Assembly: GCA_037576195.1 (NCBI GenBank)
Contig: CM075102.1
Span: forward strand, 16,550,745-16,614,744
Direction: 5' to 3'
From: Phytoseiulus persimilis
Taxonomy: Eukaryota > Arthropoda > Arachnida > Mesostigmata > Phytoseiidae
DNA: 64,000 nucleotides
Positions 1 to 64,000 of the stretch are shown here, in pieces. Under the pieces are notes generated by a model, which made no database searches, was not told where the DNA came from, and saw nothing but the letters and a program-made list of their open reading frames with translations. The position numbers and the translations under genes were made by a program. Position 1 is the stretch's first letter. Each line of letters starts with the position of its first letter.

Positions 1-1806
1 CTCGAGGTCTCGGCAACAGGCCGGCTTCGCTGGCTCGTGTGTTCGATGAAATTAACTGTCACCCGCCCTCACCGGACGAGCTCGAGCGGGCATTTATTAA
101 AAGAGTAGGAACGATCCCGGCGAGTATGTGAGCACTCGCCGAGTGACTGAGAGCGTCGCCATGGCGAATATGCATCGTAGTATCGGACGGCGGCATCGCC
201 ACCGCACCTATGTACGTGCGTGCACTGAACGGCAAAACACCATATGGCTCCCAGAAGCGCTCAGGAAAACTCGCCCGTCTCTCTGCCGGCTCCCATGACG
301 GGGCGGAGCGCAGCAAGGAGGTCACGTCGCGATAAGGACAACCTCGACGACGACGACGACAACAACAACAATGTTGATGGTTTCACCGCCACGCGAGGCT
401 CTCCACGGTCGTGTTTCAGACGACTGGTCAACCAGCCAGAGACGGACGATTACTCGGCAAGCGGCAATTAGAAGAAAGTGCCCTCCGCCGGAACCCTCCA
501 ACGATTCGTGTTCCGAAGCGATCTCCACGACTCACTGTTTTTGCAGACCAATGCATCGCGCTCGTTGTCCGCCCAACCAAGTGGCCAACCATCCAACCAA
601 GTAGCCAGTCAGCCAGTCAATCGGTCGGCCACGGCCGTCCGCCGAAAGTTCACTGCGCAGCGTCTGGGTCGCAAGAATCGCCAATCAATTTGACGAGAGT
701 TTGATTCGCCTTCATTGATTCCGCCGCCGCCGCCGAAACTGTTTTGGATTCCAGCAGAACCGCAGACCCGCCAACTTTGGCACAATTACGACCCGTGTGT
801 CGTTCCGAGGATGCATCTCACGAATGGACATGATTCAACTTGCATCACTGCCCCGCAGAGGAGACGTCTCCAGAGTCGGAATTCCCGCCCTACTCAAGAT
901 CCGCTTGTTTGCCCTCCTGACAGCCAGTAGCTGGCAGCGAGACAATGGCTTCATGTTAGGGTATTAGTGGTCCAGCGGGGTTCGCTCGCACCCCCGGTCG
1001 TGAGCGGGCAATCATCGGCCATCTCACCGCCTACCTGTTCGCTACAGTCTCCCCCTCTTTTCCTCTCCTCGCGAAACCAACAGAAGCCAATCGATGGATC
1101 GCACCACCGGCCGATCGGGCAGGCGAATGAGTGATTTTGCTCCAATCCCGGAAAGATCAATGGCGGGCGTCTCATTCAAAAGTATGCCGCCGCCGCCACC
1201 TCCTCCTCCTCGATCACGGGCGAACTCTGAAACAACTTCATTATCGCTCCTCCGAGGATATTGGCGACACTTGCTCATCGGATTCTGCCGATCCCTTGTC
1301 GAGGTGCGGAACGGGAACCAGGATGAGCCACATGAAACCGGGGCAGCGATACTTTCGGTGCGATGAATGGGCGATCCTGAAAACCAGCGACCATGATGAC
1401 GTAATAAGCGGGATAAATTGAGTTGAAACAAGGAGAGAAAGTGCCGCGTGTCGACGTAGGTGCTTCATGAAACGTCCACCAAGTCTCTGCAGCAACAACG
1501 ACAGCGGTCGTTTCCAACGTCTTTGAGGCGGCTGGGTATTCCGAAGCGTGAAGTTGCAGATGCTCAACAAGGTCCGCGGGTGGGTTCGTGGCCGCCGGTA
1601 CATCCATCCGTCTGATGGTCAGTTAAGCACTCGCTTCGTTTTCTTCTCTTTCTTTCAGGACGCCGCGTTGTCAGAGCTGCGGCTGCTGTCGCCGCCGCTC
1701 CTGCAGCGCCTGATTCGAGAAAGAGTGCACTGCCCGTTCGTTAATAACGTCGAAGTCCCAACGAACATCGGATAGCGCAGATGGTTTTGAGATATCTCTG
1801 CACTCG

Positions 1807-1827
1807 CACACACACACACACACACAC
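1807..1827. repeat. (CA)n microsatellite
   Basis: About ten uninterrupted CA dinucleotides. Seen directly in the sequence; no gene overlaps it. Confidence 0.9.
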
Positions 1828-4800
1828 GGCCAAACTTCCTCTCTCCCTCTCGCTCTTACATCAAGTCCAACACAGCGCGCGGCCAGCCGGGCGCTCTGCA
1901 CAGTCGAAACCGTGAATGCGGTTTTCCACGGTGTGGTTTCTTCCGACACAGAGCTAGTTTTCATTCCGATTCCAATCTGCGACAATGGAGTCAATGAACT
2001 CATACCCGGGGAGCAGAGAATCCGATCCTGAGGAAGGTCGAGCAAACGCACGCCGAACTCTCCTGACGGTCCTGAGAATTGGCGAATCTCAGGCATTGGC
2101 TCTCCGAGTTCTATTTCGTCGAGCTCTTCCGAGAGGTTTCGATGCTTCCTCCTAGTTCTGGCTTTCACGTGTTCGAAGGACATGGGTCGAAAAATCGCAG
2201 CGAATTCCTCTAATGTCCCTCCCGCGGCGGTGGAAAACAGCTCTGTCACCGTTGATCCGAGAGAATATCCAATGCGATTCAGCAAATATTCTGCCACTAA
2301 GTAGGAGCGAAGGCTGAGACACGGGGCGAGAAAGAACTTCTACTCCGTTCTCTGCCCTATATCCATACGTGCGAATATTCCGGCTCGAATCTCCTTCCAA
2401 ACCTCGCCTGATGGCTGCGGGGGTCGAAACACTGAGTTCTTCGGGAAGAGTCTCCAGGACAAATTTTGGAAATTTAAGAATTCTCTCCAGTGGATTGGAG
2501 GGTTCGAAAACCTCCCATCGGAATTCCGGTTGCGGAAAAAGTTAAGCGGAGCGGGAACGACCTTGCAGAACCCATCTCCCCTGGTACTTGATGAGCTCCT
2601 GGTCGGGGATTGAGGGCTGGAGGAATAAGATACTCCGAGAAAATCGTGCCGTAGCGAGAGAACTGCAGCGCGATGCTTTCAAACAACAGGAAGTGTGACT
2701 CGCAGCGGTGAGCGACCGAAGGCGGAGGAGGGAGTTCGTTCGTCAGGAGCTCGTGTTAACGGTTTGCCCAAAAACGGACCGTTAAGAAATATTTGTTCGT
2801 GAAAGGGTTTCCGGTTTCCGCACGAGTCCGGCACATCTCCAGCCGCGGCGTCCAAGCCCAACCAGTCGAGCGGCTAGCCGCCCATTCAACCAACAAGCGA
2901 GCGAGCGAGCAACGGGTCTTCAGCGCGAAGCTGGCAAGTAAGCAGATGACACGTGGACTTCGGCAACAACAACGGCGGCGGCGACGACGATGACGACGAC
3001 AACGCAGAGAAACCGGGGGTGGATCGTCGTCGGACGTAGCCGATGGATGGATGGACGGATGATTGCTTCGTCGCAGACATATGGCATCGATGTTGTTTCT
3101 GAGCGACACACTAGAATGACTGCGCCGCGCGCCTGACGAACAACCACGAACGAACGCAAATAGCATCGAAGACGACGGACTAGCTGGTTGGCTGGCTGAC
3201 TGACGGGACATCCGCCCGCCATCGTTCGTACCGTCATCGCAGTTCGCCGCGCTGCGTGTATTGTTGCTGCTGCCGATGTCATTACTTATCGTCTGAAGCC
3301 GGTAGCTCCTCCTGAATCGAACATCGATGGGGATCAAGTGGGCGGATCGCACAGCTTTTCCCAGCATCGTTCAGGCCGCGGTCCAGCGATAGCCCTCCAA
3401 TGATCCGTCCAGATGACGATCGACCGATGGCGGATACTTTCCTGGAGTCTTCGTCTTGTTCCTCCGACCGAGTATTCCACGACACTCGGCTCCGGAAACA
3501 TCCTCTCGGCTCTTCTTGAGCTCTCCCCACCTCGAGCCCCCGGGAGGAGTCGGAGGCGCGCTCATCGAATTCAGCGGGAACCTGAATGCGACTGCCACGA
3601 ACGATTTGATCGCCGCTGACCTCGAAAATCGATTGCTCGGAGACATGGTCTCCACAAGTGCCGGAATGCGTTCAGTAGAGATTCAATCAATAACGTATCT
3701 GTGACCGCGAAAGGAGCAAAGCGTCCGTTTCCAACTGAGAACAAGACGACGGAGGGAAGCAGCGCGGGAGAGAAAAACTTATTACGCAGATGTTTAACGG
3801 CACTTGGCGCGCGACGTCGTCGTCGTCGCTGTTGTAGATCCAGGCAGATGTCTTGTGAAGAAGAAAGAAGACGTTTAACCGTCGGACGGGGAGCTGAGCC
3901 GTGAAGAACCACGTGCCCAACTCGCGGCATGGACGGCTTCCGACCGTTTTGTGTAGAACGGAACAGAGGATTTCAGAATCTACTCAACCGACTAACCGCT
4001 ACGAGCGAACGGCGCTGCCGCCGACGACCAGGATAGGGCAGGAATCAGGATGCAGGACGTCCTCAGGTGCGCGACGGATTAACGGTTTATGCGGGCGTCG
4101 TTTTACGCACCACACCCAGCAGACTATTTTTTTCCGCTGATTCGCTTGACCGTTCGTCCATCCATCGACCGCTGCGCCGGTCGGAACCGCCGGAGATCGC
4201 GATGGCACCGAGCGGTTCTTCGAGAGTGGAAAACGCAGCTGCAGGAGCTGATGTCAACGGATCTGCAAAAGTTCCGCGCGCGCACACCGAACTGGGCCAC
4301 GCACAGATTCTCCCAGAACCGACCGAGTTGGGCGGAGGCTCCGTTGTCGACGCTCCGATCGATTCAAAAACAAGTTGACTGAGAGAGACACCCGGAGATA
4401 CGGTGAGATCGAACGGCGACGGTCACTTCACCCCGCGAAAGCACTGCGCCCGCCGAGTTGCACTTGCCGTCGAACTCTCGACTCCGTCGGCCCCACACGA
4501 CAGCTGTGAAAAGCGAATTCGAACCGTCATTAATCCAAGTTCTGTGCGAACTCGGCCCGACTGCCACTTGCCCGTCGCTCAGCGCGAACACCGTGAAGAA
4601 ATAACGCAACGCCGGTCCCTCGTTGTGACCTCGTGTCTTGGTGGCAGCCCAACGACAGGGACGGTGTATCGCTCAGGAGGTCAGATCTGCCGCTTGCGCT
4701 TCCACTTCGGGGCTGGTTCCAATTTTCGACAGGTCCGCGGCAACGCGAAAGTCCCACGCCTTCGGGATGAGTGAATCAAACTTTTCATATTTATCATCGC

Positions 4801-7800
4801 TCGTAAGTGTGAATCGTCGCGCTATCGCAGCTTGTCGACCGCGCCGTCCGGTGAGCGATAATACGGATGTTCATTCCACTCGTCACGGGGAACGAACGGC
4901 GTTAGGGCCAATGAGGAAGTAGGTTGAAAATTAAACGATTTTCGGAGAAAACACACAACTAGATTCCGATGCGATATTCGCCAGTGGCTTCCAGCTCGCA
5001 GATGTTCATATCGGACGGAAAGAAGCTTTGAGTTACGACTCCGTCTTCGAGGGGGCCGTGCGGATACGATGCATCGTTCGATTGCTTCCATCTGCCCCTC
5101 CTCGGAGGTTTCGGTGTGAGAAAACTCCGACGACGATTTGCTCAAACGCTTCGTTCAGTTCATCTTTCGTTTGTTGTTAGATGTCTGCCAGCAGTAGCGG
5201 ACATTTGAGTTGTTGAAGTGAAACCCGTACGACAGTGACGTCGATTGCAGCTCACTCGCTGTGTCGGAAGTTTCGGTCAACCTCCAGAAGCGACGGCATC
5301 GCAGAGCGGGTCCGACGGACTTGGTCGCATCGTCGTTAGCAGCATTCCTTAGCCATGCGTTTCCTGGGCGCATATCAAAACAATGGCATTTCGGACATTT
5401 GGCCGAATGTCCTCCTGCAGCAATGCGTAGCATTCTGGCTCACTCGCTCGACTGACAGACGACGGACTGCCCCTGCGACGTCATCGGGCGGCCACGGAGA
5501 AGATCGGTGGCGAGATACAGAAGTAAAACACGGCGACGGAACCGACGATCAATATTACATCCGCGGGATGTGCACGGCGGAACATCGCCGAACAACATGA
5601 GAACCAGTGAGTTCTTCGATTCGGGTTCCTCCGATTCTCATTTCGAACGTTTGCTTCCAACATTGCGTTTCAAAACGGAGGCAGGAAATAGAAACATTGA
5701 GAGTAGCTCGAGAAAAGTACAGAGCTCGATGTCTGGCGCAAGGAGGTGACTCCGAGTGGCGGAAATCTTTTTCGCGTTGAAGTCAGTCTCACAATCGAAA
5801 TGGACCGAATGACTCTGGGAAAGTCCAAGTGCAATGGATGGATGGATTCCATCGGAGCACCTCAACCTTTAGATCTTCCCCACCTCAAGATCATATTCAT
5901 GAGAGGTGATCAAAGACTGGATGGCACGATTATTGAGTTTCGTTATGGAGGCCATGGGATACACTCCTTTCTCGTACTCCGATTAGCTGCAGCTCGTTCG
6001 AGCGATTTCAGAGCGGACAGAACGATTACGTCACACCTGTCAGAGGCCAGAAGTATTTGATGGACTATTTTTGAGCTAACGAGCGCAGAAATAGTAGACA
6101 GCGCCCAGCTTGGCTTCGGCCGTTCGCCAACTTTTTCATCCGCAGATCGGACGGTGGCAAACAGAGCCCCAACATAGCCATTTGATATACGGCAACGCTA
6201 CCTGCCTTTGTCACAGATCGCAGTCGCGGGAACGACTCGCCTCACCATCCAGTGAGTGCTGGGAGAAATCCTGGGGAGCGATCGTACGCAGCAATCTTCC
6301 GGAAGGTGTCAATCGGCGCGGAACATTTCACGAAATCACCGTTTTCTCCTCGACTGTGACGAATGTACTTGGCAATGTACGCAGAGCGGAGGCGTTCCTT
6401 GAATACTGGTTCATGTTCGCTGTTGAAGATGGTTCGCGACAACCCATCTTCCCAGGCGGAGGAACATGGAATCGTCAAGATTGGAAATCGAGCTACGGTT
6501 AGAAAATGACACATTCAGAGCAAGCTTGGTAAACTTCCTCCTGTCGAGTCGTCGTCGTCGCCGATAACTGAGCGACAGAAAGCGATGATGACGCGTGACG
6601 CGAATTTCGCGCTCTCGTCCAGATTAGTCCTTCCTTGGCGTTTAGCTTCAGCGTTCGTTCTCTCGTTCGCTTGTAATGAGTGCTTGATTGGGAGTGACGT
6701 CCTCTCATTGAAACCGTTTCCGCTGGCTCTACAAGAAATCGACGAGTCTCTGATTGGACAGTTCCTCTCGAAGTTCTCCCGAATGAATTTATTGCCACGC
6801 CGAGACGATATAGATTGTTTTAACCGACCGCCGTCACCCACTCCGCCTGCCGGGCCCGTTGTCGCTCGCGACAACCCGCGAGCCGGGATGGAAGCAGATT
6901 CGAGCGACCGCTGACTCAGTCCAGAATTTAGCGCAAGGCTCTCCGAGACAGATTGAAACACTGCATCGAAACAGTCACTCGAATATCCTCTCGATTAGTA
7001 CAACGAACGACGTCTCACGAATCCCAGTCCGCTTCCATCCTGGTCTTTTGAATCCGATTAGATTCAATGTTTCTGTCGTCGAGTCGGTTTGACCCAGAGA
7101 GTGTCCTCGATTAGTCAACAGTCGACTGTCGATGGCTATCTGCTGCGCCCGTTCTAAACTTCGGGCGGTTTCGCGGACGGTTTCGATACTTGAGCTCAAG
7201 ATGGACTGACGCAGTCTCCCAAAACTGACCAGGTCCGCTTCCCGCGGCAGAATCATCAGTTTGGCTCAACGGTTTTCCCGCGCAAATCCCGTAAACACGA
7301 AACGAAGGCAGCCCGAATGAGAAACGGGCACAAGCTGCCGAAAAAGCGAAAAGGAGCGGGCGTACAAGCAGTCGGCCGCGAAAGATTTCTCGAGGCGCGA
7401 GTTGGGTCAGTCGTAATTGGTTGTAATGACCGCTGTTGGTGAGCGAGTGTTCCGCAAAGATCTCTCCCTGGCTCCCACAGAGAGTTCACTTACTCATATG
7501 CTCACTCCATCATCAATACTCATCAAGTGATTCGATTACACAAGTCTTTGACACCTCCCCCGCACAGCTCGACTCGAGCATAAGCAGCGCGAGAAACGGT
7601 TGACCCTCAGCCATGAAACCGAACGAGCGAGTCGGCCAACCCCGGAGGCTTCGGATGAAAGGCAGACCAACCAACCAGCGGAAAGCTATTTGTGCTCGCC
7701 TTGACCAACGGTGAGGCAAGCGGTCGTCTTGGGGCGGAGGTAGCCGTTCATTCACTGGGTGGCGCGCGTCGCGGCTGAAAACCCGGTGAGACGCTGAACT

Positions 7801-8250
7801 CGACGTCGTTTCCGGTGACCCGTCCCCAAAGGGCGACCGCTCGTCGGTGTTTTCTAGAGCCGCGGCAGAAGCGGCTGGCTATTCACGTCGGAACTTCCAG
7901 CGGGACAACAATAGACAACGATCCGGAGTCTTTCACGGCGGCGCGTGGATGGCACGCTTTCACGACTGAATAGAAGATGAGCTCCTGGTTGGTCGGTCGG
8001 ACGGATTCCTGCTCGGCTGAAGTCGATGGCTTCGTGGATGGGTGCTCGACGGCCGCCCGCCCGCCCGCCCGCTCACCTCTTCCAGGGCGCGACCCAGTTG
8101 CCGGAGCCGGTGGCGTGCTTACTTCCCTCCTTTTCTTCCATATTATGATCGGATACACGCTTTCGGTCTCCCTCTCAAGTGCAGCGATCGACTCGAGCCG
8201 GACCAGCTCGAGCCGAAGGTTCAACCTGGGACCGGTCTGGGAAAATATTT

Positions 8251-8284
8251 TGTGGGAATGTGCGAAAAACCGCACATTCCCACA
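8251..8284. promoter_or_regulatory. perfect palindrome with two head-to-head Su(H)-type sites
   Basis: Two 14-base arms, TGTGGGAATGTGCG and its exact reverse complement, flank a 6-base AAAAAC loop. Each arm begins with TGTGGGAA, a match to the Su(H)/CSL (Notch effector) site YRTGRGAA, so two sites face each other with 18 bases between them. Su(H) paired sites known from Notch target genes have this head-to-head order, usually with 15-17 bases between. The element lies 9.3 kb upstream of the prospero start codon. The palindrome is seen; the Notch link is inference, and a plain DNA hairpin of no function is the alternative. Confidence 0.4.
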
Positions 8285-9325
8285 TTCGCGCGGACACCCT
8301 CCGAACCCAGGCAGTCGGCGAAAACAACGAGATTCGCTGGTTTCGCGGAGATTTGGACACTGACACCGTGACACGGTTTCGCGTGTTTTTGATATAACAG
8401 ACAGACAAACCGATCTTTCAGCCGATCGGGACCGATCGAGCACCCGCTAGCCGTTGTGCCCTTCTGCTCGAGGCGCGGCGAGTGCGAAGCGATGCCGATG
8501 TCGGATCGGCGCTGAAACCAGCCCGGGCTCTCGAAAGCGACTGTTTAGAACGTCGCGTCGACAAAAAGACGTCCCTCCTCCTCGTGTTGTCCCTCAAAAC
8601 ATCGCACGGCGTGTCATCCGTGATGAATCACTTGGATGCGCGTTGATATTCCTAAATCGGGATTATGAACGCAGAGCAAACAGAACGACGACTGGTTTCT
8701 TGGCGAATTACTCAAGCTCGCCGTGGAGCGAGATCCGGTCTTTCTTCAAGACACTTCAATCCCCACCCTTGGGAAACAATGACGCGGACAACTCCGCGGT
8801 ACAAAGCTCGACACTTAACACTTTTCGCCTTTCTCCAATAAGAAAGATGTCGTGTGCACAAATACTGAGATGATTCGCCCAGAATTTGTCGCGCACGCCG
8901 GGCAATCTTGCTGGCGAATCCGCAGCAGAACAGAGTTTCGGCGGCGTTCTCTCTCGACGCCAGAATCGAACAAGCTCGCATCGATGCGACGCAACTCCCA
9001 CCGAGGGAGAAATCAGCTCGACTTCGGCAACGGGAGTCGCTGGACAGATCGAAACGCATCGGTTCCTCGATCGAACAAATTGAGCTGAGCGTCTCGACTC
9101 AAGATGGAACGCGAAAGTTGACTCTGATAGTCCCGGGTCGAAGCGGATCCAAGCCGTGAGTTTTCATTATTCTTCTAATTAGAAGCGGCTCCGACTACCC
9201 GAGTCGAAACAGTAGCACCAGTCTACCACACGGTCGATGATTCATCTGTCAGACCCCCGGGCCGGCTCTCTTTCGACGTCGTTCTCCTTCAGTTGAATCG
9301 TCTTCTTTCGCGAGCCCTGTGCATT

Positions 9326-9383
9326 CGGTCGGTCGGTCAGTCGTTCGTTCGTTCGTTCGTTTCGCCCTCTCTCTCTCTCTCTC
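9326..9383. repeat. compound simple repeat (GGTC)n-(GTTC)n-(CT)n
   Basis: Three GGTC-like units are followed by about five GTTC units and then about nine CT dinucleotides. This is the clearest of many tetranucleotide runs in the upstream region; others are GCCC near 8050, GGGC near 10580 and GACC near 15395. Confidence 0.85.
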
Positions 9384-12300
9384 CGTCTAGGAGAAACGGA
9401 AGGAGCTGAGCCTGTGCATCTTAGGGCCAGCCAGGCAGGTGGAAAATCAGGCAACGGCCGCTGAGGAGTCCGCTGAAGCGTCGGTCGGTCCGGAACGTGC
9501 GTCGAAGCGACGTTTCCACCTCAGCATGACTCGACGAGCGTTCGCCGAAGTTTGCCGACCTACATGCCCACACCCTCAGCACTCGTCATCGCGGCCACCC
9601 TGAATGGGTCAAGGTGCCGGCGGTGGATCGTCAGCTCTCAACCCTTGAAAGAGTCGATCGCCGAGCGAGTTCTACTCGGTTCGCTTCTGTTCGACGGCAG
9701 AAAGTTTTAGCATCCTGTCGGAAGTCCTTGAGGTGGGCTGGACGAAGGTGCCAATGTACCGTACGATGACGACAAAGAATAACAAAGATCGAGGATTTCC
9801 GTCGGTGCCGCGCAGGCAGGCGGACGAGTCTTCCGATGGCGGCGCCCAAGCGTGGTGTTGTTTCGGTGCCGGTCGTGGAAGCGGCAGTACTCCCCCGCGC
9901 GAGCTGTCTCTGGATCTATTCTGAACAACGGAACAACTCAAGTCCAATTAACACTGCTTGAAACAAGAGGAGGAAGCTACAGGAAATGGACGGAGCGCAG
10001 CCTGAATCGGATGGCTATTAGTACTGCTAGTCGGCGTGTCGACCGAGTGTAAGCAGCCAACACACATCAAACTTTATCCGAACCGACGACGAGGAGGCCG
10101 CAGACGGGAAATCCGAGTGAGCGGTGTTTGCCCTCTTGAGCACGGCGGAAACATTCGAGAGCCGTCCCCCATCGATGCCCTGATGTGCCAGGATGACATC
10201 GATCCAGAAAGCCGCCGCCGCCGCCGCCGTCACCGCTCGCTCCAGAGCGGGAAAAACGCTCAGCCGGGGACGCGGGTCAGAATATCCCCGGTTTCCGCCC
10301 GTGAAGAGTTCGAGCCGAATGAGACACGTCACGGTGCCGGTGTGGAAGTCTTCGGCGAACGAGTGAATGAAATTCCCATGAATGAAATTCCTTAGTCGTA
10401 GTGGTGGCCGTCATCGTCTGCAGCGGTGACGCACTCGAGCGTCTCCTAAGGTCATCCGAGCAGAGAATGGAGAAGTCAGCGCCGCCGGAAGACGTCCCCC
10501 GCTAAGTTGAAAGAGGACTCAACGAGCTGTAGTGCTCTGACAAAAGCATTTTCTGGGGAGACAAACAGACAGAAGGATCGGCGGGCGGGCGGGCGGACGG
10601 ACGGAAAGACAGGGCCCTCTTCAACGTCACCTTCCTCCGGAAGCAGAACCACTCAGCCAAAACCTTAGTCGAGGCGGACAGGACAGATTTTATGTATCGG
10701 CTGCGCGTCTGGCGCGGCTTTCTTTCAATTGGAGGGAATAAAATTCGTTCGCTGGCCGGTCCGCCCGCCATTGCAACGACGGCCCTAAAAACCCGCGGTT
10801 GCGGAGCGTCGACGGGCGGCCGCGAGAACAATGTGTGGCCGCTTACCGCTAAGCTGCTCGAACCCGGGTCGAAGAAACTGGGTCCGACCGGAAAACGACG
10901 GAGCCCCGCCGAATCGGCGGCGGAAATGAACGGGGCGGCACAAGACCTCAGCTAGTTGTACTCTTCCTGAAGATCAGGCTCTCGCCGAAAGTTCGATACG
11001 ATGTGGGCTCCTCGGAGGAGTTCCGCACTGAAAGCTCGCGAAACCGTCAACCGTTAGTGAAGGGTGCTGTCAAGCTACAGAAGGCTGGCTGGTCGTTGAG
11101 CCGTTGGGATAATTTTAATTGGTGAGAAACAGAAGCTCGAAGGCACGCAAGGAATTCAGAGCTCCTTCGTATGCCGCCGTCGGAAGCCTGTTCGTCGAGG
11201 CAGCGGCGGCTTCAGTCCACCTGTTAGAGCTGTCGGGATTCGAAGCCCTTGCACGGCGGCGCCGTCGATGATCATAAATCTATGACTTGCACATCTCTTA
11301 CTCCGGAGAGAAGAATGTTCATAAAAACTCGAAAGAATCGGCGAAGCCCCTCGGCCTTGAGCGAACGAACAGGTTCGAAGTTTCGGCGACTCATTCGAGG
11401 GCATCTTAAGGGTTCTTTCAGTGAACCGGTTTTGGCGCCTGGACCATTCGGAACCTGTTCCGACATGTATTTGTAGCCCGACCGACAGGGTGAGCTCCTT
11501 GGGAACAGTCTGAAAAATTTGTTGTGCTCTCGCCGGAGTTCGAGCGATCGAGGAAAGAAGCTACCGGAGCCGAGTCGCTCTGTGCGGGAGAAGAGCGGCC
11601 CTCGATCCGCAAGAACCTCGATCCGAAGGGTTGCAGCATAGTTAAATGGTTTGCTGCACTCGGTGGAATTCCCAAACAGGTTCACTGTGGGGCAAGGCGA
11701 AACAGATGTAACAGCGGATTCTTCAAATCGCCAGACGAATGATCTGACTCGCATAGAAAACTCTTCTATTCGCCGCTGACCCTAATTTCCCGTCGAATAT
11801 CGCAACGTAGCCATGACGTCCGCCTCGACAGACAATAAGGCGGTCGCCACATCCGCCCGCCGCCCTCACCGGAGCGTTAACCTCGAGCGTTGCTTCACAA
11901 ACATTCGCACTTCGTTTTCCTCGCCTCTTCCATCTGGTTCCGTGGCGCACCCACCTTTTGAGATTCCCGCTCCGTTGGCGAGTCACGACCGTTCGGAGCG
12001 GTCCACTCGGAGCGCTTAACCGAGGAAACTTCTTGACGATCAACCGCCAGAGGGTGGCGACTGGCGAATCGAAGTAGATGTTTCTCCCCAGACCGAGAAA
12101 TGACCTCTCCGTTTTATTGGGGTCGTTGAGGCCCGACGGCTCGTGCCATCTTCAACCCGTTAACATGCGAAGGGGTACCGCCCTGTCATCAGCCTGGTCG
12201 CTACTGACCGATCGATGGATGGATAGATAGATAGACACTAACTGTGCGGGACCTCCCGCCAACCGACTAAGCGGTGGCCGCCATGTCGGCCGCTTCAAGC

Positions 12301-15300
12301 CTTTCTTCCACTGCTCGCTGTCAGAAGAGCTTGTCAAGGATCCGTTGTCAACGCCAATCGTGGTCGACCCCTCGAACAAGTGCCCGAATCGAGCGACTCC
12401 CGACCGTTCGTCGGTCAGACGAGTACAGAGAATTGGACTGCGGCCTCGAGTCGGACGAGCTCAGCACGCACGGACCACCGGCTTTTCGTTCGGATGGCCG
12501 AAAAGAATGAAGCACGATGGGTCGCGGCCGCCAAAACGTACGTTCTATCCAAAAGTAGAGAAAGGTGCAGGTGAATTCGCCAGACGTTTTGGCTCGAAGA
12601 CGAGGGGAGAAGGAGAGAGGTATCAGAACAGGAGAAGTCTGCTCCGGCTCTACTGATCTATGACGTCTGAACATATGTCGGCTTCGGCTCGTAGCCGTCA
12701 GCCGAAAGGATTCGAAACGAAGCCCCATTGTCCCACTGTTCCTGAGTGTTCAACTCGGCAGAACAGCATTCTCGGCATGTCTTGTGACGTCAGTGGTGAA
12801 GTCATAAGTCAAGAAACTCGTAATACGGACTCGGTAAGAAAACCATCACAGTCCGAAAGCGCCAGCATCGCTTTGCGATCGCTGTCGTCGACTTCGAGAC
12901 CAACGATGTTCAGCTTCCGAAATCCCGGTCTCATCGGCGAGCGATTGGAACTTATCTCGGAAGCGCCCAACAAGGTCTCGTGGATCGTCATTATGCATTT
13001 TGAAACAGGCACGAGCGCAAAAATCGCATCTGGCCGATCGGGAGCCGAGCATTTTCAATTTTGAATACGCCCAACTGTGCGACAACGCTCACGTGGCTTC
13101 GTGTTTCAGTTTCGCGTTCGAAAGGCGATTTGCGACATTTGAGATGAAAGGCTCCAACTGGAAAGGCTTCGCAGTCAGTGGGCCTCGTCTATCATCTCCG
13201 ACAGCTATCTGAGACCGGGAGCGCGATTCCGACGAGGAGACTGGACATCGCGAGGACCGATGTTTCACAGAGAGTTTTCGGAATATTTCTAGTGAAGGCG
13301 ACACGGCGGAAGACTCACACTCCGTCCCGGTTATGCGCTCATTGCTCAATTTTTCGTAGGAAACATGATCGAGCTGGAACTCGGGAACCAGTTTCTGTGA
13401 TTTCTGCTCCGGGAACCAATCAAAGCGGTTTTCCGGATGTAAGGAATCCCATGACTCAAGATCACTGACTCCGGGCGGTCGTACTCGTACCGTGTACGGA
13501 GTGAGTGCACGGGACGGATGAAAAACGGGACCGTTATTCCGTAGACGGGAGCCCCGGACCACTTTCCTCACGGAAATCGTTGTGGAGCTCGAAGTCTCTG
13601 TGAGGAACTCCGCCGAAATCCACTCTGAGTCGTTGCCTCAAGCTCTAATCGTCAGTCCGATCCCCGAGCTTATGATGCCTGGATCAGCGAGCGGCCGCTG
13701 AAATTGATTTTCCCGCCTTCCTGAGAGCCACTTGACCGTGAAACATATCGCTGCTAAGAAAAACTTGGAGCGAGTCTCGCCATCGTTGAAATATTTCAAA
13801 CACACCGCGGACACGGTGGACATCGAGGGCATGTCGAGCTCTCAGAGCAGGCCGAGCGGAGGACAAACTCAGAACGAAACCATACCCCGGCAACGGTAAG
13901 CGAAACCGCCAGTCCATTAGATGGACGACGCAACCGAATAGAAACCATTCGGCCATTTTAAAATTTCTTTGTGGCTCTCAACAAAGACTCGCCCGCTGGC
14001 CGCTGCTCAGCTTGACTTTGTATCGTATGGCCCGCCATTGAACTGGCCGAGATGAGAGATTGCATTCCAATGCAGTGGAATACACTCGGAGCTGCAACGA
14101 CGACGACGAAGACCACCACCACCACGACCGTTACCTCTCGACCGCTGCCACCAAGTGCGTGCACCGCCACCACGGCGGTACTGAACCGCCGGGACAAACG
14201 CGCGCACCCACCGACCTCGGGGCATCAAACGAATTTCCCGGCATCTTTTTCCATCAGGTTCGTGGCGTACTTGTTACGCTGTTCATCATCAGGAACGAAC
14301 CCGGCACCCCTCCCGCACGAGCCCCGGACGTACGTGAGCGACACGTCCAAAGAGAAGGAAAGCGATGCGCAGATGCCACCATATGTGCGAATACTCTCTT
14401 CTCCAGCGCGTTCGTCAGAAGCTGGCTTCCGATTTACGAAAATATCGCTGCTGTGAGTGAACTGCTTCACCGTCTCCAAGTCCTCCGATTGAGGTCGGAG
14501 GGCGATGATGATCGCTAAGACGATATGTTCGACCTGGAAGTGATCTACCCGTGGCGGCAGCAGCTCCGGCTGCCTCGAAAATGCTCAACGGTGGATCAAG
14601 GAGTACATTTCAAAAATGCGTAGTTCGACGCGGACGGATTAGGACTCGCTGGCTCGACTTTGTCCTCTTTTTAGGCAGCTATCTGCAGCGGGCGGTTCCA
14701 AGCCGTTCGGCTATGCGAAATGCTTGGACTGCTCCCTGGATGCCGCCGGAACGGGATTCGCATCTTCCAGCGTTCCGAGGGTCCAATCGAGCGCGCCGCC
14801 CGATTCGACGAGTCAATCGTTTATGAGAGTCGTGATAGGTTTTCGGATATGAAGTTTCAACATCCTAATCGCGCATTGAAAAAGGATTCGTCGTGCCTTT
14901 TATCGGCGCTGTTCATTGTTGGCTTTTTATTGAGTGCAACCGGAGGAAAGCCTTCAGGGTGGCGGCGGCGGTTGGGAGTGGTGGTGACTTTGGATCGGCA
15001 ATACTGCCAGCGAGCTGGATTGGAGGTATTGAGGCTGGCTGGCAAGCCGTATCTCATCGTCGTCGGGCCTCTTGATGTTGTGTAAGCACACAGGAGGTGG
15101 TTTGTCGTCCTATGGTCATTTCCATATTCCTCTCTTTAGCCGCGATCGACCCTCGCGCCGGAGAGCGAGCGAGACTGCAACGAGTCCGAACTCCTTTAGG
15201 TGTGGCTGGTGCCTGAGGCGATGCACGAATGCATAGCCTCGAATCATTCCGCATATCCGTACGTTCGAATGTGTCGGAAGGTGCCTGCGTGCACTGATTC

Positions 15301-16299
15301 ATCCATGCATATGATATTTATAGCTTTGAAACGTTCGGATTATTGCCATCGACTTGCGTCGGTCGCTTGATAAGATGCGGACGGACGGCCGACCGACCGA
15401 CCGACCGACCGGCGGTGGATTCACGATCTCGTTAGAAGAAGCAAACGCCAGCACCGAACACATTTTCGCTGCTAAGAGGAGAACATTCGTCGAACAAGAG
15501 CCGACCGTTTGAGGGATAAACAAACACTCGCCGCCGCCGCCAAGACAGAAAGTTTTTCACCGACAGAACGGAACTTAAGGTAAACAAATTGAGCAGAATC
15601 ATTCCGAAGTTGGCTCGGTCAGTCAAAGACTCCGGACGTGTTCTGAAATAGCTCAAAGCTCACAGTCGGTGTACTGTTTCTGGAAGGGTGCATTCGAACC
15701 CGAGAAGGTCGCATCGCTCCGATCTCGAATCGATGTTATGGGAAGACCGGGAGGAGGGGATGTCATGTGGGCGAGGTGGACTCGTTGCGCATGGCGTTCA
15801 GCATTCTCAATCCGACCCTTAATTACGATCTGAGGAATTTCCGCGAGCCTGAATTTTCGGAACTTCCAAGAGCAAGAAGTGTCAACAGCGAAAAGAGGCT
15901 TCCGCGCGACCAGACTATCCGCATCGGGCTGTCTGAGCGTGTTTGTCAGAAGGCCCGGATGTGTCGCTCCGCACTGCTGGCACCGGCTCCGAGAGGCTGT
16001 CCGAACGGCCGGTCCGGGCAGCGGAGCGGCCGGCGAGCTCAAGGATCGAGCAGCGACTGAAGCGACGATAGTTGCTTGCAGGGTAACCCTCTTCCTTTCT
16101 CGTCGGCAGTCTGGCTGCTAGCCGAAGCGGGCTGGCTGGCTGGATGGCAAGCTAGCTGTATGGTCGGATGGCTAGGCCGGCTCGACTCTCCTCTCGGCAT
16201 CGGCAGCTGCGGCGGCGGTGGTAGTAGCGGCGGCGGCCGAGTCCTTCTCTCGTTGACGCCGCCCACGGCGTTCCTCTCAGCCAATCGGGTCGTCGGGCG

Positions 16300-17552
16300 C
16301 ACAAAGAACCACTAAGAGCCGCTACGAAGCGGCCGAGAGTCGGCCAACGTCTAAGGGACTCGTTCCTTCCTCCTCGACCCACCGCCACCACCACCGCCAC
16401 GACGACGACGATGGCAACAACGGATAAGTAGTTGAGCGTCGTCTATCTCTGAAGGCGCTCACTTCGCTCCTTGCGCTCGCCAAGTAAAGACGACGACGAC
16501 GGCGGCGACGACGACGACGATACCCGTCGACAAGAAAACTACGAGAACTCCGACAGCGGTGCGAGTGAGCCAGTGCGCGCGTGTACCCGTCTTCTTCTGA
16601 AAGCTGTTCGAACAGGACAGTCGGCGGCCTGTTCGTCATACAGGGGAGTGAACCCCTTGCAGTGGCCTTCTAGTTAGTGCCGGCCGGATCGACAAGGAAA
16701 CAAGTTTGCGAAGTGTCTGTCGCTCCGATCGAAGGGAGCCGACTCCGGCTCGGTGCTCTCAAGTTTCTGCGTGGCTGCATCCGTACGTCGGTCGATCGAT
16801 CGATCGGTTCATCTTTCTTTCTCGTCCGCCCGTGCGTCCGATCGTGAATCGGACGATTATTCGGCGGCTCGTTCGGTCGCTTCTTCGGACGGACAGAAAG
16901 TCGGCCGGTCGGTCGGTCTCTCCCTCGATCTGTGCGTGTCCAAAGAGAAGTTGTCAGCCAGCCAGCGGGCAAGGTGAGTTTACGAGGAGAAGAAATCTTG
17001 CCTCTCCACTCCTGTGGATTAGCTGAAACGCTCGTACGAGCTCACAGTGAGCGCTGACTGCATCGAACGAAAGCCGTTAGGACAGAATTGTCATCCAGCC
17101 GCTCGGTTCCGCCGAGCTGTTGTTGTTGGTTGCATCATTTCTTTTCCCCCCGGTGAATGAGCGTATCGAACAATATCGGCGGATCGGTCAGGTGTGCTGC
17201 ACGACGGCCGCCAGTTCGGGTCGAGTTGCCAAACAAGTGATTTGCTCTCAGCGGTCGACCGCTTTCGTTGCAGAGAATAAAGAAGAAGGAAGGCGAGCTT
17301 CGTTGTCGTCCGCCACTTCGAGAAACCTCGAGTGCGAAGCGAGAACCGAACGAAAACAAGTGGTCGAGCAGAAGACGGTGATTCCCGTACGCGCTGCCGA
17401 GTGAGTTCGTTAAGGAACTGTTGAACAACAAACAACAAAGATCGGCCACCGGAGAAGGCGGCGGAGAAGTGTTCTGTGATCTCCGGGGTGACCTATGAGA
17501 TGGATATAGTGGTGCTCTCAACTGTTTCCAACGACTCGCTGGATGAGAAGCA
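16300..17552 (+). promoter_or_regulatory. probable prospero promoter / 5' UTR region
   Basis: This segment directly precedes the prospero start codon and carries two good splice-donor consensus sites, AAG|GTGAGT at 16973/16974 and GA|GTGAGT at 17400/17401, which could end non-coding 5' exons. Runs of CGA/GCG triplets (16376-16412, 16487-16521) and a GATC run (16792-16806) are present. An in-frame TGA nine bases before the 17553 ATG shows that coding does not extend further in this frame without splicing. No clear TATA box or acceptor could be chosen, so the transcription start is not located. Confidence 0.3.
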
Positions 17553-20500
17553 ATGGCAGAGTGCTTGAGTGCGCAAACGATCCAGTTGCCTCGTGCATCC
17601 TCTCTTGAGGCGCGGCCCAGCTCGACGACGGACGAGTCGATCCAGACGAAGGACAACGGCAACGAATCCTCGGACGAACTGAGTCTCGAGGAGAAGATGG
17701 TCATGCTCCAGGAGCAGGGAGCATCGGGCAAGGACAGCGCGACCCTGTTGCGCGACATCCTCCAGAAGGAGAAGCAGGAACACCACAACAACAACAATGC
17801 CGGCGAGCAGACCGAGGACAGCGGGACCGAGGACAAGGCTCCCTCCCCGATGCAGAGCCCGATGTCGAGTCAGAGCGAGGAGATCGAGGACTGGAAACTC
17901 GACGACGTCGGCGGCGGCGGCGTTCCCCCCAGCAAGAAGGACGACGAGCTCAACAATCCCAAATCGCAGGCGGGCCCGTTGAGCCCCGGCCTGAGCCAGC
18001 CCGTGAACGGCTGCAAGAAGCGCAAACTCTACCAACCGTCGAGGCAGACGGCGGCGGAGAACGGCGACTCGCTGGTGATCAACGACGTCGACGACGAGGA
18101 CGAGCTCGACGTCGAAGTGCCCGTGAAACGATCCGAGGATCGCGAAGCCCTCCGCGCGCGAATTCGTGAGCACTACGACAAGCTCACGGAGCGAGGACGG
18201 CTCGGAGATGTCAAGCCGGTGATGGCCGGCGGCGAGCATCCCGATCCCAGCGGCTTCCACAGCCACGCCGATCTGGAGCGGCTAGTTACGATGCTTAAGA
18301 GCGAGATTACGCACACCTTGACACAGGTCATCGATAACATTGTGTCTCGGTTCGTGCCGCGCTACCAACCAGATCCTCTAAACAATCATCACCACCACCA
18401 GCACCACCACGGTGCAAGCGGCGCTCATCATCATCTTGGAGGCGGCGGTGGCGGCGGCGGCAGTCATCATCACGTCGGGTCGCTTGCGTCGCAAGCTCTC
18501 CGAAGTGAACGGAGCGCATCGCCCCCGCTGCCTCCCGCAGTTCCTTTGCGACCTTCCCACCCTCCGTCTTTCGACCTCGCGAGACACGAATCGTTGATGG
18601 CATTCGGGGGACCTTTGGCCAACCACCAAAGAGAACTGTTCGCCCAAATGCTCGACCGTAAAGCGAAGAGCAAGGTGATCGACAGAGGCGGTAGGACTCC
18701 TCGCAATGAACTGCAGAACATCTCAGCCTCTTCGAAGCCCATGTTTGGACACAGTGGAATCAAAACCTCGACTCCGAACGCGTCTCCAGCTTTGCCGCTC
18801 AAGCGCAGCGAGTCCCCGACAGGCTACGGTGGCGGCGATTCGTCCCCCCCGCCGCCTCCTTCCACGGTGGTGCCCGGTCCCGAGCAGACCGAGGCCATGT
18901 CCCTCGTCGTCACTCCCGGAAAGAAGAAGAGGCACAAGGTCACGGACACCAGGCTCGCGCCCCGCCGCTCCGACTCGCCCAAGTTCGGCGAGTCGCCCTC
19001 CAGCGGTACGTTGGTACCGTCGTATCCACCTCCGCTGATTCCGGTGTCTCTGCCGACCAGCGTCGCCATCCCGAATCCGTCGCTTCATCACGACCTGTTT
19101 CACCTCCCTCATTTCGAGCATCAGCAGAGGCTGTCGGCCCCGTTCCAATCGAGCCAGGCTTCGCAACAACAGCAGCAACAGGCTTCTCAGCAGCAGCAGC
19201 GATCATCGGAATCCCCCGTATCTGAACCAAGCAGCAATCGGGCATCGACGACCCCCGCCGCTGCTCCCCCCTCTTCAAACCCCTCGGCGGACGCATTCGG
19301 TATCTACTTACAGCGAGCTAGTCTGAGCAAATCGCTTCAGGAAAACACGATCTCAGAGCGCGAATCTCTTTCGGAGAGTGGAACGGAACCCAACGGAGGC
19401 GCAACGATCCCTCTGCCGTACGACATGATGAATATTTTCAAGTGAGTCCCTCTCCAGAGTTTCTTCCTATGCGTCCCCTCCTCCCCCAGTCGCCCCAAAT
19501 CGCCTTTCCGGTTTCCGGTAGCTTCCGATGCCCAGAGAATTTTGCGGAAGATGAAACAGTCTGAAATCAGGTCGCGGTAGAATTCCACCGAAAAGGTCCT
19601 ACGACAGCCGGGTCGAGACCCCGTAGTTGAACATCGGTGGGGAGGGGATAGGAACAGTGGGATGAACTGTTGACCCGGAGGTTGCTCCGCGTTCTCCTTC
19701 CCGCTGTCGTCCGACGATCAGTTGTCTCTCGCATCGGCTGCACAAGTTCGAGCAAAGTGAGGGTGTCAGTGATTCGTTCGTGTGCTCAAGTTGTTGTCAA
19801 TGTTGGCCCATGAGTGTGTCAAGTTGTCAAAGCCTCTCGATCTATTCGTCGGTCGGTCGCTTTCTCCGTCCGTCGGCCAATCTATCTGTATATATGTCTA
19901 TTTAACAATGAGTTCGAGTGCGCGTCGTGTCTATTGCTTCGATAGCCGGAGCAAATCTTTGTTTGTTCCTCTGGGTTTGTCGACAACGACGACCACCAAC
20001 CACCGCTGGCACCGCCGCGATGATGACGACAAAATGCTCGGCCGCGCCCGGTGACAGCAGATGTTATCCTGAGTCATCGGATGGTTAGATAGTTCAAAAG
20101 ATGCGCACCCTCAAACCACATTTTCTTCTCCTGTTCTAAGTCATTCGAACAGTTGGTTGTCTGGCTGCTTGACTGCTCGGCCTGCTGGCTCGCTGAGCTC
20201 TCCGAACTTGCGCGCTCCTGTCGCTCGGTCATGAAACTCAGAGCTGCTCGTCGTGGTCCCGGCTGATAGAAAATAATCGAACCGCAGTTTGAATTTCCCG
20301 CTCTCCTGTAGTACCTGAGCCCGGTAAATGCGTCCAGCTCGATCCGGCAGATGAGTCCTGAGGTCTCTCCAGCGTAACTGAAGGAGTTAATCCGTTTATT
20401 GATCGGAGCCTTCCGTGGCTCTGGATTCGAAAAAGCAATCCTCCTCCTCCTTCATGGGAGCACTTTCACATAGGGCCGTGAGTTTGTTCTCAATACCAGG

Positions 20501-23500
20501 TGTTCTTTGGAGAGCTCCCGCTCGTCCTCATTGCTGGATTGAAGACACATTTTTGCATCCGGACATCCTCCGAGCATTCGGCAAGCTACCCCCAGTCGGT
20601 CGAGCGAGCGAGCTCGCGTTCCCGAAGTTTGGTTCTGTTCGAGCGAATGCGCTCCGTTTCGGAGCGCCTTCGATATCGCCACAGGGAAAGAGAGCTCCCG
20701 TTTCCCCGCTTTGGTTTTCTATGGCGAAGACGACGAGGACGACGACTTGACCACATTCGACGCCGCTCGGAGCCGAGTAACACGGGCCAGCTGGCCACAC
20801 AGGGAGAAAGACGGCCCAGAATGAGACGGACCTAGCACAAATGACACGCACAAACACAGTGTAAATAGCTGCTCCACTTCCAGATACATCAACGGAGCCG
20901 GCGGCGCGGGAGCGTTGGGGGCCCTCGGCACCAATAGTCCCTTCTGTCCCCGCACTGGAACGCCAGGAGCGGCCAGTCACGAGGGCAGTGCAACCCCAGG
21001 TTCGTATCCGCAGTCTCAAGCACCGAGTACGTTTTAGAGGTTCCAGTCTCCGAGCACGAAAGGGAGCTTGAATGCTCCCAACTCGCCCCGGGTCCCGAGT
21101 CAGAGCCCTAACTCTCTGTTTCTCCGATTCCAGCATCCGAAACCTCGTCGTATAGCAAGAACGGTAGTCTAGGGGGCACGGGGTACACATCGACGTTGAC
21201 GCCAATGCATCTTCGGAAGGCGAAGCTTATGTTCTTCTACGTGAGATACCCCAGTTCCTCAATTCTTAAGATGTACTTCCCCGACATCAACTTCAACAAG
21301 AACAACACTGCCCAGCTAGTCAAGTGGTTCTCCAACTTTAGGTGAGTTCCTTCTAGAGCATCTCCGGGCTTGGCCCGCTCGCCGGCCTACTCTGCGGCAG
21401 CTATGGTGAACGCCTACGACGAAAGTAGGTGTAATGGCCAAGCGACGCTGCTTGGTGCCACCTGTGCAAGAAGCTTTCCGTCTCATGGATGGTGTCTCCG
21501 ATTGGCTGCGAGTGTCACCCACACACTGAGTTTCTTCCCACACTCCTCTTTACGTTCGCTCGAAAACTTCCTTGCCCGCTGCGTTCGGGCTGGGCTCCGC
21601 TGATCAAGAGCCCTCATCATGGTGGAAGCTTATCCGCCTCGAATCCAGATACCTAATCAGAAGTGGGTGGCGGCGGTCGCGGCGACGTCATGGCTATGAT
21701 TGGTGTGAATTCGAGAAAATTCATGGAGACCCAGTTCGACTTGAGAGCTTTTTTTCGGTCTTTGGCTGAGCGCTTTCGCCGGCATCACGTCAGGCAAGAT
21801 GCCGTCATCGTTCTATCCCGTTCGGCGAAAGCCTGTAATCCATTACCAAACTCAAGCTCGTTAGCGATTTCTCGCTGAATCTCCGTTGAACTCCGTTTGG
21901 ATCCAACGCGTCAAACACGTCCCGGAGAACTCCGCTGCTGCCGGAACGTGTGGAAAAGAGTTGGAATTTGTGTGAGTTCACCCGCGGTGACTGCTGTGAT
22001 TCCGATAGCTCTCTGCCAGTTAGTTCGCGGCGGGCCGACGGGCTCGCCGGCTGGCCGGCTCACGGCGGCCGCCGGGTCAGTTATTCAAAGTTTTGCAATC
22101 GCCAACTTCAGGAACTCAATGGACATGCACAAACATGCGCCGCGCGTTTAGTATGATCGAAGAGCATAAAACAATAAGAGAAGGATTATCGACCCTCTTG
22201 CTTCAACAGCGAACGACGACGGTGGCGACGGCACTATTCAAAGTAGGAGGAAGAGAGCGAGCGACCAAGGGAAATAAAAGGGGTTGGAAATATCGAAAGC
22301 AAGGGGAAGGGGGGGATGGGGTAGGACGCTCTGAAGGGGATAATTCCCGAGGAGCTTTCTTAAACACGAATACAGCGTATTTGCATAAATTACGAGAGCG
22401 CCTTTCCGCACTCCGCCACCAGCGCGGTGCGAACGACCGAATCGAACAAATGGAGATGGTGCTGCGTAAAAGGAGCAAGAAGCCGACCGGAGGTGGTGAG
22501 CGCAACCGGGCCCGCTTTGAAATCGAGCCGGGAGAGGTTTGCCATCGCTTTCGGCACGACAGCCGTCGCTGCCTTCTTTTTATGGCGTGTGAGCTCTCTG
22601 AATTTCTCCGATACCGATACTGGTTCGGAAGTTGCTCCGGGATGGGAAGTTCCCTGGCTCAGTGGTCGCTCGCTCTGTCGATCGCATCCTGCCGGTGAGC
22701 CAAATGAAGCTAGTGGTCAAAGAGAGAAACTTCAGAGGTGCACCGGGCGATCCGGCGAGTGAGCACCAGGCGGCTCGCTGAATGAGCCCTGTCTGCGCAC
22801 CGGTCGCTTTTTGAGGTCAGGCCTCAGGAGGAGGTGGAGGAAGTGGGTCGTTCGAGAAGACAGATAAACGATAGCCCGATATCCGACATCAGATCATGTT
22901 CTGACCCAAAACCAGAGGCCGACCGGATCTTTGTGCCGCAGCGATCTTCGCAAAAAGCTCCTCGCCTGACAACTCCCGTTATGGTGCCTGAGACGAGATC
23001 TTCACGTTGCGTTCATCCAGAAGAAGTCGATGGCATCGGTCGGTCCTCTCGTGAGCTTGTTCGAACGAACCGCCGATGAAGTAGGAGAACTCTGCGGAGG
23101 CGAAAACTACGAAACACCAGCCAGTCAGGCAGCGATCCACATCACGAGTTCGCGGTTTAACTTCTCCTGAGTTGAGGTAGCTGCGGTCGTCGTCTTTGCT
23201 GCAGTTGTGGGGCTGCTGTGAGAGCGAGCAGTTTCAGCCAATTGGCACGATCTCAAAAGCAAACACCATCGATAGCCGCTAAAGCGAGCTAATCACGAAG
23301 CCTTGTGGCAGGAGCATCTTCTTGATGTTTTGGCGTGTGCCGTGGACGATGGTGGGTTGCCGTCGGAGGCAGCTGCTGAAGCGGTCCGTTGCCAGAGGTT
23401 CAGCCGCGCGGGGATCTTCTGCGTGTCTGTTCTCGTCGGATCGAGAACGTTTTTATTCTCAAGCCAGTCCTCTCCCCCGACCCATCGCTCCTCTCATTGC

Positions 23501-26500
23501 TCGATTCCAGTCCGGAAGAAGAGCTACTTTCGAAAAACGGCTAACCGCTCAGTCGGACCCGGTCGGCATGCTGAGACGGAGTTATCGGACGAATGACGTC
23601 AATGAGGTCGTTGGGCACACAGGCCAGTCGGACCAAATTGTTAAAGGGGTCATCGGAGAGAAGGAGCTCCAGACGCTCGCTAGACAGACGACGAAGTTCT
23701 CATCCGGATGGATCGTGTCATCGTCGTCTACTGCTGGCTGGTGTCTAGTCGTTTTTTCTCTCTCCCTCTCTATTCTTCCCCTTATTTCTCACTCCGCGTT
23801 GATCTCAACTCGCTGTCGTTCTCGGATCGACCGGTGCTGCGACCGGAACCAGAATCCGAGTGAGCGAGCGAACGGGCGACCTGAGCGCAACAATGCTTTC
23901 TTGGGCCGCAACATCACAGCGAGGTTTTTGACTGAGCCAGTGAGAGATTCAGAGCAAAACAGCGAGCCACTTCCTCCGGCCAGCCAGATAGCTTGCGATC
24001 TCGAACACCTGAGCCGATTCCGAACCGACGAAATGTTGACTGGAGTGTACAGCTGCTCGAAAGCTTGTGGCCCACGATGCGACTGCCGCTGTTAGTTTGC
24101 ACTGAAACCAAGTTGAAACAGTGGTCGCCGAACGAAATTCAGACTACGTTCAACGCGGAACCGGGGAATCCGAGCTCCGGTCGATGCGGCTCTTCAACCC
24201 GCCCAAAGGCCCTTCGCTGCTGCGGGTGGCGAGGCTCTGTTGGAGCGAACGTCGATCCGTCGTACGTATAACACGTTCACGAGGCTGGCGCCGAAGGCGA
24301 ACCGGGATCTGTACGTTGTACTCGTGTGTGAGCTATGCCGTCTTTGAAATACACAGAGCGTATCGGCCAAGCCGAGCGGGAATACAGGCGCCGGAAGCCC
24401 CACCGGGCTACTACGAGGACAGCTGAAACTGCGGTGATCATTCATACAAAGGAAAGCAAGAAAAATGTGACGCTTCGAATTTCTTCGGAGCGGTGCTAGA
24501 TTCGCGTATTTCGCTTCCCGCTCGCTACGAATCAAAGTCTAACGAACTTATCTCGTGAGTCAACTAGAACTAGCGCCTTCACAACCGACTTTCTCTGCTC
24601 CTCGCAGCGAGGACGAATATTCCCCCGCTCGGTCTGCCTTCAATCCATTCGTGCATTGGCTACTTTTGTACGTTGGCTCTTGTGCCGCCGCCAATGACGA
24701 CCCGGACGGCCTCGACCGAGGCTTGTGCCTTCCTGGCGTTGAAGTGCGTCGTCAGGCACGCTGCTGCTAGGCCGCCCGGTCGGATGAGTCGCTGGCTGGC
24801 TGGCTGGCAGGCTGACGCGCACACACGAGTAATTGGCCGAATACTACTGCTACCCGTTATATAGAAAGTATGAAGAGGTACCGTTGTTGCCGCTGCTGAA
24901 GTTAAAAGTGAAAGCTAGCTTGACTGGTTGGCGAACTGGCTGCCGGCTAGCGGCTGGATGCCATCTGGCCAGCTATCTATCTGAAAACAGTCGGCGGCTG
25001 TCCTGAGGCGTCTCTGTGGTCACGTCCAGGAGTCAACGCTTGGCCGCCTATTGAAGCTGATGATGTAAGTGAGCGAGTGAGCCGCCAGCCCGCTCAGAAA
25101 AGAAGCCACGAGTCCCATCGGCCGCCGCCGCCGCCGCCACATTAGCAGCCTATGAACTACGCTGTTCCTGCGAACTATCAGAGTGATTCTTGGGATCTGG
25201 TGCCCCGATGAGACCAACCCCACGCTCGCTCCGCCGAGCTTTCGCGGGAGGGCCCTCGGGGCGGGGGCCTCGCGACTCCAAGTATGGTGGCGGGTGCTCA
25301 GCCAGCTGAGGGGGGGGGGGGGGGGGAAGGAACGTAAGTGACGGTATGGCCGCGACCCGGCGTCCTGGCGGTCACGGAGCGTGTCCCCGAGGGCCCATTA
25401 GGTAGATAGGGAGTCCCCATAGATGTTATTATCATTGAGATGGCCACGAGGACCTCCTCGCTCAGGTCAGGCGTAAACCTAAGTTCGTCGGTCGAGGAAC
25501 GCCCAACTATAAGGTCGCTGGTCACGTCGATTCCATGTTTGGTGCAGTCGCCTAGCAACCGACCCACAGGCTGCACCAAAACTCCAACTGAACTCCTGAA
25601 CTCCCCGAAGAGACCTACGCGCCGAAGAACGAGTGGAGGGACAGAGAGAAAAACAAGACCTGCTTAGGGCCGCTCCAGTTTATTAGCTATTAGAGGAGGA
25701 GACCGTGGCCGCTTCTGATGGGTGGTGCTCCTCGACGTGATCTGGAGAAAACCCGCGTCGAGCTCGGCGGTCGAGACGACCCGAAGGGAGTATTTATCGC
25801 GACAGCTCCCCGGTCATCTTCTGGCCCAACGTCCGGTCCCTGTACGGCCTCGATGAAACCGCTGCGGTTCCTCCGTGCCGCGCGACTCGATCTTGCCAGA
25901 GTATTTCCTCCTTGAGCGGTGTGGCAGAGCGGAACGGATTAAGGCCCCGGCTTTTCGCTTAAGGCCGACTGGATCTCGTCAATCTCCTATACTCCCCTCG
26001 CGTACGATAACTCGAATTTTATAAGCTTTCTTCGAGATCCCAGGCTGTTTCAAACCCTAATCTCAAGAGTGAACTTCAAGTTTTTTGGAAGGTCCTTTGG
26101 ACGAAATTGCTCGAGACAACGGCGCGCGGCAAAACCGCCCAAAGCCGCATCCTGGAACCTCTTGATCCGACTTGGATTGAATCAATCGAAAGCGAGATTG
26201 TTGTCCCGGGTGCTTGGCCGTCCGTGCTTCCGCTGCTTTTGTCGGTGAATCAAATGTGAAGATGACGACGACGGCGTCGCCGACGACTGCACTTGGCCAT
26301 GATTCAGCTGCGGCCGAAGGTTGCTCTGGTGCCGCTCCGACGTTGCTTCAGTTGAAACCGATCGATATTGGTTCCGTGGGAGCCTGTCCATGATGGTCTG
26401 ACGCTCGGCTAACGCTTGGCTGATTTCGGGTGAGACGTAGACGTCACCCGGCCAGGGATAAAGAGCTCGTGACACAAAAGCGCATAATGTTAGATCCATA

Positions 26501-28741
26501 GACAAGCGAAGCTCTTCTCTTTGCACAGCCGCTGCCGGCTTTCGATGTTCGAGGTCGAGACGCTGCTGTTGAGTTTGTGTTTTGTTGCGGTAGCGAACAC
26601 GCAACCCTCTGACCACTAAGCACCGCGGAGTGGGAGGATGACGAACAGAACTCACGTTTCGCGTGTTTCTCCCAGAATTACCCGCTCTTCGCTCCGAACC
26701 ATGCTGCTGCACGAGGACTTGATTGCCACGAAGCTCAGCTGATCGGCGGACCTGTTCTGATTAGTAGTCGCTTGTGTTTGATCGAGGAATCAGAGGAGAG
26801 AGAGCCGATTCCACTAGAGCTAGACAGAATGTATGAGTAAACCGGAGGCTGGTACAGTGCGAATACGGTCGGAGACTCGGTTCAGGAAGTGCCACGGGGC
26901 CTCTCGGAACGACCGGAGCTCGAAGAATACTGCCTAGGCGGGCTGTCCCCATACTTTCCGCTCGTCGATGAGGTCGCACAGCAGCGCGACCGCCTTTTAC
27001 AGGATCGATATTTTGATGATTCGGAGAGCTGACTTTCCTTCGAAAGTTCGAAACGATCAACGCACGCTCGGGGTCGGGCCAGGGACAACGGTTCCGTTGG
27101 CTGTTTCATTCGTGGAAGACCGATCTCGGAAGGCGACCATATGAGGAGTCAGTCGATCGTGGTTTCTGCGCGGCATCGGCTCGCATTGAGATGCGGAGAG
27201 CCGTTTCGAAGTGTTTCTCCTATGTTGTCAAATGACGTGTGAGCTGGAGAAATTCAAAGTCGATCGCCGATTTCGGGGAAACGTCTATCCCTCGGCTCAC
27301 GCGCGCAAGTTCTTGATCGTTCGGCGGAGCTTAAGCCCACCGGATAGGAGCTTCCCTCTGTGCGCGATGAGCTCATTCCAGGATCTATAGGAAAGTACTC
27401 CAACTGGAAATGCGTACGCCGGATATTCTCTTGCGAATGAGTACGATGTCGCAGTCCTCGATGTTCGCTCGACTCGGAAAGTCCGAGCGACTGGAGCATC
27501 AACGGCGAGATTCGTTCTTTCGTCTCGAAATGCTCATGATCGAGCTGTAGAAGATCGGGGAGGCTCGCGACCGCCTTCTGTTCTTCTCTATAACGGTTAG
27601 CGGGAAGCTGTATCTCGATTCTTCAGCGATTCGACTGGACCACTACGTTCATTCATGGCAGCTTCCCCTCAGAGCGAGTAGTACGCTATCCCAAGAACCC
27701 CCTCGTCTTCAAGGTTGCTGACCTCACTGCGGAGAGGATGCATCGGAACGGATCTTGGGGAGTCGCTCGCTGAATGCTTCCGATGGTCCATCATAGATTG
27801 GATCCATTCGCGAAACTTGTTTACCCCAGAGGCTCTTTTACAAGACGAATTGCCAACGCGACAGTCCAAGACCGGATTATCCTCTATCCAGGGAGACGGC
27901 TGGTCGCCAGCTTTCGCGGCACCGTTTGCTGAGTGCGTGTCTTAATCTTGGCTTGAAGCAAAACTTTCTCACAACTAAAAACTAGCGGTTCACTTCCTTG
28001 AGAAGGGAACTCTGCTTCGAAGCAACTCTCACCGAGGATGCCAGGAGAACGCTCGGCACCATTCTTCGTTCGTTCGCTCACTCGCTCCTCGTCGTCGACA
28101 TCATCATATATCTTGTCGCGGTCATAATCGTGACTTGCAAAAATATTCCTCGTACACAAACACTTGCCCTGTGAGAATAATCCGAAGGTTCGAACTTTGG
28201 AACTGACCTTCGCGGCTCTCGCTCAAGGGATTGCAGCAGCATAAATTCTCAACGATCTGTCATTGTCCTTTCCAGGGAATTTTACTACATTCAAATGGAG
28301 AAGTACGCTCGCCAGGCGATCAGTGAAGGCATCCGAAACGCCGATGAGATCCGAGTGTCCCATGACTCGGAGCTACTCAGAGTTCTAAATCTTCATTATA
28401 ATCGCAACAACCACATCGACGTGAGTATCGTGCTTGCGTCAATCTGAATCTGATCCCCGAGCCAGTGTCCTTTTCTCGATGGAATTTCCTCCCGATATCG
28501 ATTTGCGAGTCACAGCAGCCGCCGCCGCAGGAACAGGGAGCTTATTCATTCCGCATTGCAGGTTCCAGAAAATTTTCGCTTCGTCGTGGAGCAGACCCTC
28601 AGGGAATTTTTCAAATCAATTCTCGCTGGAAAGGACCAGGAACAGTCTTGGAAGAAGGCTATCTACAAGATCATCGCCAGGCTGGACGACAATGTGCCCG
28701 AATACTTCAAGTCTCCTAATTTTCTCGAGCAACTCGAGTAA
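17553..28741 (+). CDS. pros: Prospero homeobox protein
   Basis: Divergent homeodomain transcription factor that directs neural and glial differentiation in arthropods (PROX1 in vertebrates). Coding exons by splice consensus: 17553-19441, 20884-20999, 21134-21341, 28276-28420, 28562-28741, phases agreeing throughout, giving 845 residues. Exon 1 encodes the disordered N-terminus: an acidic stretch (about 173-190), a basic [10 protein letters not shown] segment near 155 that may be a nuclear-localisation signal, a conserved-looking helix around 240-267, His- and Gly-rich runs at 279-307 and Gln runs near 540-555. Exons 3-5 encode the homeo-Prospero domain (about 686-844), beginning [15 protein letters not shown] and ending [14 protein letters not shown]; family members normally end at or near this point. 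The start is the first ATG after an in-frame TGA. A 6.9-kb intron splits the Arg codon after WFSNF inside the homeodomain. Identity is secure; N-terminal isoforms are unknown. Confidence 0.95.
19442..20883 (+). other. prospero intron 1
   Basis: Opens with GTGAGT after the exon-1 codon fragment AA and closes with TTCCAG before ATACATC. I see no reading frame of note, only short GGTC-type repeats near 19847. The joined codon AAA keeps the frame into the Gly/Ala-rich exon 2. Confidence 0.75.
25310..25326. repeat. 17-base guanine run
   Basis: Uninterrupted G tract inside the large prospero intron. Such runs are often miscounted in assemblies, so the exact length is uncertain. Confidence 0.8.
25538..25580. 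repeat. short perfect inverted repeat (hairpin)
   Basis: TTTGGTGCAG at 25538-25547 is matched exactly by CTGCACCAAA at 25571-25580, with 23 bases between. It lies in an intronic island that differs in texture from its surroundings. No function is assigned. Confidence 0.55.
26182..28226 (-). other. exon-like frames, possible nested gene of unknown function
   Basis: Several minus-strand frames look coding and some join with matching phase. One open from 28226 can end at 28047 at a donor reading CTCG|GTGAGA; an acceptor GATAG ending near 27886 continues as [12 protein letters not shown] and runs on through [15 protein letters not shown]. Further frames are about 27620-27254 (ending FPEIGDRL), 27109-26882 (Ser/Arg-rich), about 26747-26653 (ending RNTRN at a GTGAGT donor) and about 26480-26182 (containing [11 protein letters not shown], then a Gln/Ser-rich tail to a TGA). 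I recognise no family, see no initiator Met and cannot join all pieces, so this could be a nested gene, a decayed gene or chance. All of it lies inside the prospero intron on the opposite strand. Confidence 0.3.
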
Positions 28742-28864
28742 AGCAACTCGGCTTGATTGTCATTGATCCTGATGATGATTGTTATGATGCTGATCAATGT
28801 CAATGGAAGAGAGATTATCACTAACTCGACCAAGCAAGTAATCCATCCATCAATCAACGATCGA

Positions 28865-28929
28865 CAGCAGCAGCGGCAGCAGCAGCAGCAGCGACAGCCA
28901 CATCATCAACTGTAACAATATCGAAAGCT

Positions 28930-28960
<31 letters not shown>

Positions 28961-28965
28961 CAACA
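28865..28965 (+). repeat. CAG/CAA trinucleotide repeat in 3' UTR
   Basis: Two CAG-rich blocks (28865-28892 and 28929-28952), the second passing into CAA units. They lie after the prospero stop codon, so they are not part of its poly-Gln coding. Confidence 0.85.
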
Positions 28966-30709
28966 TTAGCGCCAACGACAACATTGAACACCGATGATAA
29001 TAGCCCGGATATTGTCCAGCTTACAAGCAGGCCGCGTCTCATTCTCGGATGAAACACGGCCTAACTCCAAACGGTTAATGCAGTAAAATTTTCTTAAATG
29101 CCATCCGTTCTAAGAAGAAAGAAACCAAGCAAGCGAGCAAGCAAGCATGAAGAACATCAACAACAAACCCGACTCGTTAGATAGCGGCGAACTGACCTAG
29201 GTACAGCCATGAATATCGCCACGATCAACAACATCCCAGAACAACAACCAACCGAAATTCTACCGACGGACCGACTATCCATGCATCCATCCATTACACT
29301 TAACCAGACTGGGCGACCGGCTGACCAGCAATCAACCAATCTATCTATCTGTCAATCAATCAAGGAAGCGCATTCTAAGACCGTGCTAGCTCTTACCAGT
29401 GAGGGCGTCCTACAACGTTTTAGCGCCACGACTTTCCTAAATGCTATCGCCCCCTCCCCCTCCTCCGTGCACCGAAACTTCCCGCGACTTTCCTCTCGAA
29501 GAACGTCTTACAGGGACGCGTTCAATGTGATATACAACCAAACGATGCTGTTGGGAATCAACTCTATTCCGAAACGGGAATAGACAGCGAGACGGGAACG
29601 CGGCCGCAAACCATTGCTTCATTTGCGAATTCTCGCCGCCGCGGCTCACTGTCATCATCATCATCACCATCTAGTTCTGACTGACGTTCAGGGAGGAATG
29701 GGCGAATGGGCATCGGAAAGAGGAGTTTCGTTGACGTTCCAGAATCGTTTCCGATAGGAACGGCAATTGAAATGAAATTAACATATCTTAGGTAGAAACG
29801 TCTCCACATTCACAAAGCCCTCAGCTCCCTCCCTATATCCGAGCCCTTCTCCCCAGACAGAGGGGCATCATAGCTTCACCCTGTATTATGGCTTTATACA
29901 ATTTTGTACAGAGTGGCTAGCGCGATTCCGGGCGCTGCCACACGACGCGTTACGCGGGAAATGAGTGAAATCTCCTAGAATATTGTAGAACTGTAACTCC
30001 TGCTTCTGTAGCTGATCAGCTCCAACAACGGCTCTGAATGGATTCACCGAGAGAAGAGTTGGCGGAGAGGGTTTGGAGCGAGCGAACGAGCGAGAGAAAA
30101 ATGAAAGAATGAGTAATATATTGTATCTCGGATTTGTTTGATGAACTTCCCTGAGAGGGAAAATAGTAGAACACGATGGAGCCCACGGGGAAGAGACGAA
30201 AATAATCTGTACATAGAAGACAGCCGAGTGTTCCAGCTAGTCTGTAGATGTTAGAGGGGAAGCGAGCCAGCTGGCGAGCAAGCAAGCGAGCGAGCAGGCG
30301 AGCCTATATGAAGATACATCAAAAATCAACCCGACGAGTTCATGGCAAGCCCTGTTTCCGAATGTCGAGACCGGGGCTCTGTGTTATATCATAGCTGCGA
30401 TGGAACGTAGGACAGGAAAACAGAACAATTTCATTTGATTCCGTTTTAATCGCCCACAGGGTGTTATCAGAAGGAAGGAGAAAGTAATCGGTGATTAGTA
30501 GGATATTGTCTTCCGAGGAGGAATCTCCAGGAGAACAGCGTACAGCATAGACCAAAAACTCCTTTAGGCACGTGATAGCTTCCATAGCCCGCACTCCCGG
30601 TTCACCGGACGCACCTCTCCCCTTTTTCCCCTTCCACTTTCCCTTTGTCCTTGAGTAATATGTATATTATTGAGCTCAAACCGTTGCGACAAACATTCAT
30701 CATATAATG

Positions 30710-30715
30710 AATAAA
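30710..30715 (+). terminator. candidate polyadenylation signal for prospero
   Basis: First exact AATAAA found after the prospero stop codon, about 1.97 kb downstream. Use is not shown by the sequence. Confidence 0.35.
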
Positions 30716-31647
30716 CCACACTCCGTTAAATTCGAGGCCCTCTTCGTTAGAATTTCCACAACGTCCGAGCATAGCCGTCACGAACGATACGACGCCGAAT
30801 TCGGACGCCTCTTCCTGCTTGAATCTTCGTCCTATGAGGTCGAATCGATAGATCCTAGAGCACAGCCAGTTCTTGCTCAGGGGACGGTATGGGCTCACGA
30901 ACTCACTATATCCATGTCAAAGGATACCAATCCTCGTATTGGATCCGGGAATCACGGATGCGAGAACCGAATCAGGGCACGGGTTCTACGCATGGGAGTA
31001 CGTAGACGAAGCCGAGCTTCTCGCGGCTTCAGCGGTGGAGTTCAATGAACGATTGCAAAATATCTCCAATCGCGATCGTACCATACCTTATTCGTGAGAT
31101 TGTATATAGTAGCCTCCGGATCGTCGTGACGAATTGATATGGTTCAACCTAGCCTGGAGTACCTGCGACTGGACCGAAGGCATGTTTGATGTCCTTCGCA
31201 TCGATAACCGCTCACCTTCCATTACTTGCAAGTCAATAAACGAATATTTCCTCATCGTCAACACGGTTGCTCATTCATGTCCAAACCCCATGAGTGGGAA
31301 ATTACTCATTTTGGGACGACTCCCCGACAGCCCTTCCCGCTCGCCCTTCAACATTGCTCCTAAGCACCCGGAGAGCCCTGAGTCAGTGCGCGAGAAGGGA
31401 AGGAGGCAGCCTGTGTGCTTTCATCCTGCGTACAGCCTTAGCTTCCGGGAACTCGGACATGCCAAACGAAACAGGCCTGGAGCCCCCTGCATGAGTGAGG
31501 TGTTCAAATCTATGAATTCGATCAGATGAGGTCGTCGGCAAGGATCCTGATCGATTGCGAGATCTTTGACAAAGGCGAAATGACTATATAGTTCACATCC
31601 ATGGCTCTCAAACTCACGCGACTCATCGAGCCAGACTCATTGGAGTC
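30716..31647. other. intergenic stretch, nothing recognised
   Basis: Reading frames at 30707-31048 and 31134-31529 (+) have no recognisable domain and read like chance frames. No RNA gene was seen. Confidence 0.5.
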
Positions 31648-32420
31648 TACGGGATGGTCATCGTAAGTCGGTAACTTTCCTACTGTCTCTTTTTTTGCTC
31701 ATAATTCAGTGGAAAACTGCCCGATTCCAGATTCTTGTTCGCGTTCGATAGCTTGAAGGATGGCGCATCTTCGATTTTCGTGAATCGGTGAAAAATTGAA
31801 TTGTGTGAATCGGCTCAAAATATTGTTTTTTTTCGGCTCCCCTCGAAAAAGTGATCGACAAAGGGTCTCGGCACTTCCTCGGCACTTTTGGCCTTGGGTC
31901 GGGCATTCGAATGAGATATATTGTGGCGGATACCACATCCCAAGAGAGCACCTTCTGTCCAGTCGGCGGGCTCCTAGCTGCCATGGTTTTTTTTTTCATA
32001 GCATGAAACATCTTCTGGACCGATTAGAACCGAGCGAGATTCGGAAACCTAAAATGCTCATATCTCCGTTATCTGAAGGAGTTCAGAGCTCATAAAGTGG
32101 GTTTTGTGAAGCTCGTGAATCCAGCGACGCTTCCTTCAGAGTTCTTCAACGATCAATTCGAATACCTTCAAAATGACCATCTCCAAAGTGAATGTTTCTG
32201 ACCCACTTCCTGGAGGTTGACCGTTGTTTCTAGTTTGTGTCATATTATGCCCCCCTTCAGTGCGAGCACAATGTGATAAACGGATCGAAACTAAAAAAAC
32301 GAAAAACTGAAAAACTGTCGTTGGTCACCCTGAATTCATCGAATTTCATGCGTAAACTCCAGAATATTTGATGGTGGAAGGCCCCGAGCCAAGGAAAATC
32401 ATATTCCGAGCCGTGGAACA

Positions 32421-32830
32421 CACGGAATCAGCCGCCCAGACACCACAAAGTTTGGTCAGATCGATCCCGGAATCACCCGCCCAGACCCCCAAAAGTATGA
32501 TCAGATTGGCCCCGGAATCACACCTCCAGCTTTTAAAAAGCATGGTCAGAGTGTTCCCGGAACCACCTCTCCAGGTTCTGAAGAGTATGGTCAGATGGGT
32601 CCCGGAATAACCCCTCCAGGTTTTAAGAAGTATGGTCAGATTGGTCCCGGAATCACCCCTCCAGGTTCTGAAGAGTATGGTCAGATGGGTCCCGGGATCA
32701 CCCCTCCAGGTTCTGAAGAGTATGGTCAGATGGGTCCCGGGATCACCCCTCCAGGTTTCGGAAAGTATGGTCAGATTGGTCCCGGAATCCCCCTCCAGGT
32801 CTCAAAAAGTATGGTCAAATTGGTCCCGGA
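32421..32830 (+). repeat. 45-bp minisatellite, about nine units
   Basis: Tandem units of 45 bases, each starting CCCGGAATCACCCCTCCAG and ending ATGGTCAGATGGGT or a variant; the central units are nearly identical and the outer ones degenerate. Because 45 is a multiple of three, one frame stays open and would read PGITPPGSEEYGQMG repeatedly, but no start, splice or family supports translation. An inverted single unit lies at about 33231-33290. Confidence 0.9.
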
Positions 32831-33205
32831 CGATGATGCCCGGATTCCATGATGCTCTATTTTCATGCGCGCATGTGGAGTGGACTGCAGCATTCGAAGA
32901 TACTGGTGTGACTGTCCTAATGGGGCACGGACAGTGGGCTGCAGTTTGCATGTGGCCGCGTGCATCTTCTACCTGTCTTCCGCCAGGCATGAGCCATGAA
33001 TTCGGCTGCCGCCACCAGAGCTAACTGACCTCTTCATGCCATCTGGAGACGATACAGAGTCAGAAGACGATGGAACCAACACTTGAGGAGCGAGAATAAA
33101 CGAAACCGCTCGCGACCACTGAACGTGTTCTCTTTTTTTGCTCGAGGACGATTTCTCCGAGAGTGTCTCGGCTCATAATATGATTCTTTCTTGCTTTGGG
33201 CCTGA

Positions 33206-33290
33206 CACGGTCAGATCATTTTGGAGTTTGTACGGGATCGACCAATCTGACCATACTTTTTAAAAGTCTGGAGGGGTGATCCCGGGACAT
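33206..33290 (-). repeat. inverted copy of the 45-bp minisatellite unit
   Basis: On the minus strand this reads CCCGGGATCACCCCTCCAG, then a Lys-rich variant and TATGGTCAGATTGGT, followed by a degenerate partial unit. It makes the interior of the fold-back element itself inverted-repeat-like. Confidence 0.75.
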
Positions 33291-33829
33291 ACGCGTAACC
33301 GGGTCGACCCAGCAAGCTGGATAGTTTGGACCAGTCTAAGAACTTTTTGCACTCGGAAAATTTTTCGAATTCGGCTATCTTGTGGACATAAGGGGCGAAC
33401 ACATCGAGGACGCGTTTTGTCAAGAGATCAGCTCTTGACTTCAAGGTTGAAGCGATCGTTCGTGCTTCTCAAGGACCCTGAGCTGGAAATTCGGAGTTGT
33501 CAGGCGTTTGAGCTGCCCCTTATCCTGCGTCGACCTTGGCACTTCCGAGTTCGATAGGTCGACTTCGGAAGTTTGTCGATCAGTTCTCTGAGAAGAGTCG
33601 GAAAAAAAGGCAGTGTTTGAGCCGATTTACGAAATTCAATTTGTATCGATTCACGAAAATCGAAGTGGAAAAGATGCGCCATCCTTCCTAGATAGAAAAA
33701 AATCTAGATTCAGGCATTTTCCCACTCAATTAGGAGCAAAAGAAATCTACAATCGGGCAGTTTTCCACTGAATTATGAGCAAAAAAAGATACACTCAGAA
33801 AGTTCCCGACTTGCGATGACCACCCTGTA

Positions 33830-35190
33830 TGCAAGTGTTCCTCCGAGCCCAGTTGGCAAATTCAACATTTTTCTTCCCCTTAAATCAGCTCCTTCATTCG
33901 ACTGAAACATGGCGCGGACTGGTTGCCCCCATCGTTTCCCGTTTCGTTTAGAGAGCAAATTCGCGAAAAGTTACGATTTTTCCGCCTAAAACTCACAGAG
34001 TTCGCCAATTTTCCGCAGGTGAGCTCGCTCGGTCTGATGTATAGGTGTGTTCATCTGAGGAAGAGCGCCCGGTTTTACCACCATCCCGCTCTAACCTTTT
34101 TTGTTTTTTGTTTTTTTTTTGTTTTCCGGCTGAACCTCTCAGCCAGCCCTCAGGAGTGTCCCGGAATCACATTAAGTATTGCTTCAGTAACACTCCCTAT
34201 CGCCTCGCAAATCCCATTGCGGGCGGTGGGCTTGGGTCTTAAGATGGTTCAGGTTCAATTCTGATATAAATTAGAGCCTCTTTTTACCACATAAGAAATT
34301 TCTGTCCCGCGATTGCTAGCTTAGCGTGGCACCCAGTGTTGGTTTATGCCACCCGGCCAGCGAGCGGGGGATCCCGCTCTAACCTGGGAAGAGCCAACGA
34401 GCCGGTAAATGAAAATGTCGCCACAAGGGCGAAATCCGCTGAACTCTTGAAACTTGACTGGAGATGGTTCTGTGACTCCACGAAAGAATGGTTTCTGGTG
34501 GAAATCTGCGGACTTGAGTTGCGTTCCTTTCACCCATTCAATGTATGAGACAGTTTCCGCTCGATTTTTCTCTCGCGGGAATTCATCGCGGGCTCCCGCC
34601 CGGGTGGTTGGGTCCGGGCTGAACCACCAGGAACGGACTGTTTTTCATGGTGACATTTTCATGTTTCGGCTCATTGGTTTTGGCAAGTCGGGAACGGGAT
34701 GCGGGTGAAACCCAGCACTCTTGGTCAGATAGACACCTTTCCACATCTTGCCGAATAAGCTCGGCTGTGCCGCCTGTGGAAAATTGGAGAGCCCTCCGAA
34801 TGCGGTTAGGAAAAAACGCCAATTCCCTTGGATCTGCTTTGTTAACGAAATAGAGACTGTTGGTTAGCGCTAGACTGTAGTTGATTGACGGAGCTACATT
34901 TGGAGAGGAGAAAATCCGGCCACGGTTCGAAGAATACCAGTCAAGAGAAAAATTGCATAAAAGAACCCCGGCCAAATTTCACCACCATGTATATGTCAGT
35001 CTGACCATCCTTTTTGGACTGTATGGGGATCATCTGTAAGTCTCTCAACGGTGTTGTTGATCTCCACCCAGATATCGAGAACCGATCTTCGTTTATCCGA
35101 TGCATCGCCATTTCAGAACATCGTATGATGATCCCATTACCCTACAGTCTCGAGGATAACGGATCCGTTCTTGATCACGGGAAAGTGCCC
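33830..35190. other. intergenic stretch with a weak inverted repeat
   Basis: No gene recognised. AACGAGCCGG at 34396, running into ATGAAAATGTC-CCA to 34423, is found inverted with several mismatches at 34648-34675, inside weaker similarity of over 100 bases on each side. T-rich runs occur at 34099-34125. Confidence 0.4.
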
Positions 35191-35400
35191 TGCGTATGAG
35201 GGACTTCGCGTTTGAAGTACTTTTTGTGGAACGGACTTTTGTTTGAAGGACTTCCGGTATCTGGAGGTTTTCGTACAGGGGACTTTTCGTATAATAGGCT
35301 TCTCGTGTGAGAGACTTTCCGTGTGAGGGACTTTCCGCATAATCGAATTCTCGAATGAGGGGACTCCCTACGAAGAACCTCGCGTGCGAGGGAGTTTAGA
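35191..35400 (+). repeat. degenerate 16-bp tandem repeat
   Basis: About twelve or thirteen diverged copies of a 16-base unit close to GGGACTTTCCGTGTGA. The clearest run is 35281-35345, where successive copies keep the 16-base spacing exactly. Not a multiple of three, so not coding. Confidence 0.7.
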
Positions 35401-35809
35401 GCATTTCTCCTACAAGGAATTCTCCGACAAATTTTTTGAGTGCTGTTTTCTTGCCGTATAGGCGGATTGCGCCCCTATTTTCGTCGTCAGATCGGGTTAA
35501 AGAGAAGTCCGTCCTGGCGCTTCACTTCCTGGGTTGTCAGCGCCGCATAGTAGAATACACCTGATCATCCGGTAAGCTCTGGATACGGGTCCTGACAAGA
35601 ACGGAAGAATATATTCGAAGATAAGTCCGCCAGCTCTGCAGCCGAGAAGTCTACTTCGCAGAAACTCCCTCCTATAATGACCCCTCTATCTTGAACGTGC
35701 TTGATACGACTAGACTATCATACGAGAGACATCGAATGCTATGTTAATGCCATCGGAAGGATTGATCCAATGATAAAAGAAAAGTCGTCCATCCTGAGGA
35801 CCGTCGTCG

Positions 35810-36265
35810 ATGGGAATTGATTGCAGAATAGAATCTCAGCTTCAAACAGATTCCAACCGGATCGGCACCTCACCACCTGCGGACTCGATAAGCAGCGCGT
35901 TCAAAGCTATTCCTCCCATTCGTGCTTTCTCTGACGTTACTAGAATTGAGAGTGAAAATTTTATTTTCGTTCCCAATAAGAAGGATGCGGTTGATGTGCT
36001 GCTGCCAAGTTATCTCCATCGGACTCTAGTTTCGCTTAGCAGCAATCGAAGATCGGCTCCGTCTGTAACGGCTATTCCAAAAACTCCAGAAAAAGTGGCC
36101 AAATCGACTACGGAATCACCTTCATACATTCCAAGAAAAGATTGTCGCACCGACACTGAAATCGCCCCAGTGTATCGGAGTTCGACGGCCGACTTCGGGG
36201 GACGACATCAACCACTGTTCGGTTCTCGAACCCCTGATACGAATCTTCGAGCATTGCGGAGCTGA
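35810..36265 (+). other. unassigned 151-codon reading frame
   Basis: ATG-initiated frame without low complexity, preceded by TTGCAG and ending close to a GTGAGC donor-like site. It encodes a mixed-composition peptide with no domain I recognise. Weak exon-like features only; chance or a decayed gene is as likely. Confidence 0.2.
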
Positions 36266-38372
36266 GTGAGCTTCGAACATGACCGCTGAACACAGCGAGA
36301 GGACGGAACGATCAGAAAATTCATCTTGCTGGTCCCCCACGTGCCGTTGTCTAAGTTGTTTGACGTCATCTCTACGCATCGCGCTTATCAGTAACCCCGG
36401 AACACATGGTAGCCTACTAGCGGGAGAACGTTCTCCCTTACTTTCCGGAAGGGAGTCACAGAGTCTTGGAGAAGAGCTTCGATCCTTCTCCTGATCGGCG
36501 AGCGAACTCGAATAATGTCCGATTTTGTGGCGGGAATGAGGTGCAATCGAGGAGCTTCCGATCCATCCGCTTGTCTGAAGACCAGATATCCATAAGGAAT
36601 TGTATTGTGTACTCTGTTCACCTAGAGGTACTAGGAGGACAAGATTGATTCCGCTTCAACCATGTGATGACTCTAACAGTAATCTCCAGACAGTACAGAG
36701 GAGTGGAAGCATCGTGATCTCTCCGATATTCGCTATTTTACGCCAGCATAGTGGCGACACTGGCAGCTGATCAGGCTGGAGGTTCCGCTTAGCTTAGAAT
36801 ATACGGCGATCCATTATGTGGCGCCTTATCGCGGCCTTGATATTCGATCCGACACAAAGCTTTTGACGACCACCTCTGGCACTTTCGCTACCTATGAGTA
36901 TGCGGGACTGTTCAGTCTCATCGATCCCGTCCATGATTCGCTTTATCAGTTGTGCGCGTCTATAACCATCCCTTAGGGTTTCCACACAGGTCAAGACACA
37001 GCCACCAGTCGCTAAATCTATCGCCGGCCTATTCCGTTATCTTTCAGCGTCTTGATCGCTCAATGAGCAGACTCTCTATGTTACAGGAGCTTTGATTGAT
37101 ATCGAGTTGATGCTACCCCAAAGGTAGTTACCACCACAGCATGGATAGCGCTGATTTCGCCGGATCCTGACCTTCCGAACCATGACTAAACGAATGGAAT
37201 GGAGTCGCTATTCTGCTCGGCAGGGTTCAAGGGTATCTCTTCCGCTTGATACTCGATAGAATCTCCGAAGGTCCATGCATGGGTGCAGGTGCATCGTTCC
37301 TGAGCCATGATCGTGCGAAAATCGTTAGGGAAACCACTGGCCCCGACCCGCGGGATGCCGCCCGCCGCTCAAATCGCCGGTTGAATCCCGGAAGATCATG
37401 GACAATAAAAAATTTCAACCTGATCACAATAGAATCGATGGGAGCTCGCATCCGTCGCATACTCAGCTCTGCATGGAGCCACCAAAAGGGTTAGGTGATG
37501 TTCATAAACTCCACAATTCCGACCGCGGCTACCGGAGCCATTGATCCGCCGTTCCATGAGGCCATGAATTCCGGCGCATCATGGGAGAACCCATGCAGGC
37601 ACGAACGCTCGAACCGAAAAATTATCGAGGAACCGTTAGCTTCGCAATCGCAGCTGGAGATGGTAGGATCTGTGAGCAGTGGGACTCAGCTCTGTTTCGG
37701 TCGTTTCTTATCCAGCGGTGTTTTTGTTCAGCATGGAGGTCAATGATTGGTCAGGCTTCTCCTAAATGAATTTCCGGGGACAGTGTTGGCAATTTTCACA
37801 TTATAGCACTTTCATCCGAGCTTGCCAAGGCTACCAAGCCGCAATTAAAATGTGGCCGAACCCAGAATGTGGTGTAGAAGGCTCCTCGTCGATAACCGAA
37901 GGAATCAGACGGCTCTCTCATCCACCTGCTTCTCGGAGTCGGGATATGTTCTTCTCAAGTCCGAAATGCTGATTCGGTCTGCTCATTGCTTTGAAAGCGT
38001 ACATTTCCAGCTCCGCCGGAGCTCTTGGGAATCAGCCCGGCGCGAGACATCCCATTGTTCCACTCAGTGCCTCGAATCCGGAGGCAGCCCATGAGCTCCT
38101 CGCTAGAAGTACCACAATAGCTCTCCGCGAGTGAATGTGTGTAAAACTCCCCAAAGCGAACCCTTCAATGAATGTTCGGCGAATCGGTGGTTTCTTTGCC
38201 AGCAAAGACGCATGCTCTCTGATTGTCTTCTTGTCGGGCTCAACGGTGATAGTAATCGGAACCAGTCGTGCTAACCCTGTGGATTCTGACGGCCGCTCGA
38301 CGACATTTGCAACTATTCTCCGGAGAGGAGCCAGAGAAAAACGGTGTGGTCAGCAGCTGAGATACGCCACGG
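36266..38372. other. intergenic region upstream of vitellogenin A
   Basis: Short frames occur on both strands, for example 36794-36994 (minus) and 37495-37746 (+), without recognisable domains. The last 200 bases presumably include the vitellogenin A enhancer and proximal promoter. Confidence 0.45.
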
Positions 38373-38379
38373 TATAAAA
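38373..38379 (+). promoter_or_regulatory. TATA box of vitellogenin A
   Basis: TATAAAA lies 66 bases before the start codon, a spacing copied almost exactly by vitellogenin B. The bases just upstream (GTCAGC, then GCTGA, ATA and GCC) also recur in B, suggesting a shared core promoter. Confidence 0.7.
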
Positions 38380-38438
38380 CGCCTCCACGGTGTTGGATTC
38401 ATCACGTTCGGTTGGATCCAGCATTCTAGCCGTTCATC

Positions 38439-41400
38439 ATGAGATTCTTCCTCCCAATTGTTCTTCTGGCCGCGGGTATGATTCGCTCCTCAGGAACTGT
38501 GGACTACCTCTCAAACCTAGTTTCTGGTTTCAATTATCCATCCCGTAGGATCCGGATGGCGGATTACCGGCGACAACCCTCGGGTTCTTGATTTTGGAAA
38601 CTCAACTCTGTTCTTCTTTATTTCCAGCCGTTAGCGGCGAGGTTTTCCACTTCGTTGGTCAGCAAGGCAAGTCCACCGTCTACGGAGTTCGTGGTGCTGT
38701 CACCGTCGGAGTCCAAAAGCTCACCGGTGAGAAGACCGCCCTCGAGTACAACGGTACTCTTGCTCTCGAGCAAGTTCGCGAAGGCGAGTACCTCGCCAAG
38801 TTCACCCAGTTCACTCTTGGAAAGTACGACAAGATCAACAGGGAAATCAACGATGAAGCTTTCGGCGATCTCAAGCCTGAAGAGCAGCGTCTCGTCAAGA
38901 CCCTCCGTGACCAGGGCCAGTACGAGCACGAAATGCAGAAGCCTGTTAAGTTCTTCATGAAGGAAGGCAAGGTTGTCCGCGTGGAGGCCGCGAAGGAGCA
39001 CCAGGAGTGGTCCCTCAACATCTTCCGTGGTGTCTTCACCCTCCTCCAGAACCAGGTTCGCAAGCCCACCACCCTCGCTGTTCCCACCATCGAGTACAAG
39101 TACGAAGATGGCATCACCGGAAACTGCAAGGTTCAGTACGAGATCCTCTCCCAGCCCGAAGAACTCTACTCCCACGGCGGTGAGGTCTACAACATGACCA
39201 AGACCGTTGACTACACTGAATGTCTCGGCCGTCCCGTCTACCGTCACCTCAAGGATGTTCACCGCGGCTGCGCTGGAGTCTGCGACAACCACAAGCCCGA
39301 GAACTTCCTTGCCAAGTACGAGGAAGAACAGACCGACTACGCACTCAAGCCCACTCCCGGTTGTCCCGTCAACCAGCAGTTCCACGACTCCCTCATCACT
39401 GTGACCAATGTTGCCAAGTACAACATCAGCGGAGGCCTCCTCGAAGAAGCCGCCACTGAGTCCACCGATCTCTACCGTCTCTTCGGTGGTGAGATCCAGG
39501 TCTTCACTCGCCTCCAACTCCGTCTCCGCGCCGTCCAGGGTCCCAAGATTGAAGAGCCCCAGAATGTCAAGACCTTCACCACCCTCCAGCAGCGTCTCCC
39601 CGTCCAGGAGGAGAACGAGCTCGACATCCCCATCTACGCTCTCATGAAGGAACACTCCAAGCACCAGGAGTATCCCAAGTACTTCCAGAAGCACTTCGAC
39701 GCCGTCATCCGTGAGCTCCACCAGATCCAGACCCGCCAGCACCAGCAGGGTCAGAAGTACGGCCAGGAGCAACCGGCTTTCGAAACCCCCGCCTTCATGA
39801 TCGAACTCATCCAGGCCGTCTCTGGCATGACTGAGGAAGAACTCAAGAAGACCATCCCCGAAGCTGTTCGCCGCCAGCAGCCCAAGACCCTCTCCGAGGA
39901 GGATCAGCTTCGTCGCCAGCTCTGGATTGAGATCATCGGCAAGGCCGGTTCCAAGACCGCTGTCAAGCTCATCACCGAGTTCATCAAGAACAAGACTTTC
40001 ACTCCTTCCGAAGTCCGCCGTGTCCTCCAGGACGTCGCCGGTTTCCAGTCGTACCCCGACACCGACATGATCGAGCAGATCCTCGCTCTCTGCACCAAGC
40101 AGGAGGGTCTCACTCCCACTGGCAAGACCACCGCTTGCGTCGCCGCCGGAAAGATCATCTCCAAGGGTTGTGACTCCAAGGTCTACCAGAGGCACCAGAA
40201 GGAGCAGCAGCAGAGGAAGCAGGCCGCCAACGGCAAGTACCAGTCCATGAGCCGCTCCGAGGTCCCTGAGCCCGAATCTGAGGAATACGAGATGACCATG
40301 GGTCGCCTCGCTATCAAGCCCCAGCTCCGTTGCACTCCCGAGAAGCTCGAGCAGTACGTTGAGCGCCTTTCCCAAGCTCTTCGTCAGTCCACCGAGTTCA
40401 AGCAGGTCGTCGCCTACATCAACGCCCTCTCGAAGATCCAGAAGCCCGAGGTGCTCCGTACTCTTATCGGCTACGTCAACGGCACCGCCCCCAACATGTA
40501 CAAGCTCCGTGAGCAGGGTGAGCAGCAAGATGAGTCTGTCGACTTCGTCCGTCGCGTCGCCATCGTCTCCCTCCGCGACATCGCCACCAAGTACCCCAAG
40601 GAAATCAACCCCATCGTCCGCATCATCTACCAGAACACCACCGAGAAGGTTCAGACCCGTCTCGTTGCTTTCGACGTTTGGATGAACACCCAGCCCGCCC
40701 AATGGGAAGTCGAGAAGGTCATGTGGGTCGCCAACAAGGACAACTCTGTTGAGCTCACTCACTACGTCTACACCGCCCTCAAGACCGCCATGCACGCCGA
40801 AGAGCCCTGCTACCAGCTCCTGTAAGATTTCTGAATACTCCAATTTTTTGCTTTTGGCCCCCCCCCCATGGCGAAGGACAGTGGACTTGAACGCATGCGT
40901 CATCATCATCCCCCGTTTTGCTTTTTAGTGCTCAGCGCATCCGTGCCGCCTGGACCCAGATCCGTCCCTTCGACTCTGGCATGAAGTACTCCCAGTTCCG
41001 TTCCAAGTCTTACTACAACCGTGAGTGGACAGATAGTGGAGCCTATAGTGTCCGTGAGATGTATTCAAAGAGAGACGATGTCTCGAACCCATTCCCTTCT
41101 GAAAATTTCCTCGCTATTCACAGCCATCGAAGACTTCGGTGTCCGCGGTATCTGGAAGGTCATCACCTCCAACACCACTGTCCTCCCGGCTTTCACTCAG
41201 GCCAAGCTTGAGCAGGCTCAGGGCCCTTACATGAAGTACCTCTTCGGCGCCAAGCTCCTCGTCAAGGGTGGCGACAAGATCTGGGATGAACTCACCGGCA
41301 AGGATGGACTCCTTGAGCGCATCGCTCACGCCATCAACGGCCAGGTCAAGACTGGTGAACGCCAGACGCAGACTGAGCAGCTCATCAAGGACATCGCTCA

Positions 41401-44347
41401 GGGTATGGATGTCAAGAACTTCGACAAAGAAACTCCCAAGGCTGTTCTCTTCTGGAGGCTTCTCTCCGGTGAGGCTGTCATCCCCATCGACGCTGAGTAC
41501 GTCAAGGAGCTCAAGCAGGAGCTCCTCCAGACTGTCACCAAGATCGGCAAGGAGGGCGTCTCTGGTCACTACATCCGTGTCCTCGTCCCCACCAAGGCTT
41601 TCCACGTCGAGCCCACCACCATGGGTCTTCCCATCGTCCACTCCACCATCCACCCGATCGTGATCTCCGTCCGCTACGAGAACGTCAAGCTCCAATACAA
41701 GAACCAGGAAGGTCGTCTCCTCCCTGAATCTTTCGAGCTCACCGGTTCCTTCAAGCCCACCGTGCTTTCCTACCGCCAATCCCGCGTTTTCGTCGCCGAC
41801 AAGGTTGACCAAGCGACCCCCACCCTCAAGGTTTCGGGAATCAAGGAGTTCACCCTCGGCTTCCTCTTCAAGATCGGATACGAACACGGCCAGCGTCGTC
41901 TTCAATTCAACTTCAAGCCCAACTTCGAACGCGTCTTCCACTCCGGCCACTGCACCGAGCTCAAGCTCGAGAAGAACACCATCCTCGATGAGCAGCCCCG
42001 TGCCAACGTGGTCGATTACGGCAAGTGCATCAAGTCCCTCAACGAGCCCATTCGTCGCGAGAAGCAGATCGGCTTCGCCAAGACCGGCATGATGCTCCGC
42101 CTCACCGGTGAATCCCACCAGCCCTGGTCCGGCCTCCCCCTGTTCGGCTCCAAGGACACTACCCGCAACGGCGTCTTCGGCGCTTTCCTCGACCGTCTCG
42201 CCAACAAGGGCATGAAGCACCACGCCATCTCCCTCTACCTCGAGACTGACAAGCAGCAGCCCATGAACGAATGGTCCGCCATCATCGACATGGACTCCAA
42301 CATCGACGCTCTCGCCAAGATCCCCGTCGAGCAGCAGACCAAGCAGGCCCTCAAGATCAAGGTTCACTACCAGCCCCGTACTCAAGAACAGCTCAACACC
42401 GAGCTCCAGCAAGTCCTCGGCAAGGTCGAGACCCTTCTCCAGAAGTTCTCCGACAAGATCCAGGGCACCACCATCGAGAAGCAGCTCCTCGTCAAGCTCG
42501 AGGGTCGCTACCAAGGACAACCCATGAACACCATCAAGATTGCCATGAAGAAGATCCACAACCTCGAGGAGACCGAGCAGCAGTTCGCTTTCGCCGCCGA
42601 GTCCCAGCAGACCCGCAAGGCCATCGAGCTCTTCGCCAACGTCTCCTACCCCATGATCGGCTCTCCCTTCCACTACGACCCCTCCTTCAACGGAAAGGAT
42701 CAGCGCATGAACGGAACTCTCATCGCTAAGTTCCAGGGCCAGCAGGAACAGACCTACCGCGTCAACTTCCAGGCCGTCAAGTCCGACGAACAACGCCAGG
42801 AGTCTGAGCTCAAGTGGTTCGAGGCCCGCTGTCTCGCTGAACAGCAGGCTGGCAAGTCCATGACCGATGCCTGCAAGAAGGCCATCCTCAAGGACAACTC
42901 CCTCGACCGCATGGAGATGACCATCCAGCTCCCCAACAACGTCAGCCCCAAGATGGAGCAGCTCGCCAAGACCGCTCTCGCCGCTGTCAAGTTCCAGTTT
43001 TACCCCCAGATGCAGTCCGAGATCTCCGGTCGCCAGCAGGAGCAGCAGCTCAAGCAGAGGCAACAGATCCAGATCTCCGCCAACACCACCCGCGACTCCC
43101 AGTGGTCCCTCCTCTACAACGTCCGCGTTGAGATGCCCCGCGAGAACGTCACCTTCTCCAACATCCGCCTCCCCGGCTTCCGCCCCGTCCACATGCAGCT
43201 CTCCCAGAAGCAGCAGCTCGAGCACATCGTCGCTCGCGGCGAGTACCGCGACGTCTGCGTTCTCGGTGAGAAGGGCGTCCGCACCTTTGACAACGTCACC
43301 TTCGGTCTCGATGTCAAGACCGGCTGCGAATACGTCCTCACCCGTGACCAGACCACCGAAGGCCCCACCGACTTCACCGTCACCTTCAAGGTCGTGAACC
43401 AGGAAACCTTCGCCAAGCAGGTCCGCGTCCAGCTCCTCAACACCCTCGTCGAGCTCCACCCCTTCACCACCACCGACCGTTTCTTCACCGTCGCCATTAA
43501 CGGCACCCAGCACAAGATCACCTTCGACAAGCCCGTCATCTCCTACTACGGCGGCAACAAGCGTGTGTACATCAACGCCTACAACACCGCTGACGTCCAC
43601 GACACCCCCGTTGTCGAGCTGTACACCGACGCGAAGGAAATCCGCGTTCTTTTCGACGGTCACTCCGCCGAGACCGTCGTCGCTCCCAAGTACAAGGGCC
43701 GCGTCAACGGCATCTGCGGTAACAACGACAACGAGAAGACCCACGAATTCATCGGTCCCCACGGCAAGGAGTACAAGCACGCCAACGAGTTCATCGCTTC
43801 CTACGGAATCGGTCAGACTTGCCAAACTCCCGCCGAGAACACTCAGGAGAAGATGATGGAGAAGCTCAACCAGCACCTCAAGCAGATCCGTCAGCAAGAA
43901 CAGCTCAAGAGCACCACTAGGCGCGAACAGATGTACCAGGATTCCCAGTTCCAGAGCCAGCCCCAGCATTGGCAAGACGAGATGAAGGAGTTCCACCACA
44001 GCAGCGAACAGAGCTCCTGGGAGGAGCCCCGTGAGGATTGGGGTCAGCAGCCCTGGACCAGCCAGGAGAACCACCACACCCTCAAGACCGCTGTCTCCGT
44101 CGAGAAGGAGCACATCTGCTTCTCTGTTGAGCCCGTCCCCGCTTGTCAGCAGGGTTACCGCAAGGAAGGTATCCTCCGCACCAAGCACGTCCAGTCTATC
44201 TGCCACGAGAAGCACAGTGATGTTGCCAACAAGGCTATGCAGGATATTCGCAGAGGCATCATCATTGATGTTTCTCAGCTCGAGAAGGGCCACACCGGCC
44301 GTCTCGCCACCCTCGTCAACATCCCCAAGTGCGTCCGTCGCGACTAA
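38439..44347 (+). CDS. Vg: vitellogenin A (large lipid transfer protein)
   Basis: Secreted yolk-protein precursor that carries lipid to oocytes. Exons 38439-38475, 38628-40821, 40929-41020 and 41124-44347 join in phase to 1848 residues, a normal size for arthropod vitellogenin. The first exon gives a signal peptide (MRFFLPIVLLAA, continuing AVSG in exon 2). The lipoprotein N-terminal (LPD_N) region spans about 20-740, a DUF1943-like middle about 780-1060, and a von Willebrand D domain about 1486-1660 with GICG at 1637-1640; a Cys pair follows at 1773 and 1782. Codon choice is strongly biased to C-ending codons, as in highly expressed genes, which also creates very long antisense frames. The paralogue lies inverted at 46.6-52.7 kb. 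A tick-type hemelipoglycoprotein carrier is a less likely reading because of length and GICG. Confidence 0.93.
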
Positions 44348-44351
44348 ATTC

Positions 44352-44357
44352 AATAAA
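44352..44357 (+). terminator. polyadenylation signal of vitellogenin A
   Basis: AATAAA starts only five bases after the TAA stop codon, implying a very short 3' UTR. Confidence 0.7.
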
Positions 44358-46623
44358 ATTCGATTTGGTTTGGATTGACTGCCGTATCATCTTTCCTACG
44401 GATAGCCAACTCGCATCAATCACTAAATGTGTCAAGACTCGACATCCGTATACCTCATTCCTTCGGTTTCCTCCTCCCCCTAAATGAGCAGTCGCATTCC
44501 GGCACCGCGACTCAGCCGAGTGATTGATGGGTTTGTACTGGGGGGTCGCTGTCATGGCGACTCATCCTGAATCCATTCTTAGTACTTCTCTCTGTGCTGG
44601 TTAGAGTTCGATCGCATCCAGAGCTCCAAAGGCGGCTCGCAGCTGGGAGAGTGGTAGAGTGCACTAAGCGGCAGATCGATGCCTCTCCCTCAGCTCAGAA
44701 ATCATTGAATTGGTTACCTGTTTCTCTGTTCTAGGAATCCTCCCTCGTCACTCACAGGTTCTTCCGTTCTCGTTATATGAGGTCGAATGTACATCCCGGA
44801 ATTCAGGCATGAGTAGTTTAACGCCATCCATCTGTTTATTAACTCGAAGGGATGAATGGGTGTTCCATGCCACGATTTTTCATTGAGCCATCCTTACATA
44901 TTTCTCCCGCCATGATATTGTCATTCGAATTCGCCGTGACTGTCATCAGCGACAAACCCGGGCATCTGAACACTTCATAGGGTGCCTTGTACGGAATCGG
45001 AATAATTGTCCCGGAAACTCCCCTCGGTTTACACATCGAGTCGTCAATTTCAGGAATCCAGCTCTGATGGGCATCATTCGGATTCGACGATCCGGAACCA
45101 ATCCGTTCATCCTGGGACCATTTCCGAATCCGAATCTGAATCCAAATCTGGGATTCGGACTCGAGTCCGGATTCGTGTCTACATTTGATTCCAGATTCGG
45201 ATATCTACGTGAATTCGAGTCTCGATTCGATGTGCATGCGTTTCCGGCAGCCTCATATGGCCAACGGACGCTGCGGCGCCCCAGGTTCCAGAATTCACTC
45301 CGTCGTTGGGGCGCCGCGACACTCATGGTGGCCTGCACCCGCTCCGCCGACCCTGGACGGAACGTTTGCTTGACAACTAGAGATATCTTCGGTTCGGAGT
45401 GAGAAATGGGGAGCCGCAGTTTGGACCGATATCGCTAACAGTGAGCCACTGCATCGATGGCCAGGGGATTCCGCTCTGCGCCGAAGCCTTGATTCCGACA
45501 GCTTCCATGTGATTTGTAATAATTCTTTGATTTCGTTTACGAATGATTGAGTTCAGCGCCAACTTATTCTTCAAACACCATACTCAGCTCACTGCTCCCT
45601 CTTCCGCCGCTGCTCTCTCTCGCTAGTCGTATCTCCACGGGAACTGACCTACCCTCACGATGTTCGGTCTCTATTTTTAAAAATTGCTTCAATTTCTTGA
45701 ATCAATGATGCTCTTCATAGTTTAACAGCCTGATGGAATCGCCTGGATAATTTCCATCCCAGTTTCAAGAAGGCTGAATGATCCACAGAACATACTCGAA
45801 TGGAAGGGCATTTGCGTCTCTTCACCGACCCCATGAAAGAGTGCTCGTCTCCAGGATCATGTCTGTTGGTTGGGGAGTACAATGACGTTTACTCTGGGTC
45901 ACCTCGCAAGGATGGGATGCCCGTGTACTCTCTCATCATCCCGAGAAGTAAGTGTCTACGAGAGAATACCCAATCATCCGGAAGTGCTGGAGATGAAATG
46001 GTACCCGAAAAATTGAGGAATCGTATCCCACAAATCACTTCCGATCCATGACTCCCCCCTCCCTTGTTTCCTAATCGAAATCGTGAAAATCATCGAGAAG
46101 GGCTCGATACCATCTGATCGGCTCTTCGAGGGAGCCAAGAGACAATGATTGTCGATATAACGAAGGTCTGTGAGCGGGCTCACAATCTTGCCCTGCGCCT
46201 CTGGCTTAGCGAATGATTGACCTGTTCCTCAGAAATTCGGCTCAGAGTTTGGAAATTCAGTTCTGCAGTCTCTGCTTTCTCGAAACTGTCTCTGTGAGCA
46301 TCAGTGGCTACGGTAGACGAACTACTCCGGGTATACTTTCGACCGAGATCAATCCTTAGGACTTTGAAGAGACTAGTTATATAGCCAACCTAGGAGCACG
46401 GGTTCCTCGCCCGCTGTCTGCAAAAGCACTGAAACGATGAGAATGACTGTTTGAGTACCCAAGGAGTCATAACTCCTTACAGTCCCACCGCGTGTTAACC
46501 ACGCACCTGGTCATGTGGACCAACTTTTCTGTGCCAGGTCACGCTTTTGTCCGAGTCCCCCGATATGAGCTTCTCGCACTTGAATAAGAACTGGAAGATG
46601 GAGACACTAACTTGAGCGGACGA
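44358..46623. other. spacer between the convergent vitellogenin genes
   Basis: No gene recognised. At 45060-45250 there are degenerate GAATCC/GATTCG hexamer-like repeats around a perfect 14-base palindrome (45156-45169, CGGACTCGAGTCCG). I see no obvious inverted similarity between the two halves of the spacer, so the high identity of the genes does not extend into it. Confidence 0.5.
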
Positions 46624-46629
46624 TTTATT
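46624..46629 (-). terminator. polyadenylation signal of vitellogenin B
   Basis: AATAAA on the minus strand, 23 bases after the TAA stop codon at 46653-46655. Confidence 0.7.
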
Positions 46630-46652
46630 GCTACATAACCGACGAGATTAAC

Positions 46653-49600
46653 TTAACGACGCACGCACTTAGGGATGCTGACGGAGGTCTTGACACGCTC
46701 AATCTGATGCTGCTCAAGTTCAGAGATGTCAATGGTGCCGTGTTTGCGGACACGCTGCAAGGCATCACGAGCGAGGTGGCTGCTCTTCTCGAGGCAGACG
46801 GACTCGACTTGTTCGGTGCGGAGAACACCCTCTTTGTGGTAGCCGAACTCGCAGGCAGAGACGGGTTCCACACTGAAACAGACGAGATCCTTCTGAGAGG
46901 ACACGTGGGTCCTGGGACTGTGATGGTCGTTGTCGTCACGCTCGGCGATCCTGGCCATGAAAAGCGTCGGTTCGTCGAAGTCCATCCTCTGGTTGGCGTG
47001 GAAGAATTCCCTCATCTCTTCTCTCCACTCTTTCCGCTGGCTCTGGAAATTGGTATCGCGGTCCATCTGCTCACGCCTGGAGCTGCTCTTGCGCTGCTCC
47101 CGGCGACGGAGCTGGTGAAGTTCGCGATCGAACGCCTCCATCATCTTCTCCTTGACGTCCTCGACGGGGATTTTACACTGCTGCCCGATGCCGTAGGAAG
47201 CGATGAATTCGTTGGCGTGCTTGTATTCCTTGCCGTTGGGGCCGATGAATTCGTGGCTCTTCTCGTTGTTGTCGTTGCCGCAGATTCCATTCAGCTGACC
47301 CTTGTATTTGGGACCGGCGATCGTCGCGACGGTTGCGGCGCCGTTGAAGAGAACAACGACGTCAGTCGACTGGGTATAAACGACGACAGTGGGCGTGCCG
47401 GAGTGTTTGGAACTGTCGAAAGCGCCAATGTATACAGCACTGTTATCGTATCCGAAGAAGATCGGAGCCAGAAAATTGACGACATGCAGAGTGCCGTTGA
47501 TGCGAACGCCGAAACGGGAGCTGTCCTTGGTGAAGGGCTCGAGCTCAACGATTGTGTTGCGGAGTTGAACGCGGACTTGTTTGGTGTTGGTCTCAGGGTC
47601 CAGGACCTTGAAGGTGACGGTGAACTCGTTGGGACCCGGGCTCTGGTCGCGGGTGAGGACGTATTCACATCCCCCCTGAACAGAGAGACCGAAGGGGACG
47701 TTGTCGTAGGTACGGCCGGCCGCAGCGCCAACGAAGCAGATATCGTTCCAGTTCCCGCGGGCAGCGACGCTTTGGAGCTGCTGCTGGAAGGAGAGCTGGG
47801 TGTGGACGGGACGGAGACCAGGAAGGCGAATGTTGGAGAGGGTGACATTTTCACGGGGCGTCTCGATGCGGACGTTGTACAGGAGAGCCCACTGGTAGTC
47901 GCGGACAGCGGTGGCGGCGATGTGGATTTCCGGCCTCCTTGACCCCGTTTGCTTCTCCTGCTGCTGGCGACCAGAGATCTCGGATTGCATGTGAGGGTAA
48001 AAGTGGTACTTGACAGCGTCCAGCGCGCTCTTGGAAAGCTGCTCCATCATGGGGCTGACGTTTTCAGGGAGCTGGATGGCGATTTCCAGGCGGTCGAGGG
48101 AGTTCTCTTTCTTGATGGCTTTCTGACAGGCATGACTCATCACACCGCCGGACTTCTGCTCAGCGAGACAGCGAATCTCGAAAGGTTCGAGCTCAGGATT
48201 CTTCCGCTGACCTTCGGACTTGACAGCCTGGAAGTTGACGCGGTAAGTCTGATCCTGATCACCGTGGAGCATGGCGATCAGAGTGCCGTTCATGCGAGCA
48301 TCGTCGCCAGTGTCGGTGGGATCGAACTCGAAGAGAGGACCGAGTTTCGGATATGAAACGTTCGCGAAAACCTCGAAAGCCTTTCGGGCCTGTTGGGACT
48401 CGGCAGCGAGAGCCATCTGCTGCTCAGTCTTGTCGAAGTTGTAGATCTTCTTCATTGCGATCTTGACGGTGTTCTTGGCCTCGCCTCGGTGGCGACCCTC
48501 GAGTTTGACGAGGAGCTGTTCTTCGATGGTGGTGCCCTTGATCTCATCAGCGAACCTCCGGAGGAGAGATTCGGCGGTTCCGAGAACCTGCTGGAACTCA
48601 GAGGCGAGCTTGCCCTGAGGTTGGGTCTCGTCTTGAGCCTTAATCTTGTGGGCTCGCTTGGTCTGCTGCCTGATGGGAATCTTGACGAGAGCTTCGATAT
48701 TGGTGTCCACATCGATGACTGCGGACCACTCGTCCATGGGCTGCTGCTTGTCAGTTTCGAGATGGAGGGAGACGGCGTGGTGCTCCATGCCCTTGTTGGC
48801 GAGACGGTTCAGGAGAACGCCGAGAACGCCATTGCGAGCAGCGTCCTTGGAACCGACGACGGGCAGGCCGGACCACGGCTGATGCGATTCACCGGTGAGA
48901 TGCAGGATCATGCCGGTTTTGGAGCCACCAAATCGCTTCTCGCGACGAATGGGCTCGTTGAGGGACTTGATGCACTTGCCGTAATCGACCACGTTGGCAC
49001 GGGGCTGCTCATCGAGGATGGTGTTCTTCTCGAGCTTGAGCTCGGTGCAGTGGCCGGAGTGGAAGACGCGTTCGAAGTTGGGCTTGAAGTTGAATTGAAG
49101 ACGACGCTGGCCGTGTTCGTATCCGATCTTGAAGAGGAAGCCGAGGGTGAACTCCTTGATTCCCGAAACCTTGAGGGTGGGGGTCGCTTGGTCAACCTTG
49201 TCGGCGACGAAAACGCGGGATTGGCGGTAGGAAAGCACGGTGGGCTTGAAGGAACCGGTGAGCTCGAAAGATTCAGGGAGGAGACGACCTTCCTGGTTCT
49301 TGTATTGGAGCTTGACGTTCTCGTAGCGGACGGAGATCACGATCGGGTGGATGGTGGAGTGGACGATGGGAAGACCCATGGTGGTGGGCTCGACGTGGAA
49401 AGCCTTGGTGGGGACGAGGACACGGATGTAGTGACCAGAGACGCCCTCCTTGCCGATCTTGGTGACAGTCTGGAGGAGCTCCTGCTTGAGCTCCTTGACG
49501 TACTCAGCGTCCATGGGAATGATAGCTTCGCCAGAGAGCAGCTTCCAGAAGAGAACAGCCTTGGGAGTTTCCTTGTCGAAGTTCTTGACATCCATACCCT

Positions 49601-52600
49601 GAGCGATGTCCTTGATGAGCTGCTCAGTCTGCGTCTGGCGTTCACCAGTCTTGACCTGGCCGTTGATGGCGTGAGCGATGCGCTCGAGGAGTCCATCCTT
49701 GCCGGTGAGTTCATCCCAGATCTTGTCGCCACCCTTGGTCAGGAGCTTGGCGCTAAACAGAGTCTTCAAGTAAGGTCCACGATTCTGCTCGAGCTTAGCC
49801 TGAGTGAAGGCAGGGGAGACAGCGCTGTTGGAAGTGATGACCTTCCAGATGCCCCGGACACCGAAGTTTTGAGCCCCTACGGAGTGGAGAGCATGAACCG
49901 ATCAAGGTAAATATTATGCCTCGAACCATTTGGATTGATATAACAGCAGCGAGACAACTCTCCCACAGTCACTCACAGTCGTAGATGGATTTAGATCGGA
50001 GCTGAGAGTACTTCATGCCGGAATCGGAAGGACGAATCTCGGTCCAAACGGAGCGGATACGCTGAGCACTGCAATTCACGGTCGACTGTTATACGTATAA
50101 CCAACCCGATTGATCCTTTTCTGGGACAACGATACGTGGAACAAAAATGTTGGAGTTCTGCGATGACTCACAGAAGCTGGTAGCAGGGCTCTTCGGCGTG
50201 CATGGCGGTCTTGAGGGCGGTGTAGACGTAGTGAGTGAGCTCAACAGAGTTGTCCTTGTTGGCGACCCACATGACCTTCTCGACTTCCCATTGGGCGGGC
50301 TGGGTGTTCATCCAAACGTCGAAAGCAACGAGACGGGTCTGAACCTTCTCGGTGGTGTTCTGGTAGATGATGCGGACGATGGGGTTGATTTCCTTGGGGT
50401 ACTTGGTGGCGATGTCGCGGAGGGAGACGATGGCGACGCGACGGACGAAGTCGACAGACTCATCTTGCTGCTCACCCTGCTCACGGAGCTTGTACATGTT
50501 GGGGGCGGTGCCGTTGACGTAGCCGATAAGAGTACGGAGCACCTCGGGCTTCTGGATCTTCGAGAGGGCGTTGACGTAGGCGACGACCTGCTTGAACTCG
50601 GTGGACTGACGAAGAGCTTGGGAAAGGCGCTCAACGTACTGCTCGAGCTTCTCGGGAGTGCAACGGAGCTGGGGCTTGATGACAGGATGCTCGGCGGTCA
50701 TTTCGTACTCCTCGTTCTCCGGCTGTTTTTCAGAACTACTCTTTGAACCCATTCCTTGCTGCTTCTCCTCCTTGCCCCATTGACGAGCCTTAGAGTCACA
50801 ACCCTTGGCGATGATCTTTCCGGCGGCCACGCAAGCGGTAGCCTTGCCTGCGGGAGTGAGACCCTCCTGCTTGGTGCAGAGAGCGAGGATCTGCTCGATC
50901 ATGTCGGTGTCGGGGTACGACTGGAAACCGGCGACGTCCTGGAGGACACGGCGGACTTCGGAAGGAGTGAAAGTCTTGTTCTTGATGAACTCGGTGATGA
51001 GCTTGACAGCGGTCTTGGAACCGGCCTTGCCGATGATCTCAATCCAGAGCTGGCGACGAAGCTGATCCTCCTCGGAGAGGGTCTTGGGCTGCTGGCGGCG
51101 AACAGCTTCGGGGATGGTCTTCTTGAGTTCTTCCTCAGTCATGCCAGAGACGGCCTGGATGAGTTCGATCATGTAGGCGGGGGTTTCGAAAGCCGGTTGC
51201 TCCTGGCCGTACTTCTGACCCTGCTGGTGCTGGCGGGTCTGGATCTGGTGGAGCTCACGGATGACGGCGTCGAAGTGCTCCTGGAAGTACTTGGGGTACT
51301 CCCGGTGTTTGGAGTGTTCCTTCATCAGAGCGTAGATGGGGATGTCGAGCTCGTTCTCCTCCTGGACGGGAATGCGGTGCTGGAGGGTTGTTTGGGTCTG
51401 AACATTCTGAGGCTCTTCAATCTTCGGACCCTGGGAGCTGCGGAAACGAAGCTTCAGACTGGTGAAAACCTCGATCTCACCACCGAAAAGACGGTAGATG
51501 TCAGTAGACTGGGAGCGAGCACTTTCAAGGCGGCCATTGCTGACGTTGTACTTGGCAACATTGGTAACGGTGACAAGAGTCTTCCGACTTTGCTTGTGAA
51601 CGGGCAGAAGGGAAGAAGGCTCCAGTTCGTAATCGGTCTGTCCCTCCTTGGTAAAGATTTCCTCGGGGAACATCCGCGCGCGGGGAACATCTGTGAGGTG
51701 TCGGTAAACGGGACGGCCGAGACATTTAGAGTAATCAACGGTCTTGGTCATGTTGTAGACGTCACCGCCGTGGGAGTAGAGTTCTTCGGGCTGGGAGAGG
51801 ATCTCGTACTGAACCTTGCAGTTTCCGGTGATGCCATCTTCGTACTTGTACTCGATGGTGGGAACAGCGAGGGTGGTGGGCTTGCGAACCTGGTTCTGGA
51901 GGAGGGTGAAGACACCACGGAAGATGTTGAGGGACCACTCCTGGTGCTCCTTCGCGGCCTCCACGCGGACAACCTTGCCTTCCTTCATGAAGAACTTAAC
52001 AGGCTTCTGCATTTCGTGCTCGTACTGGCCCTGGTCACGGAGGGTCTTGACGAGACGCTGCTCTTCAGGCTTGAGATCGCCGAAAGCTTCATCCTTGATT
52101 TCCCTGTTGATCTTGTCGTACTTTCCAAGAGTGAACTGGGTGAACTTGGCGAGGTACTCGCCTTCGCGAACTTGCTCGAGAGCAAGACTACCGTTGTACT
52201 CGAGGGCGGTCTTCTCACCGGTGAGCTTTTGGACTCCGACGGTGACAGCACCGCGAACTGCGTAGACAGAGGAGTGACCTTGATGATTAGCGAAGTGGAA
52301 TATTTCGGCACTAGCGGCTGCAAACACACGGGGAAGAGCGTTAGATTCGTCCGCCCATCTAGGGTATATCGTCGCGTCAGACTAATCATCTCGAAACCCA
52401 GATCCGCGTGGATCCATTGAAGGTCTTCTCCCTGGATTGTCATGCTCCTCCAGCAATGCTGATCACAAGCGCAATCATAGACGTTCGTCCCACTCCTCAG
52501 ACTGCTGAGGGATATTCTTCGATCTCAGACAGTCTTCAGCTCACAGCGCGTCGACAGCACACCGAGTTTGTTCGAGTGCTCTGTTGACACTGAGATATTT

Positions 52601-52676
52601 CCGATTGGAACACTGTATCTCGCTCACAAATCGCCGTACCCGCAGCCAACAGTAGGGGGATGATGAAGAACCTCAT
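46653..52676 (-). CDS. Vg: vitellogenin B (large lipid transfer protein)
   Basis: Second yolk-protein precursor, inverted relative to vitellogenin A. Exons on the minus strand: 52676-52640, 52317-50172, 50068-49977 and 49876-46653, joining in phase to 1832 residues. Exons 1, 3 and 4 have exactly the same lengths as in A (37, 92 and 3224 bases); exon 2 is 48 bases shorter through two 8-codon deletions. Signal peptide MRFFIIPLLLAA then AASA; LPD_N, DUF1943-like and VWD regions as in A, with GICG present. Long blocks are almost identical to A, including synonymous sites, but the C-terminal half is clearly diverged. Around residues 1070-1073 B has REKR, a furin-type motif, where A has REKQ. Both genes look intact and functional. 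Confidence 0.93.
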
Positions 52677-52739
52677 CGTGGACGGTTAGCTGTGAAGCAA
52701 CCACACCTTCCAACGTAATCGAAAATGGCTCCACTATGC

Positions 52740-52746
52740 TTTTATA
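52740..52746 (-). promoter_or_regulatory. TATA box of vitellogenin B
   Basis: TATAAAA on the minus strand, 63 bases before the start codon. Immediately upstream is CTGATAGCC, which contains a GATA-factor-type TGATAG (52753-52758); GATA factors are known vitellogenin regulators in insects, though use here is inference. Confidence 0.7.
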
Positions 52747-52758
52747 CTCCGGCTATCA

Positions 52759-54125
52759 GCGGTGAGCTGACGCGACAGAAAACGACATATCCGATAGCGA
52801 CATGTAGCGTTTCTTTAAACAGAGCGTATTGCTCACAAGAGTACGCGCGAGCTGTCGCCGCCCTTCTAATCGATTCGCACCTCCCAGAGTCAGACTGTTA
52901 CGCTGAGATAGTTGTCTCTGGCTCCAAGCGTTTCGAGAGTCTGGGAGACCACGTCTCTTATAAAGTTCGGTGAACGATGATGAGAGCTCTCTCCATCGTT
53001 TCAAAAATGATTTTTATCGAATTTCATCGAGAATTCGCACCGCTCCCCGGATGCGTCGGATTCACAGCTGCGTTCTGTTCCCTCAGCACATCTGAGGTTT
53101 GCGCTTGGGTGACATCATTCCGAACAAGTCTGCTGCTACTCATCCAATTCGCTCCCTCGCTGCCGTTAGGACGAAGACTGAGAGCGATGTATCTGCGATG
53201 GGCGCAGCGCTTACAAGCCTCAACGGAATATTCAGCGGGCGATCAGCACGGATCGCTTCTCCTGCTCCTTTTTTCGAATCAGGTGACATCGGTTCCTACC
53301 ACCGTTCCTCGGCAAGGATTCAGAAAGAGACAAAAAGGACTTGTTTCACGTTGATCGGTTTATTTCAATGTCGAAGCACTTCTTCTCGAAATTCATGTAT
53401 ATATACATTGTTTCCACAAATTTCCTTCTTTTGTTTGAAGTCATCCTAGGATACCGACGAGAGCTAGCGCGGAAAAAGAAGCTCGTTTCCTCAGATCCTA
53501 CTCTGCTCTGCTCATTTCTCTCGGAGTTGACAACAAACGTTTCGAATCCAGCTTCGGAATTTTCCAGCGAGGCGTTTCTCTTATCTCACAGGCGGAATAC
53601 ACCACATAGTACCAAGTTCGCCCAGCGTTGAGCCATAAAACAATGGGGCAAGGCGAGCAGAGGGTGCGAATTCGATCATTCGAGAAAAACTCGACCGGCA
53701 GGCACATTGTCGACCCTTCGAGACCACCTGGTCGCTTTCATGACGGCGGTCCTTGCGTTCGGTGTTCCTCGTAAATAAAGGGAAGATCTGCAACGGACCG
53801 CAACTAAAATGTCGACCTCTCGCTCCGGAACAGGGCCTTCCGAACAGATTGTTATCTCAAACGCTGCGCTCTGGAAGTAACGCGCGCACAGAGGTAATCT
53901 GATGTCACGTCGTGATAATGTAAGATCTCGTTCGCTCGCTGTAGAAATATAGATCTCTGTCACGTTCCACCGGGTGTGTGACCGATCGGGTTCGGTTCTC
54001 GCTCCGTCGACGCTTAACTACGAATCAAGAACGGCATTGTCAATGAACAAAAGTTTATATACACACAATACGCTCTCCGCGCGTCATTAGAACTTAAGTT
54101 TGTGAACCCGTTCGAGTCCTTACAA
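52759..54125. other. intergenic region between vitellogenin B and YY1
   Basis: No convincing gene. It contains a 14-base AT palindrome at 53395-53408 and, on the minus strand, an AATAAA at 53359-53364 that could serve the YY1 transcript about 760 bases after its stop codon. A + strand frame at 52977-53354 has no recognisable domain. Confidence 0.45.
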
Positions 54126-55925
<1,800 letters not shown>

Positions 55926-56908
55926 TTCGCCACCCGAGCGGTATTTGCGAAGTTCCGCGAAGAATTTCTAGACTCGAAGGAAAGCCACATTTGAGACGGG
56001 TATCGGATGTTTACGATTAGTGGAGAAAACTTTAGTTGTTCAGAGAGGATCCGCTGGTGAAGAGCACTGGATTCTCGCTCTTGTACAAGAAGTGATTGAG
56101 AAGTCCTCGAGAACAGCGAGGACTCGATGGAATCCTCGGCCGAATATCTCTCCATAAAATCCGATCTCGGAAAAACACTTTCATCTGATAAGCCATCTGA
56201 GAACTGCTGCGGTCAACAGAATCGACTTCGACACCCATCTGTCAGGTCGATTGGCTTGACTCTCGATTCACTGCATATTCGAATTCTGGAAACATAGGAG
56301 CCAACTAAAATTACGAGTGATCTCTTTCAAGGCTAGAGAATCTCCAGGTTTTATTCAATGTTCCGGAAGCTTCGCCGCTCGATATAAATATGAAAAATAA
56401 CACGCCGCAGTCTGCGAGCGATACAAATGTTCAAGGACAATAACTTTATAGAAGCTGCTCAGCCACGTACTCATTCTCGCAGCCTCATTTACTAATTTAA
56501 ACCAGACACCTACGCACGAGAGAAAATATCGCGCGCGCGAGGATGCGAGAACTTACTGTACTCAAATTATGTGATCCCGAATCGGATCAATCGATTCGTC
56601 CGATGCGAACGCCTTAGTGACGTGAAGCGAGGAGACTTATCGTCGTTACAAACTTTGTTTCGGGGAGATCTTGTTTCCTCTAGTCTTTCATTGGAGAATA
56701 CAGAGACAACAGATGGCTGCCGAACACAGCGAGTCATCCCCTGACCTATACCGTGAGCCAGCAACACGCGCTTTTTGGCAACAAGGAAATAATTATCACT
56801 TTCAGTTCATATTTACACGACAACAAATCGATGGCGACATCTACGCCCAGGGAGATGCTGTTAAGCACAAGAGTCCGGGTGGACGCAGTCAGGATTCGTC
56901 CGTAACTC
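55926..56908. other. intergenic: YY1 promoter and PUS10 3' end
   Basis: About 980 bases between the YY1 start codon and the PUS10 stop codon. A minus-strand AATAAA at 56350-56355 could end the PUS10 transcript about 550 bases after its stop. No TATA box or other gene is evident; small YY1 5' exons may lie here. Confidence 0.45.
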
Positions 56909-58429
56909 TCAGACCAGTCCTGAATTCCCGTTCAAAACCACCGGCTGTTGAGGTTGCTGTGATTGTGGCTGCGGCTGCTGTTGCAATTGTTGCGAGGCAG
57001 TGAGCCTGTCTGGTGGCCAGTCCAAATCTACGCGAGTGACGTCCAGTGCCTCGATATCCACCTCTTCGGCTAGAATGGTCCGAACATTCGGCAACGTCCT
57101 ACCCAAATCACCGTGTACGAACTCCTTAACGTACGTGCCTGCCTGCGTACAAACTGTGAGCTTGAAATGGTTGGCGTCCTGGATTTCGACCGCAGCCGAA
57201 TGAATTGTGCGTTCTCGTACCATGGCTGTTCGTCTGTGCAGGACACGCATCGGCGTGTTTTGTTTGAGCACAACATCGTTGATCGAGGTAAGCTTGCTGA
57301 AGTCGATCGTGCTCGTGTCCTTCTCCGTGACACAATAGGCACAGTAGAATTTCCGCTTATTTTCTTCCCCGGTTTTGAGATCCTTTATTTGCTCCCGATT
57401 AATCAACTGGAAACGGTTTATGGAAATGTCGGTCGTTGACGAATTGATTTTCTCCTCGATCTCAGCGCATTCTTCAGCCGACCACTCGATTCGTTTCGGG
57501 CTCCAGACTTCCAGCAAGAACGGTCTTCCTTCGCCCAGCATTCTTACGTCGACGTCCTCGCGCCCCGAGGAGGAGAACGTTATCCGGCTACAGCGCACAA
57601 AGGACTTCACCACGTTCGTTATCAATTCCTCGACGGAGTCTTTCATTTTTCGTGCGCCGTCGATAATCCACGGGGTCTGGCTCAGTTCCCGACTAAATTT
57701 ACAGTAGCGGCCGGCGAAATAAATCTGATTGTGGCCACACGTAGCCGTCGCGGCATCGGGACTACTCGTAGTTTCGGGAGGGAATTTGAACTCTCGAATG
57801 AAATCCTCATCCGATGTCTCCTGAAGGAACGCTGTGATAGCTTTGGTGGAAAACTCTGATTCTTCCTTCTGATTGCGCTTGTACTTCTTCTTGGGCTTCG
57901 ACGACAATTTGACTATTGCTTTCTGCTCGGCTTCCCTGAATTCACCTTTGAGAACGATGTTCACTTGGAATGACGCGGCTGGACAAAACTGAACTTTGAA
58001 TTCGTCTTCAAAGAGGCTGCCGATCACATACTTGACACAATCTTTCACAGTAGCCAAACTGTCTTCGCTGAGGGTGTACTTGAACTTGTTCTTGAGCTGA
58101 AGGTACACTAGCCGCTGGCGAACTAGAGTCACTGCAGGCACCGAAATCGAGAGAAGGAAATCGTTGAATGTGCAACTCGAGAGAGCGACGGCATCGGCAA
58201 CTGTTTCGAATGTTTCGAAAATGAAGCCAGGGTCCAGGATGCCCAGACACGAGGGGCAGGTAGTTCTCTGCACTCGTTTCCGCTGGGGCTCGTGGGGATG
58301 CTGCCATTCCTCGAAAAGGTTGCAGTAGGCATCTTGTTGTTTTTTCCCGAGGTAGCGCACGACACACATGGAACACAGATCGTGATTCAAGAGGAAGTTC
58401 TTAATGTTTTCACGTAGTTCGGCATACAT
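56909..58429 (-). CDS. Pus10: tRNA pseudouridine synthase Pus10
   Basis: Isomerises uridine to pseudouridine in the T-arm of tRNA (positions 54/55 in archaea and animals). One uninterrupted frame of 506 residues; human PUS10 has 529. Two CXXC pairs (19/22 and 58/61) form the N-terminal zinc site, followed by a THUMP-type region, the AGRYCKFSRELSQTPWIIDG block, the catalytic SGREDVDVRMLG motif (Asp292 or nearby) and the C-terminal QAGTYVKEFVHGDLGRT motif. A Gln-rich tail (about 480-495) extends past the usual DLDWPP end. I chose the first ATG, giving MYAELREN; the open frame upstream has only non-ATG codons. Unlike its neighbours the gene has no intron in its coding part. It is head-to-head with the RNA polymerase I gene. 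Confidence 0.95.
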   Translation of the reverse strand: MYAELRENIKNFLLNHDLCSMCVVRYLGKKQQDAYCNLFEEWQHPHEPQRKRVQRTTCPSCLGILDPGFIFETFETVADAVALSSCTFNDFLLSISVPAVTLVRQRLVYLQLKNKFKYTLSEDSLATVKDCVKYVIGSLFEDEFKVQFCPAASFQVNIVLKGEFREAEQKAIVKLSSKPKKKYKRNQKEESEFSTKAITAFLQETSDEDFIREFKFPPETTSSPDAATATCGHNQIYFAGRYCKFSRELSQTPWIIDGARKMKDSVEELITNVVKSFVRCSRITFSSSGREDVDVRMLGEGRPFLLEVWSPKRIEWSAEECAEIEEKINSSTTDISINRFQLINREQIKDLKTGEENKRKFYCAYCVTEKDTSTIDFSKLTSINDVVLKQNTPMRVLHRRTAMVRERTIHSAAVEIQDANHFKLTVCTQAGTYVKEFVHGDLGRTLPNVRTILAEEVDIEALDVTRVDLDWPPDRLTASQQLQQQPQPQSQQPQQPVVLNGNSGLV

Positions 58430-59696
58430 GATGCGACGCCTGATCCGTCGCGGACGGCACGGGTGCGGACAAGAAGATGGGTTCAAGCAAACTTAAGTGA
58501 CGACTCAGGTTCGTTTGTGCTGAATATTTAGCCGTGTTGCTAGCTTACGGCTCTCGTAGTGTTGGTGGTGGTGAAAGGGGGACGCCATTGCTCTTATGGC
58601 GGCGGGGATTGTCCACCATTTTCACTATGGCCGTGCAGTAATGGAGGACGGTCCTCACCGCGCGAAAGCAGCCGTCGACTTTTTCGCAGGAAACGACGGT
58701 TTCGAGCACTTTTGACGCAAATTCACTCCGTACCCAGTTGAAACGTTCACACGATGCTCTACAAACTGTTAGGCCTGCCTTTCTAGAGACTCACCTGCAA
58801 TGGATCTATGCACTGCTATGGAACGCTGCCCAGGGAACGACGAGCGCGGTAAAAGCTCCTGGCGAAGATTGGTGAACACAAGTTGAAAACGTGGAAAACC
58901 AACTCGAAAGACACGGAATAGTGGCTGGTCTCCACCGAATAAGCCTCAGATGAGCGAAGTGATACCATTGAGAGCTTTGTGGCTTGTTGTGGTACGATTC
59001 TGACACAAACACAACAGCAGCGAGCTAGCGTCGTTCTCTACTCTCTCCCGCTTTCGTTCGATTGCCGAGAGCTCCGGTCGCTCGCATCCTGATATCGTTC
59101 GAGGGCGTCGGGATTTTATCCCCGCCCTTGAAGAAGAGGCCCCAGATTCTGAACATTACCAAATATCTTCAAATATGGAAATTTTACCCGGCTCCCTGGA
59201 AGTTACGTCTTTCGCACTTATAAGCCAGGGCCTGTGATCTATGACCGCAACGGTGGGAGACCCCAAGATTGACTGACAACGCTTGATAATCGCTGAGCAA
59301 GTCTCATCTTTTCATTTCGTCGTATATTCTTGAAAGATAGAGAGTTTCGTTGTTTCCTTCATGCTCAAATCCATTGAGAATCTGCAGTCACTCAGACGGA
59401 ACTCCGATGTCTGGGTGTGGTAGCACCAAGCACCACATTTCGAAAAGCCCGCGTCCTTGCCGGAACAACATCCTCTCCCAATGGATCTTCTTCTCGAGTG
59501 TTTACAAATTTAGTCCCCGCACCTTCCTTCACGTGCTCCTTCTCCGCGTGCTACAGAGTGTTTTCTTTATTGGAAGTGGTATGGCCCGTGAGAGCCGACC
59601 ATCAGACAGACTCGGAAGCCGTTTCTAGGCCGGAATTTGAAAGAATTGACATTCCCGACCCATTCGGTAGTGAAGGAACCAGGAACATCTGCCGAA
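58430..59696. other. divergent promoter region, PUS10 / RNA polymerase I
   Basis: About 1.27 kb between the two divergent start codons. It must hold both promoters and any 5' UTRs, but I see no TATA box or other named motif and no third gene. Confidence 0.45.
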
Positions 59697-62600
59697 ATGG
59701 GCGAAGTAGACCCCATGTCAGTCTGCAGCGCGGTGACACATTTGTCTTTTTCTACAATGTCTTCGGAAGAGATTCTGAGACAGAGTGTCATGGAAATCAC
59801 TGAGGTGAACACGTTCGACCTCATGGGGCATCCAACGAGGGGAGGCCTTTACGACTCGCGAATGGGTGAGCCTGCGGAAACCGTTACTACCGTATTTCTT
59901 TCGATTTTGCCCCGGTGTGATCCACACGCCACATCCACTGAGCTCGATTCCTAAATCCGATGTTCTTCCAGGTGCTCTCGAAAGGGACGAAGTCTGTGAC
60001 ACTTGTTCTCTATCTCAACTGCACTGTCCGGGTCATCTCGGTCATGTGAAATTACCGCTCCCCGCCTTCAACCCCGTGTACTTTCGAGATTTGCACAAAC
60101 TCCTAAGAGGCAGTTGCACATCTTGTCATAGATTACTCTCACCCCCTGCAGCCAGTCAGCTCATCTTGGCTCAAATGCAGGTTCGTGAGTCGATTTCAGA
60201 GAACGAGGAGTAAACGAGTACGAATGCTTCCCGCAGCCAATTTCAAGGGTTTCGCCCCACCCCTCTGCAGGTACTGGAATATGGTCTGGTTGGCATCGCT
60301 GGCGAGATTGAGGAGGTCGCTACCGAAGTCATCAATAACATGACGGCGCTTAAATGCGACCAGAACGAAATCGGTAGTGAGGTCCGTCGAAAAATCCAGA
60401 AATATCTCGAGAACAAACAGTTCATGGGCGACGATCCTCGTCACGCAGCTGATGTCAAGAACGTGGTCGAAATGAAGCACACACTCATCAAGAATTTCGT
60501 GCAAAAGCATTTGATGAGGGTTCGGAAGAAGTGCCACTTCTGCGGCGACATAAAAACCAACATCCAGGTTCAGGAAACAGCGCGGTTCATTTTCAGCTCG
60601 AGCAAAACGGCGTCGAAACCTACCGCGATCGACAACGTTGAGAAGTAAGGAACCAATCAGATATCTCCCGGAGCTTATTGCTCGATTCGAGTGTTGCAAG
60701 CCTCGCTTCCTTCACAGGATTCTGCGGAAAACCCTGTACAACGAAGTAGAGGAACATATCGAGCCAGACGAAACTATCGTTCTAGACGAAGAGGACGAAC
60801 GACGATTCCTGAAAGAAGAATACGTGGAGGGAGGTTCGCAAACTTTCCTCACAGCTGTTCAGGCCCGGAAGCACCTCAGAGAACTATGGTTGAAGGAACA
60901 TACTGTGTTGGGCTACTTGTTCGGTTCCATGCGGGAAGCTCAGGCTCGAGGAATCGAGCATCCCACAGACCTGTTCTTCATCGAAGTTCTCGCCATCAGT
61001 CCTCCCAAATTTCGACCGGTGAGTGAAGCGATCGCGGAATAAGCTGAGTCGATACCCCGGACCCGACTCCAGTCGAAAGTCAGTGAGGGTGAGAAACTAG
61101 AAATGATCTCAGTTATTTCTCGACAGTGTAATTTTCTGAATGGCAAGAAGTACGAACACCAGTTGACCACCTGTCTTAACCGAGTGCTTCGTACTGCTCA
61201 AGACCTTCAGGACATTCTCGTCGTCATGAAGTCGAACGAAAGTCAAGCAGTCAAGGATCAGAAAATGGAAGTGCTCTCGGTAAGACCTGAAGCATGTGCG
61301 CTAAGTTCCCGAAGTCCGCGAGAATCCAGGATTGATTCGAAATTTCGTGAGATCCCCCTGTAGTCGTGGGGCTAAAAATCTCTCCTTCTACAGATGAACG
61401 TTAATGCTATGGAACCAGCCGGCGCAGATCTGACTATCAAGCTCCATCATCACTGGAAACTTCTCCAAGTGCGAGTGAACGTCCTCTACGACAGTGATCT
61501 CGATAGGAACAGCAAGGAAAGGGCTGGCCTGAAACAAGTCCTCGAGAAGAAAGCTGGGCTCCTCCGCAAACATATGATGGGTAAACGTGTCAACTACGCT
61601 GCAAGATCCGTGATCTCCCCCGATCCTTACATCAATGTAGACGAGATTGGCATCCCGATGGTTTTCGCCACTAAGCTTTCCTATCCGACACCGGTGACGC
61701 CGAGAAACGTTGACCAGTTACGCAAGGCTGTGATCAATGGGCCTGATCAGTACCCAGGCGCGTTGTCAGTCGAGTTCGAAGACGGTCGGAAGATTCGTTT
61801 GGATGTTGCGTCTCTCACAAAGCGTGAGGGAATCGCTAAAACTTTGCTGACACCGAATCCGGATGGTTCGCTGAAAAACGCCACGAAAATCGTTCACCGA
61901 CACCTACAGACAGGCGATGCTCTCCTGCTGAATCGTCAGCCGACTCTCCACAAACCATCGATCATGGCGCACAGGGCCCGAGTCCTCAAAGACGAGAAAA
62001 CTCTCCGTCTCCACTACGCGAACTGCAAGAGCTACAACGCGGATTTCGACGGGGATGAGATGAACGCTCATCTGCCGCAGAGCGAGTTGGCAAGATCAGA
62101 AGCCTACAACATCGCAAGCGTGAACTACCAGTACCTCGTGCCTAAGGACGGCACTCCGCTGTCGGGCCTGATCCAAGATCACGTTATAGGCGGTACCATT
62201 CTCACCATGCGGGATAAGTTCTTCGATCGGGAGGACTATCAAAAATTAGTTTTCGGTGCCTTGACATTCATCGAGCGCAAAATTCTCACTCTGCCTCCCG
62301 CCATCTTGAAACCGACCCCGCTCTGGACCGGGAAACAAGTCGTCTCGACAATCATCCTGAACTGCTGTCCACCTGCGATCCCTCCGCCCACCGTTTACGG
62401 TAAAACCAAAGTTCCCGCGAAAGCGTGGCCAAGAACGGACGTGACCCTCGATCCCAATCTTTCGGAGGATCTCGTGATCATTCGTGACGGTGAGCTCCTT
62501 GCCGGCGTGCTCGACAAAGCCCACTATGGACCTAGTCAATACGGATTGGTGCATGTTTGTTACGAGCTGTACGGAGGAGAGACATCGTCCCTGGTTCTCA

Positions 62601-64000
62601 GCGGCTTCGCGCGACTTTACACTCATTACCTCCAGATGTTCCACGGTTTCACACTCGGTATCAGAGACATCCTCGTCACGGCGGAAGTGAGTTGCTCAAC
62701 TCATTCCTCTCCCGGCTACAAGGCCAGAGATACGTGCCAAGAATCGTCTCCTCGGTTCGTTTTCTAATGATCGTTGCCTGTCGTCGATCTTTGTCCGCAG
62801 GCTAACCGCAAGCGGAGGAAAATCATGCGTCGAGGCCGACGCGGCGGGGACAAGGTTGCGTTGGAGGCTCTGAACGCCGAGACCGATTGTCTGTCGCAAG
62901 AAGAGGTCAAGTCCAAGCTGAGAGCGGGACATTTGAACCGTGAAGACAAGTTTCTCAAGGTGTGGGATGCTTCGATGAAGAAACTGACCGACACCATCAA
63001 TAACGATATCAACAAGTGAGTGTCTACAGCGATCGCCGTTTCCCGCTCTCTCTTCCCGGACCACATCGATCCCTATGATCCGCTGATGATCGATTCCACC
63101 AGTCTGACGGAGACCGATTCCTTGCAGGGCCTGTATGCCAGACGGTCTGCAGGTGGGCTTCCCGCAGAACAATCTCCAGCTGATGGTTCAGTCGGGCGCC
63201 AAAGGCGGCATGGTTAACTGCATGCAAATCTCGTGCCTTCTCGGCCAGATCGAGCTCGAAGGTCGGAGGGTTCCGCTCAACGCCGCTGGTCGATCTCTGC
63301 CCTCTTTCAAACCGTACGACACTTCACCGCGCGCCGGCGGTTTCATCGACGGCCGCTTCTTGACCGGCATCCGTCCGCAAGAGTTCTTCTTCCATTGCAT
63401 GGCCGGTCGGGAGGGACTGGTCGACACGGCCGTCAAAACCAGCCGGTCTGGATACCTCCAGAGATGCCTCATCAAGCATCTCGAGGGTCTGATGGTGAAC
63501 TACGACCAAACGGTCAGGGACTCGGACGGTTCGGTGATCCAGTTCCAGTACGGCGAAGACGGTCTGGACATCTTGAAGCTGCAGATGCTGAAGAGGAAGC
63601 AGTTCGCGGCGCTCATTCGAAACGCGCCGGCGCTGATCGACTCCGATCACATCGAGCAGACCCGCTCCGTCACCGATAATGAGACTCTGGAGAAGGTCAC
63701 GCACAAAGTGGCGAGATACCAACGCAAAATAGCGAATGGCCGTCGCCGTGAGAGCCCGTTCACCGTTTTCTCCATGCAAAACGAAGCTGAGTTCAAGGCG
63801 GCCTACCCAGGGAACGATGCGACCACGGGTCAGCCCATGTACAAAATCCATCTGCTCAGGGCGTACTACGGTCTCAACGAAAAGGAGCGGAAACAGCTCC
63901 GAAAGCAGGTCGTCGGTTTGGTCGACCCGCTCACGAGCATTCTCCGACCCGATCTCCATCTCGGCTCCCTGGGGGAAAAACTGCGTGATGACGTAAGCAT
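59697..64000 (+). CDS. Polr1A: RNA polymerase I largest subunit RPA1 (5' part)
   Basis: Catalytic largest subunit of nucleolar RNA polymerase I, which makes the large rRNA precursor. Exons in phase: 59697-59865, 59972-60180, 60271-60644, 60718-61018, 61127-61279, 61394-62686, 62801-63015 and 63128 onward; a GTAAGC at 63993 may end the last, giving about 1193 residues in the window against about 1700 in the family. The N-terminal zinc clamp has Cys65, Cys68, Cys75 and His78, then Cys105/108 and Cys214/217. The Mg-binding active site NADFDGD is at 617-623, preceded by [12 protein letters not shown]. The later [16 protein letters not shown] and [19 protein letters not shown] blocks belong to the funnel and bridge-helix region. 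The 59697 ATG has a better Kozak context than the next one at 59715. The 3' part lies beyond the window. Confidence 0.95.

Follow-up and report, generated by a model that had tools for sequence, protein, structure and literature searches.

Mosaic identity between two tail-to-tail vitellogenin genes of the mite Phytoseiulus persimilis and its probable origin in gene conversion

Two vitellogenin genes, A and B, face each other tail to tail in the window analysed here (64,000 nucleotides of Phytoseiulus persimilis, assembly GCA_037576195.1, contig CM075102.1, positions 16,550,745 to 16,614,744), and their coding sequences alternate between near-identical and strongly diverged blocks. Judging from sequence comparison, this mosaic very probably (probability about 0.92) results from interlocus gene conversion after an old tail-to-tail duplication. 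A vitellogenin gene would have been duplicated long ago in this arrangement to give A and B. Introns and flanks would then have diverged almost beyond recognition, and the unconverted codons strongly. More recently, five patches with about 2.3 kb of coding sequence would have been copied at the DNA level into B, with A as the source of most or all of them, as codon usage suggests. The benefit might be that the N-terminal and open-beta-sheet parts are kept largely alike under two different promoters. The pair is laid out as follows:

38439-44347, + strand: vitellogenin gene A, exons 38439-38475, 38628-40821, 40929-41020 and 41124-44347
44348-46652, no strand: spacer of 2.3 kb between the stop codons of A and B, tail to tail
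52676-46653, - strand: vitellogenin gene B, exons 52676-52640, 52317-50172, 50068-49977 and 49876-46653

By reading frame and Pfam profile, A and B are intact vitellogenin paralogues of the large lipid transfer protein family, with their domains in order. Each has three introns, all GT-AG and at matching places. The frame is open through the introns of A (1,848 aa) and is also open in B (1,832 aa). The Vitellogenin_N, Vit_open_b-sht and VWD domains of A all score above the Pfam cut-offs. The 3' frame of B carries Vit_open_b-sht and VWD, and its 5' part matches positions 4-590 of the Vitellogenin_N profile without a stop. A sequence match with lipovitellin (1lsh) covers two stretches only and is too weak for placing the diverged islands on the structure. 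Elsewhere in the window, a tandem array of 8.6 copies of a 45-bp unit occupies 32447-32830 and could be a coding repeat, 45 being a multiple of three. It is flanked by an inverted repeat (31648-31862 and 33829-33572; 70% identity over 260 columns).

A blastn comparison of the window with itself gave one inverted match between A and B (38621-44340 against 52324-46657; 5,757 columns, 82.5% identity). In the four near-identical blocks that a sequence-only reading had proposed, exact runs reach 332, 322, 400 and 577 bp in the alignment. A two-state hidden Markov model (HMM) run on the aligned codons, with the low-rate state defining the tracts, estimated 0.005 differences per base in the tracts and 0.279 in the rest. 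Its log-likelihood was -2013.6, against -2447.1 with a single rate, a gain of 433.5 log units. The five tracts cover 2,290 of the 5,547 coding bases (about 41%) and contain 10 differences; the remainder is about 28% different. The segments, read along A (+ strand), are:

38694-39208 (B 52251-51737), + strand: tract 1, HMM, 3 differences in 515
39209-39600 (B 51736-51369), + strand: unconverted island, HMM and alignment
39601-40115 (B 51368-50854), + strand: tract 2, HMM, 4 differences in 507
40116-40314, + strand: unconverted, gap-rich island, alignment and HMM
40315-40818 (B 50678-50175), + strand: tract 3, HMM, 1 difference in 504
40819-41264, + strand: unconverted stretch with exon 3 and the introns on either side of it (2 and 3), 55 differences in 236 aligned coding bases
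41265-41454 (B 49735-49546), + strand: tract 4a, HMM, 2 differences in 190
41455-41489, + strand: diverged patch splitting block 4, 8 differences in 35
41490-42063 (B 49510-48937), + strand: tract 4b, HMM, 0 differences in 574
42064-44347 (B 48936-46653), + strand: unconverted 3' part, HMM, 635 differences in 2,272 aligned bases

The alternation of near-identical and diverged blocks described by the sequence-only reading is thus recovered by blastn, alignment and HMM alike. Its coordinates hold within about 55 bases, the first block ending near 39208 and the second near 40115. Its fourth block, placed at 41255-42060, is near-identical as stated but is interrupted by the 35-base diverged patch. 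The divergence that it placed after about 42062 is borne out by the differences counted beyond 42063. Tract 2 is itself composed of two parts (39601-39660 and 39669-40115), separated by an 8-base patch with 2 differences.

Such long identical stretches might also have been created during assembly, by collapse or mis-polishing of blocks in which the real genes differ. The longest exceeds a typical short read, and the pair is known from the assembly alone. However, the tracts (190-574 bases) alternate with diverged segments of 35-446 bases, which a collapse should have erased as well, and 10 differences persist within the tracts. Mis-placement of reads that are 20% diverged is, by reasoning, not normally expected, and related patterns occur in a second vitellogenin pair and in Hsp70 pairs (see below). 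An assembly artefact therefore appears quite improbable.

Outside the coding sequence, little similarity is left. The 300 bp upstream and downstream of A and B align like shuffled DNA (the observed score was reached by 38 and 132 of 300 shuffles, respectively). Introns 1 and 2 retain a weak trace of homology (1 of 300 shuffles each), and intron 3 a weaker one (13 of 300). The sequence-only reading had called promoters and introns clearly different. Flanks at random similarity, and introns with no more than a faint trace of homology, mean that an old duplication carries young tracts.

The silent sites lead to the same conclusion. Synonymous divergence in 30-codon windows is strongly uneven, as the sequence-only reading had anticipated: dS is 0-0.06 in windows lying wholly within tracts and mostly 0.3-1.4 elsewhere (minimum 0.18; one window undefined), with values of 0.15-0.28 in the four windows where a tract edge, or either of the small patches, falls. 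The values for the whole coding sequence are dS 0.351 and dN 0.144. The unconverted parts date the duplication before the tracts, by their dS as by their flanks and introns at or near random similarity. A simple recent duplication was rejected, because silent divergence is uneven and the introns, flanks and 3' part are diverged.

Chance does not produce runs of this length: up to 192 codons in a row are identical, compared with at most 35 when the codon columns were shuffled 10,000 times and at most 79 when 10,000 shuffles were restricted to silent changes. At silent sites the same codon is used in 733 of 739 cases within tracts, against 418 of 634 outside. Codon usage shows a bias, with GC3 at 0.70-0.83 depending on gene and region, which could be taken to mean that strong codon bias, or purifying selection, held the blocks alike without conversion. 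This is exceedingly unlikely. Independent draws by the two genes from the codon usage of the tracts would, through bias alone, give 509.4 (sd 11.3) identical codons among the 739. Moreover, measured against the second vitellogenin pair, which at about 25% identity is a coarse control, the blocks are no more conserved than the remainder (188 of 729 amino acids of A identical in tracts, 247 of 961 outside), so that constraint does not explain their identity.

A mosaic would likewise arise if A and B were young duplicates and the diverged islands had been imported from a third gene. However, the introns, the flanks and the entire 3' part are diverged as well, and when the 181-Mb, 127-contig assembly was searched with exon 2 and with exon 4, the best candidates being scored, nucleotide-level matches came from A and B only. 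An import of this kind is scarcely credible. Gene conversion, which the sequence-only reading had preferred to an evenly diverging duplication, is thus also favored over constraint, over convergence through codon bias and over import from a third gene.

The same reading had spoken of repeated conversion, which the tract ages do not establish. The numbers of differences in the five tracts (3, 4, 1, 2 and 0) fit one common age (simulated p = 0.152), and a single patchy event accounts for them as well as several events close in time would. Conversion of 'selected segments', likewise part of that reading, is at most a possibility. Many tract edges adjoin places where homology fails, such as introns and gap-rich linkers. 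Two of the unconverted islands are gap-rich and two hold introns, which agrees with tracts ending at a loss of homology. However, the edge at 42064 and the two small patches sit in ordinary aligned coding sequence, where such failure is no explanation.

The direction of copying is suggested by codon usage. With the second vitellogenin pair as a reference independent of A and B, the codon adaptation index of the diverged parts is 0.790 for A (95% bootstrap interval 0.756-0.822) and 0.473 for B (0.435-0.509), and that of the tracts is 0.775 and 0.771. Diverged A has 29 codons out of 1027 that are rare in the reference and diverged B has 143 out of 1032, compared with 14 and 15 of 745 in the tracts. 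The diverged part also contains 214 silent third-position differences, of which 134 have G/C in A and A/T in B, and 52 the reverse. When diverged blocks were held out and scored, all six from A were A-like and all six from B were B-like. Four of the five tracts scored A-like in both copies; the tract at 41265-41454 (63 codons) was ambiguous (-0.011 in the A copy, 0.062 in the B copy). The simplest reading of these codon preferences is that A was the donor and B the recipient.

Gene B also differs from A in its protein. The island at 39209-39600 encodes a three-cysteine motif (GC..VC.....GCPVN) in A and in the second pair that is absent from B in the alignment. B may consequently have lost a disulphide in its N-terminal part (51736-51369). 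Protein relative-rate counts in the islands assigned 18 changes to B and 8 to A (chi-square 3.85). In the tail, 41 changes fell on each; decay of B as a protein was rejected on this count, the equality indicating that B is not losing function overall. One speculative possibility is directional maintenance, in which a well-tuned A would repeatedly rewrite its codon-decayed mirror copy B. In that event, and just as tentatively, conversion would renew both the codon adaptation of the differently promoted B and its lipid-binding core, and the linkers and C-terminal regions would be left free to diverge.

On the same contig, 2.9 Mb from A and B, there is a second pair of convergent vitellogenin genes, C and D (C2:13.692 and 13.714 Mb). 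The two copies are 98.6% identical over 5,582 bp (dS 0.019), from an intron acceptor to about 13 bases past the C stop codon, and their flanks are unalignable. The two small 5' exons encode signal peptides that, read by eye, are similar but diverged, so that C/D is not a fresh copy of a coding part only. A three-state HMM distinguished the following features (p2, coordinates of the second pair):

C2:13691943-13714186 (approximate), tail to tail: C/D pair region, blastn and HMM
p2 3337-3353: identical 17-base piece in the otherwise unalignable 5' part, three-state HMM
p2 7493-7652: moderately diverged patch, 19 differences in 160, three-state HMM
p2 7785-7949: moderately diverged patch, 22 differences in 165, three-state HMM
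p2 8948-9001: moderately diverged patch, 5 differences in 54, three-state HMM

By these alignments, C/D exhibits the same kind of signature as A/B. Further Vitellogenin_N matches at C2:15.90, C3:8.96, C1:42.20 and C2:46.06 Mb show no blastn similarity to A/B or C/D; these four loci are perhaps other lipid-transfer proteins.

The second pair also bears on the nature of the template. If the donor had been a reverse-transcribed transcript, tracts would be limited to exons. No A/B tract crosses an intron, tract 3 stops 3 bases short of one, and C/D near-identity starts at an intron acceptor. However, after the second moderately diverged patch the C/D copies become near-identical again within the next intron (about p2 7952) and stay so through its 3' splice site, which points to DNA rather than cDNA as the template. 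All A/B tract edges other than 40818 are set back from the exon ends by more than 60 bases, and the introns are in any case too diverged for conversion. cDNA-mediated conversion appears improbable, DNA being the likelier template.

One other family, Hsp70, was examined in the same genome. Two copies in divergent orientation at C2:12.29 Mb are 99.3% identical over 1,922 bp, the match being composed of the coding sequence and about 16 bp upstream of the start:

962-2869 and 5926-7833 (L016 numbering, C2:12.29 Mb), divergent: Hsp70 pair copies, sequence match

The 200-bp flanks of this pair give 129/169 and 132/165 identities in gapped alignment. They show no special similarity, since clearly different copies score about the same (118/165 and 129/167), and the pair may be a recent duplication. 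Copies R and S, in direct orientation at C3:20337665 and 20345107, are 90.1% identical over 1,871 bp, with 20, 13, 22, 6, 1, 3, 14, 10, 2, 4, 11, 0, 3, 12, 21 and 25 differences in successive windows of 40 codons. From these counts the R/S pair looks mosaic; copies P and R differ evenly (11-24 per 40 codons). The inverted neighbor U at C3:20348714 is diverged (73.7% amino acid identity with S). The inverted layout to which the sequence-only reading had tied conversion is weakened as its cause: inversion seems neither required nor sufficient, because the direct pair looks mosaic and the inverted neighbor is diverged. Judging from the two families examined, conversion is probably not confined to vitellogenin.

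In mosquitoes, mosaic conversion between paired vitellogenin genes has already been published (Chen et al. 2010, PMC2875236, cited here from excerpts). Culex possesses two vitellogenin families, each a near-identical pair, and the C. pipiens Vg2 genes are tail to tail with 5,113 bp between them. Partial ('mosaic') conversion is described for Culex Vg2 (Vg2a/Vg2b), Anopheles, Aedes and Ochlerotatus. The unconverted parts have dS values of 0.37-1.37 (Table 5 of that paper), mostly under significant purifying selection, with 0.92 and 1.15 for Culex Vg2. P. persimilis resembles Culex in having two vitellogenin pairs; the tail-to-tail layout is shared with the C. pipiens Vg2 pair, and the mosaic conversion with Culex Vg2. 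However, Culex tracts span almost the entire gene, with introns and proximal 5' DNA included, whereas those of A/B are finer-grained, exon-limited and cover about 41%. The nearest mosquito mosaics are those of Aedes and Ochlerotatus, with tracts of 23-642 bp. The excerpts of PMC2875236 contain no assignment of donor direction.

Comparable behavior is known in other families. According to excerpts of a review (PMC3924832), the palindromic Hsp70 and Amylase pairs of Drosophila evolve in concert, and for Amylase this is limited to the coding sequence, the flanks evolving independently. They are similar to A/B in being linked mirror-image copies under conversion, but belong to other gene families and are supported by evidence from multiple species, while A/B comes from a single genome. 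In Caenorhabditis, conversion occurs in direct and opposite orientation, and diverged introns may impede it (review PMC3966223, in part).

Among phytoseiid mites, Neoseiulus cucumeris (173-Mb genome) carries both Vg1 and Vg2 in two copies (PMC6902594, in part), which fits the two vitellogenin pairs found here. N. barkeri Vg1 (1,856 aa) and Vg2 (1,843 aa) share the same three domains and resemble A and B in this respect; a Vg3 of 1,575 aa is also present (PMC7240613, in part). The main text of PMC6902594 contains neither 'gene conversion' nor 'tandem duplicat', and the portions of the two Neoseiulus papers covered here make no mention of gene orientation or mosaic identity in these vitellogenins. 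Within the literature collection searched, titles and the beginnings of abstracts contained no report of gene conversion in mite vitellogenins.

The mosaic conversion of paired vitellogenins known in mosquitoes would thus extend to a mite. New here are the codon-usage evidence for direction, the like signature of C/D and an indication that Hsp70 duplicates in this genome behave in a similar way. A single gene pair offers converted and unconverted codons side by side, and the contrast in codon usage makes donor direction testable. Whole-gene vitellogenin or Hsp70 trees from this genome may misdate duplications.
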